Shown here piece by piece: positions 1-64,000 of a DNA stretch of 64,000 nt. A program made the translations under genes and the position numbers. This stretch comes from Beroe forskalii (lineage: Eukaryota > Ctenophora > Nuda > Beroida > Beroidae). Below the pieces are notes generated by a model. That model was not told the DNA's origin. It worked only from the letters and a program-made list of their open reading frames with translations, and ran no database searches. The stretch spans positions 186,001 to 250,000 of the forward strand of contig WFMF01000247.1 of NCBI GenBank assembly GCA_011033025.1, in the 5' to 3' direction. The first letter of the stretch is position 1, and the number at the start of each line of letters is the position of its first letter.

Positions 1-2
1 CT

Positions 3-1325
3 GCAGCTAACTCAGTGAGATGGGGCAGGCTGATGAGGAACGGGAAGCTGAGGATTGTGAAACACGGTCCTGTCTTAACAGTGGACAAAGCAGTGGAGGC
101 CAGGACTGCAGGGACCTACAGGTGTCTGGCCCAGCAGTGCAGGAAGCGGGTTAAGAGTCAGGATGTGGAGGTGGAGGTGGTGGATAATGCTGTGGAGGAC
201 CCCACTGTCGATATGAAGACTTGCCGAGTGTTCGGCGACCCCCATATCCAAACATTCGACGGCAGGAACTACGACTTTATGGGTCGGTGTAACTACGTGC
301 TGGCGGTGGACTGCTACGAGAGCAAGTGGCTGATATTAGGTGGGTGAAAAGGGGGTTTCAAGCTCACAGCTGTTGCTTGAAAAATACAAGTTCTAAAAGA
401 TCTTAAAATCCGATGGTTCTTTTGAATTGATCCTTGCATTCCCCTGAGATGAAAATCTAAGTATCTACTCCAAAGTCTTATCTGTATAGGTGTATGATGA
501 GTATAATCCTCCCCCTTTCCCCTTCTCTCCCACACCTCACACCCTCATCCCCCCTCACCCGGTCTCCCCCACAGGTCAGTTCATGCCGTGTGGTAACGGA
601 GTAACCTGTCTGGAGCAGCTGACAGTCTATCACGGAGTGATGCGACCCCTAACCATCACCAGGGGTTGGATAGTGGGGCAGGACGGTGAGAAGTTCCGGC
701 TCAAGAGACGGGTACCCACCCAGATAGACGAACTGTCCGTCACCTACATGGGTCTCTCTGTGACCGTAGACTTCCCTAACGGGATGCAGCTGCTCTGGGA
801 CGGTTTCTGGAGTGTGCAGATCAGAGTGGCGGTGGGTCAGGTCACGTGCGTCTGTGTGGGACAATAACGGCGACCCAGCTAACGACCTGGATAAGGGCAG
901 GTACGGGGCTACTGGCGGGGCTGTTAACTACTTCGGACAAGAGCTGGGCAATGTGGAATGGACAGTGGTGTGGGCTGGAGGTAACCTCAGCTAACACGAC
1001 ATGTGCAGATGAGGCTGCAGTCGAGAGCCGGTGTGATGAGATCCTGAACTCTGAGATATTCGGGGCATGTGTGGTGGAGATGGGAGCAGACTTCCTCCGG
1101 GAGTCGTGTCTGATTGACGGGTGCAGGACGGTTGTGGAACGGTTCGAGGGGTCCCCGGTCTGTGCTTACACTAACTCACTCTCCCAGATGTGTCAGATGC
1201 GAGGGTATGATATTCCCAGGGACTTCCTGGAGAAGTTGGGGTGTGGCAGTAGGAGGAGGTTCCAGGAAGATGTGTACAATGCGGGGTGTCCTCTGGCAGG
1301 GGACCCGCCCTTCATGGACAACTGA
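3..1325 (+). CDS. Ig - VWD - C8 domain extracellular protein, 3' part
   Basis: The gene enters from the left. Exon 3-339 encodes the end of an Ig-like domain (TAGTYRC motif), then the start of a von Willebrand type D domain ([14 protein letters not shown]). A phase-1 intron 340-574 joins it to exon 575 onward ([12 protein letters not shown]), which continues the VWD fold to the [10 protein letters not shown] motif. A C8 module follows ([10 protein letters not shown], about 1030-1300) and a TGA stop at 1323-1325. Such domain chains are typical of secreted mucin, zonadhesin or SCO-spondin-like proteins, which polymerise or bind matrix; the exact family is not clear. Oddity: after about position 835 the homology changes frame three times (near 840, 860 and 980), so this is either a decaying gene, a low-quality assembly stretch, or a gene with very small introns (a 28-nt GT..AG segment at 980-1007 would restore the last frame). 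No TIL module follows C8, so the tail is shorter than usual. Confidence 0.8.
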
Positions 1326-1690
1326 GGGACTAACTGGGGACTTGATATTGTAGACTGGACTTATAATCGTTCATCTACTAACATAATTGGATGATAGGCA
1401 GGAAATTGGACTTCTTATTAAATAGAAATTATCATTATCGTTACGACTTATGCTTATGACTTTATGAGTAGGCTGAAATTAAGTGATCATTATAATAAGA
1501 TAATATGCTGATTTTATTCGTATTTTCATTTTGTATTTATTTTGAATTTTGAATGATGAAATTTTAACAATTTATTACGTGCTCACGAAATTTTGTCTTT
1601 ACTTTTCCTGTTACTGTTGGAAGACGTAGTATCATTTTGATGTTGGTAGGCCACATTGTTGTAGGGCGACAAATGTAAATACGTTGCTCA
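1326..1690. other. AT-rich intergenic, 3' flank of the VWD gene
   Basis: No coding potential is seen. The stretch is AT-rich and presumably holds the 3' UTR of the VWD gene. The missing C-terminal exons of urocanate hydratase are not here. Confidence 0.5.
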
Positions 1691-1705
1691 GAATTCCCAA
1701 CTCAC

Positions 1706-4700
1706 GCCAGTCTAGCCTCTAGGAGGAAAGCATTCCCGTAGTCCCAGAAGTGCATCCCCTGCTCGCACAGGAAGTTCACGGCTCCAACATGTCGTCTGAG
1801 AGACTCCTGAACGAGGGTCTTGAACTGGGCGGGGTCCTGGGTCATCATGTCGTCTGCCTGGGGGTGGTAAACGACCGGTTACCATTTATTAATCCAGTTA
1901 CAGTTTCGATATCGGTTGGCTAAAAACACCCGGTTAACCGGTATTTCGGTTCTGTTAGCCGGTATTTCGGTTCGGCTAACCGGTATTTCGGTTCTGTTAA
2001 CCGGTATTTCGGTTCGGCTAACCGGTAGTTTTCTGCCTGGGAGTAGGTGAGCTGGACGGGGTAGTAGCCCCCGTTGTAGGGGTTGTGGAGGGAGGTCTGG
2101 TCACTAGCCAGATCTACCAGGTTCTCTCCTGTCCGCTTAGTGTACTCTGCCAAACCTTCCCACAGCGTCACAACGTTACCGTAGAAACTGCGGAGGTGTT
2201 GTTATCTAATGTAGCACGGAAACTGGAAATTAGGCCTGAATGATGGGATTATAGGTGCATCATTTGAATATATTGATATTGGCTAACCAGTCACTGCGAT
2301 TAAGCCAAAAGGGCAAAGAGGGAACTGTTCGGGGTTTGATTGAATGGAGGGCTAACCGACATATCTAAGGCAATAAACTGTCCATATCCCGCCAGTATTG
2401 CATCTTTCGAACTTTTGTACCAATGGCACGGTTCTTGCCGTCAATATGAAGTTGCACACGGATTTTATTATATTTGCGGGTTCTGAAGCCCCAGTGAGCG
2501 ATATTCAAAGATACGAAGCAGGATGCTGCAAAATATCATTATATTTTGAATTATAAGTATTCAATCTGAGGATCCCTGGACTATTTCACAAGTCGGACAT
2601 CCCCCAGAGACCTTTTAAACACAGTGCCATTTAGTAATAATAGTGCTTCATTTCCCATTTTCACGCTAGTAGGCTGGCTTTCAGAGGAATCTGTCTGACA
2701 TATCCAACGGAACCCTCCCTCCTGCCATGCTAAAATCATCGGAATATACTGAGAAACTAACATTCCGATAACAGGGCACGGAATACCATAGAAATCCTCC
2801 CCGACGACCGTCGGAGCTCCTGTCATGGCACTTGTAATGGTTCGTCATAACCCGACATGACTTCATTCATCATGCTTCACATACCCTGGATTCCAGGAAA
2901 TCAACATCGAAAAACCCCCGAAAAATTAGACATTAATTTGCAAATCCACTTTTTTTCATATCGATCAAAAAACTTACCCGATGCTGAGGACCTTCTTGGC
3001 TGCCCGGGCCTCCTTCACCATCTCAATACACTCGTCCACAGTCTCAGCCACCGCCTGGATCCAGCCTTGGGAGTGCCTCTTGTCCAGAGCTTCGCGGGAT
3101 ACCTGGAAGTAAAATGGGGGTACGCATAGGCACTTGGATTCAGCTATTGAGGGATACCTGGAATATCATGGGGACAAATTAAATGTTGCTATGTAACATA
3201 GGTACCTGGCAGGGATACTTGCCATAGTATAGGGTTTTTAGTCAGCAATGACTCCCGATCCCATGCCTGAATTCACCAATCACCTCAGCAATGACTCCCA
3301 TGCAGCCTGTAATCACCAATCACCTCTGCAATGACTCTGACTGTAATCACCACTCACCTCAGCAATGACTCCGATGCAGCCTGCAATCACCACTCACCTC
3401 AGCAATGACTCCGATGCAGCCTGCGATCACCACTGCTTTGCCCTGAGCACCACTCATTCCCCCAAGGCCTGCAGTCACGTACACTTTGCCCGCCATGTTT
3501 CCCGCTCCGTAGAACTGACGACCCGCGTTCATCACGGTGATAGTCGTGCCGTGGACGATGCCTTGGGGACCGATGTAGCAGTAACTGCCTGGGATAGGGG
3601 AGGGAAATGAGAATTGTTGGAGGTTATTATGGGGGAGATAAATCATCGTCATTTATTAACATGAATTGCCGATTGCTCATTTGACACTGATGGCAAACAT
3701 TAATCGTTGAAGAATCTTGTAAAACTCATTGCTCATCTTGATATCAATGATTGTTGGATGGTAAAACGTGATTTCAGAGAGAAACTTTGAACTTATGTTA
3801 TTTAGGCACGATGAAACGCCTGGAACACATGACTAATCCCAGTAATCGATAGCACGACTTCATTGACAAAGAATATATTCATTGTCGTTCAGCCTTACAC
3901 CAATAAGCTTATACGGACTGGACTGTGTTGGTCGTTGGATGTAAAAACGTGATCTTCGGTTGGAACGGTCATATTTTGCTTTGCATAAACCTTATGGAAC
4001 ACGTGATTATGGACGTGATTTTATAGCTTTCAGACTACGAACTGGCACAGGTATTAGATATTGGCAAGTATTATACAGCCGTTACTGCTTTTTAGCTTTA
4101 GATAGAAGCAATATGAAAGTCTGACATTTCATTGTATTCAGAAATGAACTTTTAACTGTAGGAATTTAGGGACCAAGTTTATGTGGATTCACTCTAAGTA
4201 CCCGACATACCCTGGATATTCAACGACACTTATGCAGGATTTATGTTAAATATTGCTTGAATACTATCTGGCCTACAGGTTTCCTTCCATCTTTCATCAC
4301 CCTCAGCTGATGGAAGCTGTTTTAACAAATATTTGGCAATCAGTTGCAATGAACAGATGAGGAGCTCAGTGCTGTATTTTAGATCGTACAGATACCTAAC
4401 TACCTACTATAGTACTATCCATAGACTCACAGAGATAGCTACTAGATTATAGATGGTCATTATCATACAGCCAGAGTTCAGCAATCTACTGAAGGTAAAC
4501 CCACAGATACCGTATTCTCAGGGCGTTTATATGATCAGACTCAGAGATATGATTATCAATGATAACGGAGATTTAGTCAAGGTAATTAGTTCTCCCTCTA
4601 TTCGAGATGAACAGTTTGTCTGCGTATTTGTCTTCTACCAGGGAACTAACCTTCTAGATGAACATGTCAGGAACTAACCTGCAGTCATCTGCCCATACAT

Positions 4701-7700
4701 GGTACATCCCATGGCAAACAGCTTGTCGTACATCTCTTTAGTGGAGTAGTTGGGAATCATCATGCCGTTGGTAATCACCACTCTCGGAGCTCGCTTGTGC
4801 GACGGAAACAGACCTGGAAAGAGTTGGTTGAGATCAAACTATCTACCGGATACCAAGAGATCAGGAGTTAAGATCTGCTTGGTCTAATATTCCACGTCTT
4901 GAGATAGGTACGTGATTTTGGATCGATAAATGGAAACAACAGTTACTGTGATTTCATTCAGTATCAAGCACTAATGCAGTTAATGCAGTAGAAAGGTTTA
5001 TTATGCACCTTCCAGGCATGTTTTTGCTATGTATTCAAAAACCCTCTAGGCACCAGGGTACCGTGCGCAATAAATTATTACGCACTGAAGTGCCAAATTC
5101 AGGATTTATTACGCACTGTAGGTCATAATAGATTATTTGGGGTGCGTAATAACTTATTTCGCACAGTCGACCCAGTTGTAGCTTCATATCATAAATTAAA
5201 ACATTTCCTTGTGTTTGAAATTATTCCCTATTTTACGAGTAATTACGGTGCATAATTCAGTTTAATAACTCGTAAAAAGTGCAAAACTCTGCAATAAAAA
5301 CCTCGGCCTTCGGCCTCGGTTCTTAATGCGATATAACACACTCGGGCCTTCGGCCCTCGTGTGTTATATCAAGGTTAGCAATTTTTACTCGTTACTAAAC
5401 CCTTCATTGGAGCCGATTGTAATGGAGTGGTCAATGCTTCGAACAAGAAAGATTCAAAAACAGGAATTCTAACGGTCTACAGAGATTTAGGAGGGAGTGA
5501 CATTGGAAAATGTTATGTGGTTCGACGAAATGATTACATTTCGTTGTGTTAGTTGCAGAAAGTGTACCACATGCAACTAACATGAGAACATGTTAAAATT
5601 AGGAAAAGAGAATTTATAACAAAAAAACGTGAGTACTTCCACTTACCAGCGGGGTGTCCGGACATCATGGAGAGTGTCTGATCGTCGGACATCGTGCTCA
5701 GGTAGTGGAGAGCCACTCGGAACTGACCCCAGTTACTGAACACCTGTAAAAGTAAGATTGTTTAGACTTGATACTAGTACTCCAAGCACGTGTGATAGCT
5801 TGCATAAAGTTTGATGGCCTACCTTTGAATAAACAGGGCTAAAATTTGCAAAAAATATCATTATCTATCATGTCTCTTCAAAAATTGATGACTACTCTCA
5901 TATTTACTTAGCTTATGGCATTAATTCTAGGTTTGAAGTACCAACTGATGACGTCCAACACACCTGTTGGACGGCTTAAATGTCCACACGTGTGTAAGGC
6001 GGGCTGCGCGCGGCACTAAATGTTATGGTCATTGCTGAAAAAGTGCATTTTGTATAACGAATATCGGTGCGGCGCTGCGCGCTACTGCAAGTCTCGAAAT
6101 GGACGTTTCTAGAGTGAAATGTCACTTCGGCGGAAATAGCGAAATGCGATTCGGAGTGAAATTTATCGGAAATTACCGGACATTTTAATTGCAACTTCTG
6201 CAAATTGTATTTTCTCAACCTTAATTGGTTATTTCTAAATTCACTAGTGATCTGTTAAACATCTCGGCATTCAATATACACGGCTAATTTTATAAATACC
6301 GCACTGATCCAATAGTATGCATAGTTCTCGATCAATCAATGTATAGACCGTATTTAAAAACATTGCGATTTGCACACGCACAAGTAAAGCGGTATCGGAA
6401 ATAAGAACATTCTTTCAACATTCTTCAACAATTATGGACGGAGATGAATATCAGATCACATCAAAATTCTTGTCACCGGCTGAACATGTATTTAGTTCTA
6501 TTTACAAATTACAAATCGGCAGTTCGAATGAATGGTGTATCGAAAAAAGGAGTTAAAATGGAGTTGCAGGAATGAACGGAAGTTCAGTACGTCCATACAC
6601 ATATATGGATGTTTAGATACATTTTGAAGGGTTCAGCAGGGATCGCAGCTGGGATCAGTGATGCCCAGGTCCACATCCAGTCAAAGGAAGAGAGTTCCCG
6701 GAACCGGTAGCTAATCCAGGAATTGAGTCAGAAATTCTCCGGATGCTACCTACAGCCACTTTAACTTACCAATCCACCCCTTACCTGTCCGTTGCCCCCG
6801 TAGGTGACCAGTTCTTCAGGAAACTGGGCCACTCTCCGGTCCAGATTGTTCATTATCATGAGAATAATGGCAGCCCCGGCTACTGTCTTAGTCTTGTACT
6901 CGGAGATGGGATACGCTCGCATCAGAGCACTGTCTGGCATGAACCTGGGGATTGTCGCATCAGAGCACTGTCTGGCATGAACATGGGGGATTGTCGCATC
7001 AGAGCACTGTCTGCCATGAACTTGGGGTATTGTCGCATCAGAGCACTGTCTGGCATGAACCTGGGGGATTGTCGCATCAGAGCACTGTCTGACATGAACC
7101 TGGGGGGATTGTCGCATCAGAGCACTGTCTGGCATGAATCTGGGGGATTGTCGCATCAGAGCACTGTCTGGCATGAACCTTGGGGATTGTCGCATCAGAG
7201 CACTGTCTGGCATGAACCTGGGGGGATTGTCGCATCAGAGCACTGTCTGGCATGAACCTGGGGGGATTGTCGCATCAGAGCACTGTCTAGGATGAACCTG
7301 GGGAGATTGTCGCATCAGAGCGTTGTTTGACATGAACCTGGGGGATTGTCGCATCAGAGCACTGTCTGGCATGAACCTGGGGGATTGTCGCATCAGAGCA
7401 CTGTCTGGCATGAACCTGGGGGATTGTCGCATCAGAGCACTGTCTGGCATGAACCTGGGGGATTGTCGCATCAGAGCACTGTCTGGCATGAACCTGGGGG
7501 ATTGTCGCATCAGAGCACTGTCTGCCATGAACTTGGGGGATTGTCGCATCAGAGCACTGTCTGCCATGAACTTGGGGGATTGTCGCATCAGAGCACTGTC
7601 TGGCATGAACCTGGGGGATTGTCGCATCAGAGAACTGTCTGGCATGAACCTGGGGGATTGTCGCATCAGATCACTGTCTGGCATGAACCTGGAGGATGGT

Positions 7701-10700
7701 TGGGATGTTACGTTTAAGTTACACACTTACACGTTTGAATCTTCAGATTGCGCAATTTCGTAATGATCAGGCGGAAATGCTCTCAGTCCTACGCCCATTG
7801 GTAATTTCACTAATTTGAGTTGTGGGAAACCAGGGTTTGAGACCGTTGGGTTTTAGGAGACTCTCAGGCACCAAAGTTAGACTTGTACCCTTTTACGTCA
7901 TTGAATCGGCCATCACTGTCGTGTTTTGCTTTCTTAAACTACAGGATATAAGTGACATGAGTACTGAGTAGGCGTGACACCGCCCACCGGAACTAACAAT
8001 ACTGTATCACAATACGTTGTGATGTTGTGATCATGAAGTAAACATGTTTATACTTTTATCATGACGGAAGCAAGGCATTTTACGTCACACTACGACACAG
8101 CACCATTGTATGTAACAATGAACACTGAAAATGAACCTTGAGTAGAGTCTGAAGGCTCAGTATAGCCATGTACAGGAGAGCTATACACAGAGTAAGTCTT
8201 ATCAGTTGTGTACCGTATCTACACGATATGCGTTGTTTCCTCTTATCTCTGTTGCTGATAATCTGCTCAAGTTCCGAGGAGAAGATAAAACTCAAGCATT
8301 ATGTTTCACGGGTACCTTTTCATTAACTTTTCTTATATTCGATATTTTCAATCAATTCATCATTTCGTTCTTCCAGCCCTTTCTGATGAGTGATCACGAT
8401 ACGATTTCTTTTTCTTTTTTCCCTCTTTTTCCTTTTTTTTCTCCAAATCTTGAAGAATCGCCATCAATAATTCCTTTCGAAGCTCCCATAACACATTTTC
8501 TCTATATTGCCCCTACTCCTAGACCCCCTCACCTCCTCTTTCAGCCGCTGTGTGGAGATGGTGAGGGTAGTGTGACGTATTACCTCGACAACTACCCTTC
8601 CATCTCCACCATGTCTCATGAGACAGTGGACAGAGAGGTGGCAGCCTCCTTCAATGCCTGGACCATGGCAGCAAACGGAGCACTCAGGTAATACGTGTTC
8701 AAAACAGTTGATATGAGTTAAACGTTAAATTGGAATGTCATAAGATGAAAGCAGTCAGCATAAACAGACAACAGTATTATGGGCATATTGATTGATTGAA
8801 GGCCCCCATAGGGTACTTTCAAAATTTCATGATCACATAACCAAACCTTGGTACTTGGCTGTTTCTTTTGGCCTTGTTTACAAATTGCCACTGCAGTCCG
8901 CAAGCAAAGCACATTACAGCAACCTTATAACGTATCACAACCTCAGATTCTTGAGGAGCGAGACCAGGAAAGGAGCTGACATAGTGGTGTCATTCCAACC
9001 CAGACACCACAACTGCGTGAGACCAGGTTGCCAGATTACACAGCCCTTCCCTGACTCAGACACAGTCCTCGCTCACTCCTTCAACCCAGACGGAGGTAGG
9101 TTTACTCTGGTGTTAGATGTGTATAGATGCACAAGTATGTTTGTAGTACCCTGTTAAACACTTAAACCCATTTCATAACTCAGAAGGCAAAGTTTTTCAT
9201 GATCAGTGGGTTCACCTATTCCTAGCAATTTTGCAAGTTGCAGAGATATATCAGTTGCATACAAAAGTAGGTTGGAGGTTCATATAATTTCAAGAATGGA
9301 GCTTCTTAATTTAATCCCAAATAATAAAACATAAGCAACTAATCAAGTGAAACACTGAGCAGGGTCTGAAGTCCACATGAATGGGAGAATACAGTGGCTG
9401 CAGGACTGCAGCGACTTGAAGCACGTTAGCTGGCGAAACAGAGGACACCAAGCTGTCCTGAGGGAAATACTGACACACGAAATAGGACATGCTATTGGAA
9501 TCAGGTGAATGCGCATAGTGGATATACTTTTTAACATCAAGGCATCAGTCATCATATACTGTAAGAGTACCTATTAGACCGACCAATCAGGGACACACAC
9601 TTCTTTCAATGAGAGATTCAATTTAAAGATGAATTACCTACATGATAGAAAAAATCCTATGCCTTCAATGATGAAATGTACATCCCTTATTTCGATACAT
9701 GACACTCAATAAAAGCTTATAATAGCCACGTTAATGTTTGTTCTCTGTTTCAGGCACATCAAAAGCAGTCACACTATTATGCAGTTCGGCTACCGACTGT
9801 GTACTGGAGATTCAGTTTCAATCGGCGATTTGGATTATCAAATCATGGAAATAGTCAAAAAATTCTGTCATCTGAAGATTTGAGAGTTGCAACTTGCAGT
9901 GTTCATTTCGATCTGTATTTTCAATTAAAAGGTTTCAAATGTAAAATTTTATTCATTAAATAGTATAACACTGGTAGTATTGATAGATTATATTGACAAA
10001 ATGACATAAGAGTTGGGGATATCCTACTGGATAGCAAACTTCAATGGGTAAACTAGGAAATTAGTATCAGATTTATTCATGCTGTAATATGTAAAAAAGG
10101 ATCATGTTACCTATTGTGATAAATCTATATTAATAATTTCAGAGTGTTCGTGCATCTGTCTGTCTGTCTGTGTAAAATGACTATTTAAGAAGTGAATTTG
10201 ATATTTTTGATCGTTTTTTTCGGGAAAATCTTCTCCCAATTAAGGGGATTATTATTATTTAAGGAAAATTTGAATTGGACCATCCGTTGATTAGTTATTT
10301 GCATAATAAATATCATGCGTTTACTAATGTTAATATATGCTATGGAAAGGCGATACTATATAGGTCATCTCAAATTACGAAGTATGTTGTGCGGGGCATA
10401 TCCGCTGATATCTGTAATCCTTAGTAAGCAGTAATGGTGATCCAATTACTTTACAAATTCCAAGATGAGGTCATGAAGCAAGTAGCTGTTGGCTGCTGGA
10501 TACAAGATGAACCGAAAGTATCAGGTTGATTGTTTCCGCGAATCTTCGCGGGCAAACGCTAGTAGGTACATAATTAAGAATATGGACTATGGGATAACAC
10601 TCAAACACTAGAATGTTTAAAGTTTTAATAATATCAGGGTGATTTTCTATCTTGATTCTCTATCAACCAGTAATTGAAATAATGTCATAGTTACTAATTT

Positions 10701-11392
10701 AGAAATGGAAAGTACTGAAATAGTATCACATGCAAAGCTGTGGCAAGATTTGATGATCATGTGCAAGATTATGCGAGATTTGGTGATTATGCTAGGTTAT
10801 AAAGTAAGTAGTTAAATAAATTTTACCTGTACATATAAATATGACCAAATTCATCAAGCTCTTTAGAGAACTCAGGAGCCAACTCAGCATGACAATGTTT
10901 TGGGAAATAGCGGAGAGCATTCTTTATTGCCAGGACTCTGAAATATCATTGAATCGTTTTAAGCATATCACAGCTTAATTGGAACAAAACTGAGTTATAT
11001 ACTCTGCTAGTAAATCTGGAACTGAAGAACTAAGTCAACTGTTATTTATTTTGCTCTTTTACTCTTCAAGGAATGATATTTTCACTTAAAACATTACTTT
11101 AACCTACATATAGATTTTAGGGATTGGCTAAAATAAAATAAAAAACCTATAAAAAGCATGGTTCTTCATAGAAATTTAACAATTAAAAATCACTGACCAA
11201 TCAGGTAAGAGAATCATTCTGCGGCCTGTGCCCTCTGGGCTGGGCCTTCTATCAACTTTATAATGCCACATACCTCTCATTGGTAGAAAGACCATGATTC
11301 CTGTTTGGGGCATGGGCAATATCAGCAGTTCTCTCCCTAGGTGGTGGTAGTGGATCTGTCTGTAGCCCAGAACATAACTCCACTAAATCCAT
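1706..11392 (-). CDS. UROC1: Urocanate hydratase (urocanase), N-terminal ~60%, nine exons
   Basis: Cytosolic NAD-dependent enzyme of histidine breakdown, turning urocanate into imidazolone propionate. Exons read by splice sites and homology: 11392-11274 (ATG at 11392; [17 protein letters not shown]), 10937-10827 (ALRYFP...GHIYMYR), 6944-6785 ([13 protein letters not shown]...VTYGGNGQ), 5743-5647 ([15 protein letters not shown]), 4813-4679 ([15 protein letters not shown]...YGQMTAG), 3588-3398 ([14 protein letters not shown]...[15 protein letters not shown]), 3102-2978, 2187-2037 ([16 protein letters not shown]), 1857-1706 ([10 protein letters not shown]...[11 protein letters not shown]). All junction phases agree, giving about 413 residues of a ~676-residue family. 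The C-terminal third, including the FRYPSY and SRDHHD regions known from the family, is not found to the left, where an unrelated gene lies on the other strand; it may lie beyond the window with the VWD gene nested in an intron, or be lost. Three junctions carry unusual repeats (1853-2041, 3241-3425, 6918-7695). Confidence 0.93.
1853..2041 (-). repeat. Insertion with 10-bp direct flanks that acts as a candidate new intron in UROC1
   Basis: The 10-mer TCTGCCTGGG occurs at 1853-1862 and 2032-2041. The ~169 bp between them hold a minisatellite with a ~42-bp period built on AACCGGTATTTCGGTT. If unspliced it brings a stop at 1920-1922 into urocanase. Removing minus-strand 2036-1858 (179 nt, GC...AG ends) joins ...TYSQ to ADDMM... 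without gain or loss of residues, matching the family. It therefore looks like a recent insertion whose target duplication supplied the splice sites. Confidence 0.7.
3241..3425 (-). repeat. Tandem duplication of a UROC1 exon end with its 5' splice site
   Basis: A ~40-bp unit (CAGCAATGACTCCGATGCAG core on the + strand) is present about five times. Each unit is the last ~20 bp of the exon ending at 3398 plus its donor. The two units nearest the exon keep GAG/GTGAGT; older units read GTGATT. The 40-bp period is not a multiple of three, so use of a distal donor would change frame. Confidence 0.75.
5061..5380. repeat. Cluster of small foldback palindromes in a UROC1 intron
   Basis: GTGCGCAATAAATTATTACGCAC-type half-palindromes lie at about 5055-5085 and 5138-5162 in inverted pairing. 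A second hairpin at 5327-5370 has arms GATATAACACACTCG / CGTGTGTTATATC around a GGCCTTCGGCC loop, next to a shorter CCTCGGCCTTCGGCCTCGG. They look like remnants of short foldback or MITE elements. Confidence 0.55.
6918..7695 (-). repeat. 39-bp minisatellite, 20 units, each carrying a UROC1 3' splice site
   Basis: Twenty near-identical units, mostly 39 bp (a few 38 or 40). On the minus strand each unit reads a polypyrimidine stretch and AG (CAATCCCCCAG) followed by the first 27 bp of urocanase exon 3 (encoding FMPDSALMR). The exon-proximal unit at 6918-6944 is the functional acceptor, since it alone runs into AYPISEY. The array thus arose by tandem amplification of the intron/exon junction. 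A 39-bp unit keeps the reading frame, so distal acceptors within the block of exact 39-mers would add 13-residue repeats ([13 protein letters not shown]). Confidence 0.88.
8545..9883 (+). CDS. Matrix metalloproteinase-like (matrixin) catalytic domain, four exons
   Basis: Exons 8545-8687, 8947-9095, 9363-9504 and 9754-9883 join in phase. They encode [10 protein letters not shown] (first strand), [20 protein letters not shown], then the zinc site [11 protein letters not shown] (full HExxHxxGxxH, spanning the 9504/9754 junction), a Met-turn (HTIMQFGY), a [11 protein letters not shown] final helix and a TGA at 9881-9883. Family members are secreted or membrane zinc endopeptidases acting on matrix proteins. 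The first exon begins PLCGDG, which recalls a cysteine-switch PRCG motif without the arginine; no signal peptide or propeptide exon was recognised upstream, and there is no hemopexin domain. The gene lies inside intron 2 of urocanate hydratase on the opposite strand. All catalytic residues are present, so it may be active. Confidence 0.88.
10124..10562 (+). mobile_element. Non-autonomous Helitron
   Basis: Begins TCTATATTAATAATTTC after an A and ends CTAG before a T. A hairpin CCGCGAA/TTCGCGG lies at 10536-10551, seven bases before the CTAG end. TC start, 3' hairpin, CTRR end and A/T insertion are the Helitron signature. No Rep/helicase is encoded. It lies in UROC1 intron 2. Confidence 0.8.
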
Positions 11393-11929
11393 TATCTCCA
11401 GTGCTCAATCAGTAGAAGAATAGTTAAATCAAAGATGGATAGATGTCAGAGATGGAAGGCTTACAAAAGGACCTGTAATAAGATTTGCATCATTGATTAA
11501 AAAATTTATATTGGTTGTAGGTGTAAAATGGACCATGATGCATGTCACTCCCATTTTTAGTGAAGTAAAATGATACAAATCTAAATCTTGGATGTACAAT
11601 CACATTTGTTGCAATAACAATGTTCTGTACGGAGCCCCTCAGTTGCCATTCCTTGTTTAACATGCCGTACAGCAAGGATATACACTGTGTTCACCATGGT
11701 TAGGCACTTAAACATCCATTAGTACTAAACCCCCCACTAAAACGAAAGTTGGCTTTATACCCATTGGTCTAATGGAAATGTTTCCTTGCATTTGACAATT
11801 GATGCTCAAACAGTACTATTTTATTATATAAGCTAGTCTTTATCCATCAACTGGTCATCAACAGGTCATCTACTAATCTTCTGTTTCACTAAATGTGTTA
11901 CTTAATTCATTTAGGTATGCTTGGAGAAA
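11393..11929. other. 5' flank of UROC1, no gene seen
   Basis: Should hold the urocanase promoter and 5' UTR. No clear TATA box or other motif is claimed. Short ORFs here have no recognisable content. Confidence 0.4.
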
Positions 11930-13300
11930 AGACCAAAGACCTCTATTCTGTTTCGTTCCGGTAGGTGGTAGGAACCTAATAATTCATTTGATAGTGCCAT
12001 ACAATCAAACCAAGGGGTGACTTATTGTGGGGGGCTAACTCAATGAAAAATACTATTGCAATTTTAACTCCCCAAGAGCTCAGATAGGTATTGAACTAAT
12101 GATGCCTGCAAACCACTCACCTTGGTGTGATTCATTTAGATGGTTTTACCTAAAGAGCTTAAGGAGCCATGATTGAGTTCAAATACAAAGGGCTGGAGAA
12201 AGTCCTGCAGATTCTATGTCTTGAAAAAAAATCATTCTGTCTTTCTTTACTGTTTGTATCATCTAAACTTAATAACTTATTGATTTACCAATTTGGTTAT
12301 AAGTGATTTGTGTCAATTCACAAGAGAGTTGATAACTATGGGTTATGCAATCTGCATAACCCATAACTCTACAGAAGCAATTGAAAAATAAATTAAATTA
12401 AATAAGTAAATAAATTCCTGAGTACTTTAATATCGATAAGTGGTATACATAGTGTGTGGGTTTGAGATCATTTTTGAGAATTGTGTTTCACTGCATCAAT
12501 GATCAATCACTTAAATTGATTTCCATGAATATAAAATAAAATAAAATAAAATAATTTTTTTGACGAAACTACATCAACACTCTTGTCCAAATATTATCAA
12601 TGTTTCATTAAACAGTACGCTGGATCTTCCAGCCCATGTCATCTAAACCTTAACACTGAAAAATAAATTACAATAACATAATAATGTAACATAATATTGT
12701 ATTGTGATAAATAAATAAATTAATACATTTAAAAGCAATAAACAGAAGTAATTATTTCTATAACTTGTTTTAAAATACACATAGAAAGTGCCCAATAACA
12801 AATAAGTAAGAACCTGCTTTCAAATCAACATAGATTTATCTGGTATTGCAATTGACATAGCAGAAAAAGCATTAACTTGAAAATATTACCAGGAACCAGA
12901 TATAATAAATAATAAATAACAAGCTGCTAGAATAAGCACATTATCATGAAATACAAAAATACTAATATCTTAAGTTGAAATACTTCTTTTTTGCTAAAAA
13001 AGGATTTGCACGTAGGAATTCCACTTGCTTACATCTATTCATTAGATATGCAGGAGTTTCAATTCTAGATAATACTTCATTAGAAACATTCCAATAGTAT
13101 GCACCTGAACATAGACCTTCTCTTAAACATGCAGATTTAAAGTTTTCAAGGTTACATTTAAAATTGACGACTGAGTCAGAATCACGAACAAAAGAAGGTA
13201 ATTTATTCCAAATTTCCCTTATTCTCTCTGTTAGAAACCTTCTGTTATAAGTTGAAGTAATGAAGTGAGTCAATAATGATGAATTAAAACAAGCAAACAT
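11930..13300 (-). mobile_element. 3' end of a non-LTR retrotransposon (reverse transcriptase C-terminus plus 3' UTR)
   Basis: A 112-codon ORF at 13300-12962 contains a tail typical of LINE ORF2 proteins (ERIREIWNKLPSFV...NFKCNLENFKS). The sequence below it, to about 11930, recurs at 38930-39960, including a shared tract ending in AAAATAAAATAAAATAA and the CTGGATCTTCCAGCCC block, which supports reading it as the element's 3' UTR. Truncated, no RT core. A perfect hairpin TATGGGTTATGCA/TGCATAACCCATA lies at about 12337-12365. Confidence 0.6.
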
Positions 13301-13629
13301 CCATTACACGAAACCTAATTGGAAAGATATTGATTGAATTCTTCACTTCACTACTTCAGCGGAAGAAATGACTGATAATGATCAATCGGCGAGTCACAAT
13401 AGGCCAGTTTCGCGATGCGCGGCACCAGGCAGATTTTGCGATACGCGTCAATTTGAAAAGTGTATCATGTTCAGTGGCACTCCACACTGTCTTAATATCA
13501 TAAGATACTCTTGAAGTGCGGTTATTCTAGTTTGGCTAAGGCTGTAGATTTTCACAGTGTGCTTTATTTTCCAAAATGACAACATTTAACATGATTTTTA
13601 GGTGACCGAAGTTGGTCAATTTGCCCCGC

Positions 13630-14105
13630 CTATAACTTTTGATTTCCAATACTTCTCTTCCCAAAATTTTCACCCCCTTACACTCTAGACTTTTGCCAAC
13701 CACGTCCAATCGATCAAATACCGCGGAAAAGCGCGGAAATTGGTCCTATTGGCCATCAAAGATGGACAGGTACATGAAAAATGTTCCTAAGCCCGCATAG
13801 GTGTGTGTACGCGCGCGGCGCTTCCCTACGGGACACACCCCTGTTCTGGGGAAGCGCGCCGCGCAACGCAGACAGGGATATACGTGTTTAGCAATGAAAA
13901 ATGGCACGCGTACGCGCAATAATTGCTTGTGTTGACAACGCGTGCTATACTCAATAACCCATTCATCTTTGACGGCCAATTTCTCCATGTTCCGCGCTTT
14001 TCCGCAGTATTAAATCGATCAAAAATGATTGGCAAGAGTCTCAAGGGTATATGGGTGAAAGTTTGATGCAGAGAAGTGTTGAAAATCAAAAGTTATAGAC
14101 ATGGC
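13630..14105. mobile_element. Foldback element with ~140-bp imperfect inverted repeats
   Basis: Left arm about 13630-13770 (starting near CTATAACTTTTGATTT and including GCGGAAAAGCGCGGAA) reappears inverted at about 13965-14105. The spacer is GC-rich (13790-13870) with GGAAGCGCGCCGCGC-type motifs that recur at 40.1-40.8 kb. Small ORFs inside are by-products. Confidence 0.65.
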
Positions 14106-15269
14106 TAACTGTCCAAATTTAAGGCAGAACATGCACGTACGTCGCGTGACAGGCTTGATGTGTTTTTCAGTTTTTGATGGAATGTCTTAGGACTTTTGGA
14201 ATAACAAAACCATATTTTGGCACCATGTTGAAGTGGAAGGCTAACTTGTCCAGGGAATATAAATTTCAGCGATATCAGATGCAATTATATACCGAAATGG
14301 TTATGGCCAGAAACGTTCCCACACAGAACATAGAATTAGAAAGAAATTTTACGGAATCAAATCTGTGTGAAATTTGATCTCGATCTCACTGGCATGGCTG
14401 GATGCAATTATTCATTATTTCAATTAACTTGGTTATGTGAGCACATTCAGATGCACTTTAATGAAACGTTGCCAGGCCGCATATCTATTCCTTCAACTTA
14501 CAAGATATTCTGATATTACAATGCAATGCCCATTTGTATCAAAATGATCCGATCGTATCAAAATTCCGATCATGAAACAAAAAATTCCGTTTGACCATCG
14601 ATTCATGAAGGGTAAGTATCTAACATAGACAGTGAAAGTCGATAAAAAGAATCAATCAAATGCAAGTCAATGTTGAAGTGTTCGTGATCTGATTATCTTT
14701 CGTTTGCTCATTGATGACATCCGAGAAATTCGTCGTGATTACTTTATCTAATCTCTGACCTGTGGTCGTTCATCTCTGAAAGTAAGAAGCTGATCATTAT
14801 ATTATTACACAAGCATCATGAAGTTTGGAATTATTTGGAATGTTATTATTCACTTATTAAGCTTGAAGGCAAGCTTAAAAGGGATGAAATTTGCAAAATA
14901 GTTGATAAATTATAATTGGTAACGACGCGCGTAATGCGCGCGCGTCATCTCTGTCACGCTAGATATAGAAAACGACAACTTTCATCACAAATTAACAAAT
15001 TTAAGAAGACCCTTTTAACAAAATTCTCCCAATCTAGAATCTTGTACCAAATTATTTTCATTCAAATTATTTTCATTTAAATGGTGTATTAATCAACATA
15101 TTACGTATTAGGTTGTCAATTCAGTTGATAAATTAATTAAAGAATGGCTACGTATCGGCAAAAGCCTTTTTGCAAATGATAACGGTTAAGCGAACTGCGA
15201 AGCAGCCAACTTAAAAAAGTAGCAATCAATTTATATAACATTCAAAGTAAGAACATGCTATGATCTTAC
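14106..15269. other. Intergenic, no gene recognised
   Basis: AT-rich. Apart from a GCGCGCGC-containing patch near 14925-14945 nothing distinctive is seen. A 67-codon ORF at 14174-14377 has no recognisable domain. Confidence 0.4.
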
Positions 15270-16192
15270 CTTTCACTATCAGCCATACGATGATGATGGT
15301 AGATGGGTGAATGGGGTGGTGTAGGGAGGGAGGGAGGGAGTAGGGAGGTGTTGTGTGGTGATGTGATGAGGCTGCCATTTGGGGCAGGCAGCACCGACGA
15401 GTTGAAGTCTTTTCACTTTCCCGGTACTTTTGAATCTCATTCAGCACTGCCCATCCCTCACTGTCACCCCCATCATCATTTTGCTGACAAGAACCACCTA
15501 AAGTTATGGGTTGGACAGGACAGAAGGCTCCACTAGTTTTTTGAGGTAGTGGTGAATCCAAGGTAGTTGATAGTGGAGTTGTAGGTGTTCGGGTGGAGTT
15601 CGGGTGGAGTTCCAATGGTAGGTTGTGGAGGGAGTTCCAATGGTAGGTTGTGGAGGGAGTTCCAATGGTAGGTTGTGGAGGGAGTTCCAATGGTAGGTTG
15701 TGGAGGGAGTTCCAATGGTAGGTTGTGGAGGGAGTTCCAATGGTAGGTTGTGGAGGGAGTTCCAATGGTAGGTTGTGGAGGAGTTCCAATGGTAGGTTGT
15801 GGAGGGAGTTCCAATGGTAGGTTGTGGAGGTTGGTAGGTTGTGGAGGGAGTTCCAATGGTAGGTTGTGGAGGGAGTTCCAATGGTAGGTTGTGGAGGGAG
15901 TTCCAATGGTAGGTTGTGGAGGGAGTTCCAATGGTAGGTTGTGGAGGGAGTTCCAATGGTAGGTTGTGGAGGGAGTTCAATGGTAGGTTGTGGAGGGAGT
16001 TCCAATGGTAGGTTGTGGAGGGAGTTCCAATGGTAGGTTGTGGAGGGAGTTCCAATGGTAGGTTGTGGAGGGAGTTCCAATGGTAGGTTGTGGAGACTGG
16101 AGGGAGGTTGTGGTGGGAGGGAGGTGGTAGGTTGTGGAGGGAAGGAGGTGGTAGTGGGTTGTGGGGTTGCTGGTTGTACCTCATCTTCTGGT
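15270..16192 (-). CDS. Proline-rich exon built on a 25-bp minisatellite
   Basis: Bounded by an acceptor (TTTGTTTCAG) ending at 16193 and a donor (GAAAG/GTAAGA) at 15269. The single open frame of about 307 codons starts PEDEVQPATPQPTTT, passes through Pro/Leu/Thr-rich repeats with a 25-residue period, then a unique segment (GGSCQQNDDGGDSEGW, EIQKYRESEKTSTRRC), and ends in a hydrophobic STIIIVWLIV. The repeat may form a mucin-like or linker region; no domain was recognised. An upstream EGF-like micro-exon may belong to the same gene. Confidence 0.5.
15585..16095 (-). repeat. 25-bp minisatellite, about 20 units
   Basis: Unit GGTAGGTTGTGGAGGGAGTT plus CCAAT on the + strand, with a shortened unit near 15781 and a compound one near 15830. 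Because 25 is not a multiple of three, the minus-strand translation cycles through three frames every 75 bp; all three frames stay open (ORFs of 431, 248 and 132 codons). Confidence 0.92.
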
Positions 16193-16699
16193 CTGAAACA
16201 AAAAATGGGATGTATATCATGCATAGTGGAAGGACTCCCTGCATTTTCATTCAAGAAAAAGAAGTTCTGATTTAACAACTTTTGTTTTCCATGTTTTTTC
16301 TCTCGTACTATTATCACGTGTAATACGATAATACCTGACCGCACCCCACTTAAGTCGGCAATACATGGATACATAATTATAACAACATATGTGATTCGTT
16401 GTCGAGTGTCGACAATCGATGAAGTTATATAAAAAAAATCCATAAAGAGTGAGCTAGTAAAGAAACTCATGGATGTGAAATCAACGATTAAAACTAATCT
16501 TCCAGTGATACACGATCTCATGATAAACAGTTGCTCTGCGTCCTACTTTACATTTAGCATCAAAAGACACTTACATCATCATTAGCAATTCCATTTACAG
16601 GAGGGGAGAGAGAGGGTTTAGCCAACAGCCGTTCTGGGATGAATCGCTGCCGTTACCGCCTGGATGTGTCGTATGCTCTGGTCACACGATCGGACATAC

Positions 16700-16738
16700 C
16701 TCTCACCGGCATATGTTGCAGGACACCGACACACGTCC
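16700..16738 (-). CDS. Possible EGF-like micro-exon
   Basis: A 39-bp segment between AG (CAATTCAG) and GT (GAGAG/GTATGT) encodes DVCRCPATYAGE, matching the end of an EGF module (CxCxxGYxG). It lies upstream of the proline-rich exon on the same strand, so the two may be parts of one secreted or membrane protein. The following exon (about 16650-16575) is uncertain: the frame that fits by phase meets a stop. Confidence 0.35.
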
Positions 16739-16759
16739 CTGAATTGTTTTACAAATTAC

Positions 16760-16985
16760 TTTATTACTCATTAAATACCTTACGAGATAAATTTACATGG
16801 GGATCGAAATTTCTGGGACCGAAATTTGGGGATATTTTTTGGAATATTACACATGTTAACGTATGATGATGATGACGTCATATGAAGATTTTGGGGGAAA
16901 CGAAAATATGGGGATTTTTTTCTCGAAAAATCCCCAAATTTCGTAACTTATGCCTAAATACGTCTCGTAAGGTAAGTGTGCCAAT
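16760..16985. mobile_element. MITE-like repeat (GGGGATCGAAATTTC family), copy 1
   Basis: Contains GGGGATCGAAATTTCTGGG, ATGATGACGTCAT and CGAAAATATGGGGATTTTT next to AAATCCCCAAATTTCG, and ends near CTCGTAAGGTAAG. The same order, inverted or not, is seen at 43586-43720, 57955-58150 and 61435-61600. Confidence 0.6.
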
Positions 16986-17165
16986 GTACTGCAAATGATG
17001 ATGTATATCTAAAATCTTATAGTAAATTAAGATATGATGTATCTGATGTTCATGATAATAACGAATCTACCTGAATGAATCTATATGAATTTAAATGAAT
17101 CTAAATGAAGATAAATGAATTTGAAATGAATCTGACAGTATGATGAATCGTATAATGATGAAATC

Positions 17166-20100
17166 TTATCGTTTCAATGATGTCCGCTCTTCCTCGGAAC
17201 AGCGGTCATAATCTATCAACTCTTCCAGCTCTGACACTTTACTCTCTGACAACTTGTGGTACTTCAGCTGAAAAGAATTTGTCGATCAACGACTGAAAAA
17301 ATCTACATGTATTTCAAAATCAAAGCGTTATAAAGCTTGTTAATATACAGTGCAGGCAAAGGTAATTTTTGAGTACCTGACTACGCTTGACCTTCTTGAA
17401 GTTCTCGTTGATGTGGTTGTCAGCTTCCAGTTGCAGAGCGTAGTGTGCATCAGTCAAGTTGCGTGCCAGGCTGCCTCGGAATGCTTGGAACTTGCGAGCA
17501 GACCTGCCCCTCCCCATCGCCATCTCGAGAGCGTCTTCGGACCATGCACCAAGACCCCTGCAAACATACAAATGAAGTCCATACTCTATTGCATGTAAAT
17601 CGATACATAATACATTGATACATGGGGCATGGGCAGGCCGTGGCCTGTGATGTTTATCAAACACATTATAGTGCCCAGAGACCACATATATATGGGCACC
17701 AAATTGCTGGTCAAAATTGCATATCAGCCTCGTTTCTGAGATATTTTGGTTGTTTCGATATAGGTGGTGATCTGGAAGTTTGGAATTATTTCGTGGGTTG
17801 CTACGAGGTTTTTTACAGATGATATATTACCCTTTAAGCTAGAACAAATTCTACAAAGTAGTTCAACGTGTGCTATGCATAATGCATATATTGGAAACTA
17901 TTTTGTTACCTGGATTCGTTGTTCTTGATATGCTCCCAGGAGTGGAACAGCACTTGGTGGATGGTGATGTTGAACCGGAAGAAGGGGACACGCAGGAGCA
18001 GGGCAACTGTAGTCTTGCGGCACAACTCAGAGTACTTCTTGACATTGACGGGTAGTTTGGAATTCAAAATACATAAAATCGTGTGAAGATATTGAATGAT
18101 CTTCTTGATGTGTCCACTATACTGATTCTTGAAAACAGTGTCGCAGATAGTGTCACCTTGTTCGAAGAACGCCTTGGCATGGTTGCCAACAAGACCACCG
18201 CCCGTGTTGTTGTGGCCAATGTCACGGAGGCAAATGCCGGTCTTACGCAGTATGATCTTGGCGTACTTCTTGATGCCATCGTCTCTTCGTTTGACGTTCT
18301 CCGATGACATGTTCTTGTAGGGTTTGATGGTGCTCAGGTCGCAACACTCGGCTACGACCAGGGTATTGAACATCAGTTTACAACAATTGATGACGGAATG
18401 AAGAACAGTCATGCTCTCCAGAGGGGCGATTGGTTGCTCTGTGAAGTTCATTCTCTTCTTTGCGTCTCTACAACCAATCAACCCCTCGCGTAAAAGCCGA
18501 AAATATACGTTCTCCGACTTTTCGCTCCGTTCACCAACGTCATACATCAAATAATGAACACCAAAAACTTGCTTCCGTCGCTCCCCAATATAATAGTTCT
18601 CAAGAGTCCAGTCACACCCGTAACAATGTGCCGCAGACTGCCCACTGATAAGACCTCTCAACTTGCCATCAATCATACATCTCAAATACGAACCCCAAAA
18701 ACGACTTTTCGTCCGTTCATAACGTCGTTCAGCAGATACCAGTCAAATAATGAACTTCCAAAACCGATTCCGTCGCTCAAATATAATAGTTCTCAAAAGT
18801 TATTCCAGTCACATTAAATGAAACAATGGGGTGAAGACAACCACCGTATTTGGGTCGCAACTTGATACTCTCATAAGAGCTCTTGATATTAAAGGTCTCG
18901 TCCTGGTAAATGAAACAGCGGTTTAATATCAAAGTTTTGAGTTAGATTTTGGATACACTCAAAAAGACTTTTGCATAGTTCATGGAATTCGTCCAAAGTA
19001 CCATGCACAGCAAATTTAATGGTTTCCAAGGTTATTCCATTTCTCAAATGACTGTTCTGATTGCCAGCCCTTCAAGTCCATTGTCTAAAATCTTGACCTC
19101 AATGCAAATCCATGAAACCATCTTATTCCATTTCTCATGATTTCCATTGACTGTTTCACCGATTTGATAGTCCATCAAATAATCTTTGGTTGGAATAATC
19201 ACCTTCATAGAAGGTCTGAGTATTCAACTTGTAATTATGACTGTCACCCTAAGATAGTCCATACATGTCTGGTACTACAGTTTTTTTGATGATTTCGTAC
19301 ATGTCAGGTACAACTTTTACAACACGTTTCATTTTCTCTTGTCGTAAAATCTTCTTGGAGGGATACTCGACCCCACACTCTCTCTTTAGGAAGCGTCTAT
19401 GCTTCAAACACTGTTCCTGAGAACTTCTTGTCTCCACTTTGTGAGTCTGTGGATGAATTACTGAATCAATGAACTGAAGATTGTACAAGAGTTCTGAGCT
19501 GAGTAGTCTTTGTTGATGATATCAGATAATTCTATAATATGGCAGTGCCATACGTAGAATTATCTGATATCATCAACAAAGAGAGAAAGAGAAAGGTATA
19601 TGTACCATATTGAGCGTACTACACTATTATCTACATGATACCTATGCAAATTACATGACAATGCTTGATAAATATTTGTAATTCACCCTGTTGATGAGAT
19701 TGAGTGGATGAATCGGAAAATATTACCATCTGCCGATGAGTGAATGAATACAATATTACTAACCAGAGCTTTAAACCCTCCGATTTTGGAAGACTTGGGA
19801 GGGGCTCTATCGCTGATCTTGTCAATGTACTCGCGATACTTGGGATCAATCAGATTAATTGCCGAGGCCAGCACGTCAAGAGCCTGCAATTACAGAATTG
19901 AATTTGTTATCCTAATATGGAATGATTATTGGGGGTCTAAAATGGATAAAAATGTTGATATAATATGTGGCAGGTCTCACAGTTAATTAGGAGGTAAAAA
20001 GCTGAGTGAGTTATATAACAGAAACAGCAACGCTAGATATAGTACCTCGACTGTAGTATTGTCTCCAAGGCCATCGGCAACTAACATCTCCTGAATAAAA

Positions 20101-22417
20101 TCCCGTGTACGCTCAGCATATGTGGCCATTCTCTTCCTTTTTGATCGCGGTGCCAAGGAAGAAAATTCATGTTTGACTGGCTTTGGTGGAGGCGTAAAAT
20201 TACTCTTGGTTGGTGTCGTTATTGGTAGATTGTCACAGTTGGTGTCACTCAATTTTGTTACAACTTTGGTCAGGTCAATATTTTGCTTCTGGGTACGAGC
20301 TGCCTTTATCGATAGTATCTGAATGAAAATTATGCTTAATAAAGCTGTCGCATATAGGTAATATTTTGACCATGTATGAGGTGAGGCTGATACTTGATAT
20401 TAAACAATATACTAATATACTCAAGAGTGAAATCAGCAGATTAAACTTACAGCTTTACTGACGTCTGCAGTACTTTGGACATTTATGGGTAAAGTCGCAT
20501 TATTGTTTTTCATGATGTTCTCTATGATTGCTCTCCCTTTAAGTCTAGGATATTCTTTATGTTCACGTAAAATTTCGTCCATTGTTATGTCTAAAGTCGT
20601 CTTCCTCTTACATCCTGAAATTCGAAGTACGAATCCTAGGTTAATATGTTTTATGAAAAACAAATAATTTAGCTTCGCTGTAAAAGTAAGAAACAACCAT
20701 GGAACGCTGAGCTTGAATATTGATCAAAAATTTTGAGTTAATCATTAGAATTAGAATTACATTTATTTTGGATTAACATCAAAATAATTATAGATAATAA
20801 CATATTTTACCAGTCAATTGTAAGGGCGTCTCCCGTGTCGGTGTCACAACATTAAGCCCTGAAAAGGTAAATGTTACTTATTTTACAATTTGAACGGTAG
20901 ATAATTCATGAAAAACAACTGTATCTAAAGTTATCCAATATCCACTGATATAATCATCAGGATCCTTTGAACGGTGAATAATTCAAATTGACAAACAGGC
21001 TAAAATGAAGAGATGAGTGATGTGTCTTACATGAATATGACCACAATTGATAATAACCCTACATCATTAAAATATAATTACCATCAATAAAAGATGTCAG
21101 CCTCCTTGGCGTCATATCATCAGTACTCGAGCTTGGGCCTGAAACTGTTTTGAAACTTCTTGAGCATATATTCTATAGCACTATTTATACACAATCTAGT
21201 AATCTAATAATCTAGTAATCTACATGGGATATTCAACAGATATAGGATGGAACAATTTCTTGAATTAAGATCAACTTTGGACTCTTACAACGACATCATT
21301 ACTGCGAAGATAAAAGATAAAATGATAAATTTTATTTACCTTCAGCAGCAGCACTTCTCGTCGGTGTGCTATTTTTTTCTGCTTCTCCCAACAAGACAGC
21401 TTCATCTGATGAATAGACCCTGTCAGTTAAAGAGCAAGAATTTTTTTAAGTGGAAGAAACTCATCAGACATCATGATCAACAAATAACAAATCCTTACCT
21501 CAACCCTAAGACCTTAAACTTAGTCAAGTTAAAGACAAATGATTTTTGTCAACACATCATCAAAGTAATTAGGAATCAAATGAGATCGATTACCTCCTGC
21601 TGCTGCTGCACTCCCTAAACATTTCGTTTTGAAAAAAACGGTTTCAGATACATCTTCATCTGTATCTGAAATATAATGACATAGTTATCAATGGAATTGA
21701 ATTGATATTTATCATTTTCAGCATAATTACAATTACATGTACGCTTTAGATTCTGTAATCTATATTAAGAAGCATCTCCAAAGATTGAGCTACAATGATA
21801 AAATACCTGTACAATATCATTTATTGTTTTGTGTGCAAGCATTGCCCAAAGTGTTATGTTGGTAGAACAGTCCGACATCTCCATGAACGAGTATCAGAAC
21901 ATCGAAGGAAATTCTATGAACTTTAGATAAACCGAATGTTCGTTTTCAGATAATTTCTAAACTTCGATATTTATAGTCTGGGAGCTCACTTGATTAATTG
22001 ACCATGGCTTTTTAGATAAAGCTAATTTTAATACCTCTTATGAAATTCTTATCTTAATTTCTAGTCCCAAAATTTAGAAATCAATGAACATAAATTTATT
22101 CAAAAATTAAGATCAATTAAACCTTTTGGAATTAATTCTAATTTTTGGATACACTCTACTCTCATTAAAGACTTGGGTGGTTTGTATACATTTGCTTTGC
22201 TGTTTTCCTAATCTAGTTTATTCTCATTATAGGCACTGATGATGTGTAAAACGAAAGATTTCTGCCTCATTTTAATGAGAGTTTAATTCAGTATATCAGC
22301 ATTTCATTCTTGTCAGAGCGATTGGGAATTTATGTACTCACCTGTAGATGTGGTGTCTGAATCACCAGAAAACTCTGGATCTGACTCCACAAAATCTGAT
22401 TCTGAGCTGGCACTCAT
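17166..22417 (-). CDS. Transib/RAG1-superfamily transposase-like gene, ~13 exons
   Basis: Start ATG at 22417 (MSASSESDFVESDPEFSGDS, acidic). Likely exons: 22417-22342, 21665-21594, 21419-21340, 21138-21082, 20858-20811, 20614-20451, 20318-20046 (FSSLAPRSKRKR, the opening motif of Transib cores), 19883-19764, 19473 to ~19290 (CGVEYPSKKILRQEK), remnants 19260-18900, ~18685-17910, 17557-17377, 17267-17166 (TAA). The large exon has MIDGK, the zinc pair CYGCD (RAG1 CTLCD), LHSVIN (RAG1 LHCDIG), GNHAKAFF (RAG1 GNFARKLM) and ITIHQVLFHSWEHI. The next exon opens GLGAWSEDALE, matching RAG1 GAWASEGNE with the third catalytic acid. Known family members cut DNA by a DDE mechanism. Oddities: Val at the place of RAG1 D708, an internal duplication at 18.5-18.8 kb, a frame break in the ~19.07-kb DNG segment, and one phase mismatch (exons 2-3). 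No flanking Transib-type terminal repeats were found. Domesticated or decaying copy. Confidence 0.8.
18510..18815 (-). repeat. Internal direct duplication in the Transib/RAG1-like gene
   Basis: About 18510-18620 and 18707-18815 are similar (shared CAAATAATGAAC, TATAATAGTTCTCAA and CAGTCACA...). The first copy is in the open exon (LENYYIGERR...VFGVHYL); the second reads ENYYI then a stop. The copy adjacent to the upstream exon is therefore either intronic or disabling. Confidence 0.65.
19507..19582. repeat. Perfect 28-bp-arm hairpin in an intron of the Transib/RAG1-like gene
   Basis: TCTTTGTTGATGATATCAGA plus ATAATTCTA-type arm at 19507-19534 is repeated exactly inverted at 19555-19582. The 20-bp loop itself holds TATGGCAGTGCCATA. 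Could be a small foldback element or a structured RNA. Confidence 0.85.
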
Positions 22418-22559
22418 ATCTAGAATAATCAGATAATATTAGGCACAATCAATAATAATTAATCCACTCACTACTCAGTCAGTTTCCATGTTAAACAAAA
22501 CAAACTATGCTTTCATGATTCAGTTAATTATTTGTAACACATAAAATTTAATATTTTGA

Positions 22560-23669
22560 GTCCATACCAGGATCAAAGAAGGTATCCAAGATTGCGAAAC
22601 CCACAAGAAGATAGAGGAGCTAATCCCAGAATTATGTCCTAGGATCAAGGAGTGTGCCCAAAGATCAATGAGTGTCAAGCTAGATCAAGCAGTGTGCCCC
22701 ATGATCAAGGAGTGTGTGCCAAGATCAAGAGGACTCTCTCAGGATCAAGGAGACTCTCTCAAGATCATAGAGTCTTCCCCTAGGATCAGGGAGACTCTCT
22801 CAGTATCATAGTCTTCCCAGGACCAAGGAAACCCTCTCAGGATTAAGGACACTCTCTCAGCATCATGGAGACTCTCAGGATTATTGGGTCTTCCCTAGGA
22901 TCAAGGAGACTCCCTCAGGACAAGGATACTCTCTCAGGATCATTGGGTCTTCCCTAGGATCAGGGAGACTCTCCCAGGATCAATAAGGTTGCCTCAGGAC
23001 CAAGGAAACCCTCTCAGCATCAAGGAGACTCTCTCAGGATCATCAGGTCTTCCCTATGATCAGGGAGACTCTCTTAGGATCATAGAGATTTCCCCTAGAA
23101 TCAACAAGACTCTCCCAGGATTAAGGAGACTCTCTCAGGATTAAGGAGACTCTCTCAGGATCATAGAGTCTTCCCTAGGATCAGGGTGGCTCTCTCAAGA
23201 TCAAGAAGACTCTCTCATGATCATTGGGTCTTCCCTAGGATCAAGGAGACTCTCTCAGGACAAGGATACTCTCTCAGGATCATTAAGTTTGCCCTAGAAT
23301 CAAGGGGGCCTCTCAGGATCAATGAGACTCTCTCAGCATCAAGGAGACTCTCAGGATCATCTGTTCTTCCCTAGGATAGAAGAGACTCTCTCAGAATCAT
23401 AAGGCCTGCTCTAGAATCCAGAAGACCCTCTCAGGATCAAGGAGACTCTCTCAGCATCAATGAGACTCTCTCAGCATCAAGGAGACTCTCAGGATCATTG
23501 GTTTTTCTCTAGGATAAAAGAGACTCTCTCAGGATAATAAGGCCTGCTCTAGAATCCAGAAGACCCTCTCAGGATCAAGGAGACTCTCTCAGCATCAATG
23601 AGACTCTCTCAGGATCAGGGAAACTTTCTCAAGATCATAGAGTCTTCCCTAGGATAAAGGAGACTCGGC
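22560..23669. repeat. Degenerate satellite, left block
   Basis: Irregular tandem copies of GGATCAAGGAGACTCTCTCA / GGATCATAGAGTCTTCCCTA, roughly 20-bp half units. Continues at 27064 after an inserted element. ORFs across it (for example 23186-23374) are repeat artefacts. Confidence 0.88.
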
Positions 23670-24359
23670 TAAAAAATGGGTGGACTCAACTCCGCGGCGG
23701 ACCCGCTGCGGACCCGGTGGACCCGCTGCGGGTCACCAGCGGATTCATACTAAAGTCCACCAGGAAAATTTTTTGGTGGACTTTGGTGGACCGCAGCGGA
23801 CTTTTCGAAACTCCGCCATGAGTGGTGGGTCCGCTGCGGGTCCGCTCGAGCTCCGCTGCACTGGTGGACAGTCCACCGAAAAAGTCCACAAAAAGTCCAC
23901 CAGGGAAAAAATAATTGTGGAGGTAAGTCCGCCGCGGAGTCAGTGGACTCCACCGGCGGAGTCCACTGGCGGAGTCGAGTCCACTGGCGGACTCCACCAG
24001 TGGAGTCCACTGGTGGACTCCACTCCACCAGTGGACTCGACTCCGCCAGTGGACTCGACTCCGCCAGTGGACTCGACTCCGCCAGTGGACTCGACTCCGC
24101 CAGTGGAGTCCTCCAATGGACTCCGCTCAGTTTATGTACAAATTTTGTTCCAATTTCTCAATTTATTAATTACTATGGGCCGTTCGGCGCTGCTACGCAT
24201 CACACTCGCCAATTTAGAACCTAAACAGTTCAAATCAATTGAAAAAAAACTGTTTACCGCATCGAAAAATTCGAATCAGAACCAAAGTTGTTCAGTGGAG
24301 TAGCGCAACAAAATCAACAAAGCCAGAAATGAAATTCACACCCTTCTCATATTACCATA

Positions 24360-24620
24360 GCAACGCAAGCATTTCCCACTATCTGCACGTGCATGCCGAC
24401 ACAAATCCATACACACATCGACACAGTGCCCATACACATGGTTTTCCCATTCTATTCTATAATGCCGACACAATTATACCCATACACACGCTGACACAAA
24501 ATCCACACACACGCCGACGCAGTGCCCATACACACGGTTTCCCCATTCTTATCCATGATGCCGACACAATAATCCACACACGCCGACACAAAATCCATAC
24601 TCTTACCAAATCTTATATAT
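24360..24620. repeat. Short tandem repeat, CACACGCCGACACAAAATC type
   Basis: Irregular repeats of CATACACACGCCGACACA-like units within the large inverted-repeat element, adjoining a copy of the GGGCCGTTCGGC...GCTACGC dispersed repeat at about 24176. Confidence 0.6.
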
Positions 24621-25284
24621 AAAAAGTCACACGTGAATAATGTTTTTGTCTGTGCTTCCGTATACAATTAAATCTGAGCTTGCCAAGAAAATATCAAGAG
24701 AAACGAAGGCTAAGCTGGGCTAAGTCGCGCCGTTGCTATGGATACAGATATTCTGCACGTGCAGATTATGATCAGTTCTATGCGAGTGCTTTCTGATACG
24801 TTGTATATTGCTGCGGTTTAGCGTCTGAAAGAACGACGTGTTTACTGTTTTTCATTTGAAATTCAAGATCTGAAAATAGAGAACGGGTATGGCTGGCATC
24901 GTGGAGGCTATTTCCGTTAGCATCTCTCCAAATATTTGTGACAGACGTCGGTCGATTTAAATCAATGCTGAGTTGATGGTAACGGAATTTACAGCAGTTT
25001 AAGATTGAACAAAATCAAAATCAAACTGAATCGAATTTGGGCATAGCTCATTGCGATATTGGAATACTGCTCTTGGCGTAAATCAATGCTTTGATTCAAC
25101 GTTCAGTATGAGTACGATCATCGGTTTTAATTTTCAGATTTAAATTCATCATAAAAGCAAATTATAATGATCAAAACTTGCACGGTCCAGCATGACTAAA
25201 AGTAACCAACGAATAATGGTAAATTCTGCTCCTTCATAAACTTTTTTGAGAGCTTATTATTTGGTCCTGTATTATCTAGCAGGC

Positions 25285-25303
25285 CCAATGGGCCTTTCTA
25301 GTT
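25285..25303. repeat. Dispersed repeat, AGCAGGCCCNNTGGGCCT type
   Basis: Palindrome AGGCCCAATGGGCCT. Related units stand at 24176, 26486, 36331 and 36912, several followed by GCTCACTTGGC...GCTACGC...CACCTCGTTCGC and TTTTACCGCATCAAAAA. A dispersed family of at least four copies, class unknown. Confidence 0.55.
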
Positions 25304-26475
25304 AGGGGAGACATGGGGCAAATGATCCTAGTTTATGTAATTTGTAATGACTTCATCGTAAATCAATATATGGCTCCGTTTTCCATTGAAACTCCATCTA
25401 AATAGATTTTACCTCATTTTCGGATACCTCCAGTAACATTTTAAAGTTCAGAATGGCCAATAATGATATGATCATTTGACCCCTTGAAAAAGGCCCCTTT
25501 CAAATGCTAGGGGTCAAATGATCTGTGCCTTTTAGGGTCATATGATCGCATCATTTGACTCTAGACTCTCATTGACCTAAATTTTGCAATTTTTAGTCGA
25601 AAATAATTTTTTCGGCTGTAATTTGTGTTCTATGTTAATGAAATGGATAAAAAACATGAATAAAATGACCACAAGAGTATAAAATGTTGTCTATAGATGC
25701 ATTTAATCTAAAGTCAACAAAATAATCCTAAAATTGAACAAATGCAAGCAAAATCTACTGTTTAAAACCTAGTGTTAAGTTATTTAATGCAATAGATCTA
25801 TTCAAAAGTACATATCTTATGTATACAAAGAATTAGAAAGACGTGGAGGATCAACCGATGTAATTTTTTGGTTTTGATTAATTTTACCTATTATGTTATT
25901 TTTTTAAAGGCATTATTGAAAGTATTTCTGATTGCCTATGATCATAAGTAGGTACATCTATAACATGATAAACTTATAAATGCATTTAATACACAAATTT
26001 AGTGAAAGGGATGAAAAAGCCTTTAAAATCGACTAAAATTGGGTCAAATGATCACGTTCAGGGTCAAATGATCTGCGATCATTTGGTCAAAATTCAACAT
26101 TGATCATTTGGGCAAAACAGTGGGGCTGGACAAAAATCCAATTAGCACCTAATTAGATGCATGTTCATCATAAACAACGTTGTAAGGTGAAAATGGATGT
26201 GTAAACTTATGCTTAGGCTGAAAATTTTGAGAAGTCGTTCAATAGGGACAATACTAATGTAACTCCAAATTGCATGAATATCCTGGAATTCTTGTTTTCA
26301 GTTGCATGTATGTGGTTTCTGAGTTAAAGCTATCACAGCCGTGGAATTAAGTCAGGACATGATGTTTGTTATCTTCAATACATCCACTGATTTCAATGCG
26401 TTTGCAATGTACGGGAAGTGATAAGGCAATTTCTCATTTGACCCGATAGGATCATTTGACCCACGTTTCCCCTAT
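25304..26475. mobile_element. Nested 1.17-kb element with ~28-bp inverted ends
   Basis: Starts AGGGGAGACATGGGGCAAAT and ends in the inverted counterpart (ATTTGACCCACGTTTCCCCT). The motif GGTCAAATGATC recurs internally at about 25500, 25545, 26045 and 26060. Non-coding. Lies inside the 3.4-kb element next to GGCCCAATGGGCC-type repeats. Confidence 0.7.
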
Positions 26476-27063
26476 ATAAAGACCTTGGGCCGTTGGGCCT
26501 TCAAATACAACTCACTTGGCTGTTACGCGGCACCTCGTTCGCTATTTTAAGCACATGTTAAATTCATATTGATTGAATACTTTTTTTGCATCAAAAATTC
26601 AATCAGATCAAAAATTGAGTCGGACTCATCGATTGGAGTCAGCAGGAGGACTCCGCTGGTGGAGTTTTGTCCACCGGTGTGGACTCAGCTAAGGTGGACT
26701 CCACCTGTGGACTCCGCTGGTGGATTTTTTATCCACTGGTGGACTCCGCTAGTGGACTCCACTATGGACTCCACTAGTGGACCAAAGTCCGCTGGTGAGT
26801 CCTTCGGTGAACAAAAACTCCACAGGTGGACTCCATTCCCAGCGGACTTTTTCCTAGTGGACTTTTTTGGTGGACTTTTTCGGTGGACTGTCCTGGTGCG
26901 CAGCGGAGCCCACCCACAGACCATGGACCCACCACTCCATGGAGTTTCGAAAGTCCGCTATGGTCCAAGTCCACCAAAAAATTTTCCAAGTGTTCAGGCG
27001 GACCCAGCGGGTCCACCAGGGTCCATGTGAAAGGGTCCACCGGAGTTGAGTCCCCATTTTTTA

Positions 27064-27920
27064 ATGAGACTCTCTCAGCATCAAGGAAAACCTCTCAGCA
27101 TCAGGGAGGATCTCTCAGTATCATTGTGTCTTCCCCTAGGATCAGGGAGACTCTCTCAGGATCATAGAAGCTTCCCTAGGATCAAGGAGACTGTCTCAGA
27201 ACCATGGAAACCCTCTCATCATCAAGGAGACTCACTCAGGATCAATAGGTCTTTCCTTGGATCAGAGAGACTCCCTTGGAGCATAGAGTCTTCCCCTAGG
27301 ATCAAGAAGACTCACCTAGGGTCAAGAAGACTCACCCAGGATCAAGGAGACACTCTCAGGATCATAGAGTCTTCCCAAGGATCAACAAGACCCTCTCATG
27401 ATCAAGGAGACTCTCTCATCATCAAGGAGACTCACTCAGGATCAATAGGTCTTTCCTTGGATCAGGGAGACTCCCTTGGAGCATAGAGTCTTCCCCTAGG
27501 ATCAAGAAGACTCACCTAGGGTCAAGAAGACTCTCTCATGATCAAAGAGACTCTCTCAGGATCATAGAGTCTTCCCTAGGATCAACAAGACCCTCTCAGT
27601 ATCAAGGAGACTCTCAGCATCAAGGAGACTCTCTCAGGATCATAGAGTCTTCCCTAGGATCAACAAGACTCTCTCAGGATCAAGGAGACTCTCTCAGTAT
27701 CAAGGAGACTCTCTCAACATCAGGGATGCTCTCTCAGGATCATAGAGTCTTCCCTAGGATCAACAAGACTCTCTCAGGATCATGGAGACTCTCTCAATAT
27801 CAGGGAGACTCTCTCAGGATCATAGAGTCTTCCTCTAGGACCAGGGATGCTCTCTCAGGATCATAGAGTCTTCCCTAGGATCAAGAAGACTGTCTCAGGA
27901 CCAAGAAAACCCCCCTCTCA
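27064..27920. repeat. Degenerate satellite, right block
   Basis: Same AGACTCTCTCAGGATCA / TAGAGTCTTCCCTAGGATCA repeat as at 22560-23669. Confidence 0.88.
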
Positions 27921-30312
27921 AAATTTCCCAAAAGGGAAAGATCAGGATCCCCAAAAAAAATTTTAAAATAGGGCCTAAAGCTCATTGTCTCGTGTTCAAG
28001 TCTCACGTAGCTGCTCTCAGTGAGAGAATCTTAGAGCACTCTATTTATAGGCATCAATTTAGTGGTGGTGTAACAGGTAGTGGTAGCATAATGCAGGTAT
28101 TATTAACTAGGTACCGCCCCGAAATACAGAAATAATGTTATCTCGAAACAGATCATAAAATCTGAACTCTGCTGAAGCTTGAGCGTCATTTCACCCTACT
28201 AATTGCTTCCTGGATTATTGAAGTATTGAGCAACATGTCGAATATCTGGGTTGATATTTGAGTATTATACAATGATGTGTTCAACGGACTCTCATTGAAC
28301 ATGGAGCAGTGATCCAGGTTATGATATGGTGCCTAGTGTTTCTGGTATTGGAATTAATGAATAACTGGTGGGACTGGCGACAGTTTACCCCCGCAAAAGT
28401 CTACCCCCGATCGTATCACTTTATCACAAATCATGGGCACTATGTCATCCAATCAAGGGCACTGAATTAGGAAAATCACAAGGATAAAACCATAAACTCA
28501 AGGGTTTGTACTTTGCACCATCTTATTATGAATAACAAGTACAAACTCACCATTATAAACCAGAAGCATCATCTTCACGGTTTACACATGTCCTACCGAT
28601 TGAAATATTAGCTTTTCAGTATTACATTATTGGAAACTTCCTGCTAGCTCAGCAGCAACAAATTTCTGTTTTTCTGTTTCGTAGCTAGCAGCTGGGAGGA
28701 AGCCTTTCAGGTCACAATATAGTAGTATATAGCAACATCGACACGACGTTTTGTTGGGCTGCAACATATATAAAAATATAGTGCATTCTTTGCTTAACAT
28801 GTTATAAATATAACGTAAACGTAAAAAATACTTCAATAAATCACCAGTAGTACGATAAAAATAACTTACATAGCATATAGATTTAGCAGAATGTAACGTT
28901 AGTATAATGTTTAATAGCATCTTTTCATCACATTCTGAACACTGTATTATTATTAGTATTATATCACGTCGGAATTGCTTGCACACAAGGAATTCTCAGG
29001 CGTATTATTATTTTGTGTGTCTGTGCAGGAGCTACACAGCGTCCACAGAACTGTCTACACTTGTGAGTTGGCCGCATGCCAGCAAGTGTTAAAATGGGTC
29101 ACGTGACTGCGATTGGGGGAAGGTGATGGCACCAAAATGACATCATAACACTGTAAAGGAGAGAGGGGTAAGGAGGACAATGTCATCACCACAACGTGTG
29201 TGTATGTCTGTGTTTGTGAGTCGGTATGTTTGAGTGTTTGTTTGTAATAAGTGATTGTACAGCAGCATTCAGCACCCAGCGCCAAATACTCCATAGGATA
29301 GTGCAGAATAACAAAACAATTGGTGGGTATTGGCTCATGAGTAAGAAAGTTTATTACTGTACACAAGACCATTTGAAATTGACAGTTTTCTTAAAACTAC
29401 TGCATACTGCATAGTTGATGACAAAGTATGGTTGAAACCAAGAAAGGTGGCATGAAAAACTTAAAGCGGAAGTTGTGGCTTTTGCCCTTTGTCAAATTAT
29501 GTCATGCAGCAATTTCTAAACTTTTCAACTACTTTTGTTGACTTTGAATCATGCAAAAGTAGTTGATTTGAAATGGTCAACTAAAGAGTGAACTGGTGCA
29601 AATTTGATCCAAAATGGCTGGTATGAAAGTGCTAATATAATAATGTCTACGGCGTGTGACGACAGAAAGTTTTACCCTAGAATCTAGATAATTCTAAATT
29701 GTTATATATATAATATAGTATAATGAAGCACCGCAATATCTTGACTAGAACAGTGACCACATTAGTTGGATCGCAGTGAAAATAGCTATATTTGGTTGCA
29801 AATCTATCTTTATTTCACAAATTATAGATCTTCCAGAGTCGATCAAATTATAATTTGTCGACGTCACTTAAACGATTAGGGGCAGCCAATGAGCGGGCAG
29901 CATGATAAATGGTATAATTTCCAAATACTTTGCGATGTAGGCAAGGTGTTCTCAGAAATGCCCTTATATGGACGTGACAACGCGCACGAAATTTACGGTG
30001 GTTAAGCTCTGAAACAACCGAGAGACATTGCTTGGGAAAAGCTGCATGACTTTCATTTCATATACAAATAGATAAAGATTTCAAATATAAATTACAAAGA
30101 ATATAAATTACAAAGAATATTAATATAGATAAAGAATTGAAGGTAAGAATTACAGATAGATAAGAAATCAATGTATCGAGATAAATAATCCAAGTATGAA
30201 ATAAATTGACGGCTCAACTATGTAACTATAGCAATGTGGTCATATCCGAGCCAAGGAATGGGAAGAAAGCTTCAGCAGCTTCTCGTGCGTCCCGTGGTAT
30301 TTGGAATAAAAG
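27921..30312. other. Intergenic, no gene recognised
   Basis: ORFs up to 119 codons (28627-28986, minus) have no recognisable domain, splice context or repeat support. Nothing else was identified. Confidence 0.4.
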
Positions 30313-30315
30313 TCA

Positions 30316-30640
30316 TTCTAAAATACCCGGGGTTTCACGGCATCTACCGATCACTTAGCAGCATTGGGAAGTATATTGGTAACAATTCATTCCGGGTTCT
30401 AAAATACCCGGGGTTTCACGGCCTCTACCGTTCACTTAACAGCATTGGGAAGTGTATTGGTAACAATTCATTCCGGGTTCTAAAATACCCGGGGTTTCAC
30501 GGCCTCTACCGTTCACTTAGCAAACATTGGGAAGTGTATTGGTAACAATTCATTCCGGGTTCTAAAATACCCGGGGTTTCACGGCCTCTACCGTTCACTT
30601 AGCAGCATTGGGAAGTGTATTGGTAACAATTATCCGCGGT
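30316..30640. repeat. 81-bp tandem repeat, four units
   Basis: Units start near 30319, 30400, 30481 and 30562 (AAAATACCCGGGGTTTCACG). The period is 27 codons, so ORF 30234-30545 carries KYPGFHGLYRSL repeats, but the third unit breaks frame (GCAAACATTGG for GCAGCATTGG). Probably non-coding. Confidence 0.9.
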
Positions 30641-33600
30641 GATTATGCAGCTCATGCAGACGTAAACAGGGGAGTCGTGCATATACTATTTATAAGTTTA
30701 CTGAGACTTATGCTTCTTCAACTTTCTCCAAAGAGATGGGAGTATAGGATGCTAGGTCGTGCAATGTAATCCAGTGTAACTATCCGATCTTATTGATTTT
30801 TGAGAGTGACGATAAATGTCGAGATAGTTCAAATTTGGGTTACAGAGGTGAGAAAACGGAAAGGACGTTCTCAACAGAGATGATGCCAATGTTCCAAACT
30901 AAGCAATTAGTCAATTAGTTAGGCCAATCGCCAGAATGTAGGTTTCAAATGATTGAGGCTGACGGTTCACAGTTTGCGACAGGTCACGTTTACATGTTAC
31001 TTTGTACAGTATAACTCCATAGATTGTTTCTATATAATGCGAGTAATTAGTGCAGGAGTTAAATCATTCTAGACCCAGCTCCAGGCTCTAGTGAATGGAC
31101 CGGTTGGAAAAGAAATTTGGATGTAATTGCTGCTAGATGTAATTTCAATATAATCTTTCTCATTTCTGACACAAAACGTTAGCAAGACAGTAGGTAGTTA
31201 TTGAATAATTGTATTTCAATTTCGAGAAAACTTCCGACCAATAGGGTATTGCATATTGGAGATTTAGAGAGATAGTACCATGAATCGTGCTGTACTGTGC
31301 TTTGTAGATCAAATACACTAAACTGCAGACATTTTGGCGCCACACAGCATTTATTGTGTCTTCTTACTGTAACTTCCGGCTCTTTACTCAATAATTTGTA
31401 GGCAGCCGCTGTGCAGTGTTCTATGTAACTGAGCATAGGCCACTTGATAGTGTACAAATAATGACATCATCAGTGTACAGCGTATAGTTCTGCTGGCCTA
31501 TACACTGATTGGGATACACACATCCTAGCCTGATCGTGTAGAGGCCTACTACAGACGGTAGTATCTTCAACCACAAAGGGCCGCAGTGTACAAGGCTCAA
31601 TTAGATGAGTAATTGATAGTGTAGCTGAAGACAATACACAGCCGGTATTATATTGAACAATATCATTATTCTGTACGTCAAAGCACACACCCTCCACCAA
31701 CTAATGAATCAGAGCTATAAATAGCTGAGCCAGGTCAGACAGTAGAGCATCCTGAATTAGAGGAGAGATGAGCAGCGTGTGTGTGTGAGAGAGTACTTGG
31801 AGTAGTGCTGAGGACAACACTAACAGCTGCCGGGATCAATAGCTCTATCTCACATATCTGCCAAACAGGACACCGGACATATCCTGCCCTTTGAACTTTA
31901 GAAGCCGTGTTTCAGTCGTGAGATTCTGCAGAAAACCGGCACGGCATTTGAAATGGCCTAACTAAATAGCATGAAACGGAATTACAAAGCTCTAGAACGT
32001 CATGCTTCACTGTGAGCAGAGTCTTCGAACATACATTATAGAGCTGGGACTGGGTGTTTATTTCCAAACGGGTTTTCTAGCTTGAATTAATGTGCAACAT
32101 AAAAAACTCCACATGAAAAAGAAAACTAACCAAATTTGATTTCCTGCACCACTGTCATAATCGTAGTGTTTCTGTTTGTCTTATTCGTTGTTATCTTAAG
32201 ATGAGAGACACAAAAGAATGCAGCAGGTAAACGAATGAGACTGGGGAATGTTTACCAAAACACCGGATATTTAATCAGCCTCACCTGACACTAAGGAATG
32301 TAAACTGTAGTTCAGATAACGGATAGAAATATAATACCCCCATTTTCCTTCTGTAGAATTTAGGAATGCCCGATAAGTTGTGTGTCGAGTAGCTCTTAAT
32401 ATTGCAAAAGTCAGAAAACACTCTAGTATGACTAGAGATTGGAGACTATGGTGCCATACACTTAAGACACCACCCTTTTCTGTTTTTACAAAATATTACC
32501 ACAATTTCATCTATTCCACTTATAATAAGGTACTCTTTTCCTGATACCTTGATAGCAAGTTAAATGACCTGGAAGGTCGTCAAAGATTTGGGACCTTGCC
32601 AACAAGTCACTCCTTTCTCCCTTGCTAAAATTACACAGCCTTTCAAAACTGAGTGGTGCTTCAAGTGAAGTTACATCACAGCCTTACAAAAGTGACGTTA
32701 TAACATGACACTAAATAAGTGACGCAATCTCATCTAGCAATGTTGCGAGAGTAACATTTAATGAGAGGAGTGTGATGCAATAAATACTTCAATAATCATC
32801 TGAGCGGTGTCATGAGAGGTTAATTTCGTTAATTGGGGCACCAAGCCTTAATGAACTCCTTCAATAGCATGTAGGGAAGAAGATTTGATGAATGAGTCAT
32901 TAGGGAAGGCATGCTTGTCACAGAGGATGATTTAATCACAGAAAATCAGAATGCAAAACAAGGGGCTCCGACACATTAGGGGGCATTGTCATAATCAATA
33001 TCATATTTGCTAAGCATACATAAATAGGTATTGCAGTGCTGAGTGATAACATGGCTTAATATTTAATTAGATAATTGACACAATCAAACCACAGTTTAGT
33101 TTGAACCGTGCAATAAAATAACTGGAATTGTTGCAAAAGCCACGAAGACTGGTTTTATGGCATTATGCCAGGTGACTCTTTAGGTGTGAAAAGGATGATG
33201 GCAATATTTTGAATACGATTGAAATATTATTTCTGTAATGTTAAAACATTCCTGGCCAAGGTGAATTACTGAGCGTCTAGTCTTTTAGGACACGCCTAAA
33301 TTCTAATAATAAATTAATGGGATTCCGAGCAGTACATTATCCTCACATTCCAGGTCAAATATAGCATCATATTATTATCACATTTGATATAGAAAAGACC
33401 TAAATGAAGGCTTGCTGTTTATATCGACACATCGTTTTATTGCCATTTTTTTTCTTTTTTTTTCCGTATGGCTCCTGCTACGGTACTATGAACCACTCAA
33501 GGTAAACAGGAAAATTATTCATTTTTGATTTTTATTCCATTACTGCAGAAATTATAGGTATATAGGGCAAAAACTTGACACGGAAAAACAACACACTGCA

Positions 33601-34815
33601 CAGAGACTACGAAACCTTTTCCATTTCCGTAACCCCTCTATTTTTCCGTAACTGACTTCACGGATAGTTACATAATATATTTGAAGCAAAGTGAATAATG
33701 TTCGGATTTGAATATTCAACTTCTTGAATCACCGAATCAAGAATGGAATATTCACAATTATAAACATAATTAAACAAAACCTTTCTCGTGGTGAATGGAG
33801 CAAGATTGGTGAGAGTGCAGAATTAGACAGCTGTAAAGTAGAAAGATTCCCCATGAGGGACGAGCCAGGGAGACTGAACTTGTGATGATACGAAGAATAC
33901 AGCGCCTCATTATAATGCGACAAAGAAACATCTTTCTCCTTTACACAAATTTCATGCTCGTGTGTGCTGCTATATTTATCACGGAATATTCGGTGGGTGG
34001 GGTTGGTAAAGTTTTAGAAAGATTAGCGAGACGTGCGGGCTACACTGCCTCTTCCATCATGTAACACTATACTTAAACACACATACGCACACACACCAGC
34101 CTCAAAGTACACTGGTGTATGATATGTTTGTATTTGTCATGTAATAATGGAAATAGGGATGTAACAGGGAGCAATTTATAATTACTACACAAGTATGCGA
34201 TACATTGTTGGACACCGAGGTGTCAAGTCATTCAAATAGTATAACAATTTATTTTCTGTGATATGGCGACGAAATACAGCTCTTTGACATGTCCTTAAAT
34301 CATTGTCTCTTGCACTTGGTTATTAAATTTATGATTAAAATTTTATATCTCGAGACAAAATATTAATGCAACAGTGACGGTACTAACTGACTTAAGTATG
34401 AAAAAGTATATTTGATTAATCATTTACATTATACAATATACATGTATATACATATTATATGGAATGTTTTTATCAAACCTTTTTGATCCCATTATAACAG
34501 GTCAGTTTAGCATCCTACGCATGACACATTGAATCATTGACTTGCATTGAAATTAATCTATGTGTCGTTACGAAACTATCATATCCAAAGGGCAAAGTAT
34601 GAAACTCCTTAAATTACCTTAAAAATTATTTATTTATGTGGGATGAAATTTCGGTGTTTCAAATTTTGTTAAGTTGAAAATATAATTTTTCAAGTCATTA
34701 CTGTATCACTTTCTAAGAACGATATATATTTTCTTTCAACCCTCAAAATATACCAAATCAACCAATTCTGAATAGATAGCACTTTAAGCACTGCCATAAG
34801 CTACTCAAAGCCGTG
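30641..34815. other. Long intergenic stretch, no gene recognised
   Basis: Only short ORFs without domains. Low-complexity T tracts at 33447-33465. No RNA gene or element could be supported. Confidence 0.4.
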
Positions 34816-34922
34816 TTTATACTTTGCGTATTAGTAATTCGCTGGTTATGTCATCTTTTGTAGTGCACAGCAGTGCTTGGTGACGTCACATGGCCGACAG
34901 ATTACTAATACGCGAAGTATAA
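34816..34922. mobile_element. Short foldback MITE
   Basis: Arms TTATACTTTGCGTATTAGTA and its inverse (ATTACTAATACGCGAAGTATAA) at the two ends, one mismatch over 22 bp, about 107 bp in all. The centre contains GTGACGTCAC. Confidence 0.7.
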
Positions 34923-35771
34923 TAAAATAATTTTCAAGTTTCAGTATGGCAACTCATACCATCTGGTAAAGCCTTCCATTGCATACAAAATGTATTCTAT
35001 AAATTGGGCTTCATTAATTCAAGGCAGTGTACAATTAGGTATGTACCAATTAGGATCCATATAAATTTTAATTATTTGTTTTGCTGTTATAATTATACCT
35101 TTGATTTAAGAAAACAATATACCAGATAGCAGATGGCATGTAACACTAGTATGAGTCGCCAATGCACAATCTAAAGTTTGTGAACGTCAGTTAATAGCCT
35201 CTGATCTTACTAGTTATAACTATATAATTATTTTTAGGTCAATTCTAATATTTTCACAATGACTACCTGTATTTCACACCCTGTGTCATGCACTCACTAC
35301 CTGATCCCCCTAAAACTTTTGATTAACCAGTAGTTAATACACACAACCCTCAAAAGAGGAAAAGGGATTTGGGAAAGAAACAGTCAAGGAAAATTGGAGG
35401 TGTTGTGTCTCACATATTTATGTATAAAACTATTCCATTATGAGATTATGGTTGAGAGGAGGAGTTTTCAGCCCATGATTGGTTTGTTTCAAGACATTAA
35501 GACAAAAGTAACTTGTAAATATAATATCTGGAATAGTTTGCAAGTGAAGAATGTAAACTTGAATTTTGGCTAGGAAAAGGACATATGAAATGAAAATGCA
35601 TTGGTCGATTATAGCATTGCATCATTGCACTATCATGTGCAGAATTTGGACATTGTTTCATTGCCAGATCAAGAAGAGAATATGGTAATGAAAATTTACA
35701 TTCTCGACATATGTTCATCAAGGCAGAGGAGAGGGTGCTGAAATTGTTGATGGTGATCATGTATATGAGAA

Positions 35772-35948
35772 CAGGGGCGTAGCTAGATTTTTGAAAAGGA
35801 GGTGGCGAGTTACATTCACAACCTGTTGAATGTTTTATTTTGCTTGACTCAATGCTCTCATCTCAACAAAATTAACAAAATTATCATATTGTCTGTCCGA
35901 AAAGGGGGAGGCAGCCGCCTGTGTCGCCTCCCCCTGGCTACGCCCCTG
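35772..35948. mobile_element. hAT-type MITE with 8-bp target duplication
   Basis: Begins CAGGGGCGTAGCTAG and ends CTGGCTACGCCCCTG. TATGAGAA is duplicated at 35764-35771 and 35949-35956. The 8-bp duplication and CAGGGG ends are hAT-like. 177 bp, non-coding; ORFs crossing it are artefacts. Confidence 0.88.
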
Positions 35949-36330
35949 TATGAGAAGTGCAGATGGCAAAAAATGCAACTTGGAAACAATGTAAAATTCA
36001 ATGATACCAGCCAAAATGAGACTATAATCATCATTAATCAGTGATCCGATCATTCAGCCAAAAATTGGAGCAGAGCATGTATCACACTCTGATCCTTAAA
36101 TTATAAAATCGATATTCAGTGTTCATTTTATGTTTGTCATATACCCATACACCTATATAGATATCACTTTGGATTTCAAGTTTCAATTCAAAATTATTAA
36201 TTTATTGCATGACATTCTAAGCTGACTTTTTGCAATACAGGACAGCAGTAAAAACCAAGCTTTTCTCAAAGTTTATTTTCTGGTGTTATAATAGTAGGTG
36301 AATTCAATCCAAATAAAAGGATTATAGAAC

Positions 36331-37160
36331 ACTAGCAGGCCCGTTGGGCCTGCTAAAATGTAGCTCACTTGGCGGGGCTACGCCCCGCCTCCCTCGCAGG
36401 ATTCCAAAATTGCAATTCAAGTTATCTAGACAATTTTTCTATTCTCACCGCATTGAAGAATTGAAACAATTAATACTTTCACGCCAGCTGCAAATTTTGA
36501 AATATGAAAAAGTTTATGAAGGAGCAAAATTTACAATAATCTGTTTGTCACTTTTAGTAATGCCAGTTTTGTCTAATTGCAATCGTATGAGAACCGTGCA
36601 TGCATACTGAACGTTGAATTGCGCATTGATTTATGCCAAGATTCCCATATTCGCAATAATATATGCCATGCCCAATTTGCTCAATTTGATTTTGCCTTGG
36701 TTAATCTTAAATTTCTTTCAAAGTTTCAATAATTGCTCGATTTACATTATTTAGTTGAAACCATTTTAATCATTGATTTAATAAATTGACCGACCATTGC
36801 CACTGATCCATAAAGGGAATTATATGGCCTATAACCTCCCCGATGCCAGCCACACCCATTCTCTATCTTTAGATCTCCAATTCATGTGCCATCTCCAAAT
36901 TATATGTAAGACTAGCAGGCCCATTAGGCCTGCATATACACAGCTCACTCGGCACTGCTACGCAGCACCTTGTTCGCAAAATTCAAATCAACTCAATACT
37001 TTTTACCGCATCAAAAAATTCCAATCAGATAAAAAGTTATTACGGATCAACATACTCAAACAGCATTAAACAGAAATGAACGCGTACGCACAATATGTAA
37101 CCATAGTAACGCGTGTGCATATATCCATACTGCACGTGCACGCTTCAAGATGTGTCTACA
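36331..37160. repeat. Two copies of the CTAGCAGGCCC dispersed repeat
   Basis: Copies start at about 36331 (AGCAGGCCCGTTGGGCCTGC, then GGCGGGGCTACGCCCCGCC) and 36912 (AGCAGGCCCATTAGGCCTGC). Both run into a shared AT-rich body with CACCGCATTGAAGAATT / TTTTACCGCATCAAAAA. Same family as at 24.2, 25.3 and 26.5 kb. Confidence 0.65.
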
Positions 37161-37742
37161 AAAGGAAAAAGACGTTACGATGTACATATTACAGAGGTTG
37201 CGAAATTATATTAGACATGATCATTATTCATGGGATTTGCTGATATTTGGCATTGAGCATGTCATTTATTGAATAACTATTTTTCCTAAATTGAGCTCCC
37301 AAATTAATTATTTCCATTTATTTGAATTACACATTCAATGTATACTCACGTATGGAAGAGGCTTTTATGTACTCCATGTTCCAGAGATCATGAACCTATT
37401 AAAGACTTAGTATTAGTCTGATCATAATCATTTAATGGAGTTGATCACAGCCAATTAACTTCCAATTATTGACCTTCACTCATTTCAATTGTACTAATGG
37501 CCTTGTTGCATGATGTGTGATAAAGTGCCCTAACTGAATGTCTTGAGCCAGAGATAACCTAGGTTACACAATGATGCTATTCAGAATAGGGAGAACATAA
37601 CCTGGACAGGAGTGAAGGGGTATATTGGAAGATGTTATTGCATATCATGCAACAGATCCAACAAATCAACTGACAAAATTATTTAGAATTAAGTTTAGTA
37701 CTAAGTAACTTACAAAACATTTAGTATTTGCAACACATGCCT

Positions 37743-38167
37743 AGATCTCACTTGGATCCTGTCATCGACTTAGGAAAGAGCTGTTGGAAAGTTTTGTGGC
37801 CTGACTGCACAAAGATGACTGTATTTGTATCCCAAAGATAAAAGTATTTGCAACATATCATCAATCTCATAAAGGGCTTATCACCAAATAGATTTTTCTG
37901 GAGATAAGAAGTAATATTCAATTTCATGTATTATCTCAAAACTGGCAGTAAAGCTTGCAGTGTAAAGTAGTTCTGATATGAACCCATTCTTGCAACTTTA
38001 GCATTTTACTATGGGATCCCTCAAGTTCAATGCTATATAAAATCTAGTTCATGGAGTAAAATAAAAATTCAATAAAAGATGTTATTTTTGGGATACAAAT
38101 ACAGTCAAGCCACAAACCTTCCAACAGCTCTTTCCTTAGTCTTTGACAGGATTCAAGTGAGATACCT
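37743..38167. mobile_element. Inverted-repeat element with ~90-bp arms
   Basis: Left arm 37743-37850 (GGAAAGAGCTGTTGGAAAG...CTGTATTTGTATCCCAAA) is repeated inverted at about 38078-38167. No coding content. Confidence 0.7.
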
Positions 38168-38910
38168 TCATCAGAGATCTAGGTAGATCCAAACGCATCT
38201 TAATGAGACACCAAAAATGATATGGTGTAATGAAAGCTAACACTGTGGCACACAGACTTCAACTATGTTTAACAGAAATTTAAGATAAGGGAAAAAAGGC
38301 AAACCTATCATAGCATGTTACCTTACTGTCAGGCACAGCCCAACATTCCACATTTGGATGTCACCTTTGCGCCTTCTGACAACAAGTCAGAAGAAAGGGA
38401 CAGACATTGCCCATCAAGCAAACCTATAGCTAATATTAGTACCAGATTCCTTATGGAACTCACAAACTTAGGGATTGGTATGTAATCAATTTTTGGCCAT
38501 TATTAACCCCCCTTGTAGACAAATGTAATCAAAGCCCAACCCCCCTCTCTTGAGGAGAATATAACATAATCATGGCTTAACCCCCTCACCTTTTTGAGTA
38601 AAAAGTGAAGAAAATGGACAGTGTAAATACTTTAAAATTGATGATGTTTCATCATCTTCTTTGTAGAACAAATACAGTCATCTTTGAAGTCAAACCAAGA
38701 ACTCTCCAACAACTCCAACCATAATCTTTGACCGGATCCATGACATGCCTTCATCAGAGAGCTAGGCAGATCCAAATAAAGCATGAGACACCAAAGATGA
38801 TATGGTGTATTGAAAGCTAACACTGTGGCACATAGACTTGCGACCATGTTATGGGGTTGAATGCATTTGATGGCTGCCCAACACTCCCCGGATCCATCCA
38901 CCAGTCCTCT
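38080..38910. repeat. Direct duplication of ~250 bp
   Basis: About 38080-38340 and 38655-38900 are similar (CTTCATCAGAGA, GATATGGTGTA, TGAAAGCTAACACTGTGGCA). The 96-codon minus ORF at 38632-38922 lies in the second copy and is not supported as a gene. Confidence 0.65.
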
Positions 38911-38929
38911 ACTTCTCTTCACTAAGTGT

Positions 38930-39960
38930 GTTACTTAATTTCTTGATGCTTGGAGTACATACAAAGACCAAAGAGCAAGTTTCAGTTTTATTCAGGCTGC
39001 TGGTCACTGCACTTGACGGTGCTATACCCTGGTACCAGGGGGTGACTGCTGGGGGGCCTACCTCATAAAAAGCTCTCGCAATTTAAACACCCCGAAAGCT
39101 GAGGTAGGTATTCGACTAAAGTAGCCTGCACACCACTCATCTTGGTGTGACTCATTTGGATCCTGCTGCTCTCTACATTGCATTACCTAAAGGGATCATG
39201 TTGGAGTTCAAGTACGGAGTTGGAGAAAAATCTTGCAGATTGATGTCTTGAAGAAAGTTTTCTTTTTAATTCAAATATGTGAACAATCCCTTATGAAACA
39301 ATAAAATACTAAAATAGTTAAAAAGCTATTGCTGAAGAAAGCTACAAAAATAAAAAGTCAAAAGCTACTTCCATTAGCATGCATGAATATGAATAAATAC
39401 ATCAACAATGTACAAGATTTTGAAAATTAAAAATAAAACTGATCAAAAAAACTAAGTAAAAATAACTAGATAAAAAGTAAACCTAGCATAAAATAAATAA
39501 AATAAAATAATTGTTTTGATGAAATACATCAACACTCTTGTCCACAAAATATCTATGTTTCATTAAACAGTATGCTGGATCTTCCAGCCCAAGTCATCTT
39601 AACATTAACACTGAAAAATAAATACAGTAACAATAAAGCAATAACATAATTTAGTAGGGTTAATAAATTAATAAATAATACTTTTGATAGCAATTAACAG
39701 CAGCAATCATTTCTACACCTAGTTTAAAAATACACATACAGTATAGAGTCAAAGATAATTAAGTAAAAACCCATTCCAAAGCTACATATAAACTTATTTG
39801 GGAATGCAACATATACATTTATTTGGTATTGCAATTATCATAGCTGAAAAAGAATTGATTAACTTGAAAGGATAAACAAAAAACTGGATATGATTAATAA
39901 TAGAAAAATAAACCTGGAATAAAGACTAAAGAGCTACAATAGAAAAATAAACCTTGAGAA
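38930..39960. repeat. Dispersed repeat shared with 11.9-12.9 kb and 41.2-41.6 kb
   Basis: Contains GCTTGGAGTACATACAAAGACC, ACTTGACGGTGCTATACCC, GGGATCATGTTGGAGTTCAA and, further on, the AAATAAAATAAAATAA and GGATCTTCCAGCCC blocks. Likely another LINE 3' end; no ORF remains. Confidence 0.65.
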
Positions 39961-40079
39961 CAAAACAAGCAATAACGAAAAGGAGTATTAACCCAAGCCG
40001 TCAATTAACGACTTCAAAAATGATAATAAAAAGGGTAAAAATTTGAAAAACGGGAATGTCAAATGCTTGCTGAACACGA

Positions 40080-40870
40080 ATATCCCTGATATTGTGTTAT
40101 GAGTTGCGCGGCGTGATTCCCCAGGGAAGCGCTGCGCGCTTACACTACGCCCACCTATGCGGGCTTAGGAAGTCAAATGCTTCGAATTTGATGGATTTCT
40201 CCCATCCCTGCGCGCAGCACTCGGAAGTTGGGATATGTGTTGGGTGCACGGCAAACACCTAAGCCTGCATTGGTGCGATTTTCGCGCGCGTCCCTACTCA
40301 ATTACTGGGGAAGCGCGCGCCGCCACCACAGGGATATACGTGTTTAGCAACACGGCCGCGGCGGAGGATAGGGTAACATCCCATGCCACAACTTCCACAT
40401 TTGGACGTCACTTCCACATTTGGACGTCACTTAGCAGTTCGCCATCCAGTCTTCCTAAGCCCGCATAGGTGTCATGTGTGTACGCGCCGCACGCTTTCCT
40501 ACGGGAGGATTGGAGGAAGCGCGCCGCGCGACGATAATTGCCCTAACCAGCGCCCTGGTTTCGCGCACGGAGTGCGCGGCGCGGCGCGACACCCCTGGTT
40601 AGGGGAAGACGATAACAGGGATATACGCGTTTAGCAACATCCAGTCAAAAGAAATAGACGGGGCAACGTCCGTCCCAGCGAACACTGTACACTCGTTGGG
40701 GCGATTTTTGCGACGTCGAAATAAATCAATAACCACCCTGGATTTTATCTAACCAGATACTTACAAGCTTCCTGAACCCACATAGGTGTGCAGTGTACGC
40801 TTCTGAGGAAGCGCGACGATAACGGGGGCCGGGGTATATGCGTTAAAAAAAGGTCGCCATATATTTTCTC
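40080..40870. repeat. GC-rich cluster of GGAAGCGCGCCGCGCG repeats
   Basis: Repeated modules: CCCGCATAGGTG, GGAAGCGCG(C)CGCGCGAC, and GGGATATACG(T/C)GTTTAGCAAC at about 40325, 40610 and 40830; related modules at 13.8 kb. A tandem CTTCCACATTTGGACGTCA pair is at 40390-40430. Dispersed element of unknown class. Confidence 0.6.
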
Positions 40871-40969
40871 AAATACACCCACGGAAATTGCCCTCCCTTC
40901 AACGCTATTTGCCCTCCCAAATGGGGCAAAAAAGTGCCCTCCCAACGGATTTTCAAGAGTCGGCAGCTA

Positions 40970-41600
40970 TGATCCTGCTGCTCTCCACATGGGATTACCT
41001 AAAGGGATCATGTTGGTGTTCAAGTACAGAGTTGGAGAAAAGTCTTGCAGATTGATGTCTTGAAGAAAGATTTCTTTTTGATTCAAAAATGTTTTAACCC
41101 TGATTTTCAGGAGAAGCATCTCTCAAGATGGAGTAGTGGATCAGGATGCATGCCACTTCTCATTAATTTTATTAATGTGCAACGTAAAAGGACACAAATA
41201 ACCCGGATCCACCCACCGGTCCTCTACTTCTCTTCACTAATTGTTTTGCTTAATTTCTTGATGCTTGGAGTACAAACAAAGACCAAAGAGCAAGTTTCAG
41301 TTTCATTCAGGCAGGTGGTCACTGCACTTGACGGTGCTATACCCTGGTACTGGGGGTGACTGCTGGGGGGCCTACTTCATAAAAAGCTCTCGCAATTTAA
41401 ACACCACGAAAGCTGAGGTAGGTATTGGACTGAAGATGCCTGCACACCACTCATCTTGGTGTGACTCACTTAGATCCTGCTGCTCTCCACATGGGATTAC
41501 CTAAAGGGATCATGTTGGTGTTCAAGTACGGAGTTGGAGAAAAGTCTTGCAGATTGATGTCTTGAAGAAAGATTTCTTTTTGATTCAAAAATGTTAATAC
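40970..41600. repeat. Two further copies of the 38.9-kb dispersed repeat
   Basis: 40970-41090 holds only the 3' end (GGGATCATGTTGGTGTTCAAG to GATTTCTTTTTGATTCAAAAATG). 41225-41600 is longer and begins CCACCGGTCCTCTACTTCTC. The ORF at 41045-41359 reads across repeat sequence only. Confidence 0.7.
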
Positions 41601-41936
41601 AAAATATTACCAAAACATCCCTTGGAATTCTAAGACAAAAAAACGCCAATTGGGCAAGAATGTCATGGAAATCAAGAAAAAGTGAAATTCCCTTTCAATC
41701 CATCCGGGATGAGATTGAATGAAACATCTGAAATCGGAATTTTGCGCTTGTGAGAAGATTTGCCCCGAGATCCTCTCACTGACACGAGCACACTTTTCAG
41801 GAGTGCAAAGGACAGTTTTGTTCGCATTATACTGACTAGTCGGTTCCCGTCCTACGGACGGCGAATGATGGCAGCCGCATGAGCTAACGGCCACATGTCC
41901 CTTTGACAGTGATTTGACCGTGCGAGTTTGGAGGGG

Positions 41937-42530
41937 AAATTCGAAACTTTAATTTCTGCGAAAAAAAAGCTTCCCACGCCCCCAACGGTAACCCAATATT
42001 GCCGACAATATTCTCAAAACCTTAACTCATCATAAGCAACTCCATAGCAAAGGAATTTTGGAAAAATTCGAAAATCTATTTTTTGTAAAAAAAAGGGCAT
42101 GGCCTCCCACGCCCCTTAGGGTGACCCAATAATTCGGACAAAATTCTGAAAACTTTTATTCATCATAAGCAACTTGATGGCGAAGGAATTTTGAAAAAAT
42201 TCGAAAGTTTAATTTTTGCGAAAAAAAGGGCGTGGCCTCCCACGCTCCTCAGAGTGACCCAATAATTCGGACAAAATTCTCAAAATTTTTATTCATCATA
42301 AGCAACTCAATGTCGGAAGAATTTTTAAAAAATTCGAAAGTTTAATTTTTGCGAAAAAAAGGGCGTGGCCCCCACGCCCCTCAGGGTGACCCAGTAATTC
42401 GGACAAAATTCTCAAAATTTTTATTCATCATAAGCAACTCGGTGAAGAAGGAATTTTGAAAAAATTCGAAACTTTAATTTTTGCAAAAAAGGGCGTACAC
42501 CCACGCCCCTCAGGATGGCCGACAAAATTT
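41937..42530. repeat. ~120-bp tandem repeat, about five units
   Basis: Units share GAAAAAATTCGAAA, TTTTTGCGAAAAAAAGGGCG, CACGCCCCTCAGGGTGACCC and ATTCATCATAAGCAACT. A related GGCCACGCCC repeat lies at 61.8-62.4 kb. Confidence 0.85.
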
Positions 42531-42618
42531 CTCATTATTTTTCTGATTTATTATCAAGTTTTTGCAACACGATTGAAAAATAATTTCATTGCCTACTTGA
42601 AATTGCTAACGCCTGCCA

Positions 42619-42665
42619 CATATATATATATATATATATATATTAACAACACGCATTATATATAG
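42619..42665. repeat. (AT)n microsatellite
   Basis: An uninterrupted run of TA dinucleotides, about 24 bp, followed by more AT-rich sequence. Confidence 0.9.
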
Positions 42666-43945
42666 TAAGATAAGATAACGTCACGGTATTCCTCATTCGT
42701 CTTTTTCAGTATTTCTGATTCAGTTGTCACTATGTGCAGAAAATGCTGGGTAAATAGATATACCTACTGTTGTTAAGGATACCCTCTCGCTATCCAAGTC
42801 CTAACTGACTATCCTGGACCCCCAACTCTCTCAGTCCCCTTTCCGTTGTTCCAATTGATGACAAGAACTTAATCAAATGAAATCGTAGCAAGAGTAATAA
42901 ATAACAATACAAATAACAAATCTGGTCTTTAGAAACTAAACGAACTCAGCTATTAAGAGTTTGCTCTAACCGACGTAAAGATCTATAAATCGATCAGAAG
43001 AAGTAATGGAAGTCCCGTTTCCAATTCGGAGCTCCTTAAATACTCCCTCTTTTGACAAACAGTGCATAAAATATGGAATTCCCAGACTTACTTACTTTGG
43101 GGTGGAACGGTTTATTCGGCTGAAGCCCTACTAACCGTGCCGTCAGGAACAACCTCTGCTGGCTGAGCCTAAGGCTCCCTGAGATATACAATATTAATAC
43201 TACCAATATGATATGCTGCGACGATCTTCCCGGAGCCTAGATGATTGTCGCCAAACCTGCAGCATGCAATCCCTTATGGAGCAAGCCCAAAAGGGAAGAC
43301 AGAGACCAAACTACAAGGTGTAGTACCTGAGAGGAGTCGCACACTAGGAGTGCTTTGACCTGGAGATATTATCTATTAAGTTGGAATTCCCAGACAAATT
43401 TCAATAAAAATATCAGTACAGAAGGGTTCAAATTATCTAAAATGCAGTAATTCCAAATAAAACCTTCTACACTCGACTCGTGAAGGAATCTTGTACTGGA
43501 AATTCTACTGCATCGATAGCATCAGTGATATTGGCCTTTCTGATTTATTCCCAAAAGTAACCCTATTTTTTCGAATTTGAAAAAAGGCGAAAATCCTCTA
43601 ATTTAATTTGGGGTATGAAATTTGGGGATTTTTGATTAAAATCCCCATATTTTCAAACCCCCAAAATTTCGATCCCTGGAATTATTGTCCCATGTTAATT
43701 TGTCTTGTAAGGTATTCTGCTTTTTACTAATTTATTCCCCTTTTGTCCAATTTTATTTTTAAGTTTTTATGTATATCTTGTTGACAACATTTCATGTTTT
43801 TGATTACTTCAGGAAGTCTATCTCCAAGGAGATCCTGAGGACGATAGGTTTTATATTATTCAGATAATGTAACCTGTCGAAACAAGTAGATTTTTGCAGT
43901 GTGGACTGACTTGACTCTTTGTGTTTCACTCGACTACAGTCTTAC
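42666..43945. other. 5' flank of the N-RAG gene; no further gene
   Basis: A partial copy of the GGGGATCGAAATTTC MITE family lies at 43586-43720 (TTTGGGGATTTTTGATTAAA, then AAATCCCCATATTTTC). The rest shows nothing recognisable. Confidence 0.45.
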
Positions 43946-44045
43946 AGTGTAATACTTGCATACCATTTCAAAGCAATTAATAAAGATCAGAGTAGTACTA
44001 GTATTCATAAGCACCATAAATCTACAATCAATCAGGATATGAGCA

Positions 44046-47000
44046 ATGAGTCAAGCAGAACATAACAACAATTTGCAAAGGCTTTGTCGAATATGTGGTT
44101 CTAGAAGAAATAAGGGCAGACCATATAGATGCCAAGCATTTGAAGATGGCCTGAAAGAAACTTTTGGTATTGATATTTCTGATGATAAAAGTGATATTCA
44201 TCCTAAGTAAGTTTTTACTGATTTTTGGATGTGCTATGAAAATTCTATATAGTTATACACCACCAAAACCGTTGGACGGTTGGTCTAGTAACCCCCCGCT
44301 GGTTTGGATGTGATCAGCACATTTTGTCTCTTTTCAGGTTCCGTTGTCACATCCAAACCCGCGGGGGGTTACTAGACCAACCGTCCAACGGTTTTGGTGG
44401 TGATATCTTGACAGATGTATTCGGAGCCCCGTTTTTCCGACCCCCGTTACTCGGACCCCCGTTACTCGGAGCCCCGTTTTTCCGACCCCCGTTACTCGGA
44501 CTCCCGTTACTCGGACTCCCGTTACTCGGACCCCCGTTACTCGGACCCCGTTATCCCCCCGGACTTCAAGTTATTCGGACCCCGTTATTTGGACCCCGTT
44601 ATTCGGACCCCCGTTATTCGGACCCCCGTTATTCGACCCCCCAAGTATTCGGACCCCGTTATTCGGACCCCGTTACCGACCCCGTTATTCGGACCCCAAG
44701 TATTCGAACCCCCGCTATTCGGACCCCGTTATTCGGACACCCGTTATTTGGACACCCGTTATTCGACACCCGTTATTCGGACCCCGTTATTCGACCCCGT
44801 TATTCGACCCCCGTTATTCAGACCTCCCTTATTCCGGACCCCGTCGAAAATCCCATGTAAATATCAATTTCTTCAAATCCCTAATTTCTACAAAACATCC
44901 GTGTACTCACGTGTGCTGAAATATAGCAACCAGATCTAATTTCACGTGCATTATTCGTATTTAAACTCATTTCAACGTAATCACGTCAAAAATCCTGTGT
45001 AAATATCAATTTCTTCGAATCCCCTAATTTCTACAAAACATCCGCGTGTACTCACGTGCTGAAATATAGCAAACAGGTCTTATTTCACGTGCATTATTCG
45101 TATTTAAATTCATTTCAACGTAATCAAGTCGAAAATCCCGTGTAAATATCAATTTCTTCAAATCCCTAATTTCTACAAACTTCCCACATTTAGTCCCTGC
45201 GAGACATGAAGAAACCATTATTAGTTCACCATTGTATCACAGAATAGGGCTACAGTACTATTTTTCGTCATAAACGCAATTTCAACCATTTTGCAGCTCA
45301 ATTTTAGAGGCTTCACATGACGACATATTTCGACCGATCACCTTGAAACTATTTTCATAGCTAAATCTTGAGGTCTAAAAGCAAAATATCGACGTAAAAC
45401 ATTATCCGATGAAAACTCTCTGAGTTAGAGATGTTCAAAGTAGTGCAAAATAGCGTTTTATCGCAAAATACGTTATTTTAGTGGTTTTACACAATTTTGA
45501 TGACGTCATCACAGCACCAAAATAGGCTCAAATCAATTTCCCATATAGCCTATTAAGCAATTCCGCCTTAGTAGAACATACTTTGACCGGTCTCATCTCA
45601 AGATACGTTGTACATCTCACTCGTTTAAGTTTTGACCTATAATTTGGAAATCGATGTTTCACCGTACCTTAGAAAATCGCGTATATCTCCATGAAAAATC
45701 GAGATAGCCCGATGATCCGTATGATTTTCTGAAAGCTCTTTAAATTTCCAACTAAAGATTTTCCAACATTTTTGAGCTATCTCCATTCCTTCTTGGTGAA
45801 AAATGCGCACAAAGATGACCTAAAAAAGAAATAAAATTTCGCTAAGTTGATGACGTCATAGTGACGTGAAAATGACGTCACCAGAACTTCTCTTAGCCTA
45901 TAACATTTTCCCATCTTAGATCAACAAAACCTGACCTCGATCATGGCTCTACCATTTCCCGTTCTTGACATCTCATCGTTTCCAAATTTGCTCCCAATTA
46001 TCATGATATTAAATCTCCTTATTATATTATATTACCACCAAAACCGTTGGACGGTTGGTCTAGTAACCCCCGCTGGTTTGGATGTGATCAGCCCATTTTG
46101 TCTCTTTTCAGGTTCCGTTGTCACATCCAAACCCGCGGGGGTTACTAGACCAACCGTCCAACGGTTTTGGTGGTGATATCTTGACACATGTATGTAGTTT
46201 GAACCCATGTTACTTGCCCAAAGGCAGTTTGGACCCACGTTACTTGCCCTCACGTAGTCCCAAACCCACGTTACTAGCCCACACGCAAGTCTAACCCAAA
46301 TCGTTACTTACCCAGACGAAGTCCCAAACTATTTTATTCTAACTTGGAATTACTAGAATTGATATATTTCTTAATTTCTACAAATCGTCCACATGAACTC
46401 ACGTGCTGAAATATAGCAACCAGATCTAATTTCACGGCATTATTCGTATTTAAACTCATTTCAACGTAACCAAGTCGAAAATCCCGTGTAAATATCAATT
46501 TCTTCAAATCCCCTAATTTCTACAAATCGTCCGTGTGTACTCACGTGCTGAAATATAGCAACCAGATCTAATTTCACGTGCATTAGTCGTATTTAAACTC
46601 ATTTCAACGTAATCAAGTCGAAAATCCCGTGTAAATATCAATTTCTTCAAATCCCCTAATTTCTACAAAACGTCCGCGTGAACTCACGTGATTCACTATT
46701 GCATCGTATATTTCCATCCCTAGTCACTTCGAGACATGAAGAAACTATTGTCAGTTCACTATCGTATCACAGAATAGGGCTACAGTACTATTTTTCGTCA
46801 TAAACGCAATTTCAACCATTTTGCAGCTCAATTTTTAGAGGCTTCACATGACGACATATTTCGACCGATCACCTTGAAACTATTTTTTATAGCTAAATCT
46901 CGAGGTCTAAAAGCAAAATATCGACGTAAAACATTATCCGATGAAAACTCTCTGAGTTAGAGATGTTCAAAGTAGTGCAAAATAGCGTTTTATCGCAAAA

Positions 47001-50000
47001 TACGTTATTTTAGTGGTTTTACGCGATTTTGATGACGTCATCACAGCACCAAAATAGGCTCAAACCAATTTCCCATATAGCCTATTAAGCAATTCCGCCT
47101 TAGTAGAACATACTTTTTGACCGGTCTCATCTCAAGATACTTGGTACATCTCACTCGTTTCAGTTTTGACCTATAATTTGGAAATCGATTTTTCACCGTA
47201 CCTTAGAAAATCGCGTATATCTCGATGAAAATCGAGATAGCCCGATGATCCGTATGATTTTCTGAAAGCTCTTTAAATTTCCAACTAAAGATTTTCCAAC
47301 ATTTTTGAGCTATCTCCATTCCTTCTTGGTGAAAAATGCGCACAAAGATGACCTAAAAAGAAATAAAATTTCGCTAAGTTGATGACGTCATAGTGACGTG
47401 ATAATGACGTGTTTTGGGAGCCACAGCACCCTCTCCAAGCTACAAACACACGGTCTTTTTCATAACCCCAGAAATCTGTCTAAGACTTGTTTCAACAGCA
47501 AAGAACTTAGGATTCCACCTAGATTCATCACTGACATTCACCCTCAGGTTGATAAGCTCAAAGTAAAATGCCCCAGAGTCTTCAGAAAACTGTGCAAATG
47601 AAATCATTTTTCTGTTGAACAAATGCAACAACTGGTACAAGCTGTTGTCATTTCTTCCTTGATTATTGCAATTCTCTATTATGGAACTCACTCAAATAAC
47701 TTAAGAACCCTGCAGAACATACAAAACAGGCATGTGCAGCTATTCTTGGCCTAAGGAAAAGAGACCCTAAAACTGAACACCTCAAATCACTTCATTGGCT
47801 TAAGGTGCCTGAGAGAATTGAATTCAAAAATTCTTTTAACTGTCTTCAAAATCATCAATGGAATTGCACCCAATTATCTTGTTCACCTCATCAACTACAA
47901 CAATATCAGTGGAAGTAGAACTCCTTCTCTAAGATCATACATACCAAAAAACTCGAATGGGTTCTAGATCTTTCTTTGCTATGCCCCTGTTATGGAATAG
48001 TTTACCCCTTTGAAGTAGAATCTGCTGCTCAATAACTGAATTTAAAAACTAAGCTAAAAACATTTCTTTTCAATAGGTCATTTAAATTGTAATCTAACTG
48101 TTTACTGGATGTAACTTCGATTCTTGAGCCACACTGTCACACAGTATATTATGGGTTCTGTTTTTTAGCACACAATAGTCTTAATTTATTCTTACGATTT
48201 GTTTCTGTGACAGTTTTAAAGTATTCCACACAGTTGTATAGGTACAGAGTATTAATTTATTGTGTAACCTCGTTACTGTGTTTAAGCTACCATATTTTAT
48301 TATTATTATTATTATTATTATTATAAAAAAGAAATAAAATTTCGCTAAGTTGATGACGTCAAAGTGACGTGATAATGACGTCACCAGAACTTCTCTTATA
48401 GCCTATAACATTTTCCTATCTTAGATCAACAAAACCTGACCTCGATCATGGCTCTACCATTTCCCGTTCTTGACATCTCGGCTTTCCAAGTTTGCTCCCA
48501 ATTATCATGATATATATTATATATTATAGAATATCTTAGAAATCCACTAGTAGACGAATGAAACTGCGGGGTTAGGAGAGGGAAATGGTGAAGGTACTAG
48601 CTCGAATATAATTCTTCATAGCCTATACAAAATTTTCAGGTTAGTAAATTACTGTCAAAATCAATTCACAAGTAATTCATTGTAATCTGTAATACATCAT
48701 TTATTAAATCTGAAATAAATCAAATATCATCAAAATATCAATGTATCCGAAATACAACTGATAAAAATTAAATCAGTATTAAATTGAAAAGCAAAAAATG
48801 TTTAGCCAGTGACTAGCTAAACAGGGGGTGAATTTGAAAAAAGAAAATACTTATCTATATATTATATATTATATATATTATATATTATATATTATATATT
48901 ATATATTATATATTATATATTATATATTATATATATTATATCACCCTGTGACACTCAAATCTCAACTTATACCCCTGGCCAGTTTTCTTTTTACCATAAT
49001 GTGCCCTGGCCAGGGCGGGAATTAAATCCAAGGCCAAGTGATCTAATCAAGTAATCAGATACATAAATGTGTGCCAGTACATTGATCATTTACATGTAAA
49101 AGATTCATGATTGGAGCAAAGATAATTGAAATTTTGCATTCATTACCTCTTGAAATAAAATATATTTTGAAAGTACTTGTTAACTGTCACCCTTTAAATC
49201 TTGCATTATTGCTATTTATTTATTAATATTGTTGACTTTATTTCAGTATTAATTGGTGTACCATATATCTTTCAATTACTTCAGTACGAATTTGTTATCT
49301 CCTTATAATCTTAATTTTAATGCAGGAACCTCTGTTTCAAGTGTCAGTTGCATGTGTCTGAAAACTTCACTCCTAGTGGTAAGTCCATTTCCAGCAACAC
49401 AATTGCTACTAAATTTCATTGAAAAAGAAAAGATTTGAACTGTTTCAATGCTTCCAAAATATATCATTCTAGTGCATGTCATAATGATATTTTGAAGGTA
49501 GCCAAAGAATGCCTCTGATGACGATAATCACATGATTTTCGAAAGCTTCTGAATACAATTCTCTCGTATCAGTTATTTCGTTTAAACTTCAACCTCTTGA
49601 GTTTTGCCTCTATTAAGATTAACGAAAATGAAAAACGACTAACACAACTGGTAATATGAACCACTCCAGTTTTTTAGCAGCTCAGCAAGGTTCTAGGAGC
49701 TTGAGAGGTTTTTGACAGATAAATAAATGACTAGGGCCGGTTATACTGCTTTGCATCACCTGGAGTACCACTGGAGTGATAGAAATCGCTCTATATGTTT
49801 ATGTGTGAACTAGTAAGACTCATAAGGACCTCACCATGTTGTAGAGCTTAAAATTTTAATCTAAGACAAGTATTTTCAAAGGAATCCACCATTCAAAGGA
49901 AATTTGTGCAGCTTTATAACTTTATAACCCAAAAAGCATAAAATGTTAATAACTTGTTCAACTATGGTTGCATATACATCTCTTTTGAAACATATGTTGA

Positions 50001-52079
50001 ACATATCAAGCACTACAATTAATGCTGTAAAAATGAGTAACCTAACCCTTAAAATGCGCCAGATACGAATTTTTTCCTGTTCCCAATCGCGTTTTTGTTT
50101 TACAAAAAGGCATTGAGAAAAGGTTAGCAGAGATCGTGTTTTGTGGGGGTTGTGTGTATACTACCTTTACGCGTACTGTTAAATCTGAAATAGGTGGTGG
50201 TGCTGCGCGCGACCAAACTTGGTCGTATGTCGTCGTATTTCGTCGTATGTCACTTTTTCGATCAACTGCTCCTTTATAATATCACTCGCGTCAGATTAGC
50301 TTGGTGTAGTGGCATGCTTCGCATTATGGGCTGCAGCTAGCTAACTGGGCTGCTAAGTAGGTATTTGAGTTCAATGCTCCGTTCATGCTGATGTTCTTTA
50401 TCAAAAATTTAACAATTCTTTATTCATAAAATCAAAACTTAATCCATTTTCACGGCATCAATCCAATCAGATTGGATTTTAATCACACAGCCATTTGGAC
50501 TTCTTCAAGTAGCGGGCAATTCGGCCAATTTACAGTGGGCAGTATTAGTGCCATCAGTTATGAATGATCTAAAGAATTGACTAGAGGAAAGTAAAACATG
50601 AGAGTTTGTCTCGATTCATGATTGATAACAACAATGATAATTGATATATCTGAATCTTTAATCTTGGTCAGTTATTAATAATCATATTGTGTATCCCAAT
50701 CTTGAAAATATCAAGGCGGGGTACAATATTAGCGAACATTGCAATGGTTTGATATCTGCAACGCAACACAAAAGAAAATTTAACGCGTAACGAAAATGGT
50801 GATCATAGTTATGAAACTCTGAACGGCGCGCAACGAATCTTCAAAGAGTTCTATGAAATGGCGGGAACGCGCGCGCGAACATTTGGCACGTGGAACGAAA
50901 TCGCCCACGTGATATTTAGATCTGCGCGCGTTAATTCGAACTTGTAGGAGAGAGAAATGTATATATCGCCCGCATAACGAGGAATATTTATAAAATTGAT
51001 TCAATGATGTTAGAATTGCGATGTCACACTTGATACGATTCAGATAAATCGTAAATCTATTGAATACCAACTCTTGCTCTTAATTCCCGTAGGTGTACGC
51101 CCGCGATTGTATTTTGATTAGTGAGGTCACTTCCCCTAACCAGGGGTGTCGCGAACGCGTAAACTAGGGACCTGGTTAGAGCAATGAGGTCACCATTATG
51201 CTTTATCGTCAACTCACTATGTCAGTAAATAAGACGGACAACGGTCAAATGACAGCGTGTTCTAATAGTAAATATCAGCCCCGGGGAACAGGAAATTAAG
51301 CGCCTGCATACGAGAACAATCAAAAACGCACAAGAAATGCTCCGGCAGGCGCAATTCTTGTTGAAAACTGTATTCTTCTAGTTTCATGAAATTTTGTAGA
51401 AGGTATCGATTGAAATTCATAACTTAGTCATTTTATATCCATGAGCACTGAAGGGTATCCTTTTGACTAGATTCCTTTATTTGTTTTCATCACCGCACGT
51501 TGAGGCGGAGCCTTTGATCAGGGCATTCAGAGTTATATATATATAATATATATATATCCAATTTGAATATAATTTTGTGAGGTCACTTGTGTTATTTGAA
51601 CCTTGAATTGATAAGAAAATCTTAAAGATTTGACCACCAAAATTTGAGTTATGTTCGTTGACACAATATGGGAAAATTATTTTGTTGACAGTGACACGAG
51701 GCGTTGATGTAATCAGACTTTAAAAGATACTTCAATCAGCTGTTGATTTTATTATAAAATTATGACGAACGACTGTTTCTAACGTAAAATTGTCTGAAAA
51801 TTATCACTCAAGCATTATTTTTTAGTTTCCTGTTTCAGGTCTTGATCTATGCTCCAAGTGCAAATCATTTATGTCATATTGCCATATCCTTAATATTATT
51901 ATGATGATATGCTTTCAGACTTTATACCTGTTGAATGGAAGGGTCACCATGATGACGATGAATGCTGGGTTTGTGACCAAAAGAGTGTCCCAAGGCCGGA
52001 TATATACTTCCCCAGTTCAAGCAAACAGTCTTCCAAAAGAAGGAAGGCAGATTCACAGCAAAGTACGGTCAAAAAGGAG
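44046..52079 (+). CDS. N-RAG: protein like the N-terminal zinc region of RAG1, copy 1
   Basis: Exons 44046-44206, 49326-49378 and 51919-52079 join in phase. Start ATG at 44046 (MSQAEHNNNLQRLCRICG). The product matches the N-terminal region of RAG1 in order: CRICG, then FGIDISDDKSDIHP (RAG1 FRIDVKADVDSIHP), CFKCQLHVSENF (RAG1 CHNCWSIMHRKF), VEWKGHHDDDECWVC (RAG1 MEWHPHTPSCDIC), then a basic SSKQSSKRRKAD stretch like a nuclear signal. The RAG1 region binds zinc and is regulatory, not catalytic; free-standing N-RAG proteins are known in invertebrate transposons and genes. Exon 3 ends in phase 0 (GAG/GTAATT), and downstream exons in this gene were not identified apart from the RING exon at 57735, which could be joined in phase. 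A 4.8-kb composite insertion fills intron 1. Confidence 0.82.
44259..44402. repeat. Large palindrome (foldback), copy 1
   Basis: Arms of about 60 bp starting CACCACCAAAACCGTTGGAC and ending with its inverse, spacer ATTTTGTCTCTTTTCAGG. The arms include GGTTGGTCTAGTAACCCCC. Followed by GATATCTTGACA. Confidence 0.92.
44415..44840. repeat. GGACCCCGTTATTC minisatellite
   Basis: About 28 irregular units of 14-16 bp: first CGTTACTCGGACCCC, then CGTTATTCGGACCCC. The two long + strand ORFs here (44324-44860 and 44415-44939) are translations of the repeat and not genes. Confidence 0.92.
45220..46025. repeat. Module body D1, with CRE-like palindromes
   Basis: Shared with 46720-48510. Holds several TGACGTCA palindromes (about 45500, 45852, 45872). 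D1 shows the uninterrupted form of the site where the LINE fragment inserted in D2. Confidence 0.88.
46033..46174. repeat. Large palindrome (foldback), copy 2
   Basis: Same arms as at 44259 (ACCACCAAAACCGTTGGACG) with small changes, again followed by GATATCTTGACA. Confidence 0.92.
46370..48510. repeat. Module II: 144-bp tandem array and body D2
   Basis: Three ~144-bp units at about 46370-46690 resemble those at 44850-45200; the body from 46720 matches D1, with the insertion at 47411-48325 and the remainder at 48326-48510. Confidence 0.85.
47411..48325 (+). mobile_element. 5'-truncated non-LTR retrotransposon with ~56-bp target duplication
   Basis: The + strand encodes, with frameshifts, an ORF2 C-terminus of CR1/L2-group type (LKSLHWLKVPERIEFKILL, INGIAPNYLVHLI, SGSRTPSLRSYIP) and ends in a (TTA)n tail at 48297-48323. 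The flanks 47355-47410 and 48326-48381 are identical but for one base and are single in the sister module D1 near 45825, so they are the target site duplication. Confidence 0.88.
48856..48945. repeat. TATATTATA microsatellite
   Basis: Repeats of TATATATTA. The ORF 48828-49025 crosses it and is an artefact. Confidence 0.92.
50075..51360. mobile_element. 1.3-kb insertion in N-RAG intron 2
   Basis: Absent from unit 2, where CGAATTTTT runs directly into GAAAACTG at about 59521-59532. TTTCCTGTTCCC near the left end recurs inverted (GGGGAACAGGAAA) at about 51282-51295, and the last ~60 bp form a hairpin GCGCCTGC...GCAGGCGC. No transposase ORF; class unknown. Confidence 0.7.
51441..51559. mobile_element. 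119-bp insertion with 7-bp flanking duplication
   Basis: TATATCC is present at 51434-51440 and again at 51553-51559, single in unit 2 (about 59600). Interior includes CACCGCACGTTGAGGCGG and an AT run. Confidence 0.7.
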
Positions 52080-52633
52080 GTAATTATTTAACTTACAGTC
52101 TGGTTTTAACTATATTGTGAAGAAACTTAGAGAGTCTGGTTGTGCCTGCAGAGAAGTGTGATGCCTTATTGTAACAAATTTAGTAAGCAACTAATTAATA
52201 AATAATAAAAAAAAAAAAAAAAAATTGCTATTATAAAGCACTACTATCAAGCAAGCTTATACTCAGTAGTGCTAAGCCAAATAGAAAAGCTAAGTTAAAA
52301 ATATCAGAAAAGATAATACCAGTAAAGATAACATGCTGAACAGAGAGCTAAGTCTAAACAGAAAAGCCCATAAATAAGGAAATTCAAATAAGCATTTAAA
52401 GTTAAGGTAAATCAAATATCAAATAAATACTGTATCTAACAAATTTCAAAATAATCATGCTATGAGTTTCTTGATGTCAATATCAGATGTGTTAAAAAGA
52501 TAAGTCTTCAAGAGTCTCTTAAAAGAATCAACATCATTAGCTGTAGTAATATCAACTGGCAAACGATTCATCAATTTGGGACCAATTACACTAAAGCTAT
52601 GGAAACCATACTTTGAACTACAAATAGGGACAA

Positions 52634-55386
52634 TTAGTTTAAGATAGTGGCCATGATGTTCATAAGTAAAAAGATCTTGTAGATACTTAGAGCAAGACCA
52701 ACTACAGATTTATATGACAACAGACTTAACTTGAATATAACACGTTTCCCGACATTGAGCCAATGCAAATCATTTAAGTCATTTTCCAAGTGATCATGCT
52801 TATACTTTCCAGTCACAGTTTTGAGCAAGCATTTTGAAATGAGTTGTAACTGGTAGAGTAACTTTTTCAGAAATACCAAAATACAATGCATTACAATAAT
52901 CCAAGCAGGAGACCACCAAGGAATTGACCACAGTCTTAAGTTGATCCTTACTGAGCAGAAAGCGAATTTTATTGATATTTCGGATTGTCCTGAAAGATTT
53001 CTTTTTCAACTCAGTAACCTGCTTATTCAAGGTTAACCCAGAATCCATGTAAATTCCAAGGTTTCTAATGTTGGTGACAAATCTGATGGAAGTTCCTGAA
53101 GGAAGATTTATGCCTCTGATTGTGACCTTGTTCAAGAGTTTACTGGAACCAAACACTATGAACTCAGTTTTTGATTCGTCTAACTGAAGATAGTATCTAT
53201 CCATCCAGTATCTAATTTTCTCAAAGCACATCTGTATTTCATGAACTAATACCACATACTGATCAGATGGCTTAAAACAGAGGAAAATTTGATGATCATC
53301 TGCATACCCATGAATAGAAAATCCAAGACTTTTAACATACTTGTAGATAGATCTAACATATATATTGAATAAAACAGGCCCAAGCACTGAACCTTGAGGT
53401 ACTCCAAACTTTATCAAAATTTCATCAGAAACACTGTTGTCTAAACGAACTCTTTGAGAACGACCTGTGAGAAAAACTCTTGAACCACTTCAAAGCAGTC
53501 CCTTTCAATCCAATTTCATTTTCAAGGATCTTCAGCAGCAGATTGTGGTCAACTGTGTCAAATGCTGCACTGAGGTCCAACATCATCATTATAGTACAAG
53601 TTTTTTGATCAGAGGCAACCAACAAATCATTCCAAATTCTAACTAATAATGTTTCAGTACTATGGTCTTTTTTGTAGGCAGACTGCTCCTCACAATTCAG
53701 ATTGTTTCTGGTAAGATGGTCATTAAGCCTTTGAGGACCACCTCTCAATAAGTTTCCTGCAAGGAAAGTAAGATTAGACACAGGCCTGAAGTTTTTCAAA
53801 GTATTAGCATCAAGATGGTCACCTTTTAGCAAAGGTATGACATCAGCAAGCTTAACACCTTCCATAGATCCTGTTGACAAGGAGAGGTTAACCATGTGGA
53901 CTAAAGTAGGAAGGATGTTTTCTAGGTTCTCACTATACAGAATGCCTGGAAGAATATCAGCTGGAGAACATTTTATACCACTATTTGTTATGATTTCCTT
54001 GATTTCAATATTGGTGGGTTCAAAGTCATACAGAAATTCCAAATTAGTATTTGATCAAATTGATTGCTCTCATTATTTGGAGTCATGTTAGATCGTATCT
54101 TATCAATCTTTTCCTCAAAGAAGTGATTGAAGGGACAGCCAGTTGTGACATATCTTCTGTGAAATCTGGTAATGTTTAGACTTTTCATTTGGTCAAGTTC
54201 CTTGTTCACAAGTTGGTAGAGTGTTTTAGGGTTGCCATGGGCTTTGTGTAACAAATTGAGAAGTATTCTTTCTTGATGATAGCCATGTCAGTACATTTTT
54301 GCAAAGGTCTTTGTATTCGATTTTATTATCAATTGATCTCTTTACTCTTTTCTGCCCCTCCTTTCTTTCCTTTCTTAGTTTTCTATATTCAGAATCAAAC
54401 CATGGTGCTTCATTAACAATTGAAACTGTTTTTGTAGTAAGAGGAGCATACTCATCAAGCAGTTTAGTGGTGCCCAGAGACAGTTTGCTGACTGAATCTT
54501 GGAAGGATAGCCCATCTTCAAGACAGTGTGTGAAGATACTATTAAGATTTACAACAAATTCAGGTTCATCTTTAACATCTTTTAATTTCCTATAGACTAT
54601 TTCTTTGAAGAATTTTTTCTCAAAGGAAAGTTCAAAATTGCAGTATACAGGATAATGATCTGATCCAAGAGTATTTTCATCATCAATTTTCACAGTACAC
54701 TGTAGCTGTGCATTCATTGAGAATGTCAGGATGTGATCTATTGAACTACCAGAAATATGGGTTGGATCAAAGATATGCCTAGTCATACCACAGGACTCGA
54801 GAGTTTGGAGAGCCTGCTGATAAAGACTGACACTTGTCTTATTAAAATCAATATTGATATCACCAGCAAGAACAAGGCAATCACATTTGAGTAACAGATC
54901 AGACAACAGTTTATCTATTTCTTTGTTAAACATAGAGCACATATTTCCAGGTCTATAAACAACGAGAAAGATGATTTTTGTGCCATTTTTTGATTTCATA
55001 ACCGCTGACAAGCCTTCAAATGTTGTGAACTTTGGGATGCTCAAAGGTGTCAGGGCAATTCCTGATTTGTATATCAGAGCAACACCACCTCCTCTCCTAT
55101 CAGCTCTAAAATCATGCAAGATAGAGTAACCATATTGTTTAATAATTGCTGTTGTTGGATTACTTTTACTGACCAACCATGTTTCACAGATTGCAGCAAT
55201 ATCAACCTGATTGTCTTCAAGAGTAATCATGACATCATTTACTTTGTTTTCTATGGATCTTGGATTGTACAACATAAAGTGTAACTCACCCCTGCTCAAC
55301 TTTCCGCCTGATGCCCCTAATATGTTCTTTGGTAAAAAGGGATAGACTTTTTGAGTTTTTCTTGAAATGCTAACAGTTGAGGACAT
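52634..55386 (-). pseudogene. LINE ORF2: endonuclease and reverse transcriptase, frameshifted
   Basis: The first piece (55386-54226) is an APE-type endonuclease: CETWLVSK, VYRPG, AGDINIDF, GSSIDHIL and LGSDHYPV are all visible. The RT follows in pieces: 54254-53988, 54042-53425 (KNFRPVSNLTFL, MMLDLSAAFDTVDH), 53417-52800 (GVPQGSVLGPVLFNIY, HGYADDHQIF) and 52891-52634 (LNDLHWLNVGKRVIFKL). At least four frame changes separate the pieces, so this copy cannot make an intact ORF2, although each catalytic motif remains. Confidence 0.92.
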
Positions 55387-56708
55387 GTTGGATCATTAGC
55401 CGAATGCCTACAATCAGATTTCTTTGCATCCATACAGTTTACACAAGATACAGCTAATGCATCACTTTTGACTGAACAAACCCGAGTTTCATGGCTTGCA
55501 GCACAATGCCCACATTTGGCAGAATTCTTACAGTCTTTGCTGTGGTGACCAAATTGCTGACAGTTGTAACACCTAAGAATATAAAAGTTGTCATATACTT
55601 TGCAGACAGGTTGTGAACCCACATAGATACGATCAGCCTGCTTTGCAAGGATTGATCGGACTAAATTACTCACTCTGATTATAGCCTTAAAACAGGTTGG
55701 CCGAGATTTAAGAGGAGTGACAGCAACAATGTCAAACTTTTTATCCTCAATTGAAGTCTCTGACTCAAACACTGCTTTCAAACCACTGTTCTGTTTCAAA
55801 ATCATCTCACAGAGCTCCTCTTTCCCATATTCCCTTGTTAGACCCACTACATTAATTGTGGGGGTCCTGGAAGAAACTTGCTCAATCTGATGCTGAGGAA
55901 GATTGCTGTTCAAATTATTCTTCAGAGTCTCTGCATCAGCCTTTGATTGTAGGATAATTGCAGTGTCTCCTGATTTTTTCATTTCAAATGCATTCAACAC
56001 ACCAACTCCATCATCTACACAAGCCTTTTCCAACAAAACCCTATCAACAGATTTACCTTGAGGATCCTTTTTAATGACCATCATGTGTCTGAGATGGTCA
56101 ACTTTCTGTTTGTCATTCCATGGGTTGCCAGAAGGTTCAGGAGTTGAAGATGAGGAGCCACATGGTTCAGGTGATAAAGTTCTGTTATTCATACCCTGCA
56201 GCAGAGATTTCAAAGCAGACAATTCCTTACTGAACTCACTTTGCATCAAGTCAATTTTCTTCTCCAAGATGTCAACACGATCTTGATCTGAGACACAAGC
56301 AAGTTTTTCTTTTTCAGTTATACAGTGATTGCATAGAAAGAAAAAGCCCCCAAAACGTTTCTCAAAACCCCGAGTCTTATTTGTAGCAGGTAATAAATGA
56401 TTCGTGAAAGAAGAGTTTGCAGCAACACAACAGGCTTCCTCACAACCAATTGCATGAAAAACATTTTTACATCCCCAACATTTTATACCATGAGTTGATA
56501 TGTCAATATCACACTTACATGTGGTACACTGACCATTCACAATCAGGTTAAGAGCAGATAACTTTGGAGGTAGGTTGGATTTTGATATCACAACTTTCAT
56601 AGGCTTTGGAACAAGGTTACTATCAACTTCCTCAGTCTCATTATCATCACATGATGAAGATTGACGATCTTCTTCAGGTTCTTTATCAGTTGCCTGTAAG
56701 AATACCAT
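55317..56708 (-). CDS. LINE ORF1: PHD-like zinc finger and CCHC zinc knuckle protein
   Basis: 463 codons, intact. N-terminus acidic; residues ~60-135 form a PHD-like finger (CTTCKCDID, CWGCKNVFHAIGCEEAC, FLCNHC). A coiled-coil follows (DILEKKIDLMQSEFSKEL), then an RNA-binding-like region, then the knuckle CYNCQQFGHHSKDC and CGHCAASHETRVC near residue 390-420. In this element class ORF1 coats the RNA. Overlaps the start of ORF2 by about 70 bp, as in other CR1-group elements. Confidence 0.9.
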   Translation of the reverse strand: MVFLQATDKEPEEDRQSSSCDDNETEEVDSNLVPKPMKVVISKSNLPPKLSALNLIVNGQCTTCKCDIDISTHGIKCWGCKNVFHAIGCEEACCVAANSSFTNHLLPATNKTRGFEKRFGGFFFLCNHCITEKEKLACVSDQDRVDILEKKIDLMQSEFSKELSALKSLLQGMNNRTLSPEPCGSSSSTPEPSGNPWNDKQKVDHLRHMMVIKKDPQGKSVDRVLLEKACVDDGVGVLNAFEMKKSGDTAIILQSKADAETLKNNLNSNLPQHQIEQVSSRTPTINVVGLTREYGKEELCEMILKQNSGLKAVFESETSIEDKKFDIVAVTPLKSRPTCFKAIIRVSNLVRSILAKQADRIYVGSQPVCKVYDNFYILRCYNCQQFGHHSKDCKNSAKCGHCAASHETRVCSVKSDALAVSCVNCMDAKKSDCRHSANDPTCPQLLAFQEKLKKSIPFYQRTY

Positions 56709-57734
56709 CCTCAGTTAGTTAATTTAATATGTGTTGTGTTGTAAGTTTAATTAATCGTCAGTAAAATAAGAAAACATGAAATTACGAAGCTTTTTTAATT
56801 TAGAAACATTTTTTGATCTGGAAATAAATTAAGAGACTTTTATAGCCCCATAAAATAAGAATATTTATTACTGAAAATTTTTCCTCAGATTAATCAATAA
56901 TTGAAATGCATGAGATAAATTTATATGAAACCGCTTTATACCTATAAGTTTGTCAAATTCTTTAACTACGTGCTCGACCCGGCAAAAGGATCTAAGAGTT
57001 AGTCAACTGCGGTGTCACTTGATTCTCTTATATGGCTTTCGAAAAACGAATTTTTTATATTAATGTAAAAATAATATTGCATTAAATTGACAAATTGAGA
57101 GTCACGAAATTAAGGCACATAAAATTAATCTGCATATAATTGTATAATGTATAATTAAAGAAACATGAAATTAAGAAGCAGTTTATTAAAAAACTTTTTG
57201 CCCAGTTAACTGCTTTCTTAATTTCATGTAATAAGGTAGTGTGGACTAATAGGGATAAGGGATAATAACCTATGAACACTGTGTGAGTATATTGGTACCA
57301 GGTTAACCTGGGACTTGGTACAATAGAAGCCAAGTTTTTGTAGATTTTTTCTGAACTGGCCTGTTGTACTCAATACAAATTTAGGGTTCTCCTTCATAAT
57401 ATCAAATTCAATTCCATGTTGTTATACTCTGTTTTTTGCCTTGGAAGTTTTTAAATTGTTTGCTGTAATGCTGTATGATTCGAAATAGCTGTAACGTTTA
57501 TATTTCATAAATTTTAAAACATGTCATGTGTGTAATGAAATAATGATAATGACTGATGCGCTCATAAGTCCTTTAATTATGATCACTCAACTACAACAAT
57601 TAAATTCATAGTTTCCTGACTTTAAGGCCATTGTACGTAAGCATTATGCAATGATGATTTGATATTGAGTTAGAGATCGTAGGTCCAATCCCCGGCCAAA
57701 TTATTCACAATTTAATTGTATAAATTGATATATA

Positions 57735-57846
57735 ATGTACCAGCAGGAGCCGATTAAACTCCGTGACATCAACGAGTGTATAACATGTGGTATCTGCAAG
57801 GGTTATCTGATAGACGTGGCGACAGTTACTGAGTGCCTTCACTCTT
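57735..57846 (+). CDS. PCGF: PCGF-type RING finger, first coding exon, copy 1
   Basis: ATG at 57735 (MYQQEPIKLRDINECITC), then CGICKGYLIDVATVTECLHS and a donor (TCTT/GTGAGT). This is the start of the RING of Polycomb group ring finger proteins (PCGF3/5-like), which partner RING1/2 in PRC1 ubiquitin ligases acting on histone H2A. The same exon is repeated at 61229-61340. A CAG just inside the exon (CCAG/CAGGAG) could also act as an acceptor in phase 0. Confidence 0.88.
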
Positions 57847-57954
57847 GTGAGTAGGAAATTGTGTTTATTGTTTATAATCATGTTTTGAATACCTATTTAA
57901 GTACAGTAAGAGAGTAAGGTAATACTTATCTTATACTCTTATAATATAATACAT

Positions 57955-58150
57955 GTAGGTCATAAAGGTACTCTATATGGAACGAAAATCCCCATATTTT
58001 CGTTTCCCACCAATTCTCAATATAACGTCATTGTCATACTTTAACATTGGTACTAATATTCCAAAAAATATCCCTAATTTTCGTGCTCATAAAATTTGGA
58101 TCCCCAGAATTGCTTTCCCTGGTTATTTCATCTCGTAAAGTATCATAATT
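57955..58150. mobile_element. MITE-like repeat (GGGGATCGAAATTTC family), unit 1 boundary
   Basis: AACGAAAATCCCCATATTTTCG, ATTGGTACTAATATTCC and AAAATTTGGATCCCCAG. Inverted relative to 16760. A near-copy lies at 61435-61600, at the matching place in unit 2. Confidence 0.7.
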
Positions 58151-58180
58151 CTATTTCCATGCAGGAATTTCAAGTGTAAT

Positions 58181-61100
58181 GCTCATACCATTTCAAAGCA
58201 ATTAATAAAGATCGAGTAGTACTAATATTCATAGCACCATAATTCTACAATCAATCAGGATATGAGCAATGAGTCAAGCAGAACATAACAACAATTTGCA
58301 AGGCTTTATCGAATATGTGGTTCTAGAAGAAATAGGGCAGACCATATAGATAAAGCATTTGAAGATGGCCTGAAAGAAACTTTTGGTATTGATATTTCTG
58401 ATGATAAAAGTGATATTCATCCTAAGTAAGTTTTTACTGATTTTTGGATGTGCTATGAAAATTCTATATAATTATTAAATCCAATGCCAAGTGATCTAAT
58501 CAAGTAATCAGATACATAAATGTGTGCCAGTACATTGATCATTTACATGTAAAAGATTCATGATTGGAGCAAAGATAATTGAAATTTTGCATTCATTACC
58601 TCTTGAAACAAATATATTTTGAAAGTAACTTGTTAACTGTCACCCTTTAAATCTTGCATTATTGCTATTTATTTATTAATATTGTTGACTTTATTTCAGT
58701 ATTAATTGGTGTACCATATATCTTTCAATTACTTCAGTACGAATTTGTTATCTCCTTAAAATCTTAATTTTAATGCAGGAACCTCTGTTTCAAGTGTCAG
58801 TTGCATGTGTCTGAAAACTTCACTCCTAGTGGTAAGTCCATTTCCAGCAACAAAATTGCTACTAAATTTCATTGAAAAAGAAAAGATTTGAACTGTTTCA
58901 GTAAGCCAAAATATATCATTCTAGTGCATGTCCATAATGATATTTTTGAAGGTAGCCAAAGAATGCCTCTGATGACGATAATCACATGATTTTCAAAGCT
59001 TCTGAATACAATTCTCTCGTATCAGTTATTTCGTTTAAACTTCAACCTCTTGAGTTTTGCCTCTATTTTAAGATTAACGAAAATGAAAAACGACTAACAC
59101 AACTGGTAATATGAACCACTCCAGTTTTTTAGCGGCTCAGCAAGGTTCTAGGAGCTTGAGAGGTTTTTAACAGATAAATAAATGACTAGGGCCGGTTATA
59201 CTGCTTTGCATCACCTAGAGTACCACTGGAGTGATAGAAATCGCTCTATATGTTTATTTGTGAACTAGTAAGACTCATAAGGACCTCACCATGTTGTAGA
59301 GCTTAAAATTTTGATCTAAGACAAGTATTTTCAAAGGAATCCACCATTCAAAGGAAATTTGTGCAGCTTTATAACTTTATAACCCAAGAAGCATAAAATG
59401 TTAATAACTTGTTCAACTATGGTTGCATATAATACATCTCTTTTGAAACATATGTTGAACATATCAAGCACTACAAATGCTGTAAAAATGAGTAACCTAA
59501 CCCTTAAAATGCGCCAGATACGAATTTTTGAAAACTGTATTCTTCTAGTTTCATGAAATTTTGTAGAAGGTATCGATTTAAATTCATAACTTAGTCATTT
59601 TATATCCAATTTGAATATAATTTTGTGAGGTCACTTGTGTTATTTGAACCTTGAATTGATAAGAAAATGTTAAAGATCAGACCACCAAAATTTGAGTTAT
59701 GTTCGTTCGACACAATATGGGAAAATTATTTTGTTGACAGTGACACGAGGCGTTGATGTAATCAGACTTCAAAAGATACTTTAATCAGCTGTTGATTTTA
59801 TTATAAAATTATGACGAACGACTGTTTCTAACGTAAAATTGTCTGAAAATTATCACTCAAGCATTATTTTCTAGTTTTCTGTTTCAGGTCTTGATCTATG
59901 CTCCAAGTGCAAATCATTTATGTCATATTGTCATATCCTTATTATTATGATAATATGCTTTCAGACTTTATACCTGTTGAATGGAAGGGTCACCATGATG
60001 ACGATGAATGCTGGGTTTGTGACCAAAAAGAGTGTCCCAAGGCCGGATATACTTCCCCAGTTCAAGCAAACAGTCTTCCAAAAGAAGGAAGGCAGATTCA
60101 CAGCAAAGTACGGTCAAAAAGGAGGTAATTATTTAACTTACAGTCTGGTTTTAACTATATTGTGAAGAGACTTAGAGAGTCTGGTTGTGCCTGCAGAGAA
60201 GTGTGATGCCTTATTGTAACAAATTTAGTAAGCAACTAATTAATCGTCAGTAAAATAAGAAAACATGAAATTACGAAGCTTTTTTAAGGCTGAAAATTAA
60301 TTTAGAAACATTTTTTGATCTGGAAATAAATTAAGAGACTTTTATAGCCCCATAAAATAAGAATATTTATTACTGAAAATTTTTCCTCAGATTAATCAAT
60401 AATTGAAATGCATGAGATAAATTTATATGAAACCGCTTTATACCTATAAGTTTGTCAAATTCTTTAACTACGTGCTCGACCCGGCAAAAGGATCTAAGAG
60501 TTAGTCAACTGCGGTGTCTCTTGATTCTCTTATATGGCTTTCGAAAAACGAATTTTTGATATTAATGTAAAAATAATATCGCATTAAATTGAGAGTCACG
60601 AAATTAAGGCACATAAAATTAATCTGAATATAATTGTATAATGTATAATTAAAGAAACATGAAATTAAGAAGCAGTTTATTAAAAAACTTTTTTGCCCAG
60701 TTAACTGCTTTCTTAATTTCATGTAATAAGGTAGTGTGGACTAATAGGGATATGGGATAATAACCTATAAACACTGTGTGAGTATATTGGTACCAGGTTA
60801 ACCTGGGACTTGGTACAAAAGAAGCCAAGTTTTTGTAGATTTTTTCTGAACTGGCCCGTTGTACTCAATACAAATTTAGGGTTCTCCTTCATAATATCAA
60901 ATTCATTTCCATGTTGTTATACTCTGTTTTTTGTCTTGGAAGTATTTAAATTGTTTGCTGTAATGCTGTATGATTCGAAATAGCTGTAACGTTTATATTT
61001 CATAAATTTTAAAACATGTCATTGTGTAATGAAATAATGATAATGACTGATGCGCTCATAAGTCCTTTAATTATGATCACTCAACTACAACAATTAAATT

Positions 61101-61600
61101 CATAGTTTCCTGACTTTAAGGCCATTGTACGTAAGCATTATGCAATGATGATTTGATATTGAGTTAGAGATCGTAGGTCCAGTCCCCGGCCAAATTATTC
61201 ACAATTAAATTGTATAAATTGATATATAATGTACCAGCAGGAGCCGATTAAACTCCGTGACATCAACGAGTGTATAACATGTGGTATCTGCAAGGGTTAT
61301 CTGATAGACGTGGCGACAGTTACTGAGTGCCTTCACTCTTGTGAGTAGGAAATTGTGTTTATTGTTTATAATCATGTTTTGAATACCTATTTAAGTACAG
61401 TAAGAGAGTAAGGTAATACTTACCTTATAGTACATGTAGGTCATATACTCTATATGGAACGAAATTTGGGATTTTTAGGGAAAATCCCCATATTTTCGTT
61501 TCCCACCAATTCTCAATAAAACGTCATCGTCATACTTTAACATTGGTACTAATATTCCAAAAAATATCCCTAATTTTCGAGCTCATAAAATTTCGATCCC
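58181..61600. repeat. Segmental duplication, unit 2 (compact)
   Basis: Same order as unit 1 with none of its four insertions. Serves as an empty-site reference for unit 1. A fragment of the unit's left edge recurs at 62445-62510. Confidence 0.93.
58269..60124 (+). pseudogene. N-RAG copy 2, with small indels
   Basis: Exons 58269-58425, 58779-58831 and 59965-60124 correspond to those of copy 1, with the same splice sites. Exon 1 has lost single bases at two places (TTGCAAGGC, AATAGGGC) and two more at ATAGATAAAGC, removing the CRICG reading frame. Exon 3 has one added A (GACCAAAAAG) and lacks TA in GGATATAC, shifting the basic tail. Exon 2 is intact. These changes would disable it unless they are assembly errors. 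Confidence 0.8.
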
Positions 61601-63981
61601 CAGGTAGTAAGGGAATCATGTGGAATGCCTGCGAAAAAATTCCTTACTAAGGTTTTAGTGGCTCAATGGACTCTAATTAGGTGTCTAGAGCCACCAAAAA
61701 ATTTATTCAAATTTTCGATGCCCGGAACCCTCTGGTTGGCCACGCCCTTTTTTGACCGTGGGAATTTTGAAGAAAAATTATTTAAAATTTATTCAAAAGC
61801 AACTAGGGCATGATTATGCTCTAACCCAATGTTTTTCGGCACGAGAAATAGTTTAAAACCAAAATCTGGGTCCTAGAACCAATATTTCGGTCATTATGGG
61901 CCACGCCCACTTTTTCCGCCGAAAATCGTCAGTTTTCATATGATATAAACTAGGACATGATTATACTCGAATCCTAGGTTTTTGGCACGAGAAATCAATT
62001 AAAGCAATTTTCTAAACGCTAAAACTACTATTTACCAGGGCATTTCGGACCACGCCCACTTTTGGGCATCAATATTATGGCCGAAAATCTGAAGTTATTA
62101 TACGTCTTCTATTCAATTAGGGTATGATTATACTCGAATCCTAGGTATTTTGGCACAAGAAATCGATTAAAGCAATTGTCAAAACGCTTACACCAATATT
62201 TTGGGCATTTTGGACCACGCCCGTCGCCCACTTCTTCGCATCAAAATCTGAAGTTATTATATCTGAAGTTATTATATATGTCCAACTAGGGCATGATCAT
62301 ACTCGAATCCTAGGTTTTTTGGAACGAGGAATCGATTGAAGCAATTGCCAAAATGTTTTCACCAATATTTCATGTATTTTGGACCACGCCCACTTTTTCA
62401 CATCAATATTATGGCTGAAAATATTGATGGCTGAAAAAGTTATTTCTTTCCTGGTTATTTCATCTCGCAAGGTAGGTATCATAATTCTATTTCTATGCAG
62501 GAATTTCAAAGATTGTAAAAATTTGTTGAACATATTTACAGTAATTATGATCCTCCTAGATCTTGATATAATATAGGATAATCAAACACCCTTAGGATAC
62601 GTTTATATGAATTATCACACGAGCGAAGCGAGTGTGATAATTCGAATTATTGCTCGAGCCGAAGGCGAGTGCAAATATTCAATTATCACTCGAGCCGAAG
62701 GCGAGTGTGATAATTGATATAAACGTATCCTTAGGGTGTTTGATTAATCTATTATATAACGTGAGAAACGGGCGGATATTTACACTGGTTTTCCAATAAG
62801 AAAGCGAATTTAGAAGCCTTTAAATATGAAAATTCTTTGAAATAGAGGGCCTGAAATTGAATCTTGAAAATATCAAGCTTCGAAGGGCCGGGAATTTTTA
62901 GATGGTGAAGAGCGCCTATGTATATTCAAATTTGCCTAAGAAATTATGAAGAAAAACACAAGTCCGGAAGATTCATTAACTTTGATCATATCTTTTGATT
63001 CAACAAGGTACTATAAAGAGATTGTCGATCGAAATGTATAACAACAAAATAGAAAAAACATTTCCGTGTAAGTGTGTAATGCCGTAACGGACGCACATTT
63101 ATCTATAGGCAAATTGCGGGCGGTGGCATTTGTTTAAAATGTAAAGATGTAAGAAGGGAAACACGATTCAAACAAGCGAAATTTCATCAACGTGTACGAC
63201 AAGTATACAAAACACCAAAACAAGAAACCTTAACGCAAAATAAAAGCTAGAGAATAAATTTGTATATGCTCGTGTATCGTTATATGTACAAGTGGTGAGG
63301 GTAAGTGATCCTTGTGGCACGTGGGTGCGCGGCTCATATAACGACTACCGAGTATACATAAACTCATTAAATCAAATCAAGATACCATGATAATGTATAC
63401 ACTGATGTATTGTAATGGAGTGAGAGCAAGTGGTCTTCAGGTTTTACTGGCACGTGCGTGCGCGGCTCATATAACGACTAAAGTGGCACATGAAACGAAA
63501 ACAAGATAACGTAATATGTATACACCGGTGTATCGCAAGGGAGTGAGAGCATTAACTATCAAAAAAGTCAGATTTAAATGATTTTACGTAGTAGATAAAT
63601 ACTAATCACAAAATTCTAAAGTTTTGATTTTTGGGGTGTGATAATTTTTCAAAGGTGTGATAACTGTTCTTTGAGGGGTGTGATAACTGTACAGTTATCA
63701 CACACCTGAAAAAATTATCACACCCCAAAATTTCTAAAATTTCAAAATCTTATGTAAAGTGTTTATCGACCATCAAAATCAATTTTTGAAGCCGTTGTAT
63801 AACAAAAATTATCGGAGCAAGAATTATATAACGATCGTTATATAGTGCGATTTAAATCAGGTCTGACAGTTATCATTGCTTCAGTTTGTAAGTCGTGTCT
63901 GGTGCAGCATTTACAGACGAGACAGACATGTCCACAATGCGATATCTTGATACACGAGACAGCACCCATGCAACATGTCGG
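61229..63981 (+). CDS. PCGF: Polycomb group RING finger protein (PCGF), 5' part
   Basis: Exon 61229-61340 (MYQQEPIKLRDINECITC...TECLHS) joins in phase 1 to exon 63885-63981 (FCKSCLVQHLQTRQTCPQCD, then HETAPMQHVG) with a donor GG/GTAAGT at the right edge. Together they make a complete C3HC4 RING: C-x2-C, C-x-H-x2-C-x2-C, C-x2-C. The ATG lies ten or so residues before the first zinc ligand, as in PCGF3/5. The family binds RING1 proteins in Polycomb repressive complex 1. The C-terminal RAWUL domain should follow outside the window. The first exon is duplicated at 57735, giving two potential first coding exons that encode the same residues. Confidence 0.9.
61800..62430. repeat. ~140-bp tandem repeat with GGACCACGCCCACTTTTT motif, about four units
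   Basis: Units share GATTATACTCGAATCCTAGG, GGCACGAGAAATCGATTAAA and GGACCACGCCCACTT. Short ORFs on both strands here are artefacts. Confidence 0.85.
62445..62510. repeat. Fragment of a third duplication unit
   Basis: TTTCCTGGTTATTTCATCTC, ATCATAATTCTATTTC and ATGCAGGAATTTCAA match 58118-58180, just left of unit 2. The match ends where the N-RAG exon 1 region should begin. Confidence 0.75.
62571..62758. mobile_element. Foldback MITE, ~188 bp
   Basis: Arms start ATAATCAAACACCCTTAGGA and run ~48 bp; the inverse ends near 62757. The core has CGAGCGAAGCGAGTGTGATAA and CTCGAGCCGAAGGCGAGTG repeats. Confidence 0.88.
63260..63560. repeat. Imperfect tandem duplication in the PCGF intron
   Basis: CACGTGGGTGCGCGGCTCAT / CACGTGCGTGCGCGGCTCAT with ATAACGACTA, and flanking GTATACACTGATGTAT / GTATACACCGGTGTAT, show two ~150-bp units. 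Confidence 0.7.
63628..63733. mobile_element. Foldback repeat, ~105 bp
   Basis: TTTTTGGGGTGTGATAATTT at the left is mirrored by AAATTATCACACCCCAAAA at the right; the centre has GATAACTGTACAGTTATC. Lies ~150 bp before PCGF exon 2. Confidence 0.88.
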
Positions 63982-64000
63982 GTAAGTAGAGCATTTTACA

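Follow-up and report, generated by a model that had tools for sequence, protein, structure and literature searches.

The source of the non-core third of RAG1, which includes a ubiquitin ligase RING, is still argued. Its central non-core domain (CND, residues 87-217) carries three CxxC motifs (C110/113, C175/178 and C210/213), binds two zincs and also double-stranded DNA, the latter without preference for recombination signals, and it has been studied in connection with nuclear import (PMC3124419); the same three CxxC motifs are described in invertebrate RAG1-like proteins (PMC7204232). A RAG1 N-terminal module that occurs as a unit free of the core is already known, namely in N-RAG-TP of Aplysia (PMC8355894; PMC2996935) and in the Chapa domain of Chapaev transposons, which in two subgroups is followed by a RING (PMC4411706). 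Some protostomes, cnidarians and a microalga are reported to have complete RAG1-like proteins and other eukaryotes to have fragments, and six Transib-like proteins are reported from ctenophores (PMC9435367). For the origin of the non-core part, one published view is that an old transposon ancestor already carried it in fused form (PMC4411706), the other that an N-RAG element was inserted into a Transib (PMC8355894). Among titles and abstract openings, a scope outside which most subscription journals fall, our literature search met no named fusion of a PCGF protein with the RAG1 zinc domain and no named RAG1 N-terminal domain from a ctenophore. Were a ctenophore to have a clear CND gene, the module would move toward the base of the animals.

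The locus described here lies in a window of 64,000 nt from Beroe forskalii, the whole stretch of DNA that was analysed, and its features are collected in Table 1. An earlier note, made from the same DNA, had claimed three in-phase exons that encode the RAG1 N-terminal zinc region in the motif order CRICG, FGIDI..DIHP, CFKC, VEW..H, CWVC and basic tail. The exon coordinates, canonical borders and matching phases were all confirmed, and the six cysteines aligned in the claimed order.

Table 1. Features of the zinc-domain and RING locus, in window positions; a slash marks a splice point.
Feature	Position	Strand	Details
CND exon 1, copy 1	44046..44206	+	C1 motif CRICG, FGIDI..DIHP; donor AA/GTAAGT; leaves phase 2 (two bases)
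CND exon 2, copy 1	49326..49378	+	C2 motif CFKC; acceptor TGCAG/G, donor TG/GTAAGT; takes one base, leaves phase 1
CND exon 3, copy 1	51919..52079	+	VEW..H, C3 motif CWVC, basic tail; acceptor TTTCAG/A, donor GAG/GTAATT; takes two bases, ends phase 0
Non-LTR retrotransposon	52200..56747	-	zf-CCHC, endonuclease and reverse transcriptase ORFs; copy 1 only
PCGF RING first-half exon, copy 1	57735..57846	+	ATG 57735 or acceptor CAGCAG/GAG at 57747 (phase 0); donor T/GTGAGT
CND exon 1, copy 2	58269..58425	+	damaged: CRICG to YRICG, three indels
CND exon 2, copy 2	58779..58831	+	53/53 identical to copy 1
CND exon 3, copy 2	59965..60124	+	two indels break the basic-tail frame
PCGF RING first-half exon, copy 2	61229..61340	+	phase-0 entry 61241; identical to copy 1, 111/111
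PCGF RING second-half exon (FCKSCLVQHLQTRQTCPQCDILIHETAPMQHVG)	63885..63981	+	found once, after copy 2

Read by eye, canonical splice sites surround all CND exons in both copies, and in copy 1 the frames are open and the splice sites and zinc ligands intact. The product of copy 1, with the exons spliced by hand, reads MSQAEHNNNLQRLCRICG...TFGIDISDDKSDIHPKNLCFKCQ...FTPSDFIPVEWKGHHDDDECWVCDQ...KQSSKRRKADSQQSTVKKE. Left unspliced, exon 3 continues with V I I and then meets a stop at 52089-52091; our profile query of 128 residues includes this read-through VII, and a shorter form has 125 residues. We regard these as almost certainly real CND coding exons. A stretch resembling exon 2 (DLCSKCKSFM, from 51839) was inspected by eye and rejected, as it gives an immediate stop once joined to exon 1. 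At 43813-43872, some 170 bases ahead of the zinc block and on its strand, we saw by eye an exon-like end (cag/GAAGTC..., finishing with EVYLQGDPEDDRFYIIQIM and a stop), which is perhaps the last exon of a gene upstream. Intron 1 of copy 1 holds a short-period repeat of GTTATTCGGACCCC-like units at 44418-44844, and neither the Rfam scan nor the tRNA scan of the window gave any match.

The assignment to the RAG1 domain was supported by profile search. The Pfam family RAG1_imp_bd (PF12560) matched the three joined exons with 32.9 bits over a curated cut-off of 23.3 (E 6.6e-8), which is a significant match of the kind the earlier note had proposed to seek with the RAG1 N-terminal zinc region, and three further Pfam families stayed below their own cut-offs (E 0.0027, 0.045 and 0.097). 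The 125-residue form gave RAG1_imp_bd at E 7e-8, exon 1 by itself reached E 7.1e-4 (19.7 bits, under the cut-off), and exon 3 by itself matched no Pfam family at E<=1. All four shuffled controls were without any family at E<=1, and the reversed sequence matched an unrelated family, SUN, at 4e-4 and under its cut-off. Given these controls, E values near 1e-4 are background for a sequence of such composition, and a match of 7e-8 over the cut-off is not. A phmmer search of PDB sequences placed RAG1 chains as the top three of seven matches at E<=10; these were weak (E 0.0047, 0.016 and 0.016), with no individually significant stretch (best i-E 0.27). In an alignment of copy 1 to the RAG1 fragment, all six cysteines of C1-C3 coincide, as do the histidines of IHP and VEW..H. 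The locus thus resembles the RAG1 CND in its motifs C1, C2 and C3, in IHP and VEW..H, in the basic region after C3 and in the RING that then follows, and differs from RAG1 in its shorter stretch between C1 and FGIDI, in the introns that split the domain, in the PCGF type of the downstream RING, and in that a RAG1 core was not found.

In both copies, the next recognised exon on the same strand after the CND block is the first half of a PCGF RING. The two RING halves, joined by hand, matched 43 PDB sequences at E<=0.001, 12 of them below 1e-17. Eleven of these 12 are PCGF or BMI-1 by name, including a RING2-BMI-1 chimera (1.9e-24) and a 'B lymphoma Mo-MLV insertion region' protein, which is an old name of BMI-1; the remaining one is labelled COMMD3 (3e-19). 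By family member, chains of PCGF1 (7.6e-22), PCGF6 (2.5e-21), PCGF5 (1.5e-20) and BMI-1 (~3e-19 to 2e-18) were matched. The best of the other 31 matches was RNF4 (6.4e-8), with the rest at 1.4e-6 or weaker, and a RAG1 chain, as would speak for the ZDD-type RING of RAG1 and RAG1L, was not among the 43. Judged from these matches, the downstream RING is a PCGF RING. Its residues 3-64 match PCGF1, PCGF5, PCGF6 and BMI-1, its start looks native, and its intron lies, by eye, at the same place as in the PCGF paralogues on contig C162. Unlike the PCGF family, it has a RAG1-type zinc domain ahead of it in phase, and a RAWUL domain is not seen before the contig ends: the rest of such a gene was not found in the remaining 4.8 kb, and the six partial RAWUL matches in the genome all lie on other contigs.

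The phase-0 donor of exon 3 can be joined in frame to the acceptor at the RING exon, and in copy 2 the distance between them is ~1.1 kb. Because exon 3 ends in phase 0 and CAGCAG/GAG offers the RING exon an entry in that phase, a transcript could read zinc domain, basic tail and RING, which is the order in RAG1; such a phase match has a chance of 1 in 3. We consider a fusion of the CND to PCGF in at least one isoform to be a little short of an even chance. The earlier note had spoken of a separate gene, and in this claim the zinc block without a core stands, and the in-phase junction of exon 3 with the PCGF RING exon makes a separate gene one of two readings. Two neighbouring genes are quite possible as well, though distinctly below an even chance: one for a stand-alone CND (N-RAG) protein of ~128 residues and, downstream of it, an ordinary PCGF gene that has a promoter and start codon of its own. 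The CND protein would then close just past exon 3, or in a short fourth exon, and work by itself as a small nuclear zinc protein that binds DNA, to which we give the same guarded credence. This is favoured by the read-through of exon 3, which stops after three codons, and by a possible short last exon near 52152, in which the two copies are identical across 49 columns. Furthermore, an ATG stands in the PCGF exon itself (57735), three codons after an in-frame stop; counted from this ATG, the Ile of IKLRDIN is residue 7, and several PDB BMI-1 chains align residue 3 of the query to residue 7. As Ile stands at residue 7 as in the BMI-1 chains, this ATG looks native, and this speaks for two genes. 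A Met occupies the corresponding position at three further PCGF loci, two on contig C162 and one on C342; as their frames stay open for 9 to 22 residues upstream, these starts are themselves predicted. A CND exon was also not found upstream of these three other PCGF loci, by translated search and motif scan of ~9.5, 19.5 and 19.5 kb (chance-level matches, the best at E 0.52 on the opposite strand), which again favours two genes. However, two genes would demand the coincidence of a RAG1-type zinc domain ~1.1 kb before an in-phase RING exon, and the order of zinc domain and RING is also that of RAG1 and, as reported, of two Chapaev subgroups (PMC4411706). Scanned for promoters with a bacterial consensus, which is unsuited to this host, 57000-58000 gave fewer sites (4) than expected (6.2). 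Of the other PCGF loci, those on C162 form a second, older tandem pair (365585-382514, pieces of 84-92% identity), and the frame of the one on C342 (51397-51771) stops soon after the RING.

In copy 1, the distance between exon 3 and the RING exon is enlarged by the 4.5-kb non-LTR retrotransposon, which is flanked by an 8-base target duplication, TAATTAAT. In both copies, facing copies of ACATGAAATTA.GAAGC / GCTTTCTTAATTTCATGT lie between exon 3 and the PCGF exon (56774-57229 and 60263-60724), and by eye they look like a MITE-like element.

A further reading is that the exons are what survives of a DNA transposon (N-RAG-TP, Chapaev or RAG1L), as a domestication relic or as dead sequence: its N-terminal exons would remain and the transposase would be gone. 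N-RAG-TP and Chapaev are described as bearing this domain (PMC8355894; PMC4411706), Transib-like proteins are reported in ctenophores (PMC9435367), and copy 2 is decaying, all of which would fit such a relic. The locus shares with Aplysia N-RAG-TP and the Chapa domain of Chapaev a RAG1 N-terminal zinc domain without a RAG1 core, and with two Chapaev subgroups, as described, the RING after the zinc domain (PMC4411706). Set against the descriptions of those elements, however, it is low-copy, shows no terminal inverted repeats and has a Polycomb-type RING. The 125-residue query found only the tandem pair in the 216-Mb assembly of 1134 contigs (7 matches at E<=10, all on this contig), in an exon-by-exon search that can miss distant relatives, and exact inverted pairs of at least 14 bases and more than 1 kb apart were not found in 58000-62700. 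Moreover, the frames, splice sites and zinc ligands of copy 1 are intact, and this, the low copy number and the missing inverted pair speak against a relic. The missing RAG1 core points the same way, weakly. Family PF12940 had no match in this genome, nor in 14 control genomes that were equally silent, and a stretch of the human core gave three matches (best E 0.51), all on other contigs. A PF12560 search of the same genome also found nothing, though the exons are present; since known exons were missed, the exon-by-exon family search is blind for RAG1_imp_bd, and the PF12940 result is weak for the same reason. As far as these core searches reach, the claim in the earlier note of a RAG1 N-terminal zinc region that is split by introns and free of the catalytic core was supported. 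Pattern searches of a prokaryotic contig collection (31 and 112 matches) and a viral one (2 and 60 matches) confirmed no relatives, and since the collections are prokaryotic and viral, this says little about animals. Overall, a transposon relic appears improbable, and we are confident, short of certainty, that this is a host gene.

Self-comparison of the window showed that pieces of 43946-58107 are repeated on the same strand at 58173-61603, and one duplicated unit holds the PCGF exon together with the CND exons. In copy 2 the first zinc cysteine is gone (CRICG to YRICG) and the basic tail is out of frame, and the introns of copy 1 carry extra sequence that is missing from copy 2. In four aligned pieces, the copies differ by 49 substitutions in 3327 columns (1.5%). 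The exons hold 2 of these in 480 columns and the remainder 47 in 2847 (Fisher p 0.038, with the regions picked after looking), and this lower exon substitution is a mild sign of constraint. The exons contain five of the 26 indel events, all in exons 1 and 3, where 3.8 would be predicted from exon length, so that copy 2 at least was not protected. A substitution level of ~1.5% is usual for heterozygosity in marine animals, and the pair could also be an assembly artefact in which two haplotypes were placed end to end, leaving a single locus per haplotype. Insertions would then distinguish the two alleles, as would indels that are either real or sequencing errors. Besides the ~1.5% substitutions, the presence or absence of insertions is in line with this, as are the indels of copy 2, most of which lie in a TA repeat or in short runs of A, and the finding of only one second half of the RING. 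Against this, the contig crosses the junction near 58173 without a gap, and the other tandem PCGF pair in the assembly is older, so tandem duplication does occur in this genome. We hold the haplotype artefact, together with the allelic differences it implies, to be a real possibility, if somewhat less than an even one, and it is compatible with each of the other readings of the locus.

Our preferred reading, which we put slightly under an even chance as an overall explanation, is a low-copy, intron-bearing host gene that would encode a RAG1-type CND (equal to Chapa and N-RAG) with a basic tail resembling a nuclear import signal. Its most likely continuation would be the phase-0 splice into the downstream PCGF RING exon, and the resulting CND-basic-PCGF RING protein, if expressed, would have its modules in the order of the RAG1 N-terminus. 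The CND would probably bind double-stranded DNA without sequence preference and mediate nuclear entry, and the PCGF RING would probably pair with a RING1-type ligase on chromatin, so that the CND could serve as a targeting module for histone ubiquitination. In a broader form, a host gene whose RAG1-type zinc domain adjoins or is spliced into a PCGF RING and acts on chromatin or DNA is likely.

A ctenophore host gene with the zinc domain of the RAG1 N-terminus and a Polycomb PCGF RING fused in one protein is a tentative proposal. If the fusion is true, it would give the CND a testable function apart from recombination, and the RAG1-like plan of zinc domain, basic tail and RING ligase would exist as a chromatin protein independent of recombinases, in what may be the sister lineage of all other animals. 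RAG1 might then owe its front part to a host chromatin gene and not only to a transposon. The front module of RAG1 may belong to a host gene in an animal lineage of very deep origin.

Some further observations were made in the same assembly. Contig C1134 is a 13.3-kb mitochondrial-type contig of 17.5% GC, on which Pfam recognised cox1 (with four internal TGA), cox2, cox3, cob, nad1 and two antiporter-type nad genes; four of ten further ORFs scanned had no Pfam match, and ARAGORN found no tRNAs there in its bacterial setting, which can miss odd mitochondrial tRNAs. ATP6 was found on a nuclear contig, C176, beyond base 378,000, in three pieces over ~2.3 kb (E 1.5e-18, 0.0022 and 0.07). A nuclear ATP6 together with a compact, AT-rich mitochondrial genome that lacks tRNAs is a ctenophore hallmark, and the ATP6 pieces on C176 make a ctenophore source probable. 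Within the window, an ORF at 780-1322 narrowly missed the cut-off for the C8 domain of von Willebrand and mucin type (E 2e-4, 22.0 bits against 23.7).
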